A stretch of 64,000 nucleotides of DNA from Pseudemcibacter aquimaris. Lineage in GTDB: Bacteria; Pseudomonadota; Alphaproteobacteria; Sphingomonadales; Emcibacteraceae. Below the pieces are notes generated by a model, which had not been told where the DNA came from, searched no databases, and worked only from the letters and a program-made list of their open reading frames with translations. The stretch spans positions 2,170,001-2,234,000 of the forward strand of contig NZ_CP079800.1 in the NCBI RefSeq assembly GCF_028869115.1. The letters are read 5' to 3'. Shown piece by piece: positions 1-64,000 of the stretch (positions are counted from its first letter, which is position 1; every line of letters begins with the position of its first letter). The translations under genes were made by a program, and so were the position numbers.

Positions 1-648
1 TTTACACTCGCCCTTGGTGGTGAAGGACGATACATGGGTGATGTACCTTATGCCGTTTTCCTGGCACCAGGACTTATTATCATGTCAATGTTGCAAAATA
101 GTTTTGCCAACACATCATCATCGATCATCGGTTCAAAAATGCAGGGCAATATTATTGACATCCTGCTTGCACCAATCGGTGCCAAGGAAATCACAATGGC
201 TTATGCCTTTGGTGGTATGACACGCGGTCTTATGGTTGGATGTTTTGTTATGGTCGCCATGAGCATCATGACAGACGTCAGCTTTATGAACATCTGGGCG
301 ATATTATATTTCGGCATTTCCGGCACCATGATGCTTTCACTGCTTGGTATTATGACAGGGATTTGGGGCCAACGTTTTGACCAGACATCCGCCATCAATA
401 ATTTCGTGATAATGCCGCTGTCTTTTCTGTCGGGTACATTTTATTCCATCGATCGCTTAAGCGGTGTTTGGTATCAAATCAGCCAGGTTAACCCGTTCTT
501 TTATCTGATTGATGGTTTTCGTTATGGTTTCACCGGACAGGCCGAAGCAAACACAATGATTGGTGTGCTTTATATTTTGGCGATTAATGTCACATTGTGG
601 GTCTGCTGTTACAGAATGTTCAAAAGCGGTTATAAATTACGCGCGTAA
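1..648 (+). CDS. ABC-2 type transporter permease, C-terminal part (cut by window start)
   Basis: The frame is open from base 1, so only the last 215 residues are visible and the true start lies upstream. The fragment is strongly hydrophobic with about five membrane segments. Its end carries a segment I associate with COG0842 (YadH/NodJ-like) permeases: PLSFLSGTFYSI, then NPFFYLIDGFRYGF about 25 residues later. Such permeases pair with an ATPase, expected just outside the window, and export a lipid, polysaccharide or drug substrate. The substrate cannot be read from the sequence. The gene ends about 85 bp before argD with no clear terminator. Confidence 0.85.
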   Translation, partial: FTLALGGEGRYMGDVPYAVFLAPGLIIMSMLQNSFANTSSSIIGSKMQGNIIDILLAPIGAKEITMAYAFGGMTRGLMVGCFVMVAMSIMTDVSFMNIWAILYFGISGTMMLSLLGIMTGIWGQRFDQTSAINNFVIMPLSFLSGTFYSIDRLSGVWYQISQVNPFFYLIDGFRYGFTGQAEANTMIGVLYILAINVTLWVCCYRMFKSGYKLRA

Positions 649-732
649 GGTAAAAATATTACATTTTTTACTTGAATTTACGGCGAATATAGTTCAAAAG
701 ACCCTTCTTTGAACAAAATAATATGCGTCAAC

Positions 733-1929
733 ATGAGTGAAAAACAAAATAATATATCGCACGTATTGCCAACCTATTCCCGTATGAATGTAAAATTCGA
801 GCGAGGATCAGGCGCGCATTTATATGATGAAAACGGTGATGATTATGTCGATTTTGGCAGTGGCATTGCTGTGAATTTGCTTGGTCATTGCCACCCGAAA
901 ATGGTTAAGGCTTTAAAAGATCAATCTGAAAAGCTGTGGCATACATCCAACCTGTATATCATGTCGGGCCAGGAAAATCTGTCTGACAGATTAAGCAAAC
1001 TGACATTCGCGGATAAAATGTTCTTCACCAATTCCGGTGCAGAATCCGTTGAATGTGCGATTAAAATGGCGCGCCGTTATCATTACTGTACTGGCAACGT
1101 GAATAAAAATCGCATCATTACATTTGAGGGCAGCTTCCATGGCCGTACGCTGGCGACCATCGCCGCAGCCGGGTCAGCAAAGATGTTAGAAGGGTTTGGC
1201 CCTGACCTTGATGGTTTTGACAATGTGCCTTTCTATGACGATATGGCCGATGTTGAAAAGCATATTACAGATAACACTGCCGCAATCATGATTGAACCCG
1301 TTCAGGGCGAAGGCGGCATCAGAAACGTATCAGACGAAAATTTAAAAACACTGCGTAAACTGGCCGATGATAATGGCCTGCTTCTTATTTTTGATGAAGT
1401 ACAATGCGGTGTTGGCAGAACCGGTAAATTATTCGCCTATGAACATGCGGGTGTCACACCTGATATTATGGCCATTGCCAAGGGCATAGGCGGCGGTTTC
1501 CCGCTTGGTGCCTGCCTCGCGATAGAGGACGTGGCATGCCACATGACAAAAGGAACCCATGGGTCCACATATGGCGGCAACCCGCTTGCAACAGCAATGG
1601 GCAGTGCCGTTCTTGATATCATCGAAGAAGAAAAAATTCTTGATAATGTGAATGAAATGTCGGCTTACCTTTGCGATCATTTAGAAACGCTCCGACGACG
1701 ATATCCGGACATTATTGATTTGGTTCGCGGGCTTGGCCTTATGATTGGCGTAAAGCTTAAAATCGAACCACCGGTGCTCGTTAGTGCCGCACTTGAAAAT
1801 AAATTATTACTGGTGGGGGCGTCTGATAATACAGTTCGCATGTTACCGCCGCTGAATGTAACGAAAAAGGATATTGATCTTGCAATAGAACGTCTTGAAA
1901 AAAGCATCAAGCAAATCCAAAATTCATAA
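733..1929 (+). CDS. argD: Acetylornithine aminotransferase (class III PLP aminotransferase)
   Basis: Converts N-acetylglutamate semialdehyde to N-acetylornithine in arginine synthesis, in the cytoplasm. From the ATG at 733 the protein is 398 residues, the usual family length. Visible motifs are FTNSGAESVE (about 98-107), SFHGRTLA, the PLP aspartate in FDEVQCGVGRTGK (about 220-232) and the Schiff-base lysine in AIAKGIGGGFPLGA (K250). A TTG at 709 in the same frame would add eight residues, but those do not resemble the usual ArgD N-terminus, so 733 is preferred; no strong ribosome-binding site separates the two. argF follows 17 bp later, which supports ArgD over a related class III enzyme. Succinyl-diaminopimelate aminotransferase activity is possible as a side function. 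Confidence 0.93.
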   Translation: MSEKQNNISHVLPTYSRMNVKFERGSGAHLYDENGDDYVDFGSGIAVNLLGHCHPKMVKALKDQSEKLWHTSNLYIMSGQENLSDRLSKLTFADKMFFTNSGAESVECAIKMARRYHYCTGNVNKNRIITFEGSFHGRTLATIAAAGSAKMLEGFGPDLDGFDNVPFYDDMADVEKHITDNTAAIMIEPVQGEGGIRNVSDENLKTLRKLADDNGLLLIFDEVQCGVGRTGKLFAYEHAGVTPDIMAIAKGIGGGFPLGACLAIEDVACHMTKGTHGSTYGGNPLATAMGSAVLDIIEEEKILDNVNEMSAYLCDHLETLRRRYPDIIDLVRGLGLMIGVKLKIEPPVLVSAALENKLLLVGASDNTVRMLPPLNVTKKDIDLAIERLEKSIKQIQNS

Positions 1930-1946
1930 GATCAGACATAAAAACA

Positions 1947-2900
1947 ATGAGCAATCATAACTTACTAGAAAATCACAGACATTTTCTTGATATATCATCA
2001 ATCACATCTGATGATGCGGTCTATATTATTGAAAAAGCAAAAGAGTTAAAAAAAGCCTCTAAAGATATTAATATCAGTAAAGGTTTCACACATCCGGATG
2101 CGCCATTAAAAAACAAGGCGCTCGCGATGATTTTTGAAAAATCAAGCACCCGTACACGCGTGTCATTTGAAATGGCCATGCATCAGCTTGGCGGTAAATC
2201 GGTTGTGCTTCAAAATCATGATATGCAACTGGGACGCGGTGAAAGTGTTTCTGACACGGCGCAGGTCTTATCCGGTTTTGTCGATGCGATTATGTTACGC
2301 GCCAATAGCCATGATGACCTGCTTGAAATGGCGGAATATTCCAAGGTTCCAATCATCAATGCGCTGACGGATTATTCACATCCATGCCAAATCATGGCGG
2401 ATATCCTGACATTCGAGGAACATAAAGGATCCATCAAGGGTAAAAAAATCGCATGGTGCGGCGACGGCAATAACGTGGCCGTTTCATGGATCCATGCTGC
2501 GGTAAAATTTGACTGTGAACTGGCCCTTGCCTGCCCAGATGAATATGCCCCGCTGCAAAGCGTGGTTGACTGGGCCAATGAAAACGGTGGCAAAATCACA
2601 TTAACCACCGACCCTGAAGTCGCTGTAAAAGACGCCGATTGTGTCATCACCGATACATTTGTTTCTATGGGTGATGAGGACGCAAAAGAACGTCTTAAAA
2701 CGCTGGCACCATATATTGTTGATAGCGATCTAATGGTAAAAGCAGATAGTGACGCCATCTTTATGCATTGCTTACCCGCCCACCGCGGCGAAGAAGTTAC
2801 CGCAGACGTAATCGACGGGCCACAGTCCGTTATCTGGGATGAGGCCGAAAACAGGCTTCATATTCAGAAGGCAATTTTAATGTGGTGCTTTGGCAAATAA
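1947..2900 (+). CDS. argF: Ornithine carbamoyltransferase
   Basis: Transfers the carbamoyl group from carbamoyl phosphate to ornithine to give citrulline. The 317-residue length is typical. The carbamoyl-phosphate loop STRTR is at 67-71, HPCQ at about 145-148, and the ornithine-site motif HCLPAHRGEE starts at 274 with the conserved cysteine at 275. The SMG-loop appears as FVSMGDED. It lies 17 bp after argD and 18 bp before hslO, so the three are probably one transcript. No arginine-repressor box was recognised in front of the group. Confidence 0.95.
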   Translation: MSNHNLLENHRHFLDISSITSDDAVYIIEKAKELKKASKDINISKGFTHPDAPLKNKALAMIFEKSSTRTRVSFEMAMHQLGGKSVVLQNHDMQLGRGESVSDTAQVLSGFVDAIMLRANSHDDLLEMAEYSKVPIINALTDYSHPCQIMADILTFEEHKGSIKGKKIAWCGDGNNVAVSWIHAAVKFDCELALACPDEYAPLQSVVDWANENGGKITLTTDPEVAVKDADCVITDTFVSMGDEDAKERLKTLAPYIVDSDLMVKADSDAIFMHCLPAHRGEEVTADVIDGPQSVIWDEAENRLHIQKAILMWCFGK

Positions 2901-2918
2901 GCGTTTATATAGTGGCTT

Positions 2919-3839
2919 ATGAGCGAAAATGAAAAGAAATTACCATTACTGATTGATAGCTGCCTGCCTTTCCAAATCGAAGGGCAGGACATTAAAGGCC
3001 GTGTCGTGCGTCTTGGGCGCAGCGTAAATGAAATACTGACCAAGCATAATTATCCGGATCACATTGCAAAATTAATGGGCCAGAATCTTGCCTTTACAGC
3101 AATGATCGGCAGCTTGATGAAATATGACGGCATCCTTACTACACAGCTTAAGGGGGATGGCGCATTTCGTGTATTGGTTAGTGATTTTTATAAAGCAGCC
3201 GAAAATAACAACATCGGTGATATTCGCGGATATGCATCATTCGATGATGATGTGCTTGATGGTGATACACTTTCCGAAATGTTTGGTGATAATGGTTATA
3301 TGGCCATTACCATTGACCAGGGTAAATTCATGGAACGCTATCAAGGTATCGTGAAATTAGAAGGCGAGACCCTTACCGACGCGGCAGAAGAATATTTCAG
3401 AAGTTCCGAACAATTACCCACCAAAGTCATGCTTTCTTGTGAAAAAGATGATAATGGAAATTGGCATGCCGGCGCCATTATGATCCAGCATTACGCAAGA
3501 AACACGGAAGATGAACTAGGCCGTGATGAACTTGAAACAGAAGACCACTGGAACACAGCATCCGTTCTTCTGGGCAGTTTAAAACAAGAAGAACTTCTTG
3601 ATCCAAATTTAAGTTTACAAAATCTTCTTATCCGCCTTTACCATGAAAGCGGTGTGCGTATTTTTGAAGACACTCATATCAAGGCTGGTTGCAGATGTTC
3701 AGAAGAAAAAATCAGGACGGCTCTTGCCAGTATGGACCTTGCTGAATTGCAAGAAGTCGCAGAAGAGGGCACCATTACCGTCACCTGCGACTTTTGTACG
3801 ACTGATCATAAATTTGAACTCAGTAAACTGGTTCACTAA
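2919..3839 (+). CDS. hslO: Hsp33 redox-regulated holdase chaperone
   Basis: A 306-residue cytoplasmic holdase that binds unfolding proteins during oxidative stress. The C-terminal zinc switch is intact: CXC at 258/260 and CXXC at 290/293, the four cysteines that hold zinc in the reduced, inactive state. Placement directly after argF is a common alphaproteobacterial arrangement. Translation probably starts at the ATG at 2919. No terminator hairpin is evident between its stop and the convergent gene at 3849. Confidence 0.95.
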   Translation: MSENEKKLPLLIDSCLPFQIEGQDIKGRVVRLGRSVNEILTKHNYPDHIAKLMGQNLAFTAMIGSLMKYDGILTTQLKGDGAFRVLVSDFYKAAENNNIGDIRGYASFDDDVLDGDTLSEMFGDNGYMAITIDQGKFMERYQGIVKLEGETLTDAAEEYFRSSEQLPTKVMLSCEKDDNGNWHAGAIMIQHYARNTEDELGRDELETEDHWNTASVLLGSLKQEELLDPNLSLQNLLIRLYHESGVRIFEDTHIKAGCRCSEEKIRTALASMDLAELQEVAEEGTITVTCDFCTTDHKFELSKLVH

Positions 3840-3848
3840 ATTCAATTG

Positions 3849-4538
3849 TTAAATTGATTGTCCGGTATAAATCACCGCAGACATCCACACACAAACCACA
3901 CCAACGATGGATGATAGAACGACCTGACGGCGTAGTGGTGCCACTTTATCAATTTTCTGAAATTGCAAATACATTCTTAGGGCAAATCCACCCGCAAGAA
4001 ACGCCAGCGGTACGATATATTCCGGATTGCGGTGCAGGCCCGGCGCATATGAATTAATATAAATGTACCAAAGGTAATATAATCCAACCATATGGATGAT
4101 CGCCCATTTTTTGCCGAAAAATTTAACCGATGCATCATTGGACGTTAGGCCAAGTATCCAGTATGTCGCCATGCCGGAATAACCGATTACCATTTCACGT
4201 AATGTCAAAATTTCATCAAGCGGTCTTGGAATATTTGAATATGTCCATGACACCAAAAGAATGAAAATCGTTTGCGCGAATGCCGCAGAAATCCCAAGAT
4301 AGCGTCTGTTCTGAAACAGATATTTACTAAAATCATTTTTCCATACTTTCCAGAGCGGCCCCGCCCAGAATGTAAGTATAAAATAAAATAGCGCAACGCG
4401 GCTTGCGATGCGAACACGACTACGCATAGCAGCTTCTGAAAAATCCATGTTGGCAAAACTTATGGCCAAACAGCCAAATAAAAGCAGCGCCAAACCGCCG
4501 TAAACGCCATATGCGGACCTTTTTCTTACAAGTTCCAT
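3849..4538 (-). CDS. Ferric-reductase-like/MsrQ-like six-helix membrane protein with degenerate haem ligands
   Basis: A 229-residue integral membrane protein with about six hydrophobic segments. The start is set at 4538 because the GGGAGG Shine-Dalgarno lies eight bases upstream; the in-frame ATG at 4565 has none. The layout resembles the ferric-reductase/MsrQ transmembrane domain: an RRYLGI motif opening one helix, then LTSNDA and a W-AIIHMVGLYYL helix. In the family, histidines at three such positions bind haem. Here only the histidine in AIIHM is kept; the one expected after RRYLG and the last are hydrophobic or polar. It may therefore not carry the usual two b haems. Function is unknown and the family assignment is moderate. 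Confidence 0.55.
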   Translation of the reverse strand: MELVRKRSAYGVYGGLALLLFGCLAISFANMDFSEAAMRSRVRIASRVALFYFILTFWAGPLWKVWKNDFSKYLFQNRRYLGISAAFAQTIFILLVSWTYSNIPRPLDEILTLREMVIGYSGMATYWILGLTSNDASVKFFGKKWAIIHMVGLYYLWYIYINSYAPGLHRNPEYIVPLAFLAGGFALRMYLQFQKIDKVAPLRRQVVLSSIVGVVCVWMSAVIYTGQSI

Positions 4539-4745
4539 TGATAAATCCTCCCATTTATTGAACATGGCCGCTGTCCCTCAACCACAGCCAAATTCCATCA
4601 TCCTACATTTTGCTTAAGCAAATTAATTGATATGTAAAATAAACTTTAACTGAAACTATTACAGAAAGGAATAGTATCCACAACAATTTTTCGTTGTGCA
4701 CGGATTAGATAATCTAAACAGAGTAGGTAAATTAACCCATCAAAA

Positions 4746-6155
4746 TCATTCATATGCCATTGCTGGCAACGGACCAAAATAGGTTACTTCAAATGATCTC
4801 ATCGCACGCAATACGCGGCCATCCGACATTTCCGGTCCAACAATCTGCATGGAAATTGGCATGTTGTCACTGCTTAACCCACATGGCACTGATCCTGCCG
4901 GATGTCCTGTCAGGTTAAATGGATAGGTAAACTGGGTCCAGTCTGTCCAACGTTTATATTCGTCATTTTCCGGACCAGTTTCAGGAAACTCTATACCGGC
5001 ATCAAATGCTGTAATCGGCAAGGTCGGTGTAATAATCAGGTCATATTTTTCAAAAATTTCATCAATCAACACTTTATAATTTTCGCGTTCCGACATGGCA
5101 TTTTGATATTCCGCGAGGGTAAATGCATCCCCCTCTTCCGCGATTTCAACAAGGGCCGGATCGACTTTTTTCTTTTGATCCTCTGATAAGGTGCGTAATG
5201 TTCTTGAGGCGCCGGCATACCAATGCATGCGGAAGATATCCCTTGAATCCGGTAAGTCCGGATTAATACGGTCAACAACCGCCCCGAGTTTTTCAAATTT
5301 ATTAACTGCATCTGACACCACACTTGCCACTTCCTCATCCACGGGTTGGCCGTTCATGGTTTCAAGGTAAGCAATCCGAAGGCCACCAACGCCCCCTTCG
5401 ATGTTTCTTGTGAAATCTTCAAGCACATATGGTTTTGAATATGGATCACGTACATCCGGCATGGTCATGACATTCAGCATCAATGCAACATCTGTTACTG
5501 TTCTTGCCATTGGACCTGCGTGTGACAAAATTCCAAACAGACTTAACGGATATGTAGGCACGCGTGCGAACGTTGGCTTAATTCCCGGAATGCCAGTAAA
5601 GCCACATGGCATGCGTATTGAACCACCACCATCAGTACCAATATGTAATGCTCCCATACCAAGAGCCGCCGCTGCGGCTGCACCACCGCTTGAACCACCG
5701 GTTGTTTTATCCAAATTCCATGGGTTTCGGGTAATGCCGGTTTTTGGGCAATCGGTCACCCCTTTCCAACCAAATTCAGGTGTCGTCGTTTTGCCAATTA
5801 AAATAGCGCCTTCTTCACGTAAGCGCGAGACACTCGGCGCGTCAAAATCAGCAGGCGTATCATCCGTTGTGTTTGAACCGCGAAATGTAGGCCATCCTTT
5901 GGCTACCACGACATCCTTGACAGTTACGGGCACACCATCAAGCATGCCTATCGGGGCGTCATCTGCCCACCGGGCCTCTGATAATTTGGCGGCTTCCATC
6001 GCGCCGTCTTTATCGGTAAAAACAAAAGCATTAACGGATGGTTCATGACGATCAATGGCATCAAACACATCACGGATCACATCAACGGGTGAAATGGATT
6101 TATCCTGATATTTGGTTAAGAGCTCCCCTGCACTTAATAAATGTAGATCCGCCAT
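4746..6155 (-). CDS. Amidase, amidase-signature family
   Basis: A 469-residue amide hydrolase with a complete Ser-Ser-Lys triad: Lys80 in VTVKD, cis-Ser155 in GGSSGG and nucleophile Ser179 in TDGGGSIR. The 24-residue spacing between the two serines matches the family. There is no signal peptide, so it is probably cytoplasmic. A good Shine-Dalgarno (AAGGA) precedes the ATG. It is not obviously GatA, since gatB and gatC are absent. The substrate could be an acylamide, aryl amide or short peptide amide. The next gene on this strand starts about 210 bp beyond its stop. Confidence 0.9.
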   Translation of the reverse strand: MADLHLLSAGELLTKYQDKSISPVDVIRDVFDAIDRHEPSVNAFVFTDKDGAMEAAKLSEARWADDAPIGMLDGVPVTVKDVVVAKGWPTFRGSNTTDDTPADFDAPSVSRLREEGAILIGKTTTPEFGWKGVTDCPKTGITRNPWNLDKTTGGSSGGAAAAAALGMGALHIGTDGGGSIRMPCGFTGIPGIKPTFARVPTYPLSLFGILSHAGPMARTVTDVALMLNVMTMPDVRDPYSKPYVLEDFTRNIEGGVGGLRIAYLETMNGQPVDEEVASVVSDAVNKFEKLGAVVDRINPDLPDSRDIFRMHWYAGASRTLRTLSEDQKKKVDPALVEIAEEGDAFTLAEYQNAMSERENYKVLIDEIFEKYDLIITPTLPITAFDAGIEFPETGPENDEYKRWTDWTQFTYPFNLTGHPAGSVPCGLSSDNMPISMQIVGPEMSDGRVLRAMRSFEVTYFGPLPAMAYE

Positions 6156-6323
6156 ATTTTTATCCTTTTATCCACTGTACATTAAAACAAGTATAATACG
6201 GTTTTTCATTTGCTCAAGCTGCAAAATAAATTGTCATAAACTTGTCCGGAAACCATAATAATATCTGCATTAAACAAATAATATACTGATAACATCTGTA
6301 AATAAATTTATTGAGAACTCATT

Positions 6324-7460
6324 ATGTTTAAAAAAATCATTTCTAATTTTTTCATTCTTTTACTTCCTTTACTTCTTGCAGCAAATTCATTTGCAAAAGG
6401 GAAAACTGAAAATGTAATCTTAATTTCACTTGATGGTATGCGCTGGCAAGAAGTCTTTAAAGGTGTCGACAAGCGTTTTTTCGATCAAGATAAGTACATC
6501 AAGTACGGTTATACTCATGAAAACTTCAAAAATATCTATTGGGACAATGATGAAGATGAGCGCCGCAAAAAATTATTCCCTTTCATATGGAACGTTATTG
6601 GAAAGAATGGCCAACTATACGGCAATCGTGATCTCGGCAGTTACGCTGACCTTACCAACAAATTTTATTTTTCCTATCCAGGATATAATGAAATGCTAAC
6701 AGGATTTGCTGATCCCCGTATCAGTAGTAATGGAAAAATTTTAAATCCCAATAAAACTTTTCTCGAATGGCTTGATGAAAAAGCTCCATATAAAGGAAAA
6801 ACAGCCGCATTTGCATCTTGGGATGTTTTCCCATACATCATCAATCAGGAACGAAGTGATGTTTTCCTAAACTCAGATTTTGATGATATGGAAGAATTAA
6901 ATTCGCGCATTAAAGACCTTAATCAAATTCAACGCGACACCCCAAGTCCATGGGATACCGTCCGACTTGATGTGTTCACACATGAATTTGCCGTTGAATA
7001 TATGAAAGAAAAGAAACCACGTGCACTTTATATTTCATATGGTGAGACAGACGATTTTGCTCATGATGGACATTATGACCTTTACATCCACGCAGCAAAA
7101 CGCACTGATGATTTTATTAGACGCGTATGGGAATACGTTGAAAGTGACCCTCATTATGCAGGCAAAACAACATTATTAATAACCACTGACCATGGTCGTG
7201 GCTATGATTCTCTTGAAAACTGGCGCCATCACGGCGAAGGCATCTCACCTATTAATGGATCGGGCGACAGGGATGATAAGCATATTTGGATGGCTGTTAT
7301 TGGTCCGGATACACCAGCAAATGGGGAAATGAAAAACACTCAAGCAATTTTTCAAAATCAAATAGCTGCAACTTTAATGAAATTTCTTGGGCTTGAATAT
7401 CAAGGATCACACCCGGAAATAATCTCAGGAAAACCCATAAACAGCATGTTTAAAAAATAA
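6324..7460 (+). CDS. Secreted alkaline-phosphatase-superfamily hydrolase (phosphodiesterase/phosphatase-like)
   Basis: A 378-residue exported protein with a Sec signal peptide of about 24 residues ending NSFA-K. Metal-site elements of the alkaline phosphatase superfamily are visible in order: LISLDGMR (Asp37), a likely nucleophile region FSYPGYNEMLTG, TDDFAHDGHYD, TTDHGRG and HHGEG. This fits the PF01663 type I phosphodiesterase branch rather than classical PhoA. It probably hydrolyses a phosphate ester or diester in the periplasm. It converges on a TonB-dependent receptor with a shared terminator, so the two may serve one nutrient, but that is inference. Confidence 0.75.
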   Translation: MFKKIISNFFILLLPLLLAANSFAKGKTENVILISLDGMRWQEVFKGVDKRFFDQDKYIKYGYTHENFKNIYWDNDEDERRKKLFPFIWNVIGKNGQLYGNRDLGSYADLTNKFYFSYPGYNEMLTGFADPRISSNGKILNPNKTFLEWLDEKAPYKGKTAAFASWDVFPYIINQERSDVFLNSDFDDMEELNSRIKDLNQIQRDTPSPWDTVRLDVFTHEFAVEYMKEKKPRALYISYGETDDFAHDGHYDLYIHAAKRTDDFIRRVWEYVESDPHYAGKTTLLITTDHGRGYDSLENWRHHGEGISPINGSGDRDDKHIWMAVIGPDTPANGEMKNTQAIFQNQIAATLMKFLGLEYQGSHPEIISGKPINSMFKK

Positions 7461-7481
7461 ATTATTAAAAACATCTGCAAT

Positions 7482-7516
7482 AAAAAAAGGGAGGTCCAAA
7501 ACAGACCTCCCTTTTA
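7482..7516. terminator. Bidirectional intrinsic terminator
   Basis: Perfect 8-bp stem GGGAGGTC (7490-7497) / GACCTCCC (7505-7512), with an A-run before and a T-run after, so it can stop both the phosphodiesterase gene and the convergent TonB receptor gene. Confidence 0.9.
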
Positions 7517-7538
7517 TATTATCATTTATAAGCAATTC

Positions 7539-9974
7539 TTAGAAATCAAGTGTGATGTTACCCATTACCTGACGTCCTGCCCCGATGAAATATCCACCTG
7601 GTGTACCACCACCAAGATATCTTTTATCCATCAGATTGTTAACATTTAAGCTTACTTTCATATTCTGGAAGCCATTATTCATTTCGAAGTTATAACCGAC
7701 CCATAGATCAACCAATGCATGTGATGGAAGGCGGTCTTTATTTTCGAAATCGCCGTATCTTTCACCAACATACTTTGCAGAAACCCCACCGAATACACCA
7801 TCTTTAGCGTAACTTAATGATGCAACTGCCTGCAATTCAGGAGAAAGAGCAACCTTTTTTCCAGCTTCTACGTTACCAACTGTTTCTGTATATTCTGAGT
7901 TATTCACTGTAAGGGATGAATAGATATTCCAATAATCCCAAAGGTCAGCAGAAATACTTGCCTCCAGACCTTTTGATTCAATTCCACCAACATTTTGATA
8001 AACCGTATCAATTTGCGAAGCATAATCGATACCTGAAATATCACCTACCGGAATACCAACAATACGGTTCGAGAATTTAATATAATAACCAGTGATACTC
8101 ATACGTAACCAGTCATTACGTACACGAATACCAACATCAAAGTTATCTGCTTTTTCACCTTCAACTTCGCTTAACTCTGCGCTGCCTTCAATGATACTAT
8201 CCTTGATCGCAGCAAAGTTTTGGGAGAAACCAGCAAAAAGTTCGATATCATCTGTTGCTTCATAAATTGCACCAGCTGTGAATAATATTTTTGAATCAGC
8301 ATCAACTGTTGAATACTCTTCGATACCAAAGTTATCTTTACGCTTCAGGTTAACAATGAATTTTCGTAGGCCTGCATTGAATGTGAAATTTTCAATTGTC
8401 AGTGTATCTTCTGCATATAACATCAAAGTATTCGTAACGAAATTACGGTCATATTGACGCCAGTATGCAGCATGATCAAATTCATGCGAACTTCTTGGGT
8501 CTATGATACGGTGCCAGTCACGGCTTTCATCACGATTTGCATGTTCCCACCATGCACCTGCGCGCAGTGTATTTTCTTCTGACATCTCATATTCAACTTT
8601 GGTTGTTAAACCAATACGTTCTTTATTGTAATGTGTATGACGATAAGAACTTGCTGGGTTTGCACCATCATCATAACAAGCAGGGTTATCACCAGTTTCG
8701 CCACCCCCATATGGGAATGTCAAAGTTGCAGTACAACTGTCATTAGGGGCTAACGGCGTCCCATCGCTGTCTTCAAATGAATATGCACTATCGAATGAAC
8801 CACCATAAATTGTGCCAACACCAGTATGCAGATCGCTAACTCCAGCAGGGAAATTAGTAGTACCACCAGCAACATTAACTACATATTGAGGAACCCAATC
8901 ACCGCGGCCTTTTTGATTGTGATAATAAGGTGTAAATTCAAAATTCACATTTTCACCATCATATTCAGAACGAAGATATGCGAAATAATTTGTTCTGAGT
9001 GTTGACCATGACGGGCGATATGCCTGATCTACATATGGAATACCTGTAATCACATCCGTCAAACGATCCCAATCCGGATTTTCATTAAACTGATCTAGAC
9101 TGATACGCTGAAAGTTATCTTCGTGCGCCTCATCCCAGGAAACGCGCCCCGTTAATGTCCATTCATCAAGATCAGATACAAATTTAGCAGCAAAATGATC
9201 GCGGTCACTATAACCGGCATCACCTATCCACGCATCATTGGACTGACGAGAATAACTTAAATATGCTTTTGTACGATCGGTAATGTCACCGGTATCATAA
9301 CGGAAAAAATAACGCTGAGCATTATTGTCACCCATGCTAATACCTGCACGTAGACGCTCTTCATCTTCTGGATTGTTGGTAACAAAGTTAATTGTTCCGC
9401 CAAGCGCTTCATGAGAGGCTGATGAAATATCACTGGTCCCTTGTGAAACTTCTGCACGTGATAGGTTTTCAAAATCTATATAACGATTTGCTTTTGAACC
9501 ACCGCCATAATTTGAATTACCATTTGGAAGCCCATCAATAGTCATGCCGATTTGTTGTTCACTTAGACCAACATTAAAACCACGCATACTAATTGTTGTT
9601 GACCAATCGTCAGAACCAAATGCAGCACCTTCACCGATACTTACTCCCGGAAGGTTATCAATCACTGAAAGAACACTTGCAGCACTACTTTCTTGTTCCA
9701 TCATAACATTGTCAGTGGTATTATTAGCGAATGTTACTGTTTTCCCCATAACGATAACAACATCTTCATCAATCATTTCCGCGCTATCTTGACCAGCGCC
9801 TGCAGCAGATGAAATAATTTCAACGGATTGCGCAGAAGCTGCTAATTCTTCGTTCGCCTCTTCAGCGTTTGCTGAACATGCTGACATTAACAACAATGCT
9901 GAAATTGCTGATGTACCTAGCAAAATACGTTTTTGTAATTTGCTTAGTTGATTATTTTCCAGTGTAGAATTCAT
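7539..9974 (-). CDS. TonB-dependent outer-membrane receptor
   Basis: An 811-residue receptor from the ATG at 9974, chosen because TTAGGAATATTAAA supplies a ribosome-binding site; an upstream in-frame ATG at 10016 lacks one. After an export signal there is a TonB-box-like stretch (DEDVVIVMG), a plug domain with VIDNLPGVSIGEG and GGTINFVTNNP, then a 22-strand-type barrel ending in the outer-membrane signature ITLDF. It probably imports a scarce, bulky nutrient at the expense of proton motive force. Nothing fixes the ligand. The signal peptide ends LLMSACSANAEE, which could be cut after ANA by signal peptidase I or read as a weak lipobox around the cysteine. Confidence 0.92.
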   Translation of the reverse strand: MNSTLENNQLSKLQKRILLGTSAISALLLMSACSANAEEANEELAASAQSVEIISSAAGAGQDSAEMIDEDVVIVMGKTVTFANNTTDNVMMEQESSAASVLSVIDNLPGVSIGEGAAFGSDDWSTTISMRGFNVGLSEQQIGMTIDGLPNGNSNYGGGSKANRYIDFENLSRAEVSQGTSDISSASHEALGGTINFVTNNPEDEERLRAGISMGDNNAQRYFFRYDTGDITDRTKAYLSYSRQSNDAWIGDAGYSDRDHFAAKFVSDLDEWTLTGRVSWDEAHEDNFQRISLDQFNENPDWDRLTDVITGIPYVDQAYRPSWSTLRTNYFAYLRSEYDGENVNFEFTPYYHNQKGRGDWVPQYVVNVAGGTTNFPAGVSDLHTGVGTIYGGSFDSAYSFEDSDGTPLAPNDSCTATLTFPYGGGETGDNPACYDDGANPASSYRHTHYNKERIGLTTKVEYEMSEENTLRAGAWWEHANRDESRDWHRIIDPRSSHEFDHAAYWRQYDRNFVTNTLMLYAEDTLTIENFTFNAGLRKFIVNLKRKDNFGIEEYSTVDADSKILFTAGAIYEATDDIELFAGFSQNFAAIKDSIIEGSAELSEVEGEKADNFDVGIRVRNDWLRMSITGYYIKFSNRIVGIPVGDISGIDYASQIDTVYQNVGGIESKGLEASISADLWDYWNIYSSLTVNNSEYTETVGNVEAGKKVALSPELQAVASLSYAKDGVFGGVSAKYVGERYGDFENKDRLPSHALVDLWVGYNFEMNNGFQNMKVSLNVNNLMDKRYLGGGTPGGYFIGAGRQVMGNITLDF

Positions 9975-10252
9975 TTTAATATTCCTAATATTCATTAATT
10001 TATAAGAATCGAGCATCTCCCCGATCCAGCGGGAATTTGCAGCTGTAATGTGGCAATGCGCAGAAGGAAAAATGACTTTTAAGAAAAAGTTTCTTTAAGT
10101 GAAAGTGATGCTTTTTTGAAACATTCTAAACTATTTTGTTAAGAATTTATTAACTACGAATATTGCGGCCGTCACAAAAACTTGAATGGACAAAATTTGA
10201 CTTACTAGACGATTTGATTTTTAATTTATGGATCATATCAAGGGAGGTTTAA
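9975..10252. other. Divergent intergenic region between TonB receptor and cytochrome genes
   Basis: About 280 bp with no credible gene. It must hold the promoters for both flanking genes. The plus-strand promoter near 10197-10225 is annotated separately. No clear Fur-like or other known operator was recognised. Confidence 0.6.
10197..10247 (+). promoter_or_regulatory. Sigma70-type promoter and strong RBS of the dihaem cytochrome gene
   Basis: TTGACT (10197-10202), 17-bp spacer, TTTAAT (10220-10225), then AGGGAGG (10241-10247) five bases before the ATG at 10253. Predicted leader is about 20 nt. Confidence 0.6.
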
Positions 10253-10996
10253 ATGAAAAGAATACTATTCACGATAATTTTAACCGCATTATTCGCGCCG
10301 ATTGCAAACGCGCAAAACCCGTTCGCAGAACCCAAAAATTTAAAAGTATTACCGGAAACGGTTAAGGGCGACCAGCTTCGGCAAATCATGCGACGCTTTT
10401 CCGCTGCCATTGGTGAAAACTGTTCATATTGCCATGACCGGGTGGAAACCGAGGACGGCGCGCATATGGTCTGGGATACCGATAACAATGACAAGAAACG
10501 TGTTACCCGCGAAATGATGAAACTAGTGGGGCATGTGCGCCAGGTTTCCGCAAACCTATATCCAGATAATCCGGAGCATAAACCAACCGCATTTGTCTGC
10601 ACAACATGCCACCGTGGCCAAGCCAACCCGTTTTTAATTGAAGAAGTCATGAACAATGAAATTGCATCCGGCGGCACTGGTGCTGCGCAGGCCAAGTACC
10701 TGGAACTTAAGAAAGAATATTACGGCAGTCATACCTATGATTTCACCGGCTTTACACTCGCTGAATATGCAAACCGTCTTATCATCGGCGGCGAAAATGA
10801 CAATGCCGTTGAAATGGCAAAATTCGGCACTGAACAATTCCCGAACGAACCATATGCCCATGAAATTCTGGGGAATGCCTATATGAAAACCGGCAATGCA
10901 GCTTCGGCGATTAAAGCATATGAAGCATCACTGGCGTTAGACCCCGATCAAGACGGAGTTAAACAAGCTATTGAAGCCGCAAAAGGTGCAATGTAA
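10253..10996 (+). CDS. Secreted dihaem c-type cytochrome of the reaction-centre cytochrome family, with TPR tail
   Basis: A 247-residue periplasmic protein with a Sec signal peptide cut after ANA (about residue 20). Two haem-attachment motifs are present: CSYCH (57-61) and CTTCH (116-120). Each is preceded by a helix with methionines (Met46; Met88/89) that could be axial ligands, as in the reaction-centre cytochrome c subunit family (PF02276). The segment LKVLPETVKGDQL is typical of that family in non-phototrophs. Residues about 165-245 form two TPR-like helical repeats. It is probably an electron carrier or a partner subunit of a periplasmic oxidoreductase. No reaction-centre gene is in the window. 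Confidence 0.8.
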   Translation: MKRILFTIILTALFAPIANAQNPFAEPKNLKVLPETVKGDQLRQIMRRFSAAIGENCSYCHDRVETEDGAHMVWDTDNNDKKRVTREMMKLVGHVRQVSANLYPDNPEHKPTAFVCTTCHRGQANPFLIEEVMNNEIASGGTGAAQAKYLELKKEYYGSHTYDFTGFTLAEYANRLIIGGENDNAVEMAKFGTEQFPNEPYAHEILGNAYMKTGNAASAIKAYEASLALDPDQDGVKQAIEAAKGAM

Positions 10997-11020
10997 GCCT
11001 TAAAAAAATAAGTAACTAAT

Positions 11021-11054
11021 AAAAAAGCCCCCTCGGTTTCCTGAGGAGGCTTTT
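11021..11054. terminator. Bidirectional intrinsic terminator
   Basis: Stem GCCCCCTC (11027-11034) / GAGGAGGC (11043-11050) with one C-A mismatch, flanked by six A on the left and TTTT on the right. It serves the cytochrome gene and convergent ilvC. Confidence 0.85.
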
Positions 11055-11076
11055 GAAATTCGCTGAACTATAAATA

Positions 11077-12096
<1,020 letters not shown>

Positions 12097-12149
12097 TTAA
12101 ATTCTCCGTAAATGTAAATTCTTTAATTAATCTTCTAAATCTTGGTGGT

Positions 12150-12665
12150 TTATAAAACTTTTTGACCACGATGCAGCGCCGCAACACCCGTGCGCACAAC
12201 TTCATCCAGTCCCAGCTCGCTCATCAATTCGATGAAAGCTTTAATCTTTTCTGTCTTACCTGTCACTTCAAAAACGAAACTTTTTGACGTGCTATCCACG
12301 CGACGGGCGCGGAATGCTTCGGCGACACGAAGTGCTTCAACACGTTGCTCACGGTCACCGGATACTTTCACAAGCGCTAGTTCACGTTCCACATGCGGCC
12401 CGTCATCGGTTAAGTCCGCAACACGGTGGATCGGCACAAGGCGGTCAAGCTGTGCTTGTATCTGATCAATGATACGTGGCGTACCGATGGTTACAACGGT
12501 GATGCGGCTTTCGTTACCCTCAAGGTCAACCGGGGCCACAGTCAAATGTTCAATATTATATCCACGACCGGAAAAAAGACCGATCACACGCGCCAGCACA
12601 CCCGCTTCGTTATCAACGATGATGGAAAGTGTATGGCGTTCTTTGTTTTGAGGTGTATCTATCAT
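12150..12665 (-). CDS. ilvN: Acetolactate synthase small (regulatory) subunit
   Basis: A 171-residue regulatory subunit with an N-terminal ACT domain: LSIIVDNEAGVLARVIGLFSG at about 13-33 (key part VLARVIGLFSGRGYNI), then a second conserved domain with SFVFEVTG and VRTGVAAL. It binds valine and activates and feedback-inhibits the large subunit. It begins 20 bp after ilvB ends, on the same strand. Some genomes call the same family ilvH. Confidence 0.95.
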   Translation of the reverse strand: MIDTPQNKERHTLSIIVDNEAGVLARVIGLFSGRGYNIEHLTVAPVDLEGNESRITVVTIGTPRIIDQIQAQLDRLVPIHRVADLTDDGPHVERELALVKVSGDREQRVEALRVAEAFRARRVDSTSKSFVFEVTGKTEKIKAFIELMSELGLDEVVRTGVAALHRGQKVL

Positions 12666-12685
12666 TTTTTATCTCGCACCGTTTA

Positions 12686-14449
12686 TTAAACCAGCGCGGC
12701 CCCTCCTTCAAATTCTTGTAATTCTGCTTCGTCTGGCAGAAGCATTTCATTATGCGCTGCACCAGACGGGATCATTGGGAAACAGTTCGCCATTTTTTCA
12801 ACACGACAATCAACGATTACCGGACCATCGGTTTCAATCATTTTCTTGATGGTGTCATCCACTTGATCCGGACGGTCACAGATAAGACCAGTTGCACCGT
12901 AACTTTCAGCAAGCTTTACGAAATCAGGAAGCGATGCCGTATAACTGTTTGAATAGCGACCGTCATGATTAAGGTCCTGCCACTGGCGTACCATACCCAT
13001 ATATTCATTATTCAGGATAAAGATTTTAACCGGCAAGCCATATTGCATCACGGTTGAAAGTTCCTGAATATTCATTTGAATGGACGCTTCACCGGCAACA
13101 TCAATCACAAGTGCATTTGGATGGCCCATTTGAACCCCCATCGCCGCCGGGAAACCATATCCCATGGTGCCAAGGCCGCCTGACGTCATCCAACGGTTCG
13201 GCTCTTCAAAATGAAGATACTGTGCCGCCCACATTTGATGCTGGCCAACCTCTGTTGTAAAGTAAACGTCTTTGTCCTTGGTTAATGCCTGTAGTCGCTC
13301 GAGCGCATATTGCGGCATAATCACATCATCACGGTTCTTATAACCAAGGCAATTACGGGCGCGACGTCCGTCAATTTCTTTCCACCATGCTTTTAACGCA
13401 TCCCCATCAAGTTTATGGCCTGCTTCGTCCCAAAGCTTGTTAAACACATCAAGAACCGCTGCAACATCACCAACCACCGGCACTTCAACCGGAATAATTT
13501 TATTGATGGATGAACGATCAATATCAATATGGATTTTCTTTGAATTCGGTGAAAAGGCATCAATGCGCCCAGTAACACGGTCATCAAAGCGTGCACCGAT
13601 ACAAACCATCACATCACAATCATGCATCGCGTGGTTTGCTTCGTATGTACCGTGCATTCCAACCATACCAAGCCATTGTTCATCGGACGCCGGATATGCA
13701 CCAAGACCCATTAGCGTACTTGTAATCGGAACACCCGTTTTCTTAACCAGATCACGTAACAGATCAGACGCTGCAGGGCCAGAATTGATCACACCGCCAC
13801 CGGTATAAAAAATTGGCTTTTTCGCAGTTGCAAGTAATTCAACCGCTTCTTTAATCGCGCTTTCATCACCATGAAACGCCGGACGGTAACTGCGGTGTTC
13901 AATCGGGCCAGCGTGAATATTTTCGCTCGTATGGATTTGAACATCTTTTGGTACGTCGATTACAACCGGGCCAGGACGCCCAGTTGTCGCCACATGAAAT
14001 GCTTCATGCATAATGCGTGACGCATCATCGGTTTTACGAACCAGATAGTTATGTTTTGTACAATGTCTTGAAATGCCGACGGTGTCCGCTTCCTGGAACG
14101 CATCTGTACCGATTAGCTGTACTGGAACCTGTCCCGTCAAACAAACAACTGGAATACTATCCAGCATCGCATCCGCAAGGCCAGTAATCGCATTTGTCGC
14201 ACCCGGGCCAGATGTCACAAGAACGCAGCCCGGCTTTCCGGTTGCACGTGCGTATCCTTCTGCTGCGTGGACGGCTGCTTGTTCATGACGGACAAGGACG
14301 TGAGTAATCTTCGAATGTTCATGAAGTTCATCATAAATTGGCAGCACGGCACCGCCGGGATAGCCAAAAATGACATCCACACCAAGATCCTCTAATGCTT
14401 TTACGATGATCTCTGCGCCAGTTAATGCTTTCGAAGACATAACGTCCAC
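12686..14449 (-). CDS. ilvB: Acetolactate synthase large (catalytic) subunit
   Basis: A 587-residue ThDP- and FAD-dependent enzyme that condenses pyruvate with pyruvate or 2-oxobutyrate. Visible are GYPGGAVLPIYDEL (about 29-42), the catalytic Glu56 in VRHEQAA, and the ThDP motif VAGEASIQMN followed about 25 residues later by ILNNEYMGMV. The motif has Glu where many ThDP enzymes have GDG/GDA. I recall the same GEAS form in other alphaproteobacterial acetolactate synthases, so it is probably not a defect. A strong AAAGGAAAGG lies in front of the ATG. The symbol ilvI would be equally defensible. Confidence 0.95.
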   Translation of the reverse strand: MDVMSSKALTGAEIIVKALEDLGVDVIFGYPGGAVLPIYDELHEHSKITHVLVRHEQAAVHAAEGYARATGKPGCVLVTSGPGATNAITGLADAMLDSIPVVCLTGQVPVQLIGTDAFQEADTVGISRHCTKHNYLVRKTDDASRIMHEAFHVATTGRPGPVVIDVPKDVQIHTSENIHAGPIEHRSYRPAFHGDESAIKEAVELLATAKKPIFYTGGGVINSGPAASDLLRDLVKKTGVPITSTLMGLGAYPASDEQWLGMVGMHGTYEANHAMHDCDVMVCIGARFDDRVTGRIDAFSPNSKKIHIDIDRSSINKIIPVEVPVVGDVAAVLDVFNKLWDEAGHKLDGDALKAWWKEIDGRRARNCLGYKNRDDVIMPQYALERLQALTKDKDVYFTTEVGQHQMWAAQYLHFEEPNRWMTSGGLGTMGYGFPAAMGVQMGHPNALVIDVAGEASIQMNIQELSTVMQYGLPVKIFILNNEYMGMVRQWQDLNHDGRYSNSYTASLPDFVKLAESYGATGLICDRPDQVDDTIKKMIETDGPVIVDCRVEKMANCFPMIPSGAAHNEMLLPDEAELQEFEGGAALV

Positions 14450-14658
14450 CTTTCCTTTTGTTCTTATTATTATGCATGTCTTAAATTAAATAACTGTAGG
14501 GTTATAAAGGCATACGGCCCGAATAGCAAACCCAAATAGTTGATAAAACACACACTATTTACCATTCAAAATTTCACGTAACTTAATGATATAAAATTAT
14601 CAAGTCAACATTTTTTTTGAAATAAAATTACAAAAATGAAAATTTTTCTTTATGAAAG
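14450..14658 (-). promoter_or_regulatory. ilvBNC leader and candidate promoter
   Basis: On the minus strand TTGACT (14608-14603), a 17-bp spacer and TAAGTT (14585-14580) form a possible promoter, leaving a leader of roughly 125 nt. The leader contains a perfect inverted repeat AAATAGT (14534-14540) / ACTATTT (14554-14560). I did not find a convincing branched-chain-rich leader peptide. Confidence 0.35.
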
Positions 14659-15543
14659 TTACAATTTGATGACGTTCCAGTCGGAAAATTGATTTCTGAA
14701 CCAGGTCATTTGTCGTTTCGCAAACTGTCTGGTCGCGGTTTGTGCAAGGGTCACACATTCATCAAGGCTTATATTTCCTTTTAAATATTCAATAATTTGC
14801 GGCACGCCCAGTGACTTCATCACCGCTACATTTTCAGGATAATTCAATTCCATTAAAGCGCTGACCTCTTCTATCGCGCCGCCCTCACGGATCATGTAAT
14901 CAAAACGGTCGTTACAGCGTTCATAAAGTACGGCGCGGTCACGTTCCAAAACGTTCTTTTTTATTTCCAGACCATCTTCATCCATAAGACCGCCAACAAG
15001 CGGTTCTTTCTGCCATTCAGCCAGACTTCTTTTTGTCGCTAATATCACTTCAAGGGCGCGACCAATACGTTGGCTATCACCCGGTGCCAACCTCCCTGCC
15101 ATTTCAGGATCAAGGTTCGATAATTTTTCATGCGCTAATTCCGAGCCGCTTTGTTTAATCTCCTCGCGAATTTCCGCGCGGATTTCTTCATCAATTTCTG
15201 GAACTTTGGAAAGACCGTATACAAGCGCCTTTAAATATAATCCCGTACCGCCAACAATAATGGGAACCTTGCCACGTGACCAGACATCATCAATTACCCC
15301 TCTTGCCATTTCTCGCCAACGTTCGGCGGAACAAGCATCATCCCCTTTTAATACCCGGTATAAATGATGCGGTGTCATCGCCATTTCGTCTTCCGACGGG
15401 CATGCGGTCAGGATATCCAGTTCTTTATAGATCTGCATACTATCGCCATTGACGATTTCACCGTCACTTTCCGCCGCCCATTTCAGGGCGAGTGACGACT
15501 TTCCACTGGCTGTTGGCCCACCAAGCAGGATTATTTTCCGCAT
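14659..15543 (-). CDS. miaA: tRNA dimethylallyltransferase
   Basis: Adds the isopentenyl group to A37 of tRNAs that read UNN codons. The protein is 294 residues. It has the P-loop GGPTASGKSS (8-17), NGDSMQIYKELD, the loop GGTGLYLKAL, and a C-terminal RQFAKRQMTWFRNQ stretch, all characteristic of MiaA. GGAAAGTG precedes the ATG. It lies divergently next to serB, with 78 bp between them, a neighbour pair I associate with alphaproteobacteria. It is separated from ilvB by about 210 bp. Confidence 0.96.
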   Translation of the reverse strand: MRKIILLGGPTASGKSSLALKWAAESDGEIVNGDSMQIYKELDILTACPSEDEMAMTPHHLYRVLKGDDACSAERWREMARGVIDDVWSRGKVPIIVGGTGLYLKALVYGLSKVPEIDEEIRAEIREEIKQSGSELAHEKLSNLDPEMAGRLAPGDSQRIGRALEVILATKRSLAEWQKEPLVGGLMDEDGLEIKKNVLERDRAVLYERCNDRFDYMIREGGAIEEVSALMELNYPENVAVMKSLGVPQIIEYLKGNISLDECVTLAQTATRQFAKRQMTWFRNQFSDWNVIKL

Positions 15544-15621
15544 GCTTCACTTTCCGTTTCACTATTCAAACTTGATACTGTAAATATACCAAGCATAACA
15601 ATAATTCTACAGGCTTAATCA

Positions 15622-16482
15622 ATGACTAAGGTTCTGACGCTTATTTCCAACCCGGAAAACCCCACACTTAACGATGAAATTAAAGATCAAATTGCAGCCG
15701 CTGTTAACGCATCTAGCACAAAATGGCTGAATAAAAATATCGCTTTTGATATCTATTTCGATGGTGAAATTGATACATCAATCATAAAGGGCGATTTTGA
15801 TTATGCCGTTCAGGATGTCGCGACACGCGGTAAAAAACTACTGCTCGCAGATATGGATAGCACCATTATTCAATGTGAATGTATTGATGAACTCGCGGAT
15901 TTCTTAGGGATTAAAGATAAAGTTTCCGGCATAACAGAAGCGGCCATGCGTGGCGAAATTGATTTTAAGGGCGCATTACGTGAACGCGTCGCGCTTCTTA
16001 AAGGATTAAATGTTTCCGATCTTGAAACCGTATTTAACCAAAGGGTTAAATTAACACCCGGTGCAGAAACTCTTGTTAAAACCATGAATGCGAATGGCGC
16101 GAATACGGTTCTTGTGTCCGGTGGTTTTACTTATTTCACTGGACGCGTATCAGAAATCACAGGTTTTAAAGCTAATCGTGCGAATATCCTGCTTCATGAA
16201 GACGGCAAGTTAACAGGCGAAGTTGGTGAACCAATCGTTGATTCAGATACAAAAATCAACACATTACGGGAATTTCAATCAGCGGATAGCCTTGAAACTC
16301 ACGAAATTATCGCTGTTGGCGATGGTGCCAATGATATTCCGATGTTAAATGGCGCAGGACTTGGTGTTGGATATCACCCATTCCCCGCTGCGGGTGAAGC
16401 CGCCGATGTTGCAATTGAACATGCCGACTTAACAGCCCTACTTTACTTACAAGGCTATTCAATAGACGATTTTGTAGATTAG
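15622..16482 (+). CDS. serB: Phosphoserine phosphatase
   Basis: Hydrolyses phosphoserine in the last step of serine synthesis. This 286-residue HAD-family enzyme has nucleophile Asp77 in ADMDSTI, the substrate-specificity segment CECIDELAD, motif II VLVSGGF and motif IV AVGDGANDIPML. The first 70 residues correspond to the degenerate ACT-like N-terminal region of SerB proteins. No strong Shine-Dalgarno is seen before the ATG at 15622. The following gene begins shortly after the stop. Confidence 0.95.
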   Translation: MTKVLTLISNPENPTLNDEIKDQIAAAVNASSTKWLNKNIAFDIYFDGEIDTSIIKGDFDYAVQDVATRGKKLLLADMDSTIIQCECIDELADFLGIKDKVSGITEAAMRGEIDFKGALRERVALLKGLNVSDLETVFNQRVKLTPGAETLVKTMNANGANTVLVSGGFTYFTGRVSEITGFKANRANILLHEDGKLTGEVGEPIVDSDTKINTLREFQSADSLETHEIIAVGDGANDIPMLNGAGLGVGYHPFPAAGEAADVAIEHADLTALLYLQGYSIDDFVD

Positions 16483-16524
16483 TTGCGATATGCTACACTG
16501 CAAAATCAGGGAGAAATAAAAAAA

Positions 16525-17646
16525 ATGAAAAAAACAATCAGTATCTTATCCGCAGCATTTATTGGCGCTCTTTTTGCGAATACTTCAAACGCACAAGCAC
16601 CTGAACTTGATAAGCTAGTGATGCCGGATGGCTTTGCGGCGGAAGTATACGCACGCATCCCTAATGCGCGTCAAATGGCACTTGGCGAAGACGGAACCGT
16701 ATATGTCGGCACCCTTGGTGATGCACGCGGTCGCATTTTTGCAATTACAGATAGTAACGGCGATTATAAAGCAGACGATGTAACTGTCATTGATCAAGGT
16801 TTGAAATCACCTTCTGGATTAACTTATAAAAATGGTGATCTTTATGTTGGCGCTATTAGCACCATTTATAAATATACAGACATCGCAAATTCATTAAGTG
16901 ACCCTAAAGCAGAAATCGTCACTGATAAGTTACCAACTGATACACATCATGGCTGGAAATTTATCGACTTTGGACCTGATAACTTACTTTACATTCCTGT
17001 TGGCGCACCATGTAATATCTGTGATCCCGATGACATTTATGCCGCAATCCATACAATGGATATAAATGATCCAAACAATAGCCTAACAAAAATCGCGGGT
17101 GGAGTTCGCAATACTGTTGGCTTTGACTGGGATCCAAAAACGGGGGAACTTTGGTTCACTGATAACGGCGGTGACGGCCTTGGTGATGAAATGCCTGCCG
17201 ATGAATTAAATAAAATTTCTAAAAATGGTGAACATTTCGGCTACCCGTACATTCATCAGGGTGACTTTAATGACCCAGAATTTGGCAATGGGAAAAATGC
17301 AGCTGATTATACACCTCCCGCGCAAAAATTAGCCCCACATGCTGGTGCGGTTGGCATGGCTTTTTATAAAGGGGATATGTTCCCGGGAAGTTATAAAAAT
17401 AATATCATCGTCGCAGAACACGGTTCATGGAACCGCACTGAAGAAGCGGGCCATACAGGACACCGATTAACCCTTGTCACTGTTGAAAATGGTAAGGCAG
17501 TGAAATATGAACCATTCATCACAGGCTTCCTTCAAAATAACGAAGCATGGGGCCGCCCATCCGATATACTTGAATTAAATGACGGCAGTCTATTGGTCGC
17601 AGATGATCATGCGGGCGTTGTTTACAGAGTAACTTATAGTAAATAA
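16525..17646 (+). CDS. Secreted sorbosone-dehydrogenase-like (PQQ-type sugar dehydrogenase) beta-propeller
   Basis: A 373-residue exported protein. The start is placed at 16525 because a GGGAGAA ribosome-binding site precedes it and a signal peptide ending TSNAQA follows at once. The mature part is a six-bladed propeller like the glucose/sorbosone dehydrogenase family (PF07995). Visible are THHGWKFIDFGPD, a PCNIC pair likely to form a disulfide, GVRNTVGFDWDP, WFTDNGGDGLGDE and EHGSWNR. Enzymes of this family oxidise sugars or aldehydes in the periplasm with PQQ. No pqq synthesis gene is in the window, so cofactor and substrate are inferred only. Confidence 0.8.
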   Translation: MKKTISILSAAFIGALFANTSNAQAPELDKLVMPDGFAAEVYARIPNARQMALGEDGTVYVGTLGDARGRIFAITDSNGDYKADDVTVIDQGLKSPSGLTYKNGDLYVGAISTIYKYTDIANSLSDPKAEIVTDKLPTDTHHGWKFIDFGPDNLLYIPVGAPCNICDPDDIYAAIHTMDINDPNNSLTKIAGGVRNTVGFDWDPKTGELWFTDNGGDGLGDEMPADELNKISKNGEHFGYPYIHQGDFNDPEFGNGKNAADYTPPAQKLAPHAGAVGMAFYKGDMFPGSYKNNIIVAEHGSWNRTEEAGHTGHRLTLVTVENGKAVKYEPFITGFLQNNEAWGRPSDILELNDGSLLVADDHAGVVYRVTYSK

Positions 17647-17722
17647 ACAGTATTTTAATAATTGCGTATTAATAGTATCAAACACCCTTTTAATATCAGG
17701 GGGGAAAACAAAGGATATAAAA

Positions 17723-18388
17723 ATGAAAAAGACATTAACAAAAATTGCACTATTTGCTGCACTGCTGTTACCTGTACAAGCAGCATTTTCACAAGGCAGC
17801 CCACATGACGGTTTATATATTGGTGCGGACGCAACCTACGACTTAACACGTTTTGATTCCTATCGCGTGGAAAGCCTTACGGACATGACACCAACAGACA
17901 ACAAATTAATTTATGATGACGAAGGTCTCGCGGCTGGTTTGTTCATCGGTTACAGATTATCCGAACGTCAATTCACACTTGCTGTTGAAGGTCGCTATGG
18001 CTACAGTTTCATCAACAACGAGTTATCAGTTGCTGAAACATATGAAAATACAAACGAATTTGGTATTTCAGTTCTTCCTGGAATTTGGGTGAATGATAAC
18101 ATGATCCTATTCACACGATTTGGCGCTTCGCAGCAAACTGTAACCAGAACATTTGAAGGGGTATTAAACCAAAATTCAGATACAGGCTTTCATTTTGGTG
18201 CGGGCGTAGAAATTATCCTTCCAAATAATCTCGCTATTAGAGGGGAATATAACCGCGCAACGTTCCAACATGAGATGTCACAAGTGTTTGTTGATAACAC
18301 AGTTGACCCTGCTGTCACTACTCAGGTTGATTTCCAAAATAAATTCAGACGTGACCGCTTTCAAGTTTCTATGATTGCTCGCTTCTAA
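17723..18388 (+). CDS. Small outer-membrane beta-barrel protein (OmpA-barrel-like)
   Basis: A 221-residue protein with a signal peptide cut near AAFSQ (about residue 24). Alternating strands such as GLYIGADATYDLT, GLFIGYRLS and LAIRGEYNRATF follow, and it ends in aromatic VSMIARF, as outer-membrane barrels do. The length fits an eight-stranded barrel (PF13505-like). No peptidoglycan-binding domain is present. AAAGGAT precedes the ATG. Function is unknown: adhesion, stability or a porin-like role are all possible. A strong terminator follows. Confidence 0.75.
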   Translation: MKKTLTKIALFAALLLPVQAAFSQGSPHDGLYIGADATYDLTRFDSYRVESLTDMTPTDNKLIYDDEGLAAGLFIGYRLSERQFTLAVEGRYGYSFINNELSVAETYENTNEFGISVLPGIWVNDNMILFTRFGASQQTVTRTFEGVLNQNSDTGFHFGAGVEIILPNNLAIRGEYNRATFQHEMSQVFVDNTVDPAVTTQVDFQNKFRRDRFQVSMIARF

Positions 18389-18410
18389 CAAGAACCACTC
18401 ATATTTTTTT

Positions 18411-18437
18411 AAAGGCCGGGTCATCCCGGCCTTTTTT
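18411..18437 (+). terminator. Strong intrinsic terminator
   Basis: Perfect 10-bp stem AAAGGCCGGG (18411-18420) / CCCGGCCTTT (18425-18434), TCAT loop, followed by a T-run. Confidence 0.93.
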
Positions 18438-18530
18438 ATTTTAAATTACTTCACATACTTTTGACTTGCCTTGCGTATTATAATCATTGCATAAAATGAC
18501 GTAGTAACACAAAATATAAGGAAATATCAT

Positions 18531-19649
18531 ATGACGACTGAATTAACCCGCCGCGATTGGCTTGTTGGGGGCGCGACTGTTGCCGGATCAATGCTCGTAT
18601 CAAAAATGGCATCAGCACAAACTGTTCCAGCACCGATTTTAAAACCAACACGTGAAAACCCGATCCGCGCCGGATTTAATGAAAATGTATATGGTCCGTC
18701 ATTAAGAGCAAAGAAAGTAATGGATAAGGCAGCTGAAACAGCGCATCTTTATAATTTCTTTGCACAGCGCGATTTAAATAAGATTATTTCTGACATGGAA
18801 GGCATTCCCGGTTCACACAGCGCAATAGGAAATGGATCAACCCCATTTCTTGAACGTTCCGCAATGGCATGCGCCATTAAACAAGGAAAAGTACTTGCCC
18901 CTGAACCCACATACCAAAGTGTAGTTGGTACAGCAAAAATGCTTGGTGTTGATGTCGTATCCGTACCTGTTGGTGACGATATGCATATTAACCTGGACGC
19001 CATGCGCGCTGCCATGACAGATGATATCAAACTGATTTATCTGTGTAATCCAAACAACCCGATCCCAAGCATTATTGAAAAGAATGCGCTGAAGGACTTC
19101 TGTCTTGAAATGTCAAAACGCGCCCTCATAGTTGTTGATGAAGCATACTATGAATATGTGAATAACCCCGATTTCCAATCCATGAAAGATCTGGTGGTTG
19201 ACAATAAGAACATCATTATTTGTCGCACAGCATCAAAAATTCACGGGTTTGCCGGTGTACGTATCGGTTTTGCCTTTGCCCATCCTGAAACGATGCGCTT
19301 GATTACTGGTCCGTTTAATATTTCACTGGCAAATGTTGCTGTTGCTGGTGCAGTGGAAAGTTATCAGGATCTTGAGTACCAAAACTTCATTAAACAGAAA
19401 AACCGTGAAAGCATGGATATTCTGGAGAAAATGTTCGAGGATCTAAATCTGGAATATGTAAAATCAAACACTAACTTTGCATTCTTTAATGCCGGAAGAC
19501 CATCATCAGAGGTCGCAACGGAAATGAGAAAGCACGGTATTCTTACCGGACGCCCGTTCCCACCATTTACAAACTGGGTTCGTTTAAGCACCGTCAAACC
19601 TGAAGAAATGCAAATTGTTGCTGATAAGTACCGTGAATTATTCGGTTAA
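18531..19649 (+). CDS. Tat-exported HisC-like PLP aminotransferase, paralog 1 of 4
   Basis: A 372-residue fold-type I aminotransferase with a twin-arginine signal, LTRRDWLVGG, and predicted cleavage at ASA-Q (29/30). PLP residues are present: Asn173 in NPNNPIP, Asp203 and Tyr206 in VVDEAYYEY, and Lys236 in TASKIHGF, followed by Arg244. It departs from its three paralogs in having NENVYG instead of NENPYG or NENPFG, and GNGSTPFL where the others have GS-(T/S/K)-E. It has its own terminator, so it is a separate transcription unit. The family label usually given is histidinol-phosphate aminotransferase, but a periplasmic location makes a histidine-synthesis role unlikely. The substrate is unknown. 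Confidence 0.85.
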   Translation: MTTELTRRDWLVGGATVAGSMLVSKMASAQTVPAPILKPTRENPIRAGFNENVYGPSLRAKKVMDKAAETAHLYNFFAQRDLNKIISDMEGIPGSHSAIGNGSTPFLERSAMACAIKQGKVLAPEPTYQSVVGTAKMLGVDVVSVPVGDDMHINLDAMRAAMTDDIKLIYLCNPNNPIPSIIEKNALKDFCLEMSKRALIVVDEAYYEYVNNPDFQSMKDLVVDNKNIIICRTASKIHGFAGVRIGFAFAHPETMRLITGPFNISLANVAVAGAVESYQDLEYQNFIKQKNRESMDILEKMFEDLNLEYVKSNTNFAFFNAGRPSSEVATEMRKHGILTGRPFPPFTNWVRLSTVKPEEMQIVADKYRELFG

Positions 19650-19671
19650 TCCGTAAAACAACAATAAATTT

Positions 19672-19701
19672 AAAGGCACCTTATTCAAGGTGCCTTTTTT
19701 T
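19672..19701 (+). terminator. Intrinsic terminator after aminotransferase 1
   Basis: Perfect 11-bp stem AAAGGCACCTT (19672-19682) / AAGGTGCCTTT (19687-19697), ATTC loop, T-run to 19701. Confidence 0.93.
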
Positions 19702-19716
19702 ATGGCAAATCATTAC

Positions 19717-19745
19717 TTGGATTTCCACCGATAATATGATTATAT
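19717..19745 (+). promoter_or_regulatory. Possible promoter of the three-gene aminotransferase operon
   Basis: TTGGAT (19717-19722), 17-bp spacer, TTATAT (19740-19745), about 40 bp before the start of aminotransferase 2. The -10 box match is weak. Confidence 0.3.
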
Positions 19746-19785
19746 ACGTTATATTGTTTCACAAAGCATATTTAGGGATACATCG

Positions 19786-20913
19786 ATGACTACTAAAATG
19801 ACACGCCGTGATTGGTTAACCGGCTCTGCAACTGCGGCTGCGGCAACTTTGGCCCTTTCAGGAACAAAAGCAACCGCACAAACATTTATGCAACCAAATG
19901 TCAATCCGACAGCAGAAAATCCAATCCGCGCGCATTTTAATGAAAACCCATATGGGCAATCAAAAATGGCCATTAAAGCGATGAAGGATGCGTTTGATAA
20001 ATCGCACCTTTATACGTTCCGCGAAGTTTTCGATCTTATGGGCCTGATGGCAGAACTTGAAGATATTCCGTTTGAATATGTAACCCTTGGTGCAGGATCA
20101 ACAGAAATACTGGAAAAGGCAGCTGTACTTAATCATGTTAGTGGTGGTGCGGTTATGTCCCCTACCCCAACATATGGCGATATTGCAAGATTTTCCAAAA
20201 CACTCGGCACTAAACTGATCGAAGTACCAGTTGGTGATGACTTGGCAATTAATCTGGAAGCTATGCGAGCTGCCATGACGGATGAAGTGAAGCTCATTTA
20301 TCTTTGTAATCCGAACAATCCAATTCCGACCATCATTGAAAAAAATGCATTAAAAGAATTCATCACTGAAATGTCTAATCGTGGTGTAACTGTCCTGGTT
20401 GATGAAGCATATCATGAATATGTTGATAATCCGGATTATGAAAGTATGGTCAGCATGGTTCGTGAAAATAAAAATGTGATTGTTACAAGAACCGCTTCAA
20501 AAATCCATGCCTTTGCTGGCGTGCGTATTGGTATTTGTTATTCGCACCCTGATTTTGTTCAAAAATCATATGGCCTGTTTTCCAATACATTAAATTACAC
20601 AGCCATCAGAGGCGCCATGGCGAGTTACCGGGACACTGAATATCAAGCATTCCTGAAACAGAAAAACAAAGAATGCCTGGAAATATGTTATGAAATGTTT
20701 GAAGAACTTGGCCTAGAATATGTGAAATCAAACGCCAACTTCACGTTTTTCAATGCTGGACGCCCTGCACTTGAAGTCGCAGAAACCATGAAAAAACATC
20801 ACATTCTTACGGGCCGTGAGTTTAAACTATATAGCAACTGGGTTAGACTAAGCATGACGAAACCGGAAGAAATGAAATATTTTGTCGAAAAGTATAAGCA
20901 AGAATACGCTTAA
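19786..20913 (+). CDS. Tat-exported HisC-like PLP aminotransferase, paralog 2 of 4
   Basis: A 375-residue paralog with the Tat motif MTRRDWLTGS and predicted cleavage at ATA-Q (31/32). The catalytic set is complete: NENPYG, GAGSTEIL, NPNNPIP, LVDEAYHEYV and Lys239 in TASKIHAFAGVRIG. AGGGAT precedes the ATG. It opens a tight plus-strand group: the next paralog starts 24 bp after its stop. PLP would be bound in the cytoplasm before folded export, as is usual for Tat cofactor proteins. The amino-group donor and acceptor cannot be told from sequence. Confidence 0.87.
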   Translation: MTTKMTRRDWLTGSATAAAATLALSGTKATAQTFMQPNVNPTAENPIRAHFNENPYGQSKMAIKAMKDAFDKSHLYTFREVFDLMGLMAELEDIPFEYVTLGAGSTEILEKAAVLNHVSGGAVMSPTPTYGDIARFSKTLGTKLIEVPVGDDLAINLEAMRAAMTDEVKLIYLCNPNNPIPTIIEKNALKEFITEMSNRGVTVLVDEAYHEYVDNPDYESMVSMVRENKNVIVTRTASKIHAFAGVRIGICYSHPDFVQKSYGLFSNTLNYTAIRGAMASYRDTEYQAFLKQKNKECLEICYEMFEELGLEYVKSNANFTFFNAGRPALEVAETMKKHHILTGREFKLYSNWVRLSMTKPEEMKYFVEKYKQEYA

Positions 20914-20936
20914 TATAGTTTAAAGGGGATAAGACA

Positions 20937-22064
20937 ATGACAAATAATTTAACAAGACGTGACTGGCTGGTTGGTACATCCGCCGTCGCAGGCAGCATGA
21001 TGATCGCAAACGCAGCGTCAGCGCAGGACATGGCCAGCATGACAAACATGGGAATGCCGATCAGTAAAGACAACCCGATCCGTATGACCAACAATGAAAA
21101 CCCATATGGTATTAATCCAAAAGCGATGGATGTAATCATTAAGGCATATAAACGCGCCCATATTTATAATTTCCGCGCGAGACGTGAATTGACCAAAGTA
21201 ATTGCAGACATGGAAAACATTCCTGAAGAATGCATTGCTGTTGGTGCGGGATCAAGTGAATATCTTGTTGCCGCGGGCACATTATGCGCTGTATCCGGTG
21301 GTGATATGGTCATTCCGGAAATAACATTCGGATCAATCACCAGAAGCGCATCGGCATTAGGTTCAAAAATCATTCAAGCACCAATGAACGAGGACTTGTC
21401 CATCAGCCTAGATTCCTTGCGCAAGGCAATGACCAAAAACACAAAATGTGTTTATATTTGTAATCCAAATAACCCGGTTCCAAGTATCGTTGAAAAAACG
21501 GCACTTGAACAATTCTGTCTTGAGGTTTCAAAACAAGCAATGGTCGTTGTTGACGAGGCATATTATGAATATGTTCGTGATGACAGCTATTCAACAATGG
21601 CGCACCTAATTAAAGATAACCCAAATATTATCGTTCTTAGAACCGCTTCAAAAATTCATGCATTCGCAAATGTCCGTATTGGATTTGCCTTTGCGCATCC
21701 GGATACAATGAAAAAATTAATGGCGTTTCGTTCTGGCACATCGTCTTACCCAGCCATTATGGGTGCCGTTGCCAGCTATAAAGATCTTGATTACCAGAAA
21801 TTTGTCATCGACAAAAATTATGAATCGCTTGAAATTCTTTATAAAATGTTTGAAGAACTGAATATGCCGTATGTGAAGGCACACGCCAATTTCGTTTTTG
21901 CCAATGCAGGACGTGATGCATCAGAAGTCAGAGAAAAATTACTTGAATCTGGTGTATTAATTGGACGACAATACGCGCATTCACCAAATTGGATCCGTAT
22001 CAGCACCGCCAAGCCGGAAGAAACACAATATATGGTCGACGTTTATAAACGCGACTTTGGATAA
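20937..22064 (+). CDS. Tat-exported HisC-like PLP aminotransferase, paralog 3 of 4
   Basis: A 375-residue paralog with LTRRDWLVGT and predicted cleavage at ASA-Q (29/30). It keeps NENPYG, GAGSSEYL, VDEAYYEYV and Lys239 in TASKIHAFANVRIG, where the others have FAGVRIG. The proline motif is NPNNPVP. The substrate-facing segment PEITFGSITRS differs from the PTY/PTF of its sisters, which suggests another specificity. AAAGGGGAT lies before the ATG. Spacing is 24 bp from paralog 2 and 29 bp to paralog 4, so the three are almost certainly co-transcribed. Confidence 0.87.
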   Translation: MTNNLTRRDWLVGTSAVAGSMMIANAASAQDMASMTNMGMPISKDNPIRMTNNENPYGINPKAMDVIIKAYKRAHIYNFRARRELTKVIADMENIPEECIAVGAGSSEYLVAAGTLCAVSGGDMVIPEITFGSITRSASALGSKIIQAPMNEDLSISLDSLRKAMTKNTKCVYICNPNNPVPSIVEKTALEQFCLEVSKQAMVVVDEAYYEYVRDDSYSTMAHLIKDNPNIIVLRTASKIHAFANVRIGFAFAHPDTMKKLMAFRSGTSSYPAIMGAVASYKDLDYQKFVIDKNYESLEILYKMFEELNMPYVKAHANFVFANAGRDASEVREKLLESGVLIGRQYAHSPNWIRISTAKPEETQYMVDVYKRDFG

Positions 22065-22093
22065 ATAAAATTTAAGACTAAGGGACAAAATAT

Positions 22094-23218
22094 ATGAGAG
22101 AATTAACAAGACGCGATTGGTTAAAAGGTACATCATCACTTGCAGCAGCCAGTCTGGTATACGCAACAACTGCGCAAGCACAAAGCGTTACCGTAAAGGG
22201 ATACACCCCAACCAGAGAAAACCCAATCCGTATGAGCGCGAATGAAAACCCATTTGGTATTTCACGTTCAGCAAAAAATGCAATGTCGGAATCTTGGGGC
22301 GTATCACATTTATATGCTCGTTCAGGACAAAATGAATTAAGACAGCTATATGCGGATATGAACGGCGTTAATCCTAATAATGTTCTACTTGCTAGTGGTT
22401 CAAAAGAAATTCTAAAAGTTATGGCCCTGATCACTAAGATCGAAGGTGGTAGAGTGCTTTCAGCAAATCCGACCTTCCATGATCTTGTACGTTATGCTGA
22501 TTGGGTTGATACAGATATCACCTGGGTTGATGTTCATAACGAAGATATGTCAATTGACCTAGACGCAATGCGTAAGGCATACACAGATGATGTAAAGATC
22601 ATTTATCTATGTAATCCAAATAACCCAATTCCTACCATTATTGAAAAACAAGCATTGCGTGAATTCGTTCTTGAAATGTCACAGAAATGCTACGTCTTCG
22701 TGGATGAAGCATATCATGAATTTGTAACGGATTCTAACTATGGCTCAATGGCAGAGGTTGCAGCAACAACGGACAATGTGATCGTTTCACGTACTGCATC
22801 AAAAATTCACGGCTTTGCCGGCGTACGTATAGGTTTTGCTATTGCGAAACCGGAACTGCTTAGAAAGATCAGCCGCCGTGTAACTGGTACAATCGCCACC
22901 CCATCAGTAATGGGTGCCATTGCGAGTTACAAGGATAAAGAGTTTATGGATTTTGTCGTTCGCAAAAATAAAGAAGGCCTAGAAGAGGTTTACAAAGTAT
23001 TTGATAAACACAATGTTCGCCATTTCAAATCAAACGCAAACTTCACATTCTTTGAAACCGGCCTTGATTTCAAAGAAACAAAAGAGCGTTTCTTAAAGCA
23101 CGGTATTGACGTTGGCCGTCCGTTCCCGCCTTTCACAACATGGGCGCGTGTCAGCATTCAAAAACCGGAAGACATGAAATATTTCGCCGAAGTTTATGAA
23201 AAAGAATTTGTGGGATAA
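22094..23218 (+). CDS. Tat-exported HisC-like PLP aminotransferase, paralog 4 of 4
   Basis: A 374-residue paralog with LTRRDWLKGT, the closest of the four to the Tat consensus because of the lysine after the motif, and predicted cleavage at AQA-Q (29/30). It has NENPFG, ASGSKEIL, NPNNPIP, FVDEAYHEFV and Lys237 in TASKIHGFAGVRIG. AAGGGAC precedes the ATG. It ends the operon, with a strong terminator 25 bp after the stop. All four share NPNNP(I/V)P where classical HisC proteins usually have NPNNPTG, so they form a subfamily of their own. Confidence 0.87.
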   Translation: MRELTRRDWLKGTSSLAAASLVYATTAQAQSVTVKGYTPTRENPIRMSANENPFGISRSAKNAMSESWGVSHLYARSGQNELRQLYADMNGVNPNNVLLASGSKEILKVMALITKIEGGRVLSANPTFHDLVRYADWVDTDITWVDVHNEDMSIDLDAMRKAYTDDVKIIYLCNPNNPIPTIIEKQALREFVLEMSQKCYVFVDEAYHEFVTDSNYGSMAEVAATTDNVIVSRTASKIHGFAGVRIGFAIAKPELLRKISRRVTGTIATPSVMGAIASYKDKEFMDFVVRKNKEGLEEVYKVFDKHNVRHFKSNANFTFFETGLDFKETKERFLKHGIDVGRPFPPFTTWARVSIQKPEDMKYFAEVYEKEFVG

Positions 23219-23242
23219 ATTGAGAACCACCTAGACAATAAA

Positions 23243-23276
23243 AAAGGGCGCCTATAAAAGGCGCCCTTAATTTTTT
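23243..23276. terminator. Bidirectional intrinsic terminator
   Basis: Stem AAGGGCGCC (23244-23252) / GGCGCCCTT (23260-23268), A-run on the left and a T-run on the right. It serves aminotransferase 4 and convergent trxA. Confidence 0.9.
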
Positions 23277-23293
23277 AAACATAATGAAAACGA

Positions 23294-23611
23294 TTATTTG
23301 TTTTCGTTAACCCATGCTTCGAAATCGCTTTTCGTTGTATTGCCAACTTTCATCGCTGCAACTTCGCCGTTTTTGAACATAAGCATTGTCGGAATACCAC
23401 GCACACCATATTTAGTAGGTGCTTCAGGGTTTTCATCGATGTTCACTTTGGCAAATGAAACTTCAGCAACGTTTTCTGAAACTTCTTCAAAAACAGGGCC
23501 AAACTGTTTACATGGGCCGCACCATTCCGCCCAAAAATCAACGATTACCGGTTTATCAGAATTTAAAACTTCTGCTTCAAAATCTGCGTCTGTTACTGCT
23601 TTAATGCTCAT
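23294..23611 (-). CDS. trxA: Thioredoxin
   Basis: A 105-residue cytoplasmic thiol-disulfide reductant with the WCGPCK active site near residue 30 and the cis-proline in RGIPTML. Length and residues match classical TrxA. AAGGACAAGA precedes the ATG. It lies 74 bp downstream of addA on the same strand, an arrangement (addB-addA-trxA) found in many alphaproteobacteria. It could be read through from addA or have its own promoter. Confidence 0.96.
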   Translation of the reverse strand: MSIKAVTDADFEAEVLNSDKPVIVDFWAEWCGPCKQFGPVFEEVSENVAEVSFAKVNIDENPEAPTKYGVRGIPTMLMFKNGEVAAMKVGNTTKSDFEAWVNENK

Positions 23612-23685
23612 TTCTTGTCCTTAAATAAAAAATCAATATGTAGTGAACTTAAGAATTACCCCTGATTCCGTCAAGAGGCATCATG

Positions 23686-26600
23686 TTAAAAATTGATTTT
23701 GTTTAATATTTCTTCTGGTATCTCCATCAATGAACCGATATCGGTCCAAAGAAGAAAACTTCTGATCCTTTTATCCGGATAAATATCAGTAAGAACGGCG
23801 CGATATGCGGCCATCTGTTTTTGATAAATAGATGGAATTTTTTCGGGTGAACTTGGTGGAGGGCGATTGGTTTTATAATCAATCACCAATATTTCGTCAT
23901 CTGTAACCGCAAGCCTGTCGACCTGACCACTTAACGTATAACTCCCAACCTGCCCCACAATGGGCACTTCTGCGCGGCTATTCGGGCCAAAAACTTCTAA
24001 TAATTCATTATCATTCAATATGCCCATCACTTCCGATGAAATTTGCCCTATGTCATCTTGTGATAATTCAAGTGCGCTTTGTGATAAATATTTAAAGGTG
24101 GCCTCATCCCGTTCCCCTATTTCCACATCCGGCAATATTTCCAGCAATTTATGAATCACACGACCACGGTGATATTTACGTTTGTCTTTCGCCATTTCTT
24201 CGGCAAGCTTTAACGGGCTTCTTGATATTTCCTCTTCTTCTGTCTCTGGTCTGGATGGGGAAAGCGGTCTTGATGGTGTCGGCTCGCTCATAGGCGGCAG
24301 TTTCGCCCATATGGGAAGCGCTTCAGTAACAATGCTTTCTTTCTTTTCTTCGGGTGCTGGAACAACAACCTTTGTTCCTTGATTAAAGGTAAGAATATTT
24401 TCGCCATTTCTGTCTAATTTTTCAGAACCACCCATCGAGGACACAGCATCACGGATCAGGTCATACCAATTGCCATCCTGTCGCCCTTTTTTATCTTCCC
24501 ATCCTGTGACATATAATTGATCCTCAGCGCGGGTCATTGCCACATATAAAAGACGTTTATTCTCATCTTCTATGTCGCGTTTTCGTGCTTCATAGGCCAC
24601 CTTCGCCGGGCCAACGCGTGTCTCTTCATTACGAACATATAAAAGTTGTTCTGATAGCCCCTCTTTTGTCCAGAAAAGGTTATCCCTTAAGCCAGCAGAC
24701 TGACATGTATCGGGTAAGAACACAATTGGTGCCTGAAGCCCTTTTGCCCCGTGTACGGTCATGATACGGACCATATCACCGCCCTGCTCCATATCACGTT
24801 TAATTTTGATATCCCCTTTGGTGAACCAATTAATGAACCCTTGCATAGATGAAATATTATTCTGTTCATATTTCATGGCTTGGTTTAAAAATTCATCAAC
24901 CGGGTCATTAATCTGTTCCCCAAGGCGAGCAATTAATTTCTCTCGTCCTCCTTTAGCAGATAAAAGATAATTGAAAAATTCAAACGGCGGATAAAAATCA
25001 GCATAATCCGTCAGTGCGGTTAGAAAATTTGCCGCGTCAGAAAAAACTTCCCTCTCATTACGCCTTTTTAATAACGCCTGCCATAAACTTTCTTGTTTCC
25101 CACGTGGGTTCGCAAGATCAAAAAGATCATCTTCACTAAATCCAATAAACGGGCTTTTTAACACCACCGCGAGCGTCAGATCATCACTTGGTAAAAGCGT
25201 AAAATTCGCCACCGCCATCAAATCCATCACAGGAAGCTGTTCTGTCAATACCATTTGATCCAGACCGGCAACATTTACATCCAATTCTTTCAAGGCACTG
25301 ATCATGTAATGAACAAATTCTTTTCGCTTTTGCACAAGAATGAGCACATCACCCGCGGTGATCGGTCGCCCTTTGGATGGCAGTATTTCTTTGGCATCGA
25401 TCCAGCTTTTGATCTGTTTAGCGATTTTTTCTGCAACAATTCTTTTTGGGTCTTCTGATGGCTTTTGGATAACGGGTGGTGACCAGCCCTCTTCTTCCGC
25501 CTCTTCCGGTGGTTCTACCGTTTCCCAGACCTCAATCAACCCCGGTTCATTTTCACGGTGGGTATCATGTTTTATTTCATTATGACTGAATGATACGGAA
25601 AAGCGTTTTTCTTCGCCGTCAAATACCTGATCCACAGCGCCAAGCACGGTTGACGTTGAACGGAACGACAGGTTCATTGGAACCTCGTCAAATTTTAACC
25701 CCGCATCATTTGCCTGTTTCACAAAATATCTTTTGTTTTCATCGAACTTTTTCGGCTCTGCTTTCTGGAAAGAATAAATGGATTGTTTGATATCCCCCAC
25801 CGCGAAAATGGTACGTGGATTTTCGAATAGGTCCTCTTCTTCACGGTTGCCGGCGCCGGTAAAGAATTCCTGTGTAATCTTGCGAATGATATTCCACTGA
25901 ATTGGGTTTGTATCCTGCGCCTCATCAATCAGAATATGGTCAATACCTTCGTCAAGTTTATAAAGTATCCAGCTTGCGTCAATTTTATGCACGAGCAGGC
26001 TTACCTTGCCTATCAGGTCATCAAAATCCACCACATTATGGCTTTTCTTACGGCTGTTATATTTACCAATCAGCTCAAAACCAATCCGTAATATATTCCT
26101 CGTATTTTCATAGAGTGAATATGCGCGAAGACGTTCGACCGTGAACTTCACCCGCTCGGCTTCCTTAAATAAACAGTCCACACTGTCCGGAAAATCTTCC
26201 ATGACTTTCTTGGTGGTAAGCTTCGCGCGGATTTCATCCTTCGCAGTTAAAAAGGCAAGCTTATAATCATTGAAATTTCGGACGCGATCATCAGGTTTAT
26301 TAACCCAGGACAATATTATTTCACCGCGCCCTTTATCGGTTTTTGTCCCTGCCATCAAATCATCGGCGGCTTGTTTTAATCCGCTTACGTCAATGTCACA
26401 GGCCGCCGCCAAAATGCTCTCTCGTGTGTCACCCTTTTCAAAACCAATCAGTTCTTTTAATGACTTATCGATTTCAGAAAATGACCTTGCGTTTCTTTCA
26501 AATAACTTTTCAAGCCCGCCGCGTTCATTGGACAGGTTCCGCATCAAATCGGAAAATGTTCCTTCCGCCAGCATTCCGGAAATTTGTTCTAATGCTTTGC

Positions 26601-27117
26601 TTAATTCATCGCGTTCACCGTCCGCAATTTCAATCAGTAACTCATCCTGTGATAACCGTAATTGTTCATGAATGGTAATATCATCCAAAAGTTCGAAATT
26701 GGGCGATATATCGGCCTCAATCGGGAAACGGCCCAGTAATGACTGACAAAATGAATGGATCGTTTGAATTTTTAAACCGCCCGGAACATCCAAAACTTTC
26801 GCGAATAATTTCCGTGCAAGCAACATCAGTTCGCTGCTAGGCTTTTCCCCAAGTACATTTTCAAGTTCCGCGAAAAGCGCCGCATCATCCATCGTGATCC
26901 AACCGGAAAGACGTTTATTGACACGGATCGCCATTTCCGCCGCCGCGGTGTTGGTATAAGTCAGGCACAAAATCTTATTAGGATTACTGCCCGACAGCAT
27001 TAACCGAAGTACACGATTTGAAAGAACGAATGTTTTACCCGTCCCCGCCGATGCCCCCACCCATACGGATGATTTCGGGTTTGATGCGCGTAATTGTTCG
27101 CTTGTTTGTTTAACCAT
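23686..27117 (-). CDS. addA: AddA helicase-nuclease subunit
   Basis: The UvrD-like helicase and nuclease subunit of the AddAB double-strand-break repair complex, the counterpart of RecBCD. From the ATG at 27117 it is 1143 residues. The Walker A motif GASAGTGKT is at about 21-29, the Walker B-like DEAQDTNPIQW near 390, helicase motifs include MTVHGAKGLQAP and LLYVAMTRAEDQLYV, and the C-terminal nuclease motif is VIDYKTNRPP. The start shares its A with the last base of the addB stop (TAATG), a translational-coupling arrangement, so it is preferred to the in-frame ATG 15 bases upstream. Confidence 0.95.
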   Translation of the reverse strand: MVKQTSEQLRASNPKSSVWVGASAGTGKTFVLSNRVLRLMLSGSNPNKILCLTYTNTAAAEMAIRVNKRLSGWITMDDAALFAELENVLGEKPSSELMLLARKLFAKVLDVPGGLKIQTIHSFCQSLLGRFPIEADISPNFELLDDITIHEQLRLSQDELLIEIADGERDELSKALEQISGMLAEGTFSDLMRNLSNERGGLEKLFERNARSFSEIDKSLKELIGFEKGDTRESILAAACDIDVSGLKQAADDLMAGTKTDKGRGEIILSWVNKPDDRVRNFNDYKLAFLTAKDEIRAKLTTKKVMEDFPDSVDCLFKEAERVKFTVERLRAYSLYENTRNILRIGFELIGKYNSRKKSHNVVDFDDLIGKVSLLVHKIDASWILYKLDEGIDHILIDEAQDTNPIQWNIIRKITQEFFTGAGNREEEDLFENPRTIFAVGDIKQSIYSFQKAEPKKFDENKRYFVKQANDAGLKFDEVPMNLSFRSTSTVLGAVDQVFDGEEKRFSVSFSHNEIKHDTHRENEPGLIEVWETVEPPEEAEEEGWSPPVIQKPSEDPKRIVAEKIAKQIKSWIDAKEILPSKGRPITAGDVLILVQKRKEFVHYMISALKELDVNVAGLDQMVLTEQLPVMDLMAVANFTLLPSDDLTLAVVLKSPFIGFSEDDLFDLANPRGKQESLWQALLKRRNEREVFSDAANFLTALTDYADFYPPFEFFNYLLSAKGGREKLIARLGEQINDPVDEFLNQAMKYEQNNISSMQGFINWFTKGDIKIKRDMEQGGDMVRIMTVHGAKGLQAPIVFLPDTCQSAGLRDNLFWTKEGLSEQLLYVRNEETRVGPAKVAYEARKRDIEDENKRLLYVAMTRAEDQLYVTGWEDKKGRQDGNWYDLIRDAVSSMGGSEKLDRNGENILTFNQGTKVVVPAPEEKKESIVTEALPIWAKLPPMSEPTPSRPLSPSRPETEEEEISRSPLKLAEEMAKDKRKYHRGRVIHKLLEILPDVEIGERDEATFKYLSQSALELSQDDIGQISSEVMGILNDNELLEVFGPNSRAEVPIVGQVGSYTLSGQVDRLAVTDDEILVIDYKTNRPPPSSPEKIPSIYQKQMAAYRAVLTDIYPDKRIRSFLLWTDIGSLMEIPEEILNKINF

Positions 27118-30062
27118 TAACCATCCCCCCACTCTTTGGCGCGGGCAAGGTGATCAAATTCACCATATCCCCGTTGCATTGGGTTTGGGTTGGAAAGATA
27201 TGGCGTTTCCGGTAAATCAAATGTGGTAACCAGCTTAATTAAACCATCATATGATTTTTGCACCTCTTCCATCACGTCGACTTTTCGTGACGCGTTAAAG
27301 GAACTTATTTTGCCGGGCGTTTCCCCGCCGGATAATTGCCAATAAGAAAGATCGCTTATCTGGTAATCAGGAATTAAATCAAACCCGCCTTGTGCAGCGA
27401 TCACCCCTTCTAATGGCAGTTGCGGTGTATACCCTGCCTTTAATGACCGTAACGTGGGTGGGGAACCCGTTTTATAATCAATGATGCTTAATGTATCGTC
27501 CGCCATTAAATCAATACGGTCGGCTTTGGCAGTTAAGGTAAACATGCCACCGAATGGTTTTAAATCAATTCTACCATTTGTTTCTGTGGCAAGTGTTTTG
27601 ATATTTTCACGGCGCAACCGTTCCGTTTCAATGAACCATTTCGCGATCTGTTTAAACCTTGGCCACCAGAATGTCCGCACCGTTGGTTTATCGATTTTTT
27701 CCTTGAAATATTTATGACCGATATCGATCAATATTTCTTCCGCATCATCCGGCAGATAATCTTTATGACGCGACATAAATTCATCAAGAATATCATGGAT
27801 CATGACCCCCTTATCAATGGCACCCGGGTCCTGATCCAATTCATCCAATTTTTTAAGGTTCAATATTTTACTGGCGTAAATGCTATAAGGGTCCTGCATC
27901 CATTGTTGAATGCGTGTAACCGATAAGTTCCGCGGTCTTTTATCCACGGGCGGTTTTGGCGCGGGTGGATCAATTTTAATTTCCTTATCCGGTGCATCAA
28001 TATCTTTATACCAACCAAGCCATTTTGCGCTTTCCGCCTCATGATGGTGATCACCAATGATTGCATGCAGTCTGTTTAACCATCTGGATTTCACAGTCGG
28101 GGTGCCGTCCTGTTTTTCTGCACGGGTGATTACCACATTACCTGCTGATGCTGTTTGCACAAAATCATGGGCGCTTAAGCCAATTTTCTGTTCCAATCCC
28201 GGAAGACCGAAATCACGACGCATCGGGCGGCTCATCCACGGGTCATCGCCTGCTTCCGGTGGCCATACCCCTTCGTTAAGACCGGACAGGATCATCAAAT
28301 CCGCATGCTGTAACCTTGCCTCAAGTGGCCCCCAAATATTAAGACGGGGATGTTGCCCGTATTTGGAACGTACGGTAACCGATTTCATAAATTGATCAAA
28401 CAGTGCCGCATATTGGTCGGCCTTGAAATACCTCATATAAGGTGCTGCTTGCTGTAAATCCTCGATTAATTTTGCGGCTGCCTCACCATCATCGCCTTTC
28501 CAAATGCGATTTTCACCAGATACCTCATCTGTTGCCGCCAGCTTTTCTGCCATTTCAATATGGGCGATCAACATATCCGCAAATGTCACATTCGGATCGG
28601 CAAGCATGGCATCAAAAGGCTCAATGATATCCTTTAACCCTTGCCACCAATCATATAATGCATCATCCGATCCGCTTTCATGATCCATGACTTTTTCAAT
28701 GCCGTAGAGCCCCGCTGGCGGTCTTGGGCCGCGCAGGTATTTTCTTTCAAAAAGCCTGACATTCGCCCGGAAGTCAGCAATATTATGCCCTCCCGCAGTT
28801 AACGGGTGCTTTAGCATGCTCATAAGTGAAACGGGGCTAAAGTTTTCAGCGATCATTTCGGCCGAAAGTCGTAAATACACACCCACTGCCTTATTAAAAA
28901 GCGGTGTACCGGCACTATCATCAATTTCGACGCCCCAACGGTTCAATTCCCCTGCTACCTGCCTTGCAAGCATCCTGTCCGGGGTTACAAGCGCAGCCGT
29001 TTTTCCCGGTATTTCTAATTGCTCACGCATCATAAGGGCAATGACACCTGCCTCTTCCCGACTGCCCGGTGTCACAATTTGGGTGATATCATCATGTTTT
29101 TGTGCTTCCAGATCGCGCCATAGATGGGTTGTTTCTGCGGGGCGCATAATTTCCCTGAAAAATGTTGTTTTTTGATGATCTATTGATGGATCACTGCCAT
29201 CCCAATTGTTAATTTCAACACGGTCAACGCCGATTTCATCAAGTAAGTGTTTCATGGTGGATTGTGGATGGGTTTCTTCGATTTTTTCCCATGTATCATC
29301 ATCCATGTTCTGATCGACCCCCGGAAGCACCACCATACCATTCGGAAGACGGGAAATCACCGAAAGCAAATGCGCCGTCGATTTGATAGATCCCGTTGAA
29401 CCCGCAGCAATAATCGGAAACTGCGGCGGATTATTAATCCATTTTTCGGCAAGCCCACGTAATAACCGGTTACGCCTGTCCGCCGCATCCATATATCCCG
29501 TTGTAGCCAAGATATCCGGCCACATTTCCGTGACAATTTTTAAAAATTCCAGCGTCTGTTGCCAGTGGATGGCATATTCGTCAGGAACAATATCTTCCAT
29601 ACTGGCGAAATCAATTTCTTCTGTTTGAACCTGATCAAGCAGTGATCCTAACGCCTCCGCCAAAACAGCACAGGTCGCGTTTTCCGGAATATCTTTCTTT
29701 TCTGCCTTATGCCAATCATGAATGATATTCATCAAAATCATCTGGCGGATGGATGCGGGTACAGCAGGTTTTAAATCAAGGTCGTCATATAACGTGCCGC
29801 CAGCCATAATAAGCCCGTCTTCATCCACATCGCCAATTGGCTGCATATTGGGAAGGATTGTTGGCTTGCCATCATTTAATCTTAAAAAAGCGTCGCGTAA
29901 TGACCTGACCGCGCGACGGTTCGGCAATAATATCAATACTTCGCTTAAGGTGATCGGATTATCGCCAAAACGTTCATAAATCCCATTTGCAAGCACATCC
30001 ACAAACGAGAGCGATGCACGAATGTTATATATTTCAGGATTTTTCTGAAGCCGTCTTGGCAT
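27117..30062 (-). CDS. addB: AddB nuclease/inactivated-helicase subunit
   Basis: A 981-residue partner of AddA. N-terminal motifs such as ILLPNRRAVRSLRDAF mark a degenerate helicase fold, EARLQHADLMILSGLNEGVWP is typical of alphaproteobacterial AddB, and the C-terminal RecB-type nuclease has DTLSIIDYKTGSPP with GYTPQLPLEG. I do not see the Fe-S cysteine set known from Bacillus AddB. It starts 7 bp after the stop of the AmgK-MurU fusion gene, so the block divL to addA is one tight string. Confidence 0.93.
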   Translation of the reverse strand: MPRRLQKNPEIYNIRASLSFVDVLANGIYERFGDNPITLSEVLILLPNRRAVRSLRDAFLRLNDGKPTILPNMQPIGDVDEDGLIMAGGTLYDDLDLKPAVPASIRQMILMNIIHDWHKAEKKDIPENATCAVLAEALGSLLDQVQTEEIDFASMEDIVPDEYAIHWQQTLEFLKIVTEMWPDILATTGYMDAADRRNRLLRGLAEKWINNPPQFPIIAAGSTGSIKSTAHLLSVISRLPNGMVVLPGVDQNMDDDTWEKIEETHPQSTMKHLLDEIGVDRVEINNWDGSDPSIDHQKTTFFREIMRPAETTHLWRDLEAQKHDDITQIVTPGSREEAGVIALMMREQLEIPGKTAALVTPDRMLARQVAGELNRWGVEIDDSAGTPLFNKAVGVYLRLSAEMIAENFSPVSLMSMLKHPLTAGGHNIADFRANVRLFERKYLRGPRPPAGLYGIEKVMDHESGSDDALYDWWQGLKDIIEPFDAMLADPNVTFADMLIAHIEMAEKLAATDEVSGENRIWKGDDGEAAAKLIEDLQQAAPYMRYFKADQYAALFDQFMKSVTVRSKYGQHPRLNIWGPLEARLQHADLMILSGLNEGVWPPEAGDDPWMSRPMRRDFGLPGLEQKIGLSAHDFVQTASAGNVVITRAEKQDGTPTVKSRWLNRLHAIIGDHHHEAESAKWLGWYKDIDAPDKEIKIDPPAPKPPVDKRPRNLSVTRIQQWMQDPYSIYASKILNLKKLDELDQDPGAIDKGVMIHDILDEFMSRHKDYLPDDAEEILIDIGHKYFKEKIDKPTVRTFWWPRFKQIAKWFIETERLRRENIKTLATETNGRIDLKPFGGMFTLTAKADRIDLMADDTLSIIDYKTGSPPTLRSLKAGYTPQLPLEGVIAAQGGFDLIPDYQISDLSYWQLSGGETPGKISSFNASRKVDVMEEVQKSYDGLIKLVTTFDLPETPYLSNPNPMQRGYGEFDHLARAKEWGDG

Positions 30063-30068
30063 ATATGA

Positions 30069-31760
30069 TTAATCCCCCTTTAAAAGCTTTTCTGTTTTGG
30101 CAATGGCATCCGTTGTCCCCACATGATACCAGTTCCCTTCATGAACCATACCATAAAGTTTTCCTGCCTTCACCGCCCTATCGAACAACAGACGTAAGCT
30201 AAATGGCCCATCGGGACTATCAGTGAAACATTCCGGTCTGATGATCATAATACCGCCATAAAGAAAATCCGAATAATCATCATCACCGCGCCAATCTAAC
30301 TTGCCATTTTCATCCATGTGAAAATCACCTGGCCCGTCATGGCCATGCGCCTCACCCCTGCGGATCAGTAACATCAACATATCCATTTCATCCGTCCATC
30401 GGGTCGCCAGTCGCATCAATGCGTCCTGTCCATCGCTTTGCCAAATCATGTCACTGTTAAATATGTAAAAAGGTTCATTTCCAAGGTCAGATAGCGCCTT
30501 TTTAACGCCACCGCCACTATCCAGCAACTCATCAGTTTCATCGGAAAATGATACAACTGGGCGCCAATCTTTTCTATTCTCAATAAATTCATCAATTTGA
30601 CCCGCATGATGATGTTTATTGATAACCGCTTTTTTAATCCCTGCATTTGCAAGTGCATCAAGCGTGCTACCGAGCATTTCCTTACCCGCCACCTGAATAA
30701 GGACTTTTGGCATATGATCCGTCAACGGTCGCATTCGTGTCCCAAGTCCCGCTGCTAGTATCATCGCCTTATTTGGCATTAATGGAATGGGGGCAAGTGG
30801 CTCATGCCTTTTATCCGGTGTTTCCTGATCAAGCCAGTTTTTGATTTTCGATAATATCGGATGCTCAAGGCACCTTTCAAGTAATCCCCAAACCCGCGGT
30901 TCAAGCGATAAATAATGATCCTTACCATCACGTAAGGTAAGCCTTGCAAAAATACCAATGATTTTTAAGTTTCGTTGCGCCCCCAAGATCGCATAATCAC
31001 GCTTAAAATCATCAAGGTCACGATTTAAGGCATCAGCGAAATATTCAATCATTTCTTGTTCAGTAGCCGGATCAACATCGCGTCTTGCATCCTGCAATAA
31101 TGACACAAGATCATAAGCACTATGGCCAATAACCGCATCCTGAAAATCAAGCTGCCCCACATCACCATTATCAAGATCAAGCAAGTTTTCCGCATGATAA
31201 TCACGCAGCACAAGACATTCATTTGAATGATCCAGATTGCCGAGTACATCTTTCCATAGATTTAGAAATCCTGCTCTTTTGCTTTCGGGCAATCTATTTC
31301 CTGTTAACGCTGGGTAATACCAATCTGTAAAGAGTGCCAGTTCCGTCAAATATAATGCCTGATCATAGTGCGACACATCCTGATAGAGTGGAGCATGATT
31401 TAATTTAACAAGTTCATCCACAGCATGCCTGTAAAGCAATGCTTCCTTTTCCGGTTCACCATCAAGAACTCGTTTAAATAGATTATCCCCCAGATCCTCA
31501 AGCAATAAAAAGCCGCGCTCAACATCCTTGGCAAAAATAACGGGCGCTCTTAATCCTTGGGACACTAGATATTCTGCAATCGCGACAAAGGGGCGCGTGT
31601 CTTCAAATTCCGGTGGAGCGTCCATTAAAACGGCATGTTTATCGTCCATTTTAATGCGATCATAACGCCTGAATGATGCATCCCCGGCAAGTGATGTTAT
31701 TTCTGCACCTTCCCAACCCGCTGTTACTAGGAAATCCAGTATTTCTTCTTTTCTTGTCAT
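30069..31760 (-). CDS. Fused N-acetylmuramate kinase (AmgK-like) and MurNAc-1-phosphate uridylyltransferase (MurU-like)
   Basis: A single 563-residue frame carrying two enzymes of the peptidoglycan-recycling bypass to UDP-MurNAc. Residues 1 to about 315 are an aminoglycoside-phosphotransferase-fold sugar kinase: SLAGDASFRRYDRI, LLLEDLGD, catalytic loop LRDYHAENLL (about 185-194) and QLDFQDA. Residues about 328-563 are a sugar nucleotidyltransferase: LAAGLGTRMRP (335-345), MPKVL with Lys352, metal Asp in FNSD (about 434-437) and a final GNWYHVGTTD. In most relatives amgK and murU are neighbouring separate genes. The short linker around 312-328 and the single frame argue for a true fusion. The tsaE stop is directly adjacent to its ATG. 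Confidence 0.88.
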   Translation of the reverse strand: MTRKEEILDFLVTAGWEGAEITSLAGDASFRRYDRIKMDDKHAVLMDAPPEFEDTRPFVAIAEYLVSQGLRAPVIFAKDVERGFLLLEDLGDNLFKRVLDGEPEKEALLYRHAVDELVKLNHAPLYQDVSHYDQALYLTELALFTDWYYPALTGNRLPESKRAGFLNLWKDVLGNLDHSNECLVLRDYHAENLLDLDNGDVGQLDFQDAVIGHSAYDLVSLLQDARRDVDPATEQEMIEYFADALNRDLDDFKRDYAILGAQRNLKIIGIFARLTLRDGKDHYLSLEPRVWGLLERCLEHPILSKIKNWLDQETPDKRHEPLAPIPLMPNKAMILAAGLGTRMRPLTDHMPKVLIQVAGKEMLGSTLDALANAGIKKAVINKHHHAGQIDEFIENRKDWRPVVSFSDETDELLDSGGGVKKALSDLGNEPFYIFNSDMIWQSDGQDALMRLATRWTDEMDMLMLLIRRGEAHGHDGPGDFHMDENGKLDWRGDDDYSDFLYGGIMIIRPECFTDSPDGPFSLRLLFDRAVKAGKLYGMVHEGNWYHVGTTDAIAKTEKLLKGD

Positions 31761-32237
31761 TTAAAGTGATAAATCCTTTAATCGCAACTTCCAATATTCG
31801 TTGCCTTCAAACTTTATATTTCTTGCACCCATTTCATCCGTTAGGGAAATTGATATTTTCAAATGTTCTTCGGGTAAATATGTTCCCATTTTATCCGGCC
31901 ATTCAATTAATGTAATAGCAGTATCAAAACCATCCTCAATCCCCAATTCAAACACATCTTCCGGGTTTTCAAGTCGGTATAAATCAAAATGCCAAATCGC
32001 TGAACCATCAAGATCATCGATCGACGGTTCATAAGTTTGAAGTAAACTAAATGTAGGACTTGGCACATCTTCGTTAAAACCGGATGCATGAATAAGCGCA
32101 CGGCAGAATTCTGTTTTACCCGCACCAAGTGTTCCTTCAAAGGTCACAATATCACCAGTTTCAAGTATACCTGCCAGCTTTGCGGCTAGTTTCTTGCTGT
32201 CATTTATATCGGAAAGGTAAAATTCACTTATTATCAT
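31761..32237 (-). CDS. tsaE: tRNA t6A biosynthesis ATPase
   Basis: A 158-residue P-loop ATPase that works with TsaB and TsaD to make N6-threonylcarbamoyladenosine in tRNA. The Walker A motif GTLGAGKTEF is at about 35-44, followed by the family-specific PSPTFSLLQTYE and WHFDLYRLE. It overlaps the divL end by four bases and abuts the AmgK-MurU gene (TAA then ATG), so it is translationally linked to both. Confidence 0.95.
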   Translation of the reverse strand: MIISEFYLSDINDSKKLAAKLAGILETGDIVTFEGTLGAGKTEFCRALIHASGFNEDVPSPTFSLLQTYEPSIDDLDGSAIWHFDLYRLENPEDVFELGIEDGFDTAITLIEWPDKMGTYLPEEHLKISISLTDEMGARNIKFEGNEYWKLRLKDLSL

Positions 32238-34783
32238 AGAGGTATCTGCACATGATCGGCTTTAACATCCTGATCAGGGATTTCTTCCAGATCCGGTAAT
32301 TCTTTCGGAAGTTTACACGTCATTTCCGTTCCAAAACCAAGATCAGATTCCACAATCACTTCCCCACCATGCTTTTCAACAAATATTTTCACTAGCGACA
32401 GACCAAGTCCGGTCCCTTTTCCTTTTGGTGTATTGGATCCAGTGTAAAATTTTTCAAAAATATTCTGAATATCATCCGGTTCAATTCCGATACCATCATC
32501 ACGAATAGTAATGAAATAATTCTGACTGTCCTGCCATGTTTTAATATCAATACTACCGGAATCCGGCGTAAATTTGACCGCATTGCTTAACAAGTTGGAA
32601 ATTGAATGTTGAATACGGCGCGGGTCTGCTGTTACCGTCTTTAAATCTGGATCATATTCAACCGTCAGATTAATTGACTTCTGCTTAATGCGTTCATCAA
32701 GTTTATTTACCACACCGTCGATCAGTTCGCTTAAATCAAAGTCAGAAGTATCAATGGACAGCCCGCCTGCTTCAATCACTGAAATATCAAGAATGTCATT
32801 GATCAAATCAAGCAGGTGATCAGACGCGCTCAATATATTTTTCATATATTGATGTTGTTGATCATTAAGCGGGCCTTGATATTCTTTTTCCAGAAGTTCT
32901 GCAAACCCAAGAACACTATTAAGCGGGTTGCGAAGTTCATATGACATATGCGCGAGGAAATCCGTCTTAATGTTCTGCGCTTCTTCGAGTGCCTCATTAT
33001 GTTTACGAAGGGAATATTCAACGCGGAAACTATCGGTCACATCAATGAAAATCAGAAGCACCGCCCCATCAGGAAGCGGCACCATTGAATAATTAATCAC
33101 CTTGTCATTATTCAGTTTGATCTGGCCCGAGTTTGCTTCTTTCTTAACTTCGCCACCCACGATCATGGTTTTAAACTGTTCGATTTCTTCAAAACTATCA
33201 AAAAGCCTTCCGCATCTGTCCATCACTTCATAAGCATGTGGATCGGTATTTAAGAAATCATTCGACACATCCCAGATATTGATAAAACCATCATTGAACA
33301 GCTTAAGCCTGCCGTCAAAACCAAACACGGCGATCCCTTCATGAAGGTTATCAAGCGTTTCACGCTGCACAGCGATCAAAGTGTTATATGAACTTTCAAG
33401 GGCGAAATAATCGGTGACATCCTCATAAAAAATCAACATACCGCCCATAGGGTGATGCTGCATCACAACACGTAATGTTTTACCGTCCGGCAAATGCATC
33501 ATTTTTTCAACAGGGTCGATTACCTGCGTGTAATCTTCAAGTTGTTTTTTCTTCCACGCTGGGAAGTTTGCCTGTTCCGGTAATTTTCTGGCTTCGCGTA
33601 GTGCTTCTAAAATCTCACCATAATCAGGATGACTGAATAGCAAACTTTCCGGCAATCCCCATAGCCTAATGTAAGCTTTATTGTAATATTCAAGACGCAT
33701 GTCCCGGTCAAAAATCGCCACCGCCGTTGAAAATTTATCCAGCGTTTCCGCATAAGATTCCGTATGATCCGCAAGGCTTCCTCTTGCTTCTTCAAGCTCG
33801 GTAATATCTTGCGCGTATCCAAGGATTGCTTCGCTGTGATCTTCAACCGCATAAGGGATATTATGAAAATCCATCGAACGGCGTTCGCCGCCAATCACGA
33901 TATAATGACTTTCTGATTTTTGCTCGCCGCTCAGGCTCACCCCTTCGGCCATGCTTTTTAAACTGACGCCTAATGTATTGGTGGAAAGTTCCAGGTTTTT
34001 CTCAATTACATTTTTAAAAGTAATCCCGCCAACTGCATCAAGATACGCTTTATTGACCCATTTTAATTTTAAATCCTCACCTCGGATCCAGACCGGAAAA
34101 TTCGCGACGTTAAGCGCATTTTCAAGCATTTTAACGCGATCGGATGTATCATTATTTTCAAGCATTTGATAACGCTGGATTTTTTCAGCGATGGTGTTGT
34201 CTTTAAACCAAACCACATAAAACTTCTTGCCAAACTCATCAATATCAAGTGCATTGCCGGTTATCAACAAATGCATATTAAACTGTTTTAGATCGATGGT
34301 TTGCGTGAAATCACTACCAATTTTAAGAAGCTTATTTAAATTGCTTTCAAATAAATCCAAATCTGACTTAGAAAACCTGCTTTTTAAATCATCCAGTCCG
34401 TCCGGGCTGCTGTCGTCTTCAAACCGGATATTAATCGGCGATTTTAATGTTAATTCTTTTTGATCATTCCAAAGATAAAAGCTTTGATTTTTGTCCATCA
34501 CAATATGGCGTAAAAACGTTTCATGCTTTATGGCTTCATCAAGTCTTTTTTGGTCTTTATGGCGATTGACAAGCAACCAAAACACAAGTGAAATGGTAAT
34601 CACAAAGAACATCGCAAGCGCCAGCCAAAAATCACTACCGATTGCATTTAAGCTGAGTTCCGCATCAGTATTTTGCGCATACGATGACGCTCCGGACAAT
34701 AGATATCCGACAAGCCCCGCATGCAAAGCTGTTCTTATAGCCTTAACAGTGATTTCACCATCCCCTTTTGGAATATTTATCAA
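32234..34783 (-). CDS. divL: DivL-type sensor kinase with tyrosine in place of the phospho-acceptor histidine
   Basis: An 849-residue membrane protein: a signal/TM region to about residue 73 (hydrophobic 52-72), several PAS domains through about 590, a dimerisation domain and an intact ATPase domain. The H-box reads HMSYELRNPLNS, so Tyr615 stands where histidine kinases carry histidine; the codon is TAT at 32941-32939. The N-box SNLLSNAVKFTP and G-boxes DDGIGI and GKGTGLGLSL are kept. This substitution is the hallmark of DivL, which in Caulobacter steers CckA-CtrA cell-cycle signalling. The position before tsaE matches the alphaproteobacterial gene order. CtrA, CckA and DivK genes are not in this window. 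Confidence 0.9.
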   Translation of the reverse strand: MINIPKGDGEITVKAIRTALHAGLVGYLLSGASSYAQNTDAELSLNAIGSDFWLALAMFFVITISLVFWLLVNRHKDQKRLDEAIKHETFLRHIVMDKNQSFYLWNDQKELTLKSPINIRFEDDSSPDGLDDLKSRFSKSDLDLFESNLNKLLKIGSDFTQTIDLKQFNMHLLITGNALDIDEFGKKFYVVWFKDNTIAEKIQRYQMLENNDTSDRVKMLENALNVANFPVWIRGEDLKLKWVNKAYLDAVGGITFKNVIEKNLELSTNTLGVSLKSMAEGVSLSGEQKSESHYIVIGGERRSMDFHNIPYAVEDHSEAILGYAQDITELEEARGSLADHTESYAETLDKFSTAVAIFDRDMRLEYYNKAYIRLWGLPESLLFSHPDYGEILEALREARKLPEQANFPAWKKKQLEDYTQVIDPVEKMMHLPDGKTLRVVMQHHPMGGMLIFYEDVTDYFALESSYNTLIAVQRETLDNLHEGIAVFGFDGRLKLFNDGFINIWDVSNDFLNTDPHAYEVMDRCGRLFDSFEEIEQFKTMIVGGEVKKEANSGQIKLNNDKVINYSMVPLPDGAVLLIFIDVTDSFRVEYSLRKHNEALEEAQNIKTDFLAHMSYELRNPLNSVLGFAELLEKEYQGPLNDQQHQYMKNILSASDHLLDLINDILDISVIEAGGLSIDTSDFDLSELIDGVVNKLDERIKQKSINLTVEYDPDLKTVTADPRRIQHSISNLLSNAVKFTPDSGSIDIKTWQDSQNYFITIRDDGIGIEPDDIQNIFEKFYTGSNTPKGKGTGLGLSLVKIFVEKHGGEVIVESDLGFGTEMTCKLPKELPDLEEIPDQDVKADHVQIPL

Positions 34784-34818
34784 CCACTTAAGATAACCAC
34801 TTTATCCATAAAAGAAAA

Positions 34819-34851
34819 GCCCGTTCACGGCAAATTAACCATGAACGGGCC
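34819..34851 (-). terminator. Intrinsic terminator of ahcY
   Basis: Perfect 9-bp stem GCCCGTTCA (34820-34828) / TGAACGGGC (34842-34850). Read leftward it is followed by TTTTCTTTT. It separates ahcY from divL. Confidence 0.85.
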
Positions 34852-34873
34852 TATAATTTAATTGTGTTCCGTC

Positions 34874-36169
34874 TTAGTAACGGTAATGTTCCGGTTTAAA
34901 CGGACCTTCAACAGGCACATCAATATATTTTGCCTGTTCTTCATTCAATTTAGTTAACTGTACACCCAGCTTATCAAGGTGAAGCGACGCAACTTTTTCA
35001 TCAAGGTGTTTCGGAAGTACATATACTTTGTTTTCGTATTCTTCACCGTTATTGAATAGTTCCATCTGTGCAAGTACTTGGTTTGTGAATGATGCGCTCA
35101 TCACAAAGCTTGGGTGACCTGTCGCACAACCAAGGTTCACAAGACGGCCTTTCGCAAGAACAATCAGACGCTTACCATCAGGGAAAATCACCTCATCCAC
35201 TTGTGGCTTAACTTCTTCCCACTTGTAATTTTCAAGTGCCGCGATTTGAATTTCACTATCAAAATGGCCAATGTTACACACAATGGCGCGATCCTTCATT
35301 TCACGCATATGGTCAATGGTAATCACATCGAAATTACCTGTTGTCGTCACAAACAGATCACCACGCGGGGCGGCATCTTCCATAGTGACGACCTCATACC
35401 CTTCCATCGCAGCTTGAAGTGCGCAGATCGGATCAATTTCAGTAACCAGCACACGTGCACCTTGACCACGAAGGGATGCAGCAGAACCTTTACCCACATC
35501 ACCGTAACCGGCAACAACTGCAACTTTACCCGCAAGCATTACATCTGTTGCACGCTTGATACCGTCCACAAGACTTTCGCGGCAGCCATAAAGGTTATCG
35601 AATTTTGATTTTGTCACACTATCATTGACGTTAATCGCAGGAACCGTCAAACGACCTTCTTTTTCCATTTGATAAAGACGAAGAACACCTGTTGTTGTTT
35701 CTTCTGAAATACCACGGATATCATCCATTAATTCCGGGAAATCGTCATACATCATTGCTGTCAGATCACCACCGTCATCAAGGATCACATTCGGACGCCA
35801 GCCATCAGGACCAATGATTGTTTCACGAATACACCAGTTAAATTCTTCCTCGTTCATTCCTTTCCATGCGAATACCGGAATTTCTGCTGCTGCCATTGCC
35901 GCCGCCGCATGGTCTTGTGTTGAGAAAATATTACATGATGACCAACGCACCTCAGCACCAAGTTCAGTCAATGTTTCCATTAACACCGCCGTTTGAATGG
36001 TCATATGAAGACAGCCCGCAATACGCGCGCCTTTAAGTGGCTTGCTTTCACCGAACTCTTCGCGCAGCGCCATAAGGCCCGGCATTTCAGTTTCAGCGAT
36101 ATTAATTTCACGACGCCCCCAATCAGCAAGTGAAAAATCAGCAACTTTATAATCAGTAAATTCAGTCAT
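34874..36169 (-). CDS. ahcY: S-adenosylhomocysteine hydrolase
   Basis: Splits S-adenosylhomocysteine to adenosine and homocysteine and so keeps methyltransferases active. The protein is 431 residues. It has the NAD-binding [20 protein letters not shown] (about 213-232), substrate contacts in [12 protein letters not shown], the lysine in [12 protein letters not shown], and the C-terminal PFKPEHYRY with the conserved lysine and tyrosine. The family sometimes carries an insert of about 40 residues after GPDGW, which is short here. Transcribed from its own promoter upstream. Confidence 0.96.
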
Positions 36170-36219
36170 AGGAATAAGGTCCTTTTATCCGGTCATAGAA
36201 AAATAGAAATATGCATCAG

Positions 36220-36248
36220 TCTATACGCCTGATCACAAGTTTTATCAA
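36220..36248 (-). promoter_or_regulatory. Sigma70-type promoter of ahcY
   Basis: On the minus strand TTGATA (36248-36243), 17-bp spacer, TATAGA (36225-36220). The predicted start is about 45 nt before the ATG. That leader is too short to hold a typical SAH or SAM riboswitch. Confidence 0.6.
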
Positions 36249-36355
36249 GCATAAAGAAATCTTTATATTTATATATATTGAAGAAAGTTTAATATTTTAT
36301 GAAGCCACGTTTAATAGTAAAGTAGCCCTTCTCATTAAATATTATACGCCGCGCG

Positions 36356-37948
36356 TCACCCTTGTGCCGCGCGTTTATCTAGTTCTTTCATGGTTAACCA
36401 CGCCGCTTCGATGGCACCGCCCATCCAACCTGGATATTCGGAATAAAGTGTATCACTTGAAAACAGAATGCGTTCTTCGCCCTTAAGCACGGTATTCATA
36501 TATTTTCTGCGTTTTCTCGCGGTCCATGACGCCCAACCACCAAGGCTGTATTTCTGTTTATGCCATGCCATGGTGATCGCATTACCGTTATAATGTTTTC
36601 TAAATTTACCCGGATGCAGTTTTTCACCAACGGAAAGAGCAAATTCAACCCTTTCTTCAACGGATAGGTTACTTAATTTCGCGGCCTGCGATCCCCAACT
36701 ATACGCACATAATAGCACACCACCCTTATCACTATGAAGGTCAGATGAAGGATAACTTAAGACACCCTGTCCCGGAATATCGGTTACCGACGTGCCGCCA
36801 AAAATCATTTCGTCCTGTTCCCAGAATCGTCTGTCCATTTGAACACCGAACTTGATGGCAGGAACACCTGATGGTGCTTTTAAGGCCTCCATCAATTCTG
36901 GTCTAAAATTATTTTTAATGCTTGTTAAAACAGGGAACGGTAATGCACATACACAATAATCACCACGGGTTGTAGAAACCGCGCCGCTCTCTGTATTTTT
37001 ATAGGTAATGACAACTTCATCAGAACTTTGATTGATGTCGATAATTTCAGAATTAAATTTGAAAATATTTTTCGGAAGCGCATCAAACATGCCCTTAGCA
37101 ACTTGATCCATGCCACCAACGGCCTGGAACATCACAGCCGGATGGTCTGATGTTTCATATTTACGGCCCATCTTAAACTGTAAAAGTTCTTTTAAATCAT
37201 ATGGATCGGACAATTCACCTAAATCCATTCCCACACCTGGGTAATTGGAATATCCACGTGCGCGGTTGCCACGATATTCCATTTCCTTGCGGCTAAGCAG
37301 GCCCGTATTACGCATATAATCAACCAACATTTCGATGGTTTCCTGATCCACCTTATCATCAAGGCTTCCGTCATGTGCACATTTAGCAAGCAGTTCCATT
37401 ACGCTGCCCTGACGGTCTATTTCCACTTCATGTTGGCGTATCGGTCTGCCTTGAAACGGACCGCCGGAATTTTCAGAATATAAATATGCCTTACTTGATT
37501 TATTAATCATCGGTTCAAGTGCAACACCGAGTGTACGGCAATAATAAAGGGTTGAATAATGCTCAACCGGAATACGCCATGGGCCATAGTTTAAATATTG
37601 ATCATCAGCAAAATTACACACTTGTGTTTCGCCACCTTGATCCTGCACGACTGTGCCTTTACGGCCCGATTGACAGCGACCACCAGCCCTGCTTGTTGCT
37701 TCGATGATTTCGCATTCATATCCTTTTTTCAGCATTTCAATGGCCGTGACCATACCGGAAATACCACCGCCCAGTATGACGATCTTTTTGCCGTTACCCT
37801 CAGTCGACATTTTCGGCGGTTCTGTTAGAAGTGATGCATGAACCTTGTTCAAGCCCTGCATTGCGGTATACATCGCCGCTGATCCACCAAGAATACCGAT
37901 GGTTTTAAGTAGTTCACGTTTACTGATTACTGAATTTTCATTAGACAT
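36356..37948 (-). CDS. Flavin monoamine oxidase family protein with Tat-like leader
   Basis: A 530-residue FAD amine oxidase. The leader SKRELLKTIG resembles a twin-arginine signal but with Lys-Arg instead of Arg-Arg, followed by a hydrophobic stretch. The FAD-binding motif ILGGGISGMVTA is at about 58-69, with Glu83 for the ribose and SRAGGR at 86-91; the C-terminal FAD motif reads GWMGGAIEAA. Such enzymes oxidise amines or L-amino acids to aldehydes or oxo acids with hydrogen peroxide. The substrate is not evident. It sits between ahcY and the HPr gene, which are closer neighbours in related genomes as I recall them, so it may be an insertion into the block. Confidence 0.82.
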   Translation of the reverse strand: MSNENSVISKRELLKTIGILGGSAAMYTAMQGLNKVHASLLTEPPKMSTEGNGKKIVILGGGISGMVTAIEMLKKGYECEIIEATSRAGGRCQSGRKGTVVQDQGGETQVCNFADDQYLNYGPWRIPVEHYSTLYYCRTLGVALEPMINKSSKAYLYSENSGGPFQGRPIRQHEVEIDRQGSVMELLAKCAHDGSLDDKVDQETIEMLVDYMRNTGLLSRKEMEYRGNRARGYSNYPGVGMDLGELSDPYDLKELLQFKMGRKYETSDHPAVMFQAVGGMDQVAKGMFDALPKNIFKFNSEIIDINQSSDEVVITYKNTESGAVSTTRGDYCVCALPFPVLTSIKNNFRPELMEALKAPSGVPAIKFGVQMDRRFWEQDEMIFGGTSVTDIPGQGVLSYPSSDLHSDKGGVLLCAYSWGSQAAKLSNLSVEERVEFALSVGEKLHPGKFRKHYNGNAITMAWHKQKYSLGGWASWTARKRRKYMNTVLKGEERILFSSDTLYSEYPGWMGGAIEAAWLTMKELDKRAAQG

Positions 37949-38025
37949 AACAAATGCTCTTGATCTTTAAATTTTCTGAATTAATAAATGAATAAAATCG
38001 GTTGGGTATATCCCTCAACCACTCT

Positions 38026-38313
38026 TTAACACTCTTCCCCAAACTTATCATTGATAAGTTCTTCAATCGCAATAAGGGCCCTATCTTTATCCGGCCCTTC
38101 GCCCTTTACTGTAATTTGATCACCGATCGCCGCCGCTAACATCATCAACCCCATAATCGATGTAGCACAAACCGATGTGCCGTCCTTTGAAACGGTCAGT
38201 TTGGCATCAAAATCACCAGCAACACTGACAAATTTTGCGGATGCACGCGCATGCAAGCCGCGCTTATTGGAAATGGTTGCCGTAAGCAAGTCATCGATAA
38301 TAGTAGATGTCAT
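38026..38313 (-). CDS. ptsH: HPr phosphocarrier of the regulatory PTS
   Basis: A 95-residue HPr-like protein. The phosphorylatable histidine is His21 in RGLHARAS, and the regulatory serine is Ser52 in TSIMGLMML, the site used by HPr kinase. Its start overlaps the stop of the EIIA gene (TAATG). With hprK and EIIA in the same cluster and no sugar permease in sight, it most likely belongs to a regulatory, nitrogen-PTS-like phosphorelay rather than to sugar uptake. The symbol npr or ptsO would be as reasonable. Confidence 0.92.
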   Translation of the reverse strand: MTSTIIDDLLTATISNKRGLHARASAKFVSVAGDFDAKLTVSKDGTSVCATSIMGLMMLAAAIGDQITVKGEGPDKDRALIAIEELINDKFGEEC

Positions 38314-38717
38314 TAATTTTCACCGGAAAGAACGTGTGATGCAATATTGATATATTTACGGCCGGATTCTTGTGCTGCTGATACGGCCTCTTCCATGGTG
38401 CCGCTTTGACGGACACTGGCAAGCTTAATGAGCATCGGCAAATTGATACCGGCGATGACCTCAACATTGGTGCTATCCATAATAGAAATGGCAAGGTTAG
38501 AAGGTGTTCCACCAAACATATCCGTTAACAAAATAACGCCGTTTCCTTCGTCAACAAAAGAAACCGCATCAAGGATATCCTGTCTGCGCTGTTCCATATC
38601 ATCATCTGGTCCGATTGAAATTGCTTGTAACGCGGACTGTGGTCCCACAACATGTTCCATGGCTGCGATAAACTCTTCTGCCAGCCTGCCGTGAGTGACA
38701 ACGACCATACCAATCAT
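38313..38717 (-). CDS. PTS EIIA component, mannose/fructose-type
   Basis: A 134-residue EIIA(Man)-fold protein. The phospho-accepting histidine is His9 in VVVTHG. DMFGGTPSN, a conserved family loop, is at about 67-75. No EIIB or EIIC domains are near, so it is a regulatory EIIA, which in alphaproteobacteria relays HPr phosphorylation state to targets. AAGGGG precedes the ATG. It ends one base into the HPr start. Confidence 0.92.
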   Translation of the reverse strand: MIGMVVVTHGRLAEEFIAAMEHVVGPQSALQAISIGPDDDMEQRRQDILDAVSFVDEGNGVILLTDMFGGTPSNLAISIMDSTNVEVIAGINLPMLIKLASVRQSGTMEEAVSAAQESGRKYINIASHVLSGEN

Positions 38718-38818
38718 AAATTACCCCTTCTCGTAATTTTTAAAAATATTGAAACGAGTATAGTATGACTTTTTTATCAGGACAATTGCAAACTTGATGG
38801 AATGATACGCTTTTTTAA

Positions 38819-39700
38819 TCAGGATAATTCGCGGTGCATCAGACTAACATTATTCCCCATATCGGTTAATAACTTAGCCATCCTTTCCGCCATAAATACG
38901 GAACGATGCTTACCGCCAGTGCAGCCAAATGCAATGGTCAAATACGATTTTCCCTCTCGTTTATATTCCGGCAACAACGTCAAGATCATTGATGATACCT
39001 TATCCCATGAATTTTCAAAAACAGGGTCGCTCATAATATATTCGCCAACATCACCGTCCATTCCCGTCTTTCGGCGTAAATTTTCATCATAATGCGGATT
39101 TTTCAAAAATCGCATATCCAAAACAAGGTCAGCATCGCGCGGCAATCCTTTCGGATAACCGAATGAATAAACGGTTATGTTTAATCCTTCGCTTGTTTTT
39201 CTTTTAAACTGCCCGGAAAGCAGCCGTTTTAAATCATGAATATTTAATTCCGTGGTATCAAAAAGATAATCGCTTTCCGCCTTAATAATTTCAAGCAGTT
39301 GCCTTTCCCGAACAATTCCATCGATCACAGGGCGGTCTTTGGCGAGCGGGTGACGTCTTCTTGTTTCTGTAAACCTGGAAACCAGCTTTTCATCGCTACA
39401 ATCAAAATACAGAAAGTTTAAATTTACAGAACCACTGTTTTTAATATCCCTAAGCGTGGAAATGATATTTTCCTGTTGAAAATTCCTAGTTCTGGCGTCA
39501 ATACAAACGGCTAGTGCTGTTTTCTTATGCACTGGATCATTTTTTTCGGCAAGTTCAATAAGTCCCGGCAACAGGTTAACCGGCAAATTATCGATCGCTT
39601 CGTAATCAAGATCTTCTAATACCGAAAGTGCAGTTGATTTACCGGCCCCCGACAATCCGGTGATTAATAGAACAGTTAATTTATCTTTATTCTCACTCAT
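38819..39700 (-). CDS. rapZ: RapZ-like RNase adapter / nucleotide-binding protein
   Basis: A 293-residue P-loop protein. Walker A GLSGAGKST is at about 15-23; LEDLDYEAIDNLP and the C-terminal AFGCTGGKHRSVFMAE are RapZ signatures. In E. coli RapZ directs RNase E to the GlmZ small RNA and so controls amino-sugar supply. In alphaproteobacteria the role is less clear but the gene stays next to hprK and the PTS genes. It overlaps hprK by eight bases. Confidence 0.93.
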   Translation of the reverse strand: MSENKDKLTVLLITGLSGAGKSTALSVLEDLDYEAIDNLPVNLLPGLIELAEKNDPVHKKTALAVCIDARTRNFQQENIISTLRDIKNSGSVNLNFLYFDCSDEKLVSRFTETRRRHPLAKDRPVIDGIVRERQLLEIIKAESDYLFDTTELNIHDLKRLLSGQFKRKTSEGLNITVYSFGYPKGLPRDADLVLDMRFLKNPHYDENLRRKTGMDGDVGEYIMSDPVFENSWDKVSSMILTLLPEYKREGKSYLTIAFGCTGGKHRSVFMAERMAKLLTDMGNNVSLMHRELS

Positions 39701-40115
39701 TTAGGTCCAACCCGTTTAAAATGACTTTTAATTTGGCAAAGGCCGATACCTCGAACCCGTAAAAGTCATACATTGGAATTGTTGCATTATTATGTGAATA
39801 GAATTTTTCTTCTGGCAATCTGTCAATTTCTTTCAGGGGCACAAGGTTAATAACCAAATCAATATCGGTGCGTTTTTGATAATCAACATTGATTAACCCT
39901 ACGCCGCGAACCTCTATCATTCCTTCGATATTTGGCGCTGTTGTCGCAACGATATTGCCGTCAACTTCATCAACTTCCACATAATCGTCAGACACCAATA
40001 TGCCACCAGCATCAATAATACGTAATGCAAGGTCGGATTTGCCACTGCCGGAATCACCCATAATCAGAATACCTTTATTCTGAAAACATACACATGTCGC
40101 ATGAAGCAGAGCCAT
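39693..40115 (-). CDS. hprK: Short HPr kinase/phosphorylase, C-terminal-domain type
   Basis: A 140-residue protein that phosphorylates the regulatory serine of HPr. It has Walker A GDSGSGKSD (20-28), VSDDYVEVDE and the family segment IEVRGVGLINVDY. It lacks the N-terminal domain of Firmicute HprK (about 310 residues), as alphaproteobacterial versions do. AGGGGG precedes the ATG. It follows chvG by 10 bp, so ChvGI and the PTS relay share a transcript. Confidence 0.93.
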   Translation of the reverse strand: MALLHATCVCFQNKGILIMGDSGSGKSDLALRIIDAGGILVSDDYVEVDEVDGNIVATTAPNIEGMIEVRGVGLINVDYQKRTDIDLVINLVPLKEIDRLPEEKFYSHNNATIPMYDFYGFEVSAFAKLKVILNGLDLNE

Positions 40116-40125
40116 AAATTACCCC

Positions 40126-41760
40126 CTAATCATCGGAAAGCGGTAAGAGTACCACAAATCGGGCGCCGATAATATTCTTCTCTTTATCATATCTGTTTTC
40201 AGCATAAATACTTCCGCCATGCGCCTCGACCACCTGCTTACAAATATTAAGCCCCAAACCTGAATGTTTTCCAAACGCCTCGCCCTTTGGTCTTTCTGAA
40301 TAAAAGCGATCAAAAATGCTTTCTAACTTGGTTGGTGGGATGCCGACGCCTTCGTCCTCGACTGTGATTTCAACCATATTGTTTTTTCGGGATAATTTGA
40401 TCCAGATATTCCCATGTTTTTTGGAAAATGATATCGCATTATCAAGCAGGTTTCGAACCACCTGCCCAAGCTGTCCCTCAAGACCACGAACCAAATATGG
40501 TGCTGGTTTACCGTCTTTATCCTTAAAGCGGCGTTTTTTAATATCCAGATGGATTTCCGGCAACACGTCTTGTTGTGTTGTCAGATAAATATCAACAAGG
40601 GTTTCCAATAACGCATTTAAATTTACCTGCGCCAATTTCGCATTGGACATTTCGGCATCAAGCCTGGAAACATCGGAAATATCGGATATTAAACGGTCCA
40701 ACCTTTTGACATCCTCACCAATGATCGTTCTTAATTTTTTCTGATCTTCTTCCGTTTTGGCATATTCCATTGTTTCGATGGCACTACGCATACTCGTAAG
40801 CGGGTTTTTTAACTCATGCGCAACATCGGCCGCAAAACTAGCCACTGCATCAATTTGGCGCGCCAAAATTTCCGTCATATCTTTAAGAGAGCGAGAAAGA
40901 TCACCAATTTCATCATTACGTGACGATAGATCGGGAATGTCTGATTTACGGCCAAGGCTGATCTGGTCCGCCGATCTGGCGAGGCGTAATACGGGTCTAA
41001 CGATTGTTTTTGCAAGAAATAATGACACGAGCAACGTGATTAACAGGGATGCACAGAAAAATTGAATGATGGTAAGTCTAACCTCCTGCACCGCGTTATA
41101 AATTTCACCAGTATCCGCAGATAGCATGAGCGCGCCCAACACACGACGAAAACGCTGAACAGGCACCGCAACCGTGATAACATCACGTTCGCCGTTAAGA
41201 CGTCTGATCATGCTGCTTTCTTCACCGGCAAGGGCTTCGATCACTTCGGGGTAATGATCTGCTTTTTCATCTTCTACCTCGCGATATTCTTCAAGTGCAT
41301 CGCGCTTTTGAATGATATCCAGTAATTGACCCACTTCACGGTTAATGATTTCCCAGAAATCCTCAATCCCGAGTTTTCGTGGCATTGTGTTTTCGACAAC
41401 CACTTGATTGATATCAAGGTCACGGCTATCGATCTGCAATTCACGGTTAACACCGAAAAAACGAGTACGGACATTTGTCACGCTTACCAAACGGGTCAGG
41501 ATATTTTCAGCAGGTTCAATTAATAGTTCTGTTGATTCCGGACCGCCAGTTGCCGATTCACCAAGCGCCCCCGCCATAATGTTGGCATCTTTCACCAGCT
41601 CTTCTATTCGCGATTCAATCAGTGTCTTTTGAACCTGATCAACATAAAGCACACCACCCCCAAGAAAAACGAGCGCAAACAAATTCACCGCCAAAATACG
41701 AATGGTAAGCGGCGAAATTAGTCGTCGTTTTCTGATGATATGCTTGTTATTAACTTTCAC
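40126..41760 (-). CDS. chvG: ChvG/ExoS-type membrane sensor histidine kinase
   Basis: A sensor for low pH or envelope stress, paired with ChvI. From the GTG at 41760 the protein is 544 residues: one TM near 15-40, a periplasmic domain to about 220, a second TM, HAMP, the H-box [12 protein letters not shown] (His315) and an ATPase domain with [17 protein letters not shown] and GKHSGLGLN. The GTG overlaps the chvI stop and has ACAGG seven bases upstream. In-frame ATGs at 41781 and 41799 lie inside chvI without a ribosome-binding site, but cannot be excluded. Confidence 0.92.
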
Positions 41761-42454
41761 TATACCTGTATCCAACACCATAAAGTGTTTCGATACCATC
41801 GAACTTATTATCCACTTTACGGAATTTCTTTCTTAGGCGTTTTATATGGCTATCGATAGTACGGTCATCAACATATATATCATCGCTATAGGCCACATCC
41901 ATTAATTGGTCACGGCTTTTCACATGACCCGGATGTTGGACAAGCGCTTGTAAAATAAGGAATTCTGTCACCGTCAGCTTTACATCACCACCATCCCAGT
42001 CACAGACATGTCTAACCGGATCAAGTTTCAATCTACCTCTTACGATGACACCTGTTTCGTCCTCGTCCGCGCTTTCAACCTTTTTAATGGCTTCCATGCG
42101 GCGTAGGATCGTTTTGATCCGCTCAATCAATAGTCTTTGTGAAAATGGTTTTTTGATATAATCATCCGCCCCCATTTTAAGACCAAGCATTTCATCAATT
42201 TCATCATCTTTTGATGTCAGGAATATAACCGGTAAAGAATGCTTTTCACGCAAGCGGCGTAAGAGTTCCATTCCATCCATGCGTGGCATTTTAATATCCA
42301 GCACCGCAAGATCACCTGGATTATTATTAATTCCTTCAAGTGCACTAGCCCCATCGGTAAAGGTTCTTACATCAAAACCTTCACTTTCAAGTGCCATTTT
42401 TACAGACGTTAGAATATTCTGATCATCATCAACAAGTGTAATGAGAGAAGCCAT
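41750..42454 (-). CDS. chvI: ChvI-type OmpR-family response regulator
   Basis: A 234-residue two-component regulator. The receiver has the acidic pair in LVDDDQN, phospho-acceptor Asp53 in [12 protein letters not shown], Thr in FLTSKD and Lys in KKPFSQ. The winged-helix DNA-binding domain follows, with [17 protein letters not shown] and [16 protein letters not shown]. In Agrobacterium and Sinorhizobium the ChvGI pair controls acid, envelope and carbon-metabolism genes, including pckA nearby. AAAGGG precedes the ATG. Divergent from pckA. Confidence 0.94.
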
Positions 42455-42539
42455 TAGCCAATTTTCCCTTTCTGAAACGAATCTTTTTAACCTATATTTC
42501 GAGCAATAATTACGCTTCGAAAAAAAATGCGTTAAAAAA

Positions 42540-42557
42540 GTGTCATAAATGTGACAT
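42540..42557. promoter_or_regulatory. Pho-box-like 11-bp direct repeat in the chvI-pckA intergenic region
   Basis: GTGTCAT and GTGACAT repeat with an 11-bp period (42540 and 42551) and an AAAT spacer, the layout bound by OmpR/PhoB-family regulators. It can also be read as an inverted repeat TGTCA-N6-TGACA. ChvI autoregulation or PhoB binding are both possible. Confidence 0.45.
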
Positions 42558-42664
42558 TTTTCCCCTTATAAATCAACAGTTTGAAAAAAAATTCAAAATC
42601 ATTTTTCTTGTACCAAAAATATCTCTATTAATATTGCCCCATGAGAGCCAATATTAACTCAGAA

Positions 42665-42688
42665 GAATTACGCGTGAGAACGTAATTC
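42665..42688 (+). promoter_or_regulatory. Perfect inverted repeat in front of the pckA ribosome-binding site
   Basis: GAATTACG (42665-42672) and CGTAATTC (42681-42688) with an 8-nt loop. In mRNA it would form a hairpin ending a few bases before the AAGGGAT that serves the ATG at 42708. It could be a mRNA stability or translation element, or a DNA operator. Confidence 0.45.
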
Positions 42689-42707
42689 AATGAAAAGGGA
42701 TACAAGT

Positions 42708-44312
42708 ATGAATAACGTTGGGAAATACGTCAGCAAAAACGGCGTAGAAAACCAAAATATTAACTCTGATAACGACATTCATTGGAATTTTGGAACAGAA
42801 CTTCTTTACGAACACACAATCAAACAAGGCCTAGGCCAAATGTCAAAGGGCGGTGCCCTTGTTGTGGAAACAGGACAACACACTGGCCGTAGTGCCAATG
42901 ACAAATTCATGGTTGATGAGCCATCATCACGCGATAACATCTGGTGGGGCAAGGTTAACAAGCCAATCAGCGAAGAAAAATTCGACATCGCGCACAAGCA
43001 AATCCTTGCTTACCTAAATGAACGTAATCTTTATGTTCAGGACCTATATGGCGGCACAGACCCAGCGCACCGCATCAGCGTTCGTGCAATTTCACCATCA
43101 CCATGGCACAGCCTATTTATTCGTAATCTTCTTGTACGCCCCGATGCGGCTGATCTTGAGGGATTTGCACCGGATTTCACAATCCTGCATGCACCGGAAC
43201 TTAAAATGGATCCGGAAGAACTTGGCATTAATTCAGAAACACTGATCACAATTAACATTGCGAAACGCACTGTTCTTATCGCTGGCACATCTTATGCTGG
43301 TGAAATGAAGAAATCAGTATTCTCCATTCTTAACTACCTGCTTCCTGAAAAAGGCATCATGCCGATGCATTGTTCGGCGAACATCGGCAAAGATGGCGAT
43401 TCTGCTGTATTCTTCGGTCTTTCTGGAACTGGTAAAACAACACTTTCTGCTGATCCGGAACGCCAACTTATTGGTGATGACGAGCACGGTTGGTCAGATA
43501 ACACAATCTTTAACTTCGAAGGTGGATGTTACGCGAAAGTAATTCGTCTTTCACAAGAAGCTGAGCCAGAAATTTATGCGACAACAAGCATGTTCGGTAC
43601 TGTTCTTGAAAATGTTGTGATTGATGATGACACACGCGAAATTGATCTTGATGACAATTCAAAAGCGGAAAACACACGTGCTGCTTACCCAATTACATCA
43701 ATTCCAAATACAACAGACGGCGCCCCGGGTGCATACCCGAAAAATGTTATCATGCTTACGGCTGATGCATTTGGTGTTATGCCACCAATGGCACGCCTTA
43801 CTGCAGAACAAGCAATGTATCACTTCCTAAGTGGTTATACTGCGAAAGTCGCCGGTACAGAAAAAGGTCTTGGTAAAGAACCACAAGCAACATTCTCAAC
43901 ATGTTTCGGCGCACCATTTATGCCACGTCACCCATCCGTATACGGTAATCTTCTTCGTGAAAAAATTGCCAAGGGCGATGTTAAATGCTGGCTTGTGAAC
44001 ACAGGCTGGACCGGCGGTGTTTATGGTGTTGGTCACCGTATGCCGATTAAATACACACGTGCGCTTCTTCATGGTGCGCTTGACGGTACATTAAACGATG
44101 TTGAATTCCGTCAAGATCCAAACTTCGGTTTTGACGTTCCACTTAGCTGCCCAGGCGTTGATGATGCGGTCCTTGACCCACGCGGCACATGGGAAGACAC
44201 AGAAGCTTATGACAAGCAAGCAGCTCACCTTGTTGGACTATTCAAAGAAAACTTTGTTGAGTTCGAAGAGCATGTTGATGATGCTATCATCTCAGCAGGT
44301 CCGATTGCTTAA
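42708..44312 (+). CDS. pckA: Phosphoenolpyruvate carboxykinase (ATP)
   Basis: Converts oxaloacetate and ATP to phosphoenolpyruvate, the entry step of gluconeogenesis. From the ATG at 42708 it has 534 residues, the normal length; AAGGGAT lies about ten bases upstream. An in-frame ATG at 42690 has no ribosome-binding site and lies at the edge of a hairpin. Visible are the kinase loop GLSGTGKTT (about 237-245), GDDEHGW and the substrate-site region [10 protein letters not shown]. The divergent ChvI regulator is the likely controller, as in other alphaproteobacteria. Confidence 0.95.
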
Positions 44313-44334
44313 ATAAAATAAAAATTTATAAAGA

Positions 44335-44364
44335 AAGCCCCGCTGATTTCAGTGGGGCTTTTTT
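44335..44364. terminator. Intrinsic terminator of pckA
   Basis: AAGCCCC (44335-44341) pairs with GGGGCTT (44354-44360), extended by CTG/CAG near the loop, then six T. The A-rich left flank lets it also serve the convergent GNAT gene. Confidence 0.9.
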
Positions 44365-44370
44365 GTTGGA

Positions 44371-44967
44371 TTATAAATCTTTTTTATAGAGAACGATTTT
44401 ACCGCCCTGATAGGGCATATCTGGATGATCCGTATTGGGAAGGTCACGAACAGGATAAAAACCATTCTTTTCATAAAGCCCCACACCCGGCGCATTTTTA
44501 TCAAACGCAATCAAATAAACGGCATTATAATTTTTACTCTTTGCTTGATCGATACAATCCTGAAGCATGATCTGGCCATATCCTTTACCACGATATTCCG
44601 GTTTTGCCGCAATACTATCCAAGTAAAACTCACCCGGAATTTCATTGGTTAAATGCTTAAACACCTGAAATTCAGTTGGAATTTTTGCCATCTCTTCAGC
44701 TGTTCTTGTCCATGCCTCAAAACACATAGCAAGGGCGGCAATATCATTATCCACTTCCAACACACGCATATTATTATAGGAATAAGGATCATTTTCATCC
44801 TCAACCGTTTTTTGGCCGATTTCATAGGGGTCCTGCCCGTCTTTGGCAGCCATTGACCAATATGTAAAATCAAGCCCGCGGGTTCCCGGTCCCTGCCCGG
44901 CCTGATTAACAAGCTGGGCTAGTTCATATGCCTCTTCTTTTTTTGCTGGTCTGATAATATAATCCAT
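44371..44967 (-). CDS. GNAT family N-acetyltransferase
   Basis: A 198-residue acetyltransferase of the GNAT fold. The acetyl-CoA loop is visible as PEYRGKGYGQIM (about 122-133), preceded by a beta strand FYLDSIAA and followed by NAVYLIAFDKN and the terminal GLYEKNGF motif near 165-173. No substrate can be named. It is monocistronic, converging on pckA and diverging from the J-domain gene. Confidence 0.85.
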   Translation of the reverse strand: MDYIIRPAKKEEAYELAQLVNQAGQGPGTRGLDFTYWSMAAKDGQDPYEIGQKTVEDENDPYSYNNMRVLEVDNDIAALAMCFEAWTRTAEEMAKIPTEFQVFKHLTNEIPGEFYLDSIAAKPEYRGKGYGQIMLQDCIDQAKSKNYNAVYLIAFDKNAPGVGLYEKNGFYPVRDLPNTDHPDMPYQGGKIVLYKKDL

Positions 44968-45041
44968 TTTTTACCAATTAACCCTTGTTAGTCGCCATTA
45001 AAAACTGTTAGTACTGCGTTTTTTACGCTAAGGACCAATAA

Positions 45042-45539
45042 ATGTCACGACCCAAATCATGGACATTCCCCAGATGGGGGGATTACCACACAGAAAAGGA
45101 ACCGATCTCGGTTCGTTTGTGTGACTATGAAGGGTGTGATGAGCCGGGCGATTACCCCGCCCCCAAAGCCCCGGACAGTAAAGAAAAATGGTATTTCTGC
45201 CAGCCGCATGTCGCTGAATTCAATAAAAACTGGAATTACTTCGATGGCCTAAGCCGTGAAGAGGCCATGAAACGCGCGCAAGAAGAAATGCGCAAAGCCA
45301 AGGGGTACAGAAGCGCCGGTACATTTGACGATGCCCCAAAAACATACGGCAAAGAAGAACGCCGTGCTGACGCGCTTGAAATTCTTGACCTTGATGATGA
45401 TGCAACGGACGCGGAAATTAAATCATCATACCGCAGGCTTGCGAAACAATATCATCCGGATACCAATCTCGGTGACGCGGAAAGCGCCATTAAATTCCAG
45501 CAGGTCAAAGCGGCATACGAAGTTTTAAAAAAGAAATAA
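45042..45539 (+). CDS. J-domain protein with N-terminal putative zinc site
   Basis: A 165-residue DnaJ-like co-chaperone. The C-terminal 55 residues are a J-domain with AEIKSSYRRLAKQYHPDTN, including the essential HPD. The N-terminal part has CDYEGC and, 20 residues on, CQPH, a CX4CX20CX2H arrangement that may bind zinc. The same layout occurs in the J-domain protein at 62905. It lacks the Gly/Phe region and the DnaJ zinc-finger repeat, so it is a specialised type III J-protein. AAGGA precedes the ATG. Its stop directly abuts that of the convergent CYTH gene. Confidence 0.87.
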   Translation: MSRPKSWTFPRWGDYHTEKEPISVRLCDYEGCDEPGDYPAPKAPDSKEKWYFCQPHVAEFNKNWNYFDGLSREEAMKRAQEEMRKAKGYRSAGTFDDAPKTYGKEERRADALEILDLDDDATDAEIKSSYRRLAKQYHPDTNLGDAESAIKFQQVKAAYEVLKKK

Positions 45540-46049
45540 TTATTCCCGAAGCTGTTCCAGAAGTGCTGCATAAGTAACGCCCCAATCTTTAAACGGGTGA
45601 TACGCGATGGTCGCGTTATAAAAATTGCCATATTGGGTTACATCCGGCCCAATCCAATCAGGAATATTAATATCCTGATCCGCACTTTGAAGTTCAACCT
45701 CAGCCACCATAAGGCCGCTATTTTCCCCTTCGAAAATATCAAGTTCCCATTTCAAGCCGTCAATTTCATAAATTTCACGAGTTTTTAGAATAGGGTCATG
45801 GGCAATGCTGTCAAATAAATGTTCGCCCTCATCCGCCGGAATTTCATATTCCAGTTCATGACGGCCACCATGATCCAGCCTTGGGGTTTTGATGTTTAAG
45901 ATAAACTTGCCGTTTTTTTCGCGAATTCGAACGGTATTACCACTATCGCGCGCCACATATCCTTGTCTGATGTTAAAAATTTCATCAGGCGGATATGGCG
46001 GGCGTTTCGTGATTAAAAATTTTCGTTCGATTTCAAGCTCAATTGCCAT
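45540..46049 (-). CDS. CYTH-domain (triphosphate tunnel) protein
   Basis: A 169-residue single-domain CYTH protein. The N-terminal signature EIERKF gives the ExExK motif (Glu6, Glu8, Lys10) that coordinates metal and triphosphate in the tunnel. Bacterial members of this size often act as inorganic triphosphatases or have unknown function; class IV adenylate cyclase is less likely. It follows the class V aminotransferase by only 3 bp and is probably co-transcribed with it. Confidence 0.88.
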   Translation of the reverse strand: MAIELEIERKFLITKRPPYPPDEIFNIRQGYVARDSGNTVRIREKNGKFILNIKTPRLDHGGRHELEYEIPADEGEHLFDSIAHDPILKTREIYEIDGLKWELDIFEGENSGLMVAEVELQSADQDINIPDWIGPDVTQYGNFYNATIAYHPFKDWGVTYAALLEQLRE

Positions 46050-46052
46050 ATT

Positions 46053-47183
46053 TTAAAGCGCGCTTTCTAAGACATCAAATAAACGGTCAACATCCGATTT
46101 ATCATTATAAATATGCGGTGATACACGAATACTGTTTCCGCGGATACTCACGAACACCTTATTATCCGAAAGAACCTTTGGCAAATGTTCCGGCACACCA
46201 TCATCGAAATTGATGCCGATTAAATTTGGCACACGGAATTTATCATCTGCAACATTTAATCCAATTTTACGGGCACGTTCCGCGATATAATCCGTCAATG
46301 TTTTTAAATATGCCGCGATATGATCAATTCCAAATCCAAGCATAACTTCTAAGGCTTCGTTGGCCATTGGAACATTGATAAAGTTACTTTTTTCACCCAT
46401 ATCAAAACGGCGCGCACCCGGTTCATACTCATCTTTATAATCCACCAGTTTTGCGAAGTCCTCTGCCCCCTTTCGGGTGATCCAGCTTTCTTCAATCGGT
46501 TTTCCGCCTTGATTACGCGGCGCCACATAAAGCATCCCAAACGAATATGGTCCAAGCAGCCATTTGTACCCACCCGTAACCATATAATCCGGATCAATAT
46601 CCTTTACAGAAAAAGGGACAACACCAAGCGTCTGCGTTAAATCAAGAACAAGCGACGCCCCGACCGTACGTGTCTTTTTACCAACCGCAACCAGATCAAT
46701 ATAGCTTCCGTTGGTCCAATGTGCATTTGCGGTTGCCACAATCACGGTTTGATCGTTAATTGTATTTAGAATGGCCGACGTCCAATCACCATCATCCGGC
46801 CAAGGCACCGTAATAATTTCAGCATTACTATTTTCAGCAAGTTCCCGCCACGCATATACATTCGATGGAAACTGGTCCGCCATTACGACAATATTTTGTC
46901 CAGATTTCACAGCGATATTTTTGGCGGCAATCGCCGTACCGTACGACACGGATGGAACAATGGCGATATCATCTGGGTTTGCATCAATCAGCTTTGCTGA
47001 TAGTTCATAAAACCTATTCGGCGGGCCAAAAAAATCACTGATGGGAAGGTCCCAAGGCGTTAATTTCTTACGTAATGCTTTTTCACCGATTTCCGCCGCC
47101 GATTTTAAAAGTGGCCCCATATAGGCCGCATTTAAATATGTCACCCCATCCGGGATATCAAAAAGTTTCCTCTGGCAATCCAT
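46053..47183 (-). CDS. Class V aminotransferase family PLP enzyme
   Basis: A 376-residue fold-type I PLP enzyme. The opening LNAAYMGPL is typical of the class; the cofactor aspartate is Asp181 in LVLDLTQTLG and the Schiff-base lysine is Lys207 in TGGYKWLLGP. It resembles cysteine-desulfurase-like and kynureninase-like proteins, but no catalytic cysteine loop is seen in the usual place, so a desulfurase role is unproven. No partner isc or suf genes are near. Confidence 0.8.
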   Translation of the reverse strand: MDCQRKLFDIPDGVTYLNAAYMGPLLKSAAEIGEKALRKKLTPWDLPISDFFGPPNRFYELSAKLIDANPDDIAIVPSVSYGTAIAAKNIAVKSGQNIVVMADQFPSNVYAWRELAENSNAEIITVPWPDDGDWTSAILNTINDQTVIVATANAHWTNGSYIDLVAVGKKTRTVGASLVLDLTQTLGVVPFSVKDIDPDYMVTGGYKWLLGPYSFGMLYVAPRNQGGKPIEESWITRKGAEDFAKLVDYKDEYEPGARRFDMGEKSNFINVPMANEALEVMLGFGIDHIAAYLKTLTDYIAERARKIGLNVADDKFRVPNLIGINFDDGVPEHLPKVLSDNKVFVSIRGNSIRVSPHIYNDKSDVDRLFDVLESAL

Positions 47184-47188
47184 TATTC

Positions 47189-48118
47189 TTATACTTTCGT
47201 TTCCTGTGTCAGGTTGAGTTCTGTTACCACATCAAATATCACTGCGATATCTTTTATATTCTGTTCAATCAACTTCGGATCATTCAGGTTAAATGATCCA
47301 CCTTCAAACGCATTCCCCTTACGCTTGATGGCCATATAAATCTTACCTTTACTAAAGGCCATTTGTAACTGCTTAACACTCGGCAGGCGGTTAAACTGCA
47401 ATACCCTTTCCATAAACATGGGAGTTAACAGATATCTTGCCTCTACCTGGTCAGTTGAATGAACTTCAAATTCGCGTTCGAAATTCGGGTCCTCCAATTT
47501 CACCTTGTCACCATTTTTGGTCCAATTGGTTAGGAAGTTACCGATTACTGTTCTATCTTTGGTGATGATGGTTTCCGCAGTGAAATTTTTATGAAAATCA
47601 AACTCCACCAGAAACCCTTGAAATACTGTCGTTCTTGTTGTTCTGCCTTTACTATCGCGACTTACATTTACAAGTTTGGCTTCAAGCAAATTGAAATCAA
47701 TATCTTCTACATTTCCGCTGATTTGATCTTCAAGTGTCTTTTCATCATATGACGGAATGATATTTAAATCATCGTAAGGCCTTATAGCAGCCCCACTCGG
47801 CGCAACGTTATAATCAAGGCCAATTTCAACGCACAACAGCGGCATTAATTTTTCTTTTGCCTCACGCCTTATAACCGCAAGCCTGCTATAGAAAAATATT
47901 GATATCAGCACTGCGCCAGCAATTGAAAATTCCACAAGATCCGTCATACCCATTGTCAGGATCATGAAAAAGACAACAAAACCTACAATAAAAACTACCG
48001 TGAGGAACCTTTTAAAAGCAGCTTTTCGCCTTTCCTCGAGTTTATCCAATATGGGCTTTAAGCCGCTATCATCAAATGAATGAAGCGCAGCTCGCATTTC
48101 TTCTATGGTCATGTTCAT
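47189..48118 (-). CDS. DUF3137 membrane protein
   Basis: A 309-residue protein with two adjoining membrane segments at about 40-80 followed by a long soluble domain with LEAKLVNVSRD, TVFQGFLVEFDF and NRLPSVKQLQMAF. That architecture, and the gene position directly after lemA, fit DUF3137. Together with LemA it is presumed to act at the inner membrane, but the function is not established. It starts 6 bp after lemA ends. Confidence 0.82.
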   Translation of the reverse strand: MNMTIEEMRAALHSFDDSGLKPILDKLEERRKAAFKRFLTVVFIVGFVVFFMILTMGMTDLVEFSIAGAVLISIFFYSRLAVIRREAKEKLMPLLCVEIGLDYNVAPSGAAIRPYDDLNIIPSYDEKTLEDQISGNVEDIDFNLLEAKLVNVSRDSKGRTTRTTVFQGFLVEFDFHKNFTAETIITKDRTVIGNFLTNWTKNGDKVKLEDPNFEREFEVHSTDQVEARYLLTPMFMERVLQFNRLPSVKQLQMAFSKGKIYMAIKRKGNAFEGGSFNLNDPKLIEQNIKDIAVIFDVVTELNLTQETKV

Positions 48119-48124
48119 AAGCCC

Positions 48125-48688
48125 TTAAAGAATATCGGCGGCGTTTACCGGTTCTCTTTCTGCTTCATCAATTTCAAAAAACGGCATGGCCTTTACACCA
48201 ATCATGCTGGCGACCATGCTGCTAGGGAAAATTTCCACCGCATTTTTAAGATCGGTTACAGATGAATTATAAAAACGGCGCGCGGCTGAAATATGGCCTT
48301 CCACCTCTTCATAGGTTTCCTGCGCACGGACCATTGTTTCCTGTGATTTTAGATCAGGATAATTTTCTGCAACTGCAAACAAATTCATCATTGCTGATTG
48401 TAATTGCTTATTGGCTTCAAGATGTTGTGCGACTTCATCAGGGTTATTTTTATCATAATCGCTCCCTGATATGGTCCGCATTTGCGTGACTTTCGTCAGC
48501 ACTGCTTCTTCATGTTCCATGAATTTTTTCGCAATCGTCAGAATATTGGGAACAAGGTCATGGCGTTTTTTAAGCTGTACATCAATGGATGATAATGCCT
48601 CTAACGTGCCGTTTTTAAGCTTAATCAATCTGACATACAAAATATAGAATATCACACCGATTACGCCCAATCCGATTAATAATTCCAT
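48125..48688 (-). CDS. lemA: LemA family protein
   Basis: A 187-residue protein with an N-terminal membrane anchor (about 3-20) and a long helical domain. Conserved stretches are LKKRHDLVPNIL, FMEHEEAVLTKVTQMR, NLFAVAENYPDLKSQE and ARRFYNSSVTDLKNAVEIFPS, all LemA signatures. A textbook AGGAGG precedes the ATG. It pairs with the DUF3137 gene downstream. The family's role is uncertain; membrane-associated signalling or protein quality control has been proposed. Confidence 0.93.
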   Translation of the reverse strand: MELLIGLGVIGVIFYILYVRLIKLKNGTLEALSSIDVQLKKRHDLVPNILTIAKKFMEHEEAVLTKVTQMRTISGSDYDKNNPDEVAQHLEANKQLQSAMMNLFAVAENYPDLKSQETMVRAQETYEEVEGHISAARRFYNSSVTDLKNAVEIFPSSMVASMIGVKAMPFFEIDEAEREPVNAADIL

Positions 48689-48715
48689 TTGGTCCTCCTA
48701 ATTTTTCCTGACCGT

Positions 48716-49486
48716 TTATTGCCCCGGTGGAATTAATCCTCTTAATTTATCCCCAACTTGATCGGCAACTTTATCTTCCAGGTCTTTCACAACGTTCTCA
48801 GCTTCGTCCTTTACATCACCAACAACATTATTAAGCATTTCACTTTCTACGGCCTTGCTTACACTACCGCTAATCGCACCCCAGATTTGTTTGATGGCAT
48901 CTGACGCAAGTACACCGTTTTCTTTTTCACCAATGCCACTTAAATGAAGATCCGGCAATGAAAAACCAACCCCTTTGCCACCAAGAAGATCACTTGCAAT
49001 TTTTACATTGGTCCCATTGACATAAACATCATCAATGATAAATTTCTTTTCGCTTTCTGAATTGGTGTCAATGCCCATTGATGTTAGGTATGCGTCAATA
49101 TTTTCCTGAATTTGACTGACGTTATTACCATTCGAACCAATTTCATAAATCATATCTGCACCATCAAGGCGCACTTCGTTTATGCGAATAACATCAGATG
49201 TCAGGTTTTCAAGATTTACATCCATCTTAACCAGTAATTCATCCATCTTGAACAGATGATCTGATGTAAACCCTTCCGGATTACCGATGGTCATGCCCTG
49301 AAGTGATGCAACACCGTTAGCAGGATCAAGGTTCACATTCGCCAGTTCAACATCCGCACCAATCACCGGTGGTGTATATTGAACAACACTATCTTTGATC
49401 ATACCGTCGGCATTTGATGATAAATACATTGCTGCGCCCGCGCCAATGGCTATGATAACTACCAGTCCAATAAGAATTTTTTTCAT
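48716..49486 (-). CDS. AsmA/DUF748-like single-domain periplasmic protein
   Basis: A 256-residue protein with an N-terminal membrane anchor (about 4-24) and a periplasmic domain whose strands IGADVELANVNLD, ASLQGMTIGNPEGF and IRINEVRLDGADMIYEI resemble the repeated unit of AsmA-like lipid-transfer proteins. At a fraction of AsmA length, it would be only one unit. The C-terminal 60 residues are a charged amphipathic helix (VGDVKDEAENVVKDLED). It is upstream of lemA on the same strand by 27 bp. The function is not known and the family link is by pattern only. Confidence 0.6.
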   Translation of the reverse strand: MKKILIGLVVIIAIGAGAAMYLSSNADGMIKDSVVQYTPPVIGADVELANVNLDPANGVASLQGMTIGNPEGFTSDHLFKMDELLVKMDVNLENLTSDVIRINEVRLDGADMIYEIGSNGNNVSQIQENIDAYLTSMGIDTNSESEKKFIIDDVYVNGTNVKIASDLLGGKGVGFSLPDLHLSGIGEKENGVLASDAIKQIWGAISGSVSKAVESEMLNNVVGDVKDEAENVVKDLEDKVADQVGDKLRGLIPPGQ

Positions 49487-49614
49487 AACTTATCTCCATT
49501 TAAATATGTAAATCAGTTTCACTGAATTATTATGTAATTGCAACTATAAATCTCTTGACCTTTGCTGCTATTCAAACAACAATCCAAGCATATAAAAAAT
49601 GAAAGGGGCAAAAA

Positions 49615-50658
49615 ATGGGCGTATTACCATACATCGGCGGATTAGGGCTTATCACATTAACGGTTTACATCATGGTGGTTGGCCGTGATTTAATTGTCCC
49701 ATTCCTGATCAGTGTCGTTATATGGTATTTAATCAATACGTTATCCGATTATTATTATAAAATTAAAATCGGTGCATTTCGGTTTCCTAAAGCCTTATGT
49801 TTTATCACGTCACTGATCACAACTATTGTCGCTATATATTTAATTGTTGAAATGATCGGCAATAATATTGCTGACGTCAGGGCCGCTGCACCGGTTTACC
49901 AAGAAAACCTTCTAAACCTATCGGATCGTGTCTTCAATCTGCTGGGCATTGAAAATCAGCCAAATTTATCACAACTGATCGGACAGATTGATCTGCGCCC
50001 ATTCATTAGTAACATTGCCGGAACGATGGCGAGTATTGCTGGTAATGCAGGCCTTATTTTAATTTATGTTCTCTTTCTTTTTCTGGAACAGGCAAGCTTT
50101 TCACCAAAACTTGAGGCCCTGTTAAATGGGTCAAAGCATTCCGGAACCGTACAGGAAATCATCCATACCATTCATGAAAAAATTGAAACATATGTTGCGA
50201 TTAAAACATTCGTCAGCATTCTAACCGGCACGGCATGTTATTTTGTGTTGCTTATGAATGATGTTGATTATGCCAGTTTCTGGGCATTTATAATCTTCTT
50301 ACTTAATTATATCCCGACTGTCGGATCAATGCTCGCCGTATTATTTCCCGCGCTTTTAAGCCTTGTGCAGTTTCCGACTTTTACACCGTTTCTGATTGTT
50401 CTAACATCACTCGTGTGTATTCAGGTGGCTGTTGGCAATATCCTTGAACCTAAATTAATGGGCAATTCACTGAACCTTAGCCCGCTAGTTGTAATGCTTT
50501 CACTTGCCATTTGGGGCAGTATTTGGGGTGTCGCTGGCATGTTTTTAAGTGTGCCATTTACTGTTATTCTGATGATTATCTTTTCTGAATTTCCAAAAAC
50601 GCGCCCCATCGCCATTTTACTATCACAAAACGGAAAGATCGGAACCAGCAAAAAATAA
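49615..50658 (+). CDS. AI-2E family (PerM/TqsA) transporter
   Basis: A 347-residue polytopic inner-membrane protein with about seven to eight helices. The motifs FIIFLLNYIPTVGSML and GNILEPKLMGNSLNLSPLVVML are diagnostic of the AI-2E transporter family. Members include the autoinducer-2 exporter TqsA, sodium/proton antiporters and proteins of unknown cargo, so the name should not be taken as function. GAAAGGGG precedes the ATG. It stands alone between the AsmA-like and ArsR genes. Confidence 0.9.
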   Translation: MGVLPYIGGLGLITLTVYIMVVGRDLIVPFLISVVIWYLINTLSDYYYKIKIGAFRFPKALCFITSLITTIVAIYLIVEMIGNNIADVRAAAPVYQENLLNLSDRVFNLLGIENQPNLSQLIGQIDLRPFISNIAGTMASIAGNAGLILIYVLFLFLEQASFSPKLEALLNGSKHSGTVQEIIHTIHEKIETYVAIKTFVSILTGTACYFVLLMNDVDYASFWAFIIFLLNYIPTVGSMLAVLFPALLSLVQFPTFTPFLIVLTSLVCIQVAVGNILEPKLMGNSLNLSPLVVMLSLAIWGSIWGVAGMFLSVPFTVILMIIFSEFPKTRPIAILLSQNGKIGTSKK

Positions 50659-50746
50659 GCTGTTAAACTTATAATAGAAAATTAGAATATTATAATATTC
50701 TTACGTAAAGGAATTCTGATACTTACAACAAGCAGGAAAAATAAAA

Positions 50747-51079
50747 TTATTTCTCTTGGTTATTGTAAAATAGTTCGTTTGCAATACTCAGAAATTTTTC
50801 AACCCGATCATCACAGATGGAATAAAAAATTTGCTGGCTCTCGCGACGCCTTGCAAGAATACCTTCACCGCGCATACGGCTAAGATGTTGTGATAATGCA
50901 GATTGCGAAATATTTAAACTTTTTTCCAATTCCCCTACATTGGATTCCCCCTTCAAGAGACATCCGAGTATTATAAGTCTATTAGGATTAGCTAAAGTTT
51001 TTAAAAATTCTGCTGCATTTTCAGCAGCTTGCGACATATCAATATTCAAGTGGCTATTTTCTTCGCCTAATTTTTTCAT
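50747..51079 (-). CDS. ArsR-family transcriptional regulator (possibly redox or sulfide sensing)
   Basis: A 110-residue winged-helix repressor. LANPNRLIILGCLLKGE and the recognition helix SQSALSQHLSRMRGEG place it in the ArsR family, near the BigR/SqrR branch by its wording. Cys40 is at the position of the first sulfide-sensing cysteine of SqrR; the only other cysteine, Cys89, is not at the usual second site. No metal-binding CXC motif is present. Near-identical direct repeats lie just upstream and may be its operator. No obvious target gene is adjacent. Confidence 0.85.
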   Translation of the reverse strand: MKKLGEENSHLNIDMSQAAENAAEFLKTLANPNRLIILGCLLKGESNVGELEKSLNISQSALSQHLSRMRGEGILARRRESQQIFYSICDDRVEKFLSIANELFYNNQEK

Positions 51080-51433
51080 TCAGGTTTCCCCAGAATTTAC
51101 ACATACAAAATATCTTAAAATAATCGTGAATATTAGTTAACAATTTATTAATTTAAGCTAAAAAATCGTTAATATTTTTGTATTTATCTGCTGGAGCGCT
51201 AAAGTAGCATTTTAGAACTTACTAACTTAATAGTTTTAAAAAATCTAAAAGCGATACTTTAAGTACATTCAAATCAATTTTACTAAACAAGTGTAACAAC
51301 ACAACGGCAGAAAATTAGTTAGAATTACAATGTTTCTAACTTGTGCGCAGTGTTTAATATATTAACTTAAAATTGCCAAGTACTTTTTTTGTATTTTTCA
51401 ACCTACATTTGCCGTATGTTATAATATTCCGAT
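51080..51433. other. AT-rich intergenic region between ivd and the ArsR gene
   Basis: 354 bp without a credible gene. It holds direct repeats ATCGTGAATATT (51123-51134) and ATCGTTAATATT (51165-51176), 42 bp apart, and a perfect inverted repeat AGTTAGAA (51317-51324) / TTCTAACT (51334-51341). The latter, read leftward, is followed by AATTTTC and may be a weak terminator for the liu operon. Confidence 0.6.
51123..51176 (-). promoter_or_regulatory. Direct repeats upstream of the ArsR-family gene
   Basis: Two 12-bp copies matching at 11 positions, starting 42 bp apart, which is close to four helical turns, at about -44 and -86 relative to the ArsR start codon. Each contains AATATT. Autoregulatory operator sites are plausible. 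Confidence 0.4.
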
Positions 51434-52600
51434 TTAAGAATATTCTGAAAAAAGCTCTCTGCCGATCAACATTCTTCTGATTTCACTGGTCCCTGCACCA
51501 ATTTCATATAGTTTGGCATCGCGTAAATAACGCCCTGTCGGAAACTCGTTGATATAGCCATTACCACCTAAACACTGAATAGCTTCAAGTGCCATTTGTG
51601 TTGCTTTTTCTGCCGCATATAAAATACAGCCCGCCGCGTCTTTCCTTGTGGTCTCGCCACGATCACAAGCCGCCGCAACCGTATAAACATAACTACGACA
51701 AGCATTTAGTTCTGTGTACATGTCGGCAATTTTTCCCTGAATAAATTGAAATTCACCGATTGCTTTACCGAATTGTGTGCGTTCCTTGACGTAAGGAAGC
51801 ACCGTATCCAAGCATGATTGCATAATACCAAGCGGCCCACCTGAAAGAATAACGCGTTCGTAATCAAGGCCGGACATAAGGACGCGCACCCCCTTTCCTT
51901 CTTCACCGAGGATATTTTCCGCCGGCACTTCGCAATCTTCAAAAACCAGCTCACATGTGTTTGATCCACGCATGCCTAATTTATCTAATTTCTGAGCCGT
52001 ACTGAAGCCAGGAAAGTCCTTTTCGATGATAAACGCCGTGATTCCTTTTGAATGCGCCGCCATATCCGTTTTGGCATAAACCACAAGAACATCTGCGTCT
52101 GGCCCATTTGTGATCCACATTTTTGTGCCATTAAGAATATACTTATCACCTTTTTTTTCGGCACGCAGACGCATACTAACCACATCAGAACCCGCTCCAG
52201 ATTCACTCATCGCAAGGGCGCCAATATGCTCACCGCTAATTAATTTTGGTAAATATTTCTGTTTTTGTTCTTTATTACCATTTCGGTTGATCTGATTAAC
52301 ACACAGATTTGAATGAGCACCATAACTAAGTCCGACGCTACCCGATGCACGGGATATTTCTTCTACGGCAATCGTATGAGCCAAGTACCCCATATCAACG
52401 CCACCATATTCCTCAGAAACAGTCATGCCTAATAACCCAAGCTCACCAAACTGCGTCCACAACTCATTAGGGAATTCATTATCATGATCGATCTGTTCTG
52501 CACGCGGGGCAATTTGTTCCGATGCAAATTTACGAACCATGTCTTGAAGCATATTGATATCTTCGCCCAAATTAAAATTCAGTGATGGATAATTAATCAT
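51434..52600 (-). CDS. ivd: Isovaleryl-CoA dehydrogenase
   Basis: Oxidises isovaleryl-CoA to 3-methylcrotonyl-CoA in leucine breakdown and passes electrons to ETF. The acyl-CoA dehydrogenase has 388 residues. The catalytic base is Glu248 in GLDYERVIL, the position used by isovaleryl-CoA dehydrogenases. FAD-site segments include [10 protein letters not shown] and MWITNG, and the end has [13 protein letters not shown] and [12 protein letters not shown]. It is the last gene of the liu group; the other members fix the substrate better than sequence alone would. Synonym liuA. Confidence 0.94.
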
Positions 52601-52615
52601 AATTTCTAAACTCCG

Positions 52616-53476
52616 TTAATCAGATAAACTGTTCATAGTTAATGAAATAAATTCAACAACTTCGTGAAGAGCAGCGAGTTCAACACCCGTTGAAAATCCA
52701 TTTTCATGAATTAAATGCACTGCCGCTTCTGTTGAAACATTTCCGCTTGCCCCTTCTGCGTATGGACAACCACCAAGCCCAGCGACCGAACTATCAAAAG
52801 TGCGAATTCCAAGATCCAACCCCATTTGCATATTTTCAAGCGCGCGGTCATAAGTGTCATGCAAATGAAGCGCTAAATTACCAATGGAAATAGTTTGCGT
52901 TACGGTCTCAATTAATTTTTGAATATCCTGTGGGTGGGCTTTACCGATTGTGTCACCAAGCGATAATTCATAGCATCCCATCTCAAGCAATTTTTCGCCG
53001 ACCATTTTTACCATTGCAGGGTCGATGGCTCCTTCATAAGGACAGTGCGTCACACACGAAACATAGCCACGTACCTTTAATCCGTTTTCTTTGGCAAGTT
53101 TCATAACCGGATCAAACCTTGTAAGGCTTTCTTCAATGCTGCAATTTATGTTCTTTTGGCTAAAGCTTTCCGATGCGGCCGCAAATACCGCGACCTCGGA
53201 TACATTTGCCTCAAGTGCTGCATGCATTCCCCTTTCGTTTGGGGTTAATGCGCTATACGTTACATTATCTTTTCTGTCAATTGCTGACATCACATCCATA
53301 GCATCGGCCATTTGCGGCACCCATTTTGGCGACACAAAACTGGTGCATTCAATTTTATTAATTCCCGCATCAACAAGCCTGTTGATCAAATCAACCTTGA
53401 TATCTGTCGGCACGAATTGCTTTTCGTTCTGAAGACCGTCTCTTGGCCCAACTTCAAATATTGTTACGTCCGTCAT
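52616..53476 (-). CDS. mvaB: Hydroxymethylglutaryl-CoA lyase
   Basis: Cleaves HMG-CoA to acetoacetate and acetyl-CoA, the last step of leucine degradation. This TIM-barrel protein has 286 residues: EVGPRDGLQNEK at 8-19, metal ligands in LHLHDTYD (His204, His206), and the signature GLGGCPYAEGASGN with catalytic Cys237. Its ATG directly follows the liuD stop. Synonym liuE. Confidence 0.95.
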   Translation of the reverse strand: MTDVTIFEVGPRDGLQNEKQFVPTDIKVDLINRLVDAGINKIECTSFVSPKWVPQMADAMDVMSAIDRKDNVTYSALTPNERGMHAALEANVSEVAVFAAASESFSQKNINCSIEESLTRFDPVMKLAKENGLKVRGYVSCVTHCPYEGAIDPAMVKMVGEKLLEMGCYELSLGDTIGKAHPQDIQKLIETVTQTISIGNLALHLHDTYDRALENMQMGLDLGIRTFDSSVAGLGGCPYAEGASGNVSTEAAVHLIHENGFSTGVELAALHEVVEFISLTMNSLSD

Positions 53477-55459
53477 TTAACCGCTTTCCGCAATTCTTAA
53501 AAGCACATGACCATCAGCAACCTGCATGTTTTCTTGCAAGGAATTAAATTCAAGAATACCTGTTTTTGGTGCCTTAATGGTGTGTTCCATTTTCATGGCC
53601 TCTAGTATCAGGATCGGATCACCTTCCTGAACTTCTGCGCCATTTTCGGCAATCATTTTAGCAACCTTGCCCGGCATTGGCGTTACAATGGTACCGTCCG
53701 CTTTTTCATCATCACGGCCATCCACACCCGGCACATAATGATGCAGGTATGACACGCTTCCGTCAGAAAAGACTGTAAAATCGCGGTCTTCTGTAATGAC
53801 TTTGCCTGATATTTTTTCACCATTAAGCGATATCAAATAATCATCACCATCCCGGTCTAACAACTTAACCTGATACCTTTTACCCGCCACTTCCATTTCA
53901 TAACCATCACGAAGGTAAGTGACCAGAATGTCATATGAACTATCATTTTCCAGATAAGTAATATTGGTTTTCAAATGGCTATTAAGCTGCCAACCATCTG
54001 ACCAATCCCAAACATCCGCGCCCTTTGCATGTGGGGCAAGTTCAGCAAGCGCGGCAAGAACAAGTGTTGATGGTGATACATGTTCATCACCCGGGGTTAA
54101 ATGAACAATATATTTATCAATAAACCCTGTATCAAAATCCGCTACATTAAATGCCTTGCGGTTAAAGATATTATATAAAAACTCAAGGTTCGTTTTAACA
54201 CCGGCAATGGCCGTATTTTTAAGAACCCGGCGCATATGGCGAATGGCTTCGCTGCGGCTCTCGCCCCATACGATTAATTTGGCGATCATCGGGTCATAAT
54301 AAATACTGACCTCATCCCCTTCTTCGATGCCGGTATCGACCCTGAAACTACCATTAACCGCAGGATAAGAAAAATGGTGCAACTTACCTGTTTGTGGTAA
54401 AAATCCTTTTGATGGGTCTTCCGCATAAAGCCTTACTTCGAAAGCATGTCCTTTTAACGGAATATCATTCTGCGTTAACGGCAACCTTTCGCCCGCCGCA
54501 ACACGCAACTGCCATTCCACAAGGTCAAGCCCCGTGATCAATTCCGTAACCGGGTGTTCTACCTGAAGCCTTGTATTCATTTCCATGAAATAAAATGGCG
54601 CATCCTTAAGGCCATGTTCAACATCAACGATAAATTCAATGGTTCCTGCACCACGGTATTTAATGGCCTTTGCCGCACGGATTGCCGTTTCACCAATTTC
54701 GAAACGCATATCCTCGCTTAAATCAGGTGCTGGTGCCTCTTCCACGACCTTTTGATGGCGACGCTGTAATGAACAGTCGCGTTCATGCAAATAAACCGCA
54801 TTACCGACCATATCGGCGAATACCTGCACTTCGATATGGCGGGCTTTTCGGATATATTTTTCAAGCAGCACGCGGTCATTGCCAAATGATGACATGGCCT
54901 CGCTTTTTGCGGATGATAACTGGCTTAAAAATTCATCAAGATTTTCAACAAGGCGCATGCCTTTACCACCACCACCAGCAACGGCCTTAATCAATAATGG
55001 AAAACCGATTTTTTCGGCTTCAGATTTTAAAAGCTCTTCCGATTGATCTTCACCATCATAACCCGGCACCACTGGAACACCTGCATTGATCATTTCAATC
55101 TTTGCCTGATCTTTTAATCCCATTAACAAAATAGATTCAGCGCTTGGCCCGATAAATCTTAATTCAGCCTTTTCACATTCCCTTGCGAAATCCGCATTTT
55201 CAGAAAGAAACCCGTATCCCGGATGGATGGCCTCCGCCCCGCTTTTAAGGGCGATGGATATGATTTTATCACCTCGAAGATAGCTTTCCGACGCTTCGGC
55301 TGGTCCAATTTCATATGCCTCATCAGCCATTCTTACGTGTCTTGAATTGGCGTCAGCCTCTGAAAAAACAGCAACTGTTTTAATACCGCGACGACGGGCC
55401 GTTTCAATAATCCGACAAGCAATCTCACCGCGATTGGCAATTAGAATTTTTTCAAACAT
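53477..55459 (-). CDS. liuD: Methylcrotonyl-CoA carboxylase biotin-carrying (alpha) subunit
   Basis: Carboxylates its own biotin with ATP and bicarbonate for transfer to 3-methylcrotonyl-CoA. The protein has 660 residues: biotin carboxylase core with FEKILIANRGEIACRI, GGGGKGMR and EMNTRLQVEHPVTE; a linker domain from about 450; and a biotinyl domain with Lys623 in EAMKMEHT. It overlaps the liuC gene by eight bases. Alone it could be an acetyl- or propionyl-CoA carboxylase, but the operon fixes the methylcrotonyl assignment. Confidence 0.94.
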   Translation of the reverse strand: MFEKILIANRGEIACRIIETARRRGIKTVAVFSEADANSRHVRMADEAYEIGPAEASESYLRGDKIISIALKSGAEAIHPGYGFLSENADFARECEKAELRFIGPSAESILLMGLKDQAKIEMINAGVPVVPGYDGEDQSEELLKSEAEKIGFPLLIKAVAGGGGKGMRLVENLDEFLSQLSSAKSEAMSSFGNDRVLLEKYIRKARHIEVQVFADMVGNAVYLHERDCSLQRRHQKVVEEAPAPDLSEDMRFEIGETAIRAAKAIKYRGAGTIEFIVDVEHGLKDAPFYFMEMNTRLQVEHPVTELITGLDLVEWQLRVAAGERLPLTQNDIPLKGHAFEVRLYAEDPSKGFLPQTGKLHHFSYPAVNGSFRVDTGIEEGDEVSIYYDPMIAKLIVWGESRSEAIRHMRRVLKNTAIAGVKTNLEFLYNIFNRKAFNVADFDTGFIDKYIVHLTPGDEHVSPSTLVLAALAELAPHAKGADVWDWSDGWQLNSHLKTNITYLENDSSYDILVTYLRDGYEMEVAGKRYQVKLLDRDGDDYLISLNGEKISGKVITEDRDFTVFSDGSVSYLHHYVPGVDGRDDEKADGTIVTPMPGKVAKMIAENGAEVQEGDPILILEAMKMEHTIKAPKTGILEFNSLQENMQVADGHVLLRIAESG

Positions 55460-56240
55460 TATTTTTCCAGTCCGGTTTTCTTTTATCGAAAAATGCGGTT
55501 AACCCTTCTCTTGCCTCTGATGAAACGCGCGTTTTGGCAATCTGTTCGGCTGTATTCTCACGAAGGCCATCTGTGATTTCCCGCCCGCCAATTTGGCTAA
55601 CCAGATCTTTCGCGGATCTCATCGCCATTGGCGCATTATTTTTGATGTTATAGAAAAGTGTTTCCAGAAAACCATCAAGCGCATCTTCCGATGTTGTGAT
55701 TTCATGAACCAGGCCAATTTCTTTTGCTTTTTCAACACCGAAATTTTCGGCTGTTTGGAAATACCGTTTTGCCTGTCTTTCACCGATGGCCTTAATCACA
55801 AATGGTGAAATGGTTGCGGGGACCAATCCCAATTTTACTTCGGAAAATGAAAAACGACTACTTTCATCGGCAACAACGATATCAGAACAACTAATAAGCC
55901 CAAGCGCACCGCCCATATTAGCACCCTTGGTACAGGTAACCGTTAATTGCGGTAAATGATAAAGCGCGTTAAGCATGTCGCTTAACCGGTTTGCGTCATC
56001 CAGATTTTCACCATAACTGTAATCCGCTGCCTTCTTCATCCAGTTAAGGTCAGCGCCCGCGGAAAAGCTAACGCCATTACCGGAAAGCACCACCACTTTG
56101 CAATCATCGTCATTTTGTAATTTTTTGAAGGCGTCATAAAGATCACTGATCATTTCATCATTAAATGCATTGTGAACTTCCGGACGGTTTAAAGTAATAC
56201 GCGCAATACCATTTTCGTTTTTATCAAATAAAATTGTCAT
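55452..56240 (-). CDS. liuC: Enoyl-CoA hydratase, probable methylglutaconyl-CoA hydratase
   Basis: Hydrates 3-methylglutaconyl-CoA to HMG-CoA. It is a 262-residue crotonase-fold protein. The oxyanion-hole segments are FSAGADLNWMKKAA (about 59-72) and KGANMGGALGLISCSDI (about 104-120), and FSEVKLGLVPATISPFV follows; the FSEV-LGL-PA-I-P form is the one I associate with the methylglutaconyl-CoA hydratase branch. It starts 3 bp after liuB ends. Confidence 0.9.
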   Translation of the reverse strand: MTILFDKNENGIARITLNRPEVHNAFNDEMISDLYDAFKKLQNDDDCKVVVLSGNGVSFSAGADLNWMKKAADYSYGENLDDANRLSDMLNALYHLPQLTVTCTKGANMGGALGLISCSDIVVADESSRFSFSEVKLGLVPATISPFVIKAIGERQAKRYFQTAENFGVEKAKEIGLVHEITTSEDALDGFLETLFYNIKNNAPMAMRSAKDLVSQIGGREITDGLRENTAEQIAKTRVSSEAREGLTAFFDKRKPDWKNNV

Positions 56241-56243
56241 AAT

Positions 56244-57851
56244 TTACATCCTGAAAGTACCAAATTTTGTTTCGTTTATCGGGGCATTAAGGCTTGCAGA
56301 TAATGAAAGACCAAGAACACGTCTTGTATCCGCAGGATCAATCACACCATCATCCCAAAGTCTTGCTGATGAATAATATGGGTGACCTTGTTTTTCATAT
56401 TGATCAATGATCGGCTTTTTAAAATCGGCCTCTTCGCTATCCGACCAATTTTTGCCCGCGCGCTCCATACCATCTCGTTTCACTGTGGAAAGAACCCCGG
56501 CCGCTTGTTCACCGCCCATCACTGAAATACGGGCATTGGGCCACATCCATAAGAAACGCGGATCATATGCCCTGCCGCACATGCCATAATTACCCGCCCC
56601 AAATGAGCCACCGATGATCACTGTGAATTTCGGCACTTCAGCGCACGATACGGCGGTTACCATTTTGGCGCCATCCTTGGCGATGCCGCCCGTTTCATAT
56701 TTTTCACCAACCATAAACCCAGTGATGTTTTGCAAGAAAACAAGCGGGATTTTACGTGATGAGCATAGCTCAACAAAATGGGCACCTTTAAGTGCAGCTT
56801 CGGAAAAAAGAACACCATTATTCGCCACAATACCAACCGGCATGCCGTAAATGTGGGCAAAACCACAAACAAGGGTCGGGCCATAGCGTTTTTTAAATTC
56901 ATCAAATTCACTGCCATCAACGACCCGAGCGATTACCTCTCTCACGTCATATGGGATTTTAAGTTCCGACGGCACCACACCATAAATTTCATCAGGGTGA
57001 TACAGCGGTTCTTGTGGTTCACGCATCACAAGATCATGTGATTTCTGACGGTTCAGATTTGATACGATGGACCGCGTTAATTCAAGCGCGTGATTATCAT
57101 CATCGGCCAAATGATCCGCAACGCCGGAAACGCGCGTATGGATATCACCGCCGCCTAAATCTTCTGCGCTCACGACTTCGCCTGTTGCCGCTTTCACCAA
57201 TGGCGGTCCGGCAAGGAAAATGGTACCTTGCTCTTTTACAATCACATTTTCATCGCTCATCGCTGGAACATAGGCCCCACCCGCCGTGCATGATCCCATC
57301 ACGACAGCAATTTGCGGGATATTCTGTGACGACAATCTTGCCTGATTATAAAAAATGCGTCCGAAATGGTCACGGTCAGGAAAAACTTCATCTTGGTTAG
57401 GAAGGTTCGCGCCGCCGCTATCCACCAAATAAATACACGGTAGATTATTTTTCGCCGCGATTTCCTGCGCCCGCAAATGCTTTTTCACCGTTAATGGGAA
57501 ATAAGTCCCGCCCTTAACGGTGGCGTCATTACAAACAATCACACATTCAAGACCAGCGACACGGCCAATACCAGTGATAATCCCGGCGGCTGGCACATCA
57601 CTATCATAAACATCATAAGCAGCAAATTGAGAAAACTCGAGAAACGCACTACCCTTATCAAGCAGACGTCTGATCCGGTCACGTGGAAGCAATTTTCCAC
57701 GAGATACATGGCGTTCACGATATTTTTCCGCACCACCATTTTCAATCATAGCGATTTTTTCTTTAAGATCGCTGATTAATGTGTCCATGACTGATTTATT
57801 AGTTTGAAACTCTTCACTATGAACGTCAATATTACTTTTGATGGTTGCCAC
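56244..57851 (-). CDS. liuB: Methylcrotonyl-CoA carboxylase carboxyltransferase (beta) subunit
   Basis: Transfers the carboxyl group from biotin to 3-methylcrotonyl-CoA. The protein has 535 residues. The start is a GTG at 57851; it gives the N-terminus [14 protein letters not shown], which aligns with the usual SNID-SEEF opening of this subunit, so the rare start is credible. Carboxyltransferase motifs include [27 protein letters not shown] and [20 protein letters not shown]. It is the first gene of the liu operon and divergent from a secreted protein gene. Confidence 0.94.
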
Positions 57852-57932
57852 TTTTCTTCGCCCTTGATTGTTTAGGCTTAAAGAATAGCAAAAATTCGTA
57901 CATAGATAAAATTAATAAAATTTATATTATTT

Positions 57933-57947
57933 ATAGAAAATTTCTAT
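57933..57947. promoter_or_regulatory. 15-bp palindrome in front of the liu operon
   Basis: ATAGAAA-A-TTTCTAT, perfect 7-bp arms around one base, about 85 bp upstream of the liuB GTG and about 95 bp upstream of the divergent gene at 58040. A second, wider inverted repeat ACATAGA/TCTATGT (57900-57906, 57943-57949) overlaps it. A repressor site is plausible; the protein is unknown. Confidence 0.35.
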
Positions 57948-58039
57948 GTTAGTATTTTCAAAACAATCGGGTTTTCAAAAGTAAGCAGTTATTGTATTGT
58001 ATATTTTATACAAGACTTAAATCAGGGGAACTTCTGGTC

Positions 58040-58969
58040 ATGAAAAAAACATCTAAATCCAAATTTTTAACAAGCACAGTTGCTTTATCTGCCATCCTTT
58101 TGGGAATGACAGTTAACATATCAGCGCAAGAACCGGCATGGAAAAACCTGCCGCCATCAAAACAGCATAGCCCGGGTCATGTTGAAATTCCGGCAAAGTT
58201 ACAAACGCCATCCCGTGATATCAACATGGTGATTATTGTTAAATCAGAAACCTATAATCAAAAGCATAACGGTGAAATGGTATATGGTGGCTATCACCGT
58301 TATGGTGAAATTTTCTCACTTCCGATCAGCAACCTTGAAAGCGCGACTTTCAAACGGGTTGGCGACGAAAGACCGGCTGATGAACAATTTACAATGTACC
58401 CCGATTACCGTTCAAATTTCTTTCATGGTGGACGTTATGCCGATTTTGATGAAATGGAACAAAAAGAACCCGGCGAAGAATATCAATTTGATATCAAACA
58501 CTCTGATGGCAGGACAACAAGTCAAATGGTTCCGATCCCGTCAGGTGAACGCCCCGGCCCTGTAAAGTTATCTATTTATCAGGAAGATAAAGAAATCGGT
58601 TACACTGATATCGATTATACAAAAGACCTTATTGTCCGTTGGGACGGTTTTAACGGTGAAAAAGACCCCAATGGCATTATGGATGATTATGTGACCATTC
58701 AGCTTGATAAATGTCATGACAATGGAAAGCGCATTTACACATCCGGCGTTGCCACGTTAAATGCAACATACCTCACGTTTGAAGCTGGTGAGGCCGTTAT
58801 CCCAGCCGAAACAATGGAAAAAGGATATTGGTATAAAATGTCCGGCAAGTTCGCGAATGTTACGCATACATCACTGATTGACAATGCACCAGCCGTCGCA
58901 TCATGGATGAGCTACATTAACCTTGAGGTCGCAACAAATGGTGCCGCAAGCATGAGCACTTGCGAATAA
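58040..58969 (+). CDS. Secreted protein of unknown function
   Basis: Not recognised. From the ATG at 58040, chosen because AGGGGAA precedes it and a signal peptide follows, it is 309 residues with cleavage expected near ISAQ (about residue 30). The mature part is rich in charged and aromatic residues and short beta-like strands, for example INMVIIVKSETY and KDLIVRWDGFNGEKDPNG, which suggests a beta-sandwich with a possible calcium-type acidic loop near DPNGIMDD. Only two cysteines are in the mature chain (in QLDKCHDN and at the C-terminal STCE), so a disulfide is possible. No neighbour points to its role. Confidence 0.7.
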   Translation: MKKTSKSKFLTSTVALSAILLGMTVNISAQEPAWKNLPPSKQHSPGHVEIPAKLQTPSRDINMVIIVKSETYNQKHNGEMVYGGYHRYGEIFSLPISNLESATFKRVGDERPADEQFTMYPDYRSNFFHGGRYADFDEMEQKEPGEEYQFDIKHSDGRTTSQMVPIPSGERPGPVKLSIYQEDKEIGYTDIDYTKDLIVRWDGFNGEKDPNGIMDDYVTIQLDKCHDNGKRIYTSGVATLNATYLTFEAGEAVIPAETMEKGYWYKMSGKFANVTHTSLIDNAPAVASWMSYINLEVATNGAASMSTCE

Positions 58970-58992
58970 ACCAAACGATTTAAAAGAAATAT

Positions 58993-60261
58993 TTATCTGG
59001 TTGCCGGAATATTTTTCGGCTTATCGCGCGGAACACTCGTACGTGACCAACCAGGTGAATTTTTTGACTTTACTGGCGCAGCCTTTGCAATTTGCCTTGG
59101 CTGTGCTTTTGGCTTTGCCTTTGCTTTTGCTTCGGGTTTATAGACCTCTTGCCAAAACTCAGCATTTAAATCACTGCCCATACGTGTTTCCGCATTCAGC
59201 AGGATCACAAGCGCAAGATCTTTTTCCTTGGAATATGCGATTTCCGAACGAAAACCGGCAACCGAACCACCATGATAAACAAGGTCCGTTTCTTCTGCCC
59301 CGCCCTTAAGGTCATATAAACGCCAGCCATAACCATAATGCGCGTTTTTAAGTGCTGAACGCCAGTTGCGTTTACGCATTTCTTTACGGGTACGAACGCG
59401 TTTCGTTGTCACTGTATCAATCACACCTTGGGAATAGCTTTCCGGATAATAGCCCATTTGTGCCTTAACCCATTTAGTCATATCAGCGATACTGGCATTT
59501 ACACCCGCCGCAGGCAGGATGTTATAATAACTTGGTTTAACCTTTGTTTTAACCCAGCCTTTACGTGTTAGTAAATGTGGCTCTGCACGGTTATCCGTTT
59601 CAAGGAACGATTCATATCCAAGTGATGAATGTTCCATTTCAAGCGGATCAAAAATCTTACGATGCATGTTATCTGTGTAACTTGCGTTGGTGGATTGCTC
59701 GATCACAGGTTCAATCAAACTATAAAGTACATTTTGATAACCGTAGCATTGGCCAAGCTTACACATTGGATCAATTTCGCTGAATTTATCAATGATACGC
59801 GGCATATCATAATTTGCCTCAATCAAATTATCATAGGCATTATGAACAAGGCTCGAGCTTTGCGAAAGTATGTGATTAACCGTTAAGTTATCTGAATAAC
59901 TTTTGGTTTTAAAACGAAATTCCGGGACATAGTCAACAATTTTATCATCCCAGCTAAATTCATTATCTTCGACCAGCTGCGCGGTTAGCCCCGCGGCAAA
60001 TGTTTTTGAAACACTGGCAAGGCGGAAAACAGTATCAGGCGTTACTTTTTTATTACTACCAAGTGCGCGAACACCATGCCCTTCCATGGCGATAATTTCA
60101 CCATTATGAATAATGGCATACGCACCGCCAGGCACTTTGTTTTCTTTAAGCTTGGCTTTAAAATCTTTTTTGAAATTGGTGACAACATCACTAACCGATG
60201 CAGCATGCGACGCTGAAACCACCGAAAATAAAATCAAAGTAATAAATTTTAATAGTCGCAT
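58993..60261 (-). CDS. Secreted serine hydrolase of the beta-lactamase/class C family
   Basis: A 422-residue exported protein with a signal peptide ending SASHA (about residue 20). The active-site set of the class C beta-lactamase and esterase family is complete: Ser83-x-x-Lys86 in LASVSKTF, Tyr175-x-Asn in GYQN, and HGGSVAGF in place of the KTG box. It may be a D,D-peptidase, esterase or beta-lactamase-like enzyme. The last 50 residues are an unusual tail rich in Ala, Lys and Pro (KAKAKPKAQP), unlike the catalytic domain and likely disordered and positively charged, perhaps for wall binding. Confidence 0.85.
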   Translation of the reverse strand: MRLLKFITLILFSVVSASHAASVSDVVTNFKKDFKAKLKENKVPGGAYAIIHNGEIIAMEGHGVRALGSNKKVTPDTVFRLASVSKTFAAGLTAQLVEDNEFSWDDKIVDYVPEFRFKTKSYSDNLTVNHILSQSSSLVHNAYDNLIEANYDMPRIIDKFSEIDPMCKLGQCYGYQNVLYSLIEPVIEQSTNASYTDNMHRKIFDPLEMEHSSLGYESFLETDNRAEPHLLTRKGWVKTKVKPSYYNILPAAGVNASIADMTKWVKAQMGYYPESYSQGVIDTVTTKRVRTRKEMRKRNWRSALKNAHYGYGWRLYDLKGGAEETDLVYHGGSVAGFRSEIAYSKEKDLALVILLNAETRMGSDLNAEFWQEVYKPEAKAKAKPKAQPRQIAKAAPVKSKNSPGWSRTSVPRDKPKNIPATR

Positions 60262-60308
60262 TTAAAATCCGTAAATTGCAATATTACAAACAAACTAGCA
60301 AAAAATAG

Positions 60309-60677
60309 TTAATCTTTAAATAAACTATGAATTTTTTGGTAACTGTATAATAAGTAAGTAAAAAATGGAACCAAAACTGCCACTAAAACTGGACCATATG
60401 AAACTTTCGCCAATGAAGGTGAATTAAAAATGGCTAGGAAAGCACAAAAATCACCAAGGCAGAATATCCAGAACAAAATAATTTTTGCCCATTTTTTCCC
60501 CTTAGTGCTGTAATACACTAAATTCCCAAAAAACACACCTATCATAAGTATTTGAGTAGGAATAATAAAATGCGGAGGAGTTGAAAAAGCGCTATTATAA
60601 ACCGTACCTGCTAAAGCAATTAAAATCACTATGCATGCAAAAAACTCAAGCGATTTTTCCTTAATTTTATCCATCAT
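60309..60677 (-). CDS. Small four-helix membrane protein, unknown
   Basis: A 122-residue hydrophobic protein with four predicted membrane helices and a lysine-rich C-terminus. I recognise no family. GGGAGC precedes two adjacent ATGs (60677 and 60674), and the second is better spaced. Coding is supported by the ribosome-binding site and by the regular hydrophobic pattern, but not by homology I can name. It is flanked by the serine hydrolase (same strand, 47 bp downstream) and a divergent LysR gene. Confidence 0.55.
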   Translation of the reverse strand: MMDKIKEKSLEFFACIVILIALAGTVYNSAFSTPPHFIIPTQILMIGVFFGNLVYYSTKGKKWAKIILFWIFCLGDFCAFLAIFNSPSLAKVSYGPVLVAVLVPFFTYLLYSYQKIHSLFKD

Positions 60678-60788
60678 TTGCTCCCTATATTTTATTTTTG
60701 CGGTAGCTTAAACCAAAAGAATGAATTTTACAAACCCCTTTATCATAGATATTATCTATTAATTACAAAACTTTAAAAGATATATTTT

Positions 60789-61676
60789 ATGATTGAAAAT
60801 TATCAACTTCGTTATTTTTTGGCCGTTGTCGAAACCGGAAGTTTCACAAAAGCCGCCAAAAGAGTATTTGTCACCCAACCCACATTATCTGCCGGCATTA
60901 AAAAACTTGAAGAGGATCTTGGGAAAAAATTATTCAACCGAACATCCAAACGTGTTTTCTTAACCGAAAGTGGGACGCGGTTCGTTCCGCACGCAAAATC
61001 CATCCTTTATCAATTAAATTTGGCTGAAGCCGATATCAAATCCACCGGCCATTCGAACGTCTTAAAACTTGGTATTTTATCGACTATTCCAATCAATATC
61101 GTCAGCACTATTCTTTCTGCATTTGAACGCGAAGACGGCAAAGTCGTCATCGAACTGTTTGAAGGGACAGAACAGGAAATTCAAAACCGCCTTGAAGAAG
61201 GGCAAATTGATATTGCCATGACAATTTTAAGACCAACGCAAAATCAGGAAAAAATCCCGCTTTATAAAGAGGGATACTCAATAGCCCTTCCCAAACATCA
61301 CCCGCTTGCAAAGCAAGAAACCATCCACCCAGAGGACTTCGCAGGTGAACCGACAATCGTCAGATCAAGATGCGAAATATTAAGTGAAACAAGTCGTTTT
61401 TTCACAGATAACAACGTAAGACCCCGCCTTGTTTATAATACCACACAGGATGAACGGGCCATTGCCATGGTCGCTGCTGGTGTGGGATTTACCACAATGC
61501 CGGATCATTATGAACATGATGGCGTTCGCCGCGTCAAAATGATTGGTTATGATTTCAAGCGGGAAATTGGATTTGTAAAAACATCCTATAACTTAAGTGA
61601 TGAAAGTGAAGCGCTCTTGAAACAATTCACCGATTTTACTAAAACGCATTTACCCGAAATTACTTACGAAAGCTGA
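60789..61676 (+). CDS. LysR-family transcriptional regulator
   Basis: A 295-residue regulator. The N-terminal helix-turn-helix is clear: LRYFLAVVETGSFTKAA, TQPTLSAGIKKLEEDLG and LFNRTSKRVFLTESG within residues 7-65. The rest is a periplasmic-binding-protein-like effector domain. The wording of the DNA-binding part is near the CbbR/CysB-like general type and does not fix a ligand. An AEC transporter gene starts 7 bp after the stop, so the two form an operon and the transporter's cargo may be the inducer. Confidence 0.9.
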   Translation: MIENYQLRYFLAVVETGSFTKAAKRVFVTQPTLSAGIKKLEEDLGKKLFNRTSKRVFLTESGTRFVPHAKSILYQLNLAEADIKSTGHSNVLKLGILSTIPINIVSTILSAFEREDGKVVIELFEGTEQEIQNRLEEGQIDIAMTILRPTQNQEKIPLYKEGYSIALPKHHPLAKQETIHPEDFAGEPTIVRSRCEILSETSRFFTDNNVRPRLVYNTTQDERAIAMVAAGVGFTTMPDHYEHDGVRRVKMIGYDFKREIGFVKTSYNLSDESEALLKQFTDFTKTHLPEITYES

Positions 61677-61682
61677 TCATAT

Positions 61683-62558
61683 ATGTTTGCTGAACTTTTT
61701 AATGTTGTTTCACCAGTACTGCTTATTTCATTGATCGGTTTTATCTGGGTAAAAAAGGAATATGAATTTCCAACCGATTTCATCACCCGCATTAATATGA
61801 ATTTAGGTGCGCCGTGTCTTGTCTTTATCGGACTGCTTGGTCTGCGTGATGATATTTCCGCGATGACAACATTTATGTTTGCTTCACTGGTGGCGATTGT
61901 GATCTTGCTTGTTGCATCCGCAATTTTTGTTTATATGGCCGGGCTTCCGAAACGGGGATACATCATTGCCCTTTCGTCATCAAATTGTGGCAACATGGGT
62001 ATTCCTTTATGTCTGTTTGCCTTTGGCAATATCGGCATGTCATATGCTATTGCCTTTTATGTGGTCGGTTCCATTTTCCAATATACAGTGTCTCTGCTGA
62101 TATCTCATGGGAATATGAAAATCCATGAACTATTAAGGCTTTCAATATTATGGGGTATTGTCGCAGCTGCCTATTTCATCATGACGGGAACTGAACCACC
62201 CATTTGGCTTATGAATACAACAGAACTGCTAGCCGGAATTATGATCCCGCTGATGCTTCTTGCGCTTGGAGCATCACTTGCGCGACTTCAAATCATTAAA
62301 CTTGGCAAAATTGCAACAATCGGCGCCATAAAAATGGCCGTCGGAATTGGTATCGGTATCGTGGTTGCGAACTGGTTCGGATATACTGGTGTGGACAGGA
62401 ACGTTTTGATCTTACAAATGTCAATGCCGGTCGCGGTATTCAGTTATTTGCTCGCCGCCCGCTACAACAGAAACCCAGACGAGGTCGCGAGCCTGATCTT
62501 CACAACCACGCTCATGAGTTTCGCACTTGTTCCGTTAATGCTGCTGTTTTTGTTTTAA
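61683..62558 (+). CDS. AEC (auxin efflux carrier) family transporter
   Basis: A 291-residue inner-membrane protein with about ten helices. LNMNLGAPCLVF-like text (INMNLGAPCLVFIGL), SSSNCGNMGIPLCLFAFG and PLMLLALGASLARL are AEC family marks. Bacterial AEC proteins carry organic acids such as malate or malonate, or amino acid derivatives. It is co-transcribed with the LysR regulator. Its stop and the bolA stop share the palindrome TTAA at 62555-62558. Confidence 0.88.
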   Translation: MFAELFNVVSPVLLISLIGFIWVKKEYEFPTDFITRINMNLGAPCLVFIGLLGLRDDISAMTTFMFASLVAIVILLVASAIFVYMAGLPKRGYIIALSSSNCGNMGIPLCLFAFGNIGMSYAIAFYVVGSIFQYTVSLLISHGNMKIHELLRLSILWGIVAAAYFIMTGTEPPIWLMNTTELLAGIMIPLMLLALGASLARLQIIKLGKIATIGAIKMAVGIGIGIVVANWFGYTGVDRNVLILQMSMPVAVFSYLLAARYNRNPDEVASLIFTTTLMSFALVPLMLLFLF

Positions 62559-62821
62559 TCTTCTGTGCCTTTTACATCCAACGATAATGCATGGATGGGG
62601 CCAGCGAGTTCATCAGCAAGTACTTTATAAATCATACGTTGACGATTAACGCGTGACTGGCCGTTTAGGGCACTTGCCGTCATGTTGATATGGAAATGGG
62701 TTTCACCTTCCGGTCTGGCACCGGCATGACCAGCATGTTTATGGGATTCATCGATGACTTCTAATTGCTCAGGTTTGATCTGATCATTGATTTTTGCCTC
62801 AATGGTTTCCTTTACTGACAT
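62555..62821 (-). CDS. bolA: BolA family protein
   Basis: An 88-residue BolA-fold protein. The core THFHINMTASALNGQSRVNR and the helix QRMIYKVLADEL are typical, with the conserved histidine in FHI. BolA proteins pair with monothiol glutaredoxins and carry or sense Fe-S clusters. The neighbouring J-domain and cobS genes make a familiar alphaproteobacterial trio. AAAGGG precedes the ATG. Confidence 0.92.
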   Translation of the reverse strand: MSVKETIEAKINDQIKPEQLEVIDESHKHAGHAGARPEGETHFHINMTASALNGQSRVNRQRMIYKVLADELAGPIHALSLDVKGTED

Positions 62822-62904
62822 ATCTAACCCTTTCTTTTATCTTTAAAATATGCTTATTAATGCTATAGTCAATCATCAATGAAATAACAACATCAAAGCA
62901 ACAT

Positions 62905-63399
62905 ATGCAACAGAAAGCACATATACGCGACTGCGAATGGCATCGATGTCCGAAAGAAGGCCGCTATAGAATACAGGCCTCTTCAGATATGAATGACATT
63001 CACTGGTTCTGTGCGCTTCATGCACGAACCTTTGATTTAAGTGTTGTTTCATCTGGTCCTTTCTTTGGCTCAGCGGGCCCAAACTGGACGCAAGAACAAA
63101 AAGCAAAAAGCAAAACTTATCAGAATTATTCCAAGCCGTACCCGGACATAAATAAATCCGTTCGTATGAAGCATGCCACTGGTGAAAAGCTGATTGAATA
63201 CACCCGCGAAGATATCGCAAATCTAAAAGTTTTGGGCCTTGATACAGGTGCAAATCTGGATGAAATAAAAAAAGCATATAAAACACTTGTAAAACATTGC
63301 CATCCAGACCAAAATCCCGATCTTGAACATGGTACATATATATTTACCAAAGTGACAGAGGCCTATAACGCCTTGAAAGAAAAAGATTTTAACAAATAA
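62905..63399 (+). CDS. J-domain protein with N-terminal putative zinc site, second paralog
   Basis: A 164-residue relative of the protein at 45042. The N-terminus has CEWHRC and, exactly 20 residues later, CALH, giving the same CX4CX20CX2H pattern. The C-terminal J-domain carries DEIKKAYKTLVKHCHPDQN with the HPD intact. It lies between bolA and cobS, an arrangement seen in other alphaproteobacteria, and only 21 bp before cobS, so it is probably co-transcribed. It may serve DnaK on a specific client. Confidence 0.88.
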   Translation: MQQKAHIRDCEWHRCPKEGRYRIQASSDMNDIHWFCALHARTFDLSVVSSGPFFGSAGPNWTQEQKAKSKTYQNYSKPYPDINKSVRMKHATGEKLIEYTREDIANLKVLGLDTGANLDEIKKAYKTLVKHCHPDQNPDLEHGTYIFTKVTEAYNALKEKDFNK

Positions 63400-63420
63400 A
63401 ATTCAAGTGGATCTTATAAA

Positions 63421-64000
63421 ATGACTACGACAAAGGGTGCAGAATCCGGCACACCAGATATGAAGCTGAATGTTAGACAAGTTTTCGGCATTGATTCTGA
63501 TATGGAAGTCACTGCTTTTGCAGAGCCAAATGAACATGTTCCGGAAATTGATAAAAACTACCTTTTTGATCATGATACAACGCTCGCTATTCTTGCTGGT
63601 TTTCAACATAACCGCCGCGTGATGGTACAAGGTTATCATGGTACCGGTAAATCCACACACATTGAACAGGTTGCAGCACGTCTTAACTGGCCTTGTTTGC
63701 GTATTAACCTCGACAGTCACGTCAGCCGTATTGATCTTATTGGTAAGGATGCCATTACCCTTAAAGACGGGGTACAAGTCACAGAATTTAAAGAAGGTAT
63801 TCTGCCGTGGGCCTTACAAAATCCAACCGCACTTGTATTCGATGAATATGATGCGGGTCGTCCAGATGTGATGTTTGTAATCCAGCGCGTGCTTGAAGTC
63901 GCAGGTAAGCTTACACTGCTTGACCAGAATAAAGTGATCCGCCCACATGAGGCATTCAGATTATTCGCCACAACCAATACAATTGGTCTTGGTGATACAT
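63421..64000 (+). CDS. cobS: Cobaltochelatase subunit CobS, N-terminal part (cut by window end)
   Basis: The frame stays open from the ATG at 63421 to the window edge, giving 193 residues. It is an AAA+ MoxR-like ATPase: Walker A QGYHGTGKST (about 70-79), INLDSHVSRIDLIGKDA, Walker B VFDEYDAGRPDV and the sensor-1 region FATTNTIGLG. CobS with CobT drives cobalt insertion by CobN in aerobic cobalamin synthesis. cobT is expected just outside. The opening MKLNVRQVFGIDSDMEV matches the usual CobS N-terminal region. Confidence 0.93.
   Translation, partial: MTTTKGAESGTPDMKLNVRQVFGIDSDMEVTAFAEPNEHVPEIDKNYLFDHDTTLAILAGFQHNRRVMVQGYHGTGKSTHIEQVAARLNWPCLRINLDSHVSRIDLIGKDAITLKDGVQVTEFKEGILPWALQNPTALVFDEYDAGRPDVMFVIQRVLEVAGKLTLLDQNKVIRPHEAFRLFATTNTIGLGDT

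Follow-up and report, generated by a model that had tools for sequence, protein, structure and literature searches.

A genus-wide array of Tat-signal aminotransferases in Pseudemcibacter aquimaris and a possible role in periplasmic amino acid deamination

The nearest functionally known exported transaminase to the enzymes described here is PtaA of Pseudomonas fluorescens. In the excerpts of the reports available, PtaA is a periplasmic, HisC-related PLP transaminase exported by Tat and acting on pyoverdine, and PA2531 of P. aeruginosa is listed among the Tat substrates (PMC6206403, PMC6085387). Extracytoplasmic amino acid oxidation has been described separately: excerpts of those accounts give a lao-cccA-ridA cluster in Gluconacetobacter diazotrophicus (PMC5053998), combining an oxidase, a cytochrome c, and RidA, and, in Chlamydomonas, a periplasmic L-amino acid oxidase (LAO1) together with RidA. 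Those excerpts do not mention exported transaminases arranged in a row. The preliminary description of this DNA knew of no pathway with four such exported enzymes and did not mention PtaA, the one exported enzyme of this kind already known; we likewise found no described array in the literature.

The window, i.e., the whole stretch of 64,000 nucleotides of the P. aquimaris genome analyzed here, carries four consecutive, full-length PLP aminotransferase genes with twin-arginine signals at positions 18531 to 23218 of the plus strand. All four ORFs are intact, in agreement with the first account, and were assigned by the tree to orthologue groups A (18531..19649, 372 aa), B (19786..20913, 375 aa), C (20937..22064, 375 aa), and D (22094..23218, 374 aa). 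Their products score 125.4, 130.1, 123.5, and 137.8 bits to PF00155, compared to a gathering score of 19.7. The gaps between the genes are 136, 23, and 29 bp, so that the last three are spaced very nearly as first given (24 to 29 bp). Terminator-like hairpins were located by a consensus scan between A and B (19672..19697, plus strand) and 3' of D (23244..23268, scoring on both strands), matching the terminators that had been proposed for the first gene and for the end of the row; a third, 5' of the array (18411..18434, plus strand), comes from the consensus scan alone. The position of the hairpins and their stems of 10 to 11 bp are the main support for reading them as terminators, and the number of such sites in the array region adds little (9, versus 5.7 ± 2.5 in shuffled sequences). 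A hairpin with a T run also follows group A in seven of the nine genomes in which the A-B gap is visible, a count made without a shuffle control. Promoter-like sites in the array region were below expectation (10, versus 15.7 ± 4.5 in shuffles), and promoters are thus unsupported. Since the four aminotransferases share 42 to 55% pairwise identity, they are not recent duplicates.

Each of the four proteins begins with TRRDWL and has an AxA-Q stretch (ASAQ, ATAQ, ASAQ, and AQAQ for A to D), and each has the PLP lysine in TASKIH, all as noted earlier. The twin-arginine motif is present in 79 of 82 copies from the genus; of the other three, one has KR in its place and two are truncated where the contig stops. 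An AxA/G site was matched by a single regular expression in 68 of the 82. The array proteins combine a twin-arginine motif, a hydrophobic stretch, and an AxA site, and TatC is encoded in the genome. In the AlphaFold2 model of the group A protein (mean pLDDT 90), residues 1 to 29 are low-confidence and the rest is confident. The conserved motif, the presence of TatC, and the low-confidence N terminus all support the Tat-type signals originally suggested, and on this sequence evidence the four proteins would be exported to the periplasm by Tat.

The array proteins have the fold and the PLP site of HisC, which would suit ordinary cytosolic HisC or aromatic aminotransferases whose N terminus had been misread. 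This reading is very improbable, however, given that the signal is kept across the genus and that the four proteins score only 185 to 219 bits (185.3, 192.3, 218.9, and 214.9 for A to D) to the HisC equivalog TIGR01141, whose cut-off is 276.55 bits, whereas two proteins of the same genome that lack a signal score above it, at 321.6 and 285.3 bits. A cytosolic HisC identity was rejected on this comparison, and the earlier view of a PLP enzyme set distinct from HisC holds. At the position of HisC R322, the phosphate-binding residue, the four proteins have a glycine followed by an arginine, and the alignment is gapped there. Of the PLP-binding positions of E. coli HisC, those corresponding to N176, D203, Y206, K236, R244, and R351 in the numbering of group A do not vary among the 82 copies of the genus, and S235 is conserved in 81. 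The NPNNP(I/V)P sequence that had been remarked on in place of NPNNPTG is real: its last proline is invariant in the 82 copies and is also fixed in 11 aligned gammaproteobacterial homologues. Directly before this proline, groups F and F' have L, and four of the five copies of group E have T.

Comparison with narrower families gave a similar picture of relatedness below the cut-offs. Among NCBIfam models, the subfamily NF006580 (PRK09105) ranks first or second and aligns with almost the entire protein, including the signal, but the array proteins reach 211 to 242 bits (213.2, 241.9, 210.8, and 211.3 for A to D) and the cut-off is 444. In the PDB, 3ly1 from Erwinia carotovora atroseptica, annotated only as a putative HisC, ranks first in the sequence comparison and also in the fold comparison of the group A model. 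Against the PtaA equivalog NF051461, with a cut-off of 500 bits, the scores are 187.2, 216.6, 171.9, and 193.0 bits for A to D; the array proteins share Tat signals with PtaA but differ in these scores and in being arranged in rows.

The array family was found in all 13 genus genomes examined, with five to nine matches each, at one site, and in none of 19 genomes from other genera of Emcibacteraceae. The orthologue groups follow one order throughout the genus, A-B-C-(E)-(D)-F-G, mostly with one copy per group. They were defined on a tree obtained by a quick search under LG+G4, which carries a long-branch warning among the outgroups and the distant aminotransferases of the genome. The window genome has A to D at the array and a fifth aminotransferase copy 48 kb away; in both genomes that have the subgroup of this fifth paralogue, a FAH-family gene with a Sec signal adjoins it, on the opposite strand in one. 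The orthologue groups and the genus-wide synteny rule out a recent duplication or a private oddity, and because the row is conserved across the genus it is not due to chance. We infer that the array of the window species is a remnant of an ancestral seven-gene array, A-B-C-E-D-F-G, specific to one alphaproteobacterial genus.

In five orthologue pairs dN/dS was 0.062 to 0.100, which argues that each paralogue is maintained for itself; comparisons of the window with genome G001 were excluded because of saturated sites (dS of 1.6 to 4.3), and the pair L021/L113 gave no dS. It is therefore likely, from the age and separate conservation of the groups, that the paralogues differ in their substrates, as was proposed at the outset. 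That proposal gains nothing from group-specific residues, which showed no significant enrichment around the presumed active-site positions: with a reach of three residues, 3 of 11 group-fixed positions fell there compared to 37 of 264 variable ones (P = 0.20), and with reaches of one and two residues the counts were 1 of 11 compared to 15 of 264 (P = 0.49) and 2 of 11 compared to 23 of 264 (P = 0.26).

The flanks of the array are also conserved. Upstream are serB (15622..16482, plus strand; 215.6 bits to TIGR00338, cut-off 144.15) and a GSDH/DUF7133 domain protein identified by domain search (16483..17646, plus strand), each with homologues in nine array loci including the window, followed by a small outer membrane beta-barrel protein (17723..18388, plus strand; PF13505) with homologues in seven, the window again included. 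Downstream, on the minus strand, are a presumed thioredoxin-like gene, so named from its WCGPCK motif, at 23294..23611, with homologues in 10 other loci, and a large protein at 23686..27132 that we take from its sequence to be helicase-like (addA-like). In each of the 13 genus genomes, a homologue of the latter lies 448 to 471 bp from the last aminotransferase of the array.

A fixed gene order with mostly single copies per group would fit a pathway in which the individual transaminases act on amino groups of molecules that are secreted or belong to the envelope (a peptide, siderophore, cell wall component, or lipid), as PtaA does with pyoverdine (PMC6206403, in excerpt). We consider such tailoring unlikely, though not negligible: the 172 to 217 bits to NF051461 that make PtaA the nearest exported transaminase of known function are far under its cut-off, and the conserved flanks, of which a minority of genes was scanned, contain no recognizable gene for a secreted product. 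A search of the genome for the NRPS condensation domain found none, with a control search that was positive in 4 of 14 known genomes. NRPS-siderophore tailoring was rejected on this ground, an argument that leaves ribosomal or other substrates.

The genus has a second expanded family with export-type signals. In the window it is represented at 36356..37948 on the minus strand by a flavoenzyme (159.9 bits to PF01593, cut-off 19.8) whose best PDB match is the L-amino acid oxidase 2jae (residues 54 to 529, nearly full length, 238.4 bits); it is an L-amino-acid-oxidase-like protein with a KR export-type signal, a predicted oxidase of L-amino acids, and a member of the proposed partner family. All 13 genus genomes have this family, with one to eight matches per genome (eight in the window genome) and tandem rows in several, and none of the same 19 genomes from other genera has it. 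A KR-type signal is present in 40 of the 41 fetched copies longer than 400 aa; as a Tat signal, KR is weaker than RR. Of the 18 oxidase loci fetched, 11 have a gene for an M19 dipeptidase with an RR signal no more than 190 bp from the oxidase gene, and each of the 11 genomes fetched from contributes one such locus. In three genomes (L126, L141, and L142) an oxidase, a cytochrome c, and two RidA-like genes form a row; Pfam identified the cytochrome of L126 and one of its RidA proteins, and BLAST the others. The row resembles the lao-cccA-ridA cluster, and its pairing of oxidase and RidA is that of LAO1. The window's own oxidase does not have this arrangement. It lies 13 kb from the array on the opposite strand, and the oxidases do not adjoin the array. 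Across the 13 genus genomes, aminotransferase and oxidase copy numbers were not correlated (rho = 0.24, P = 0.44), in counts that take in fragments at contig ends and a genome that is 53% complete. Since the two families are marks of the same branch, a single event could account for their presence together in the genus.

Outside the genus, at least 13 of the 73 loci with a homologous Tat-signal aminotransferase, mostly from Bacteroidota, have an oxidase gene of the same kind as its neighbor, on the same strand in 12; one representative oxidase scores 346.4 bits to 2jae. ORF picking missed the aminotransferase in 9 of the 73, and non-genus copy counts rest on 64. In two genomes of the same order, G025 and G028, the oxidase family was matched but the array family was not at E ≤ 1e-60, the best in G025 being 9.9e-42. 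Some neighbors are of other kinds. Four of the 73 loci have a SoxC-type sulfite dehydrogenase less than 2 kb from the aminotransferase, and a SorA-like one adjoins a group H copy in G005 (L121), convergent with the aminotransferase; no sulfite dehydrogenase gene was seen beside the other two group H copies, L120 (a 4.1-kb contig that ends there) and L122. A cysteine-sulfinate transaminase would release sulfite, and we mention this as a lead. In 10 loci a membrane protein lies 3' of the aminotransferase; an auxin-type reading was set aside, the resemblance to Mem_trans being too weak (13.1 bits in one representative, cut-off 25.7).

In 3 of the 73 non-genus loci, RidA genes with Sec or lipoprotein signals are 15 to 571 bp from the Tat-signal aminotransferase. 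These would also suit exported PLP oxidases or lyases that work without an acceptor and release imines or 2-oxo acids, the products being processed by RidA and the oxidases. Excerpts of the literature describe O2-using fold-type-I PLP enzymes such as PvdN (PMC7497351), which is Tat-exported (PMC6206403), and an acceptor-free reaction would make a periplasmic 2-oxo acid unnecessary. The nearest families are mostly transaminases, however, and the PLP core is like that of HisC, so that we give this explanation somewhat less credence than tailoring.

The reading that we favor, at about even odds (roughly 0.5) for the scheme as a whole, is that transaminases with different specificities and oxidases jointly deaminate amino acids in the periplasm. 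Tat would carry the folded, PLP-loaded fold-type-I aminotransferases into the periplasm, where each paralogue would act on a separate set of extracytoplasmic amino acids and pass the amino group to 2-oxo acids. The expanded, exported flavin L-amino-acid oxidases would convert amino acids to 2-imino and then to 2-oxo acids, with exported RidA and cytochrome c joining in one operon-like row. Small peptides and amino acids would in this way be deaminated outside the cytoplasm, with 2-oxo acids passing back and forth as a pool between the two enzyme types; the substrates, the division of labor, and the coupling of the two enzyme types are conjectural parts of the scheme. The action on extracellular amino acids envisaged in the preliminary description draws some support from the co-occurring oxidases with export-type signals; for the amino sugars that it also named, no hint turned up incidentally. 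A more tentative extension, which we hold to be rather doubtful, is a periplasmic transdeamination in which the transaminase row funnels amino groups to 2-oxo acids and the oxidases re-oxidize the products, delivering electrons to periplasmic cytochrome c, so that most amino acids would be deaminated and partly respired before uptake; an operon version with one transaminase and one oxidase would exist in and around Bacteroidota.

Amino acid catabolism is taught as cytoplasmic, and PLP and flavin enzymes conserved as a set in the periplasm would revise the picture of peptide use in some bacteria. It raises the question of how periplasmic PLP chemistry gets its amino acceptor, and the array offers a natural paralogue series for mapping transaminase specificity. 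If the scheme is true, ammonium and 2-oxo acids would be released to neighboring organisms.

The array comprises four open reading frames in a row (positions 18531 to 23218), each of 372 to 375 amino acids as delimited by ORF calling, and a Pfam search found the class I/II aminotransferase domain PF00155 in all of them (123.5 to 137.8 bits). On reading the sequences, each protein carries TRRDWL, then a hydrophobic stretch and then an AxA-Q site. An AlphaFold2 model of an array protein, computed from an alignment of 34 sequences, has a mean pLDDT of 90; residues 1 to 29 fall below 50, as expected of a signal peptide. The closest solved structure to the first array protein by sequence, 3ly1 (178 bits), is also its top fold match, with a TM-score of 0.87 normalised to query length. 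At the positions that we take to bind PLP in E. coli HisC, all four proteins have the HisC residues, and these are kept in 82/82 array-family proteins of the genus (here, genus copies), except that in one copy P replaces S235. The RR motif is present in 79 of these 82; of the other three, a contig end truncates two, and the third reads KR.

The preliminary description had called the four proteins HisC-like. Against the hisC profile they score 185 to 219 bits, all below the cut-off of 276.55, whereas two signal-less proteins of the same genome pass it with 321.6 and 285.3 bits, and identity with HisC was rejected on these scores. Identity with PtaA, the Pseudomonas periplasmic transaminase, was likewise rejected, since the array proteins reach 172 to 217 bits against a cut-off of 500; a domain search of the genome found no NRPS condensation domain. 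Despite the sub-cut-off scores, PtaA is the functional precedent: according to PMC6206403, the Pseudomonas fluorescens enzyme is a PLP transaminase that Tat exports with its cofactor. The PA2531 aminotransferase and its signal peptide appear in a Tat-substrate table in PMC6085387.

A quick tree search with SH-aLRT support, run on 116 proteins, places all 82 genus copies in one clade (support 95), which divides into orthologue groups A to G and a dispersed group H. Mean identity is 0.69 to 0.82 inside groups A to G and 0.46 to 0.52 from each group to the others. Gene order is A-B-C-(E)-(D)-F-G in every contig showing several of the genes, with genes missing or doubled. The B-C intergenic gap is 0 to 32 bp in all 12 genomes that show it, and a hairpin with a T run lies 3' of A in 7/9 genomes that show the stretch after A, a count made without a shuffle control. 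One gene, which we take to be addA-like, lies 448 to 471 bp from the array end in 13/13 genomes; on the opposite flank, a serB homologue is found in nine array loci, that of the window included. The window's genome has A to D and lacks E, F and G, which were probably lost. Values of dN/dS are 0.062 to 0.100 for five paralogues between genomes G002 and G012, the only compared pair with unsaturated sites.

Group A includes a displaced fifth copy (genome positions 2241453 to 2242568), a Tat-signal aminotransferase with 58% identity to A. An FAH-family gene with a Sec signal ends 2 bp before its start, and a DctP-type binding protein, broken by an in-frame stop, comes after it, the three forming a row at L021:6383-9681 (genome C1:2240383-2243681). 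Its subgroup occurs in one further genome, G008, where the FAH gene also adjoins, on the opposite strand.

The window's genome is a single contig of 3.37 Mb. At E <= 1e-60, in a family-level set of 32 genomes, the array family is present in 13/13 genomes of the genus and in 0/19 genomes from other genera; the former have five to nine matches per genome, some of them truncated at a contig boundary. Class-wide, an even sample gave a match in 5/384 other genomes, one apiece, and a phylum sample in 15/397, one or two apiece; the two samples overlap, and the best five candidates per genome were scored, so that a count reaching five means at least five. Among the best 79 array-family loci, 73 lie outside the genus, and with flanks of up to 9 kb the aminotransferase ORF was recovered in 64 of them: a single aminotransferase in 62, and two, about 5.5 kb apart, in two loci (Runella). 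Rows of three or more were thus seen only in this genus.

A flavin amine oxidase adjoins the Tat-signal aminotransferase in at least 13 of these 73 loci, 12 of them same-strand, as a raw count. In L082 the oxidase is downstream of the aminotransferase, and in L051 the two genes are on opposite strands, separated by about 0.6 to 1 kb; the gap is 209 bp in L060 and 101 bp in L070, with the aminotransferase positioned in both by its homology-search match, the ORF set having missed the gene. A representative of these oxidases matches the L-amino acid oxidase 2jae with 346.4 bits. The window encodes a flavoenzyme of this type at 36356 to 37948 (238.4 bits to 2jae, residues 54 to 529). At E <= 1e-60, the oxidase family is present in 13/13 genomes of the genus (one to eight matches each) and in 0/19 from the family's other genera; two of nine genomes searched in the same order outside the family have one match each, more distant. 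Several relatives have oxidase rows of three to six genes, fragments included. Signals are of KR type in 40/41 fetched oxidase copies longer than 400 aa. In 11/18 fetched oxidase loci (G006 and G007 excluded), one per genome in 11 genomes, an RR-signal M19 dipeptidase gene is no more than 190 bp from the oxidase gene; Pfam confirmed two of these dipeptidases, and BLAST identified the remainder. In three genomes (L126:4708-7973, L141 and L142), an oxidase gene stands in a row with one for cytochrome c and two for RidA-like proteins that bear Sec-type signals, the same make-up as the lao-cccA-ridA cluster described for Gluconacetobacter in PMC5053998. Chlamydomonas periplasmic LAO1 is known together with RidA, according to PMC10805672.

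Tat-signal aminotransferases also have other neighbors. At L022:7839-10791, on the reverse strand, one with 25% identity to the first array protein lies with a Sec-signal cupin and a Sec-signal amidohydrolase, so that all three have export-type signals. L059 (10192-11193) and 13 further loci encode a Sec-signal protein for which the one representative scanned matches a Hint domain (31.5 bits, cut-off 29.7); it stands with the oxidase-aminotransferase pair or, in Runella, accompanies the aminotransferase alone. In the Woeseiaceae-type loci L037, L039, L040 and L041, a SoxC-type sulfite dehydrogenase (the L039 copy passes the cut-off for that type) and a cystathionine-lyase-like PLP enzyme follow the aminotransferase, and a c-type cytochrome-like protein joins the dehydrogenase in three of the four. 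A SorA-like enzyme and a small CxxCH protein adjoin a group H copy in G005 (L121:6535-8078). RidA proteins with Sec or lipoprotein signals occur near Tat-signal aminotransferases in L043, L044 and L046 (Marinimicrobia and one Pseudomonadales MAG); next in order in the Marinimicrobia loci is a DUF885-like protein, with an M28 peptidase too in L043. A DUF885 protein also adjoins a group H copy in G009 (L122:9165-10814).

Single exported PLP enzymes (PtaA, PvdN and PA2531) and exported oxidases are known; a search of open-licence literature yielded no aminotransferase array and no pairing of an exported PLP enzyme with an oxidase, which is not proof of absence. The analysis establishes fold, PLP residues, signals, synteny, selection and co-occurrence with oxidases; going beyond these, we propose a mechanism in which Tat would carry each array enzyme out PLP-loaded, and each would act on its own set of amino acids. 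The amino group would be accepted by 2-oxo acids, supplied by the oxidases or from outside, which would solve the acceptor problem, and the oxidases would complete deamination. Counting against this mechanism, no transaminase-oxidase adjacency was seen inside the genus, the copy numbers of the two families are uncorrelated (rho 0.24, p 0.44), both families share one branch of origin, and group-specific residues are not significantly clustered near the active site. Any periplasmic transaminase needs an amino acceptor, and the proposed transaminase-oxidase scheme, if true, would supply one.
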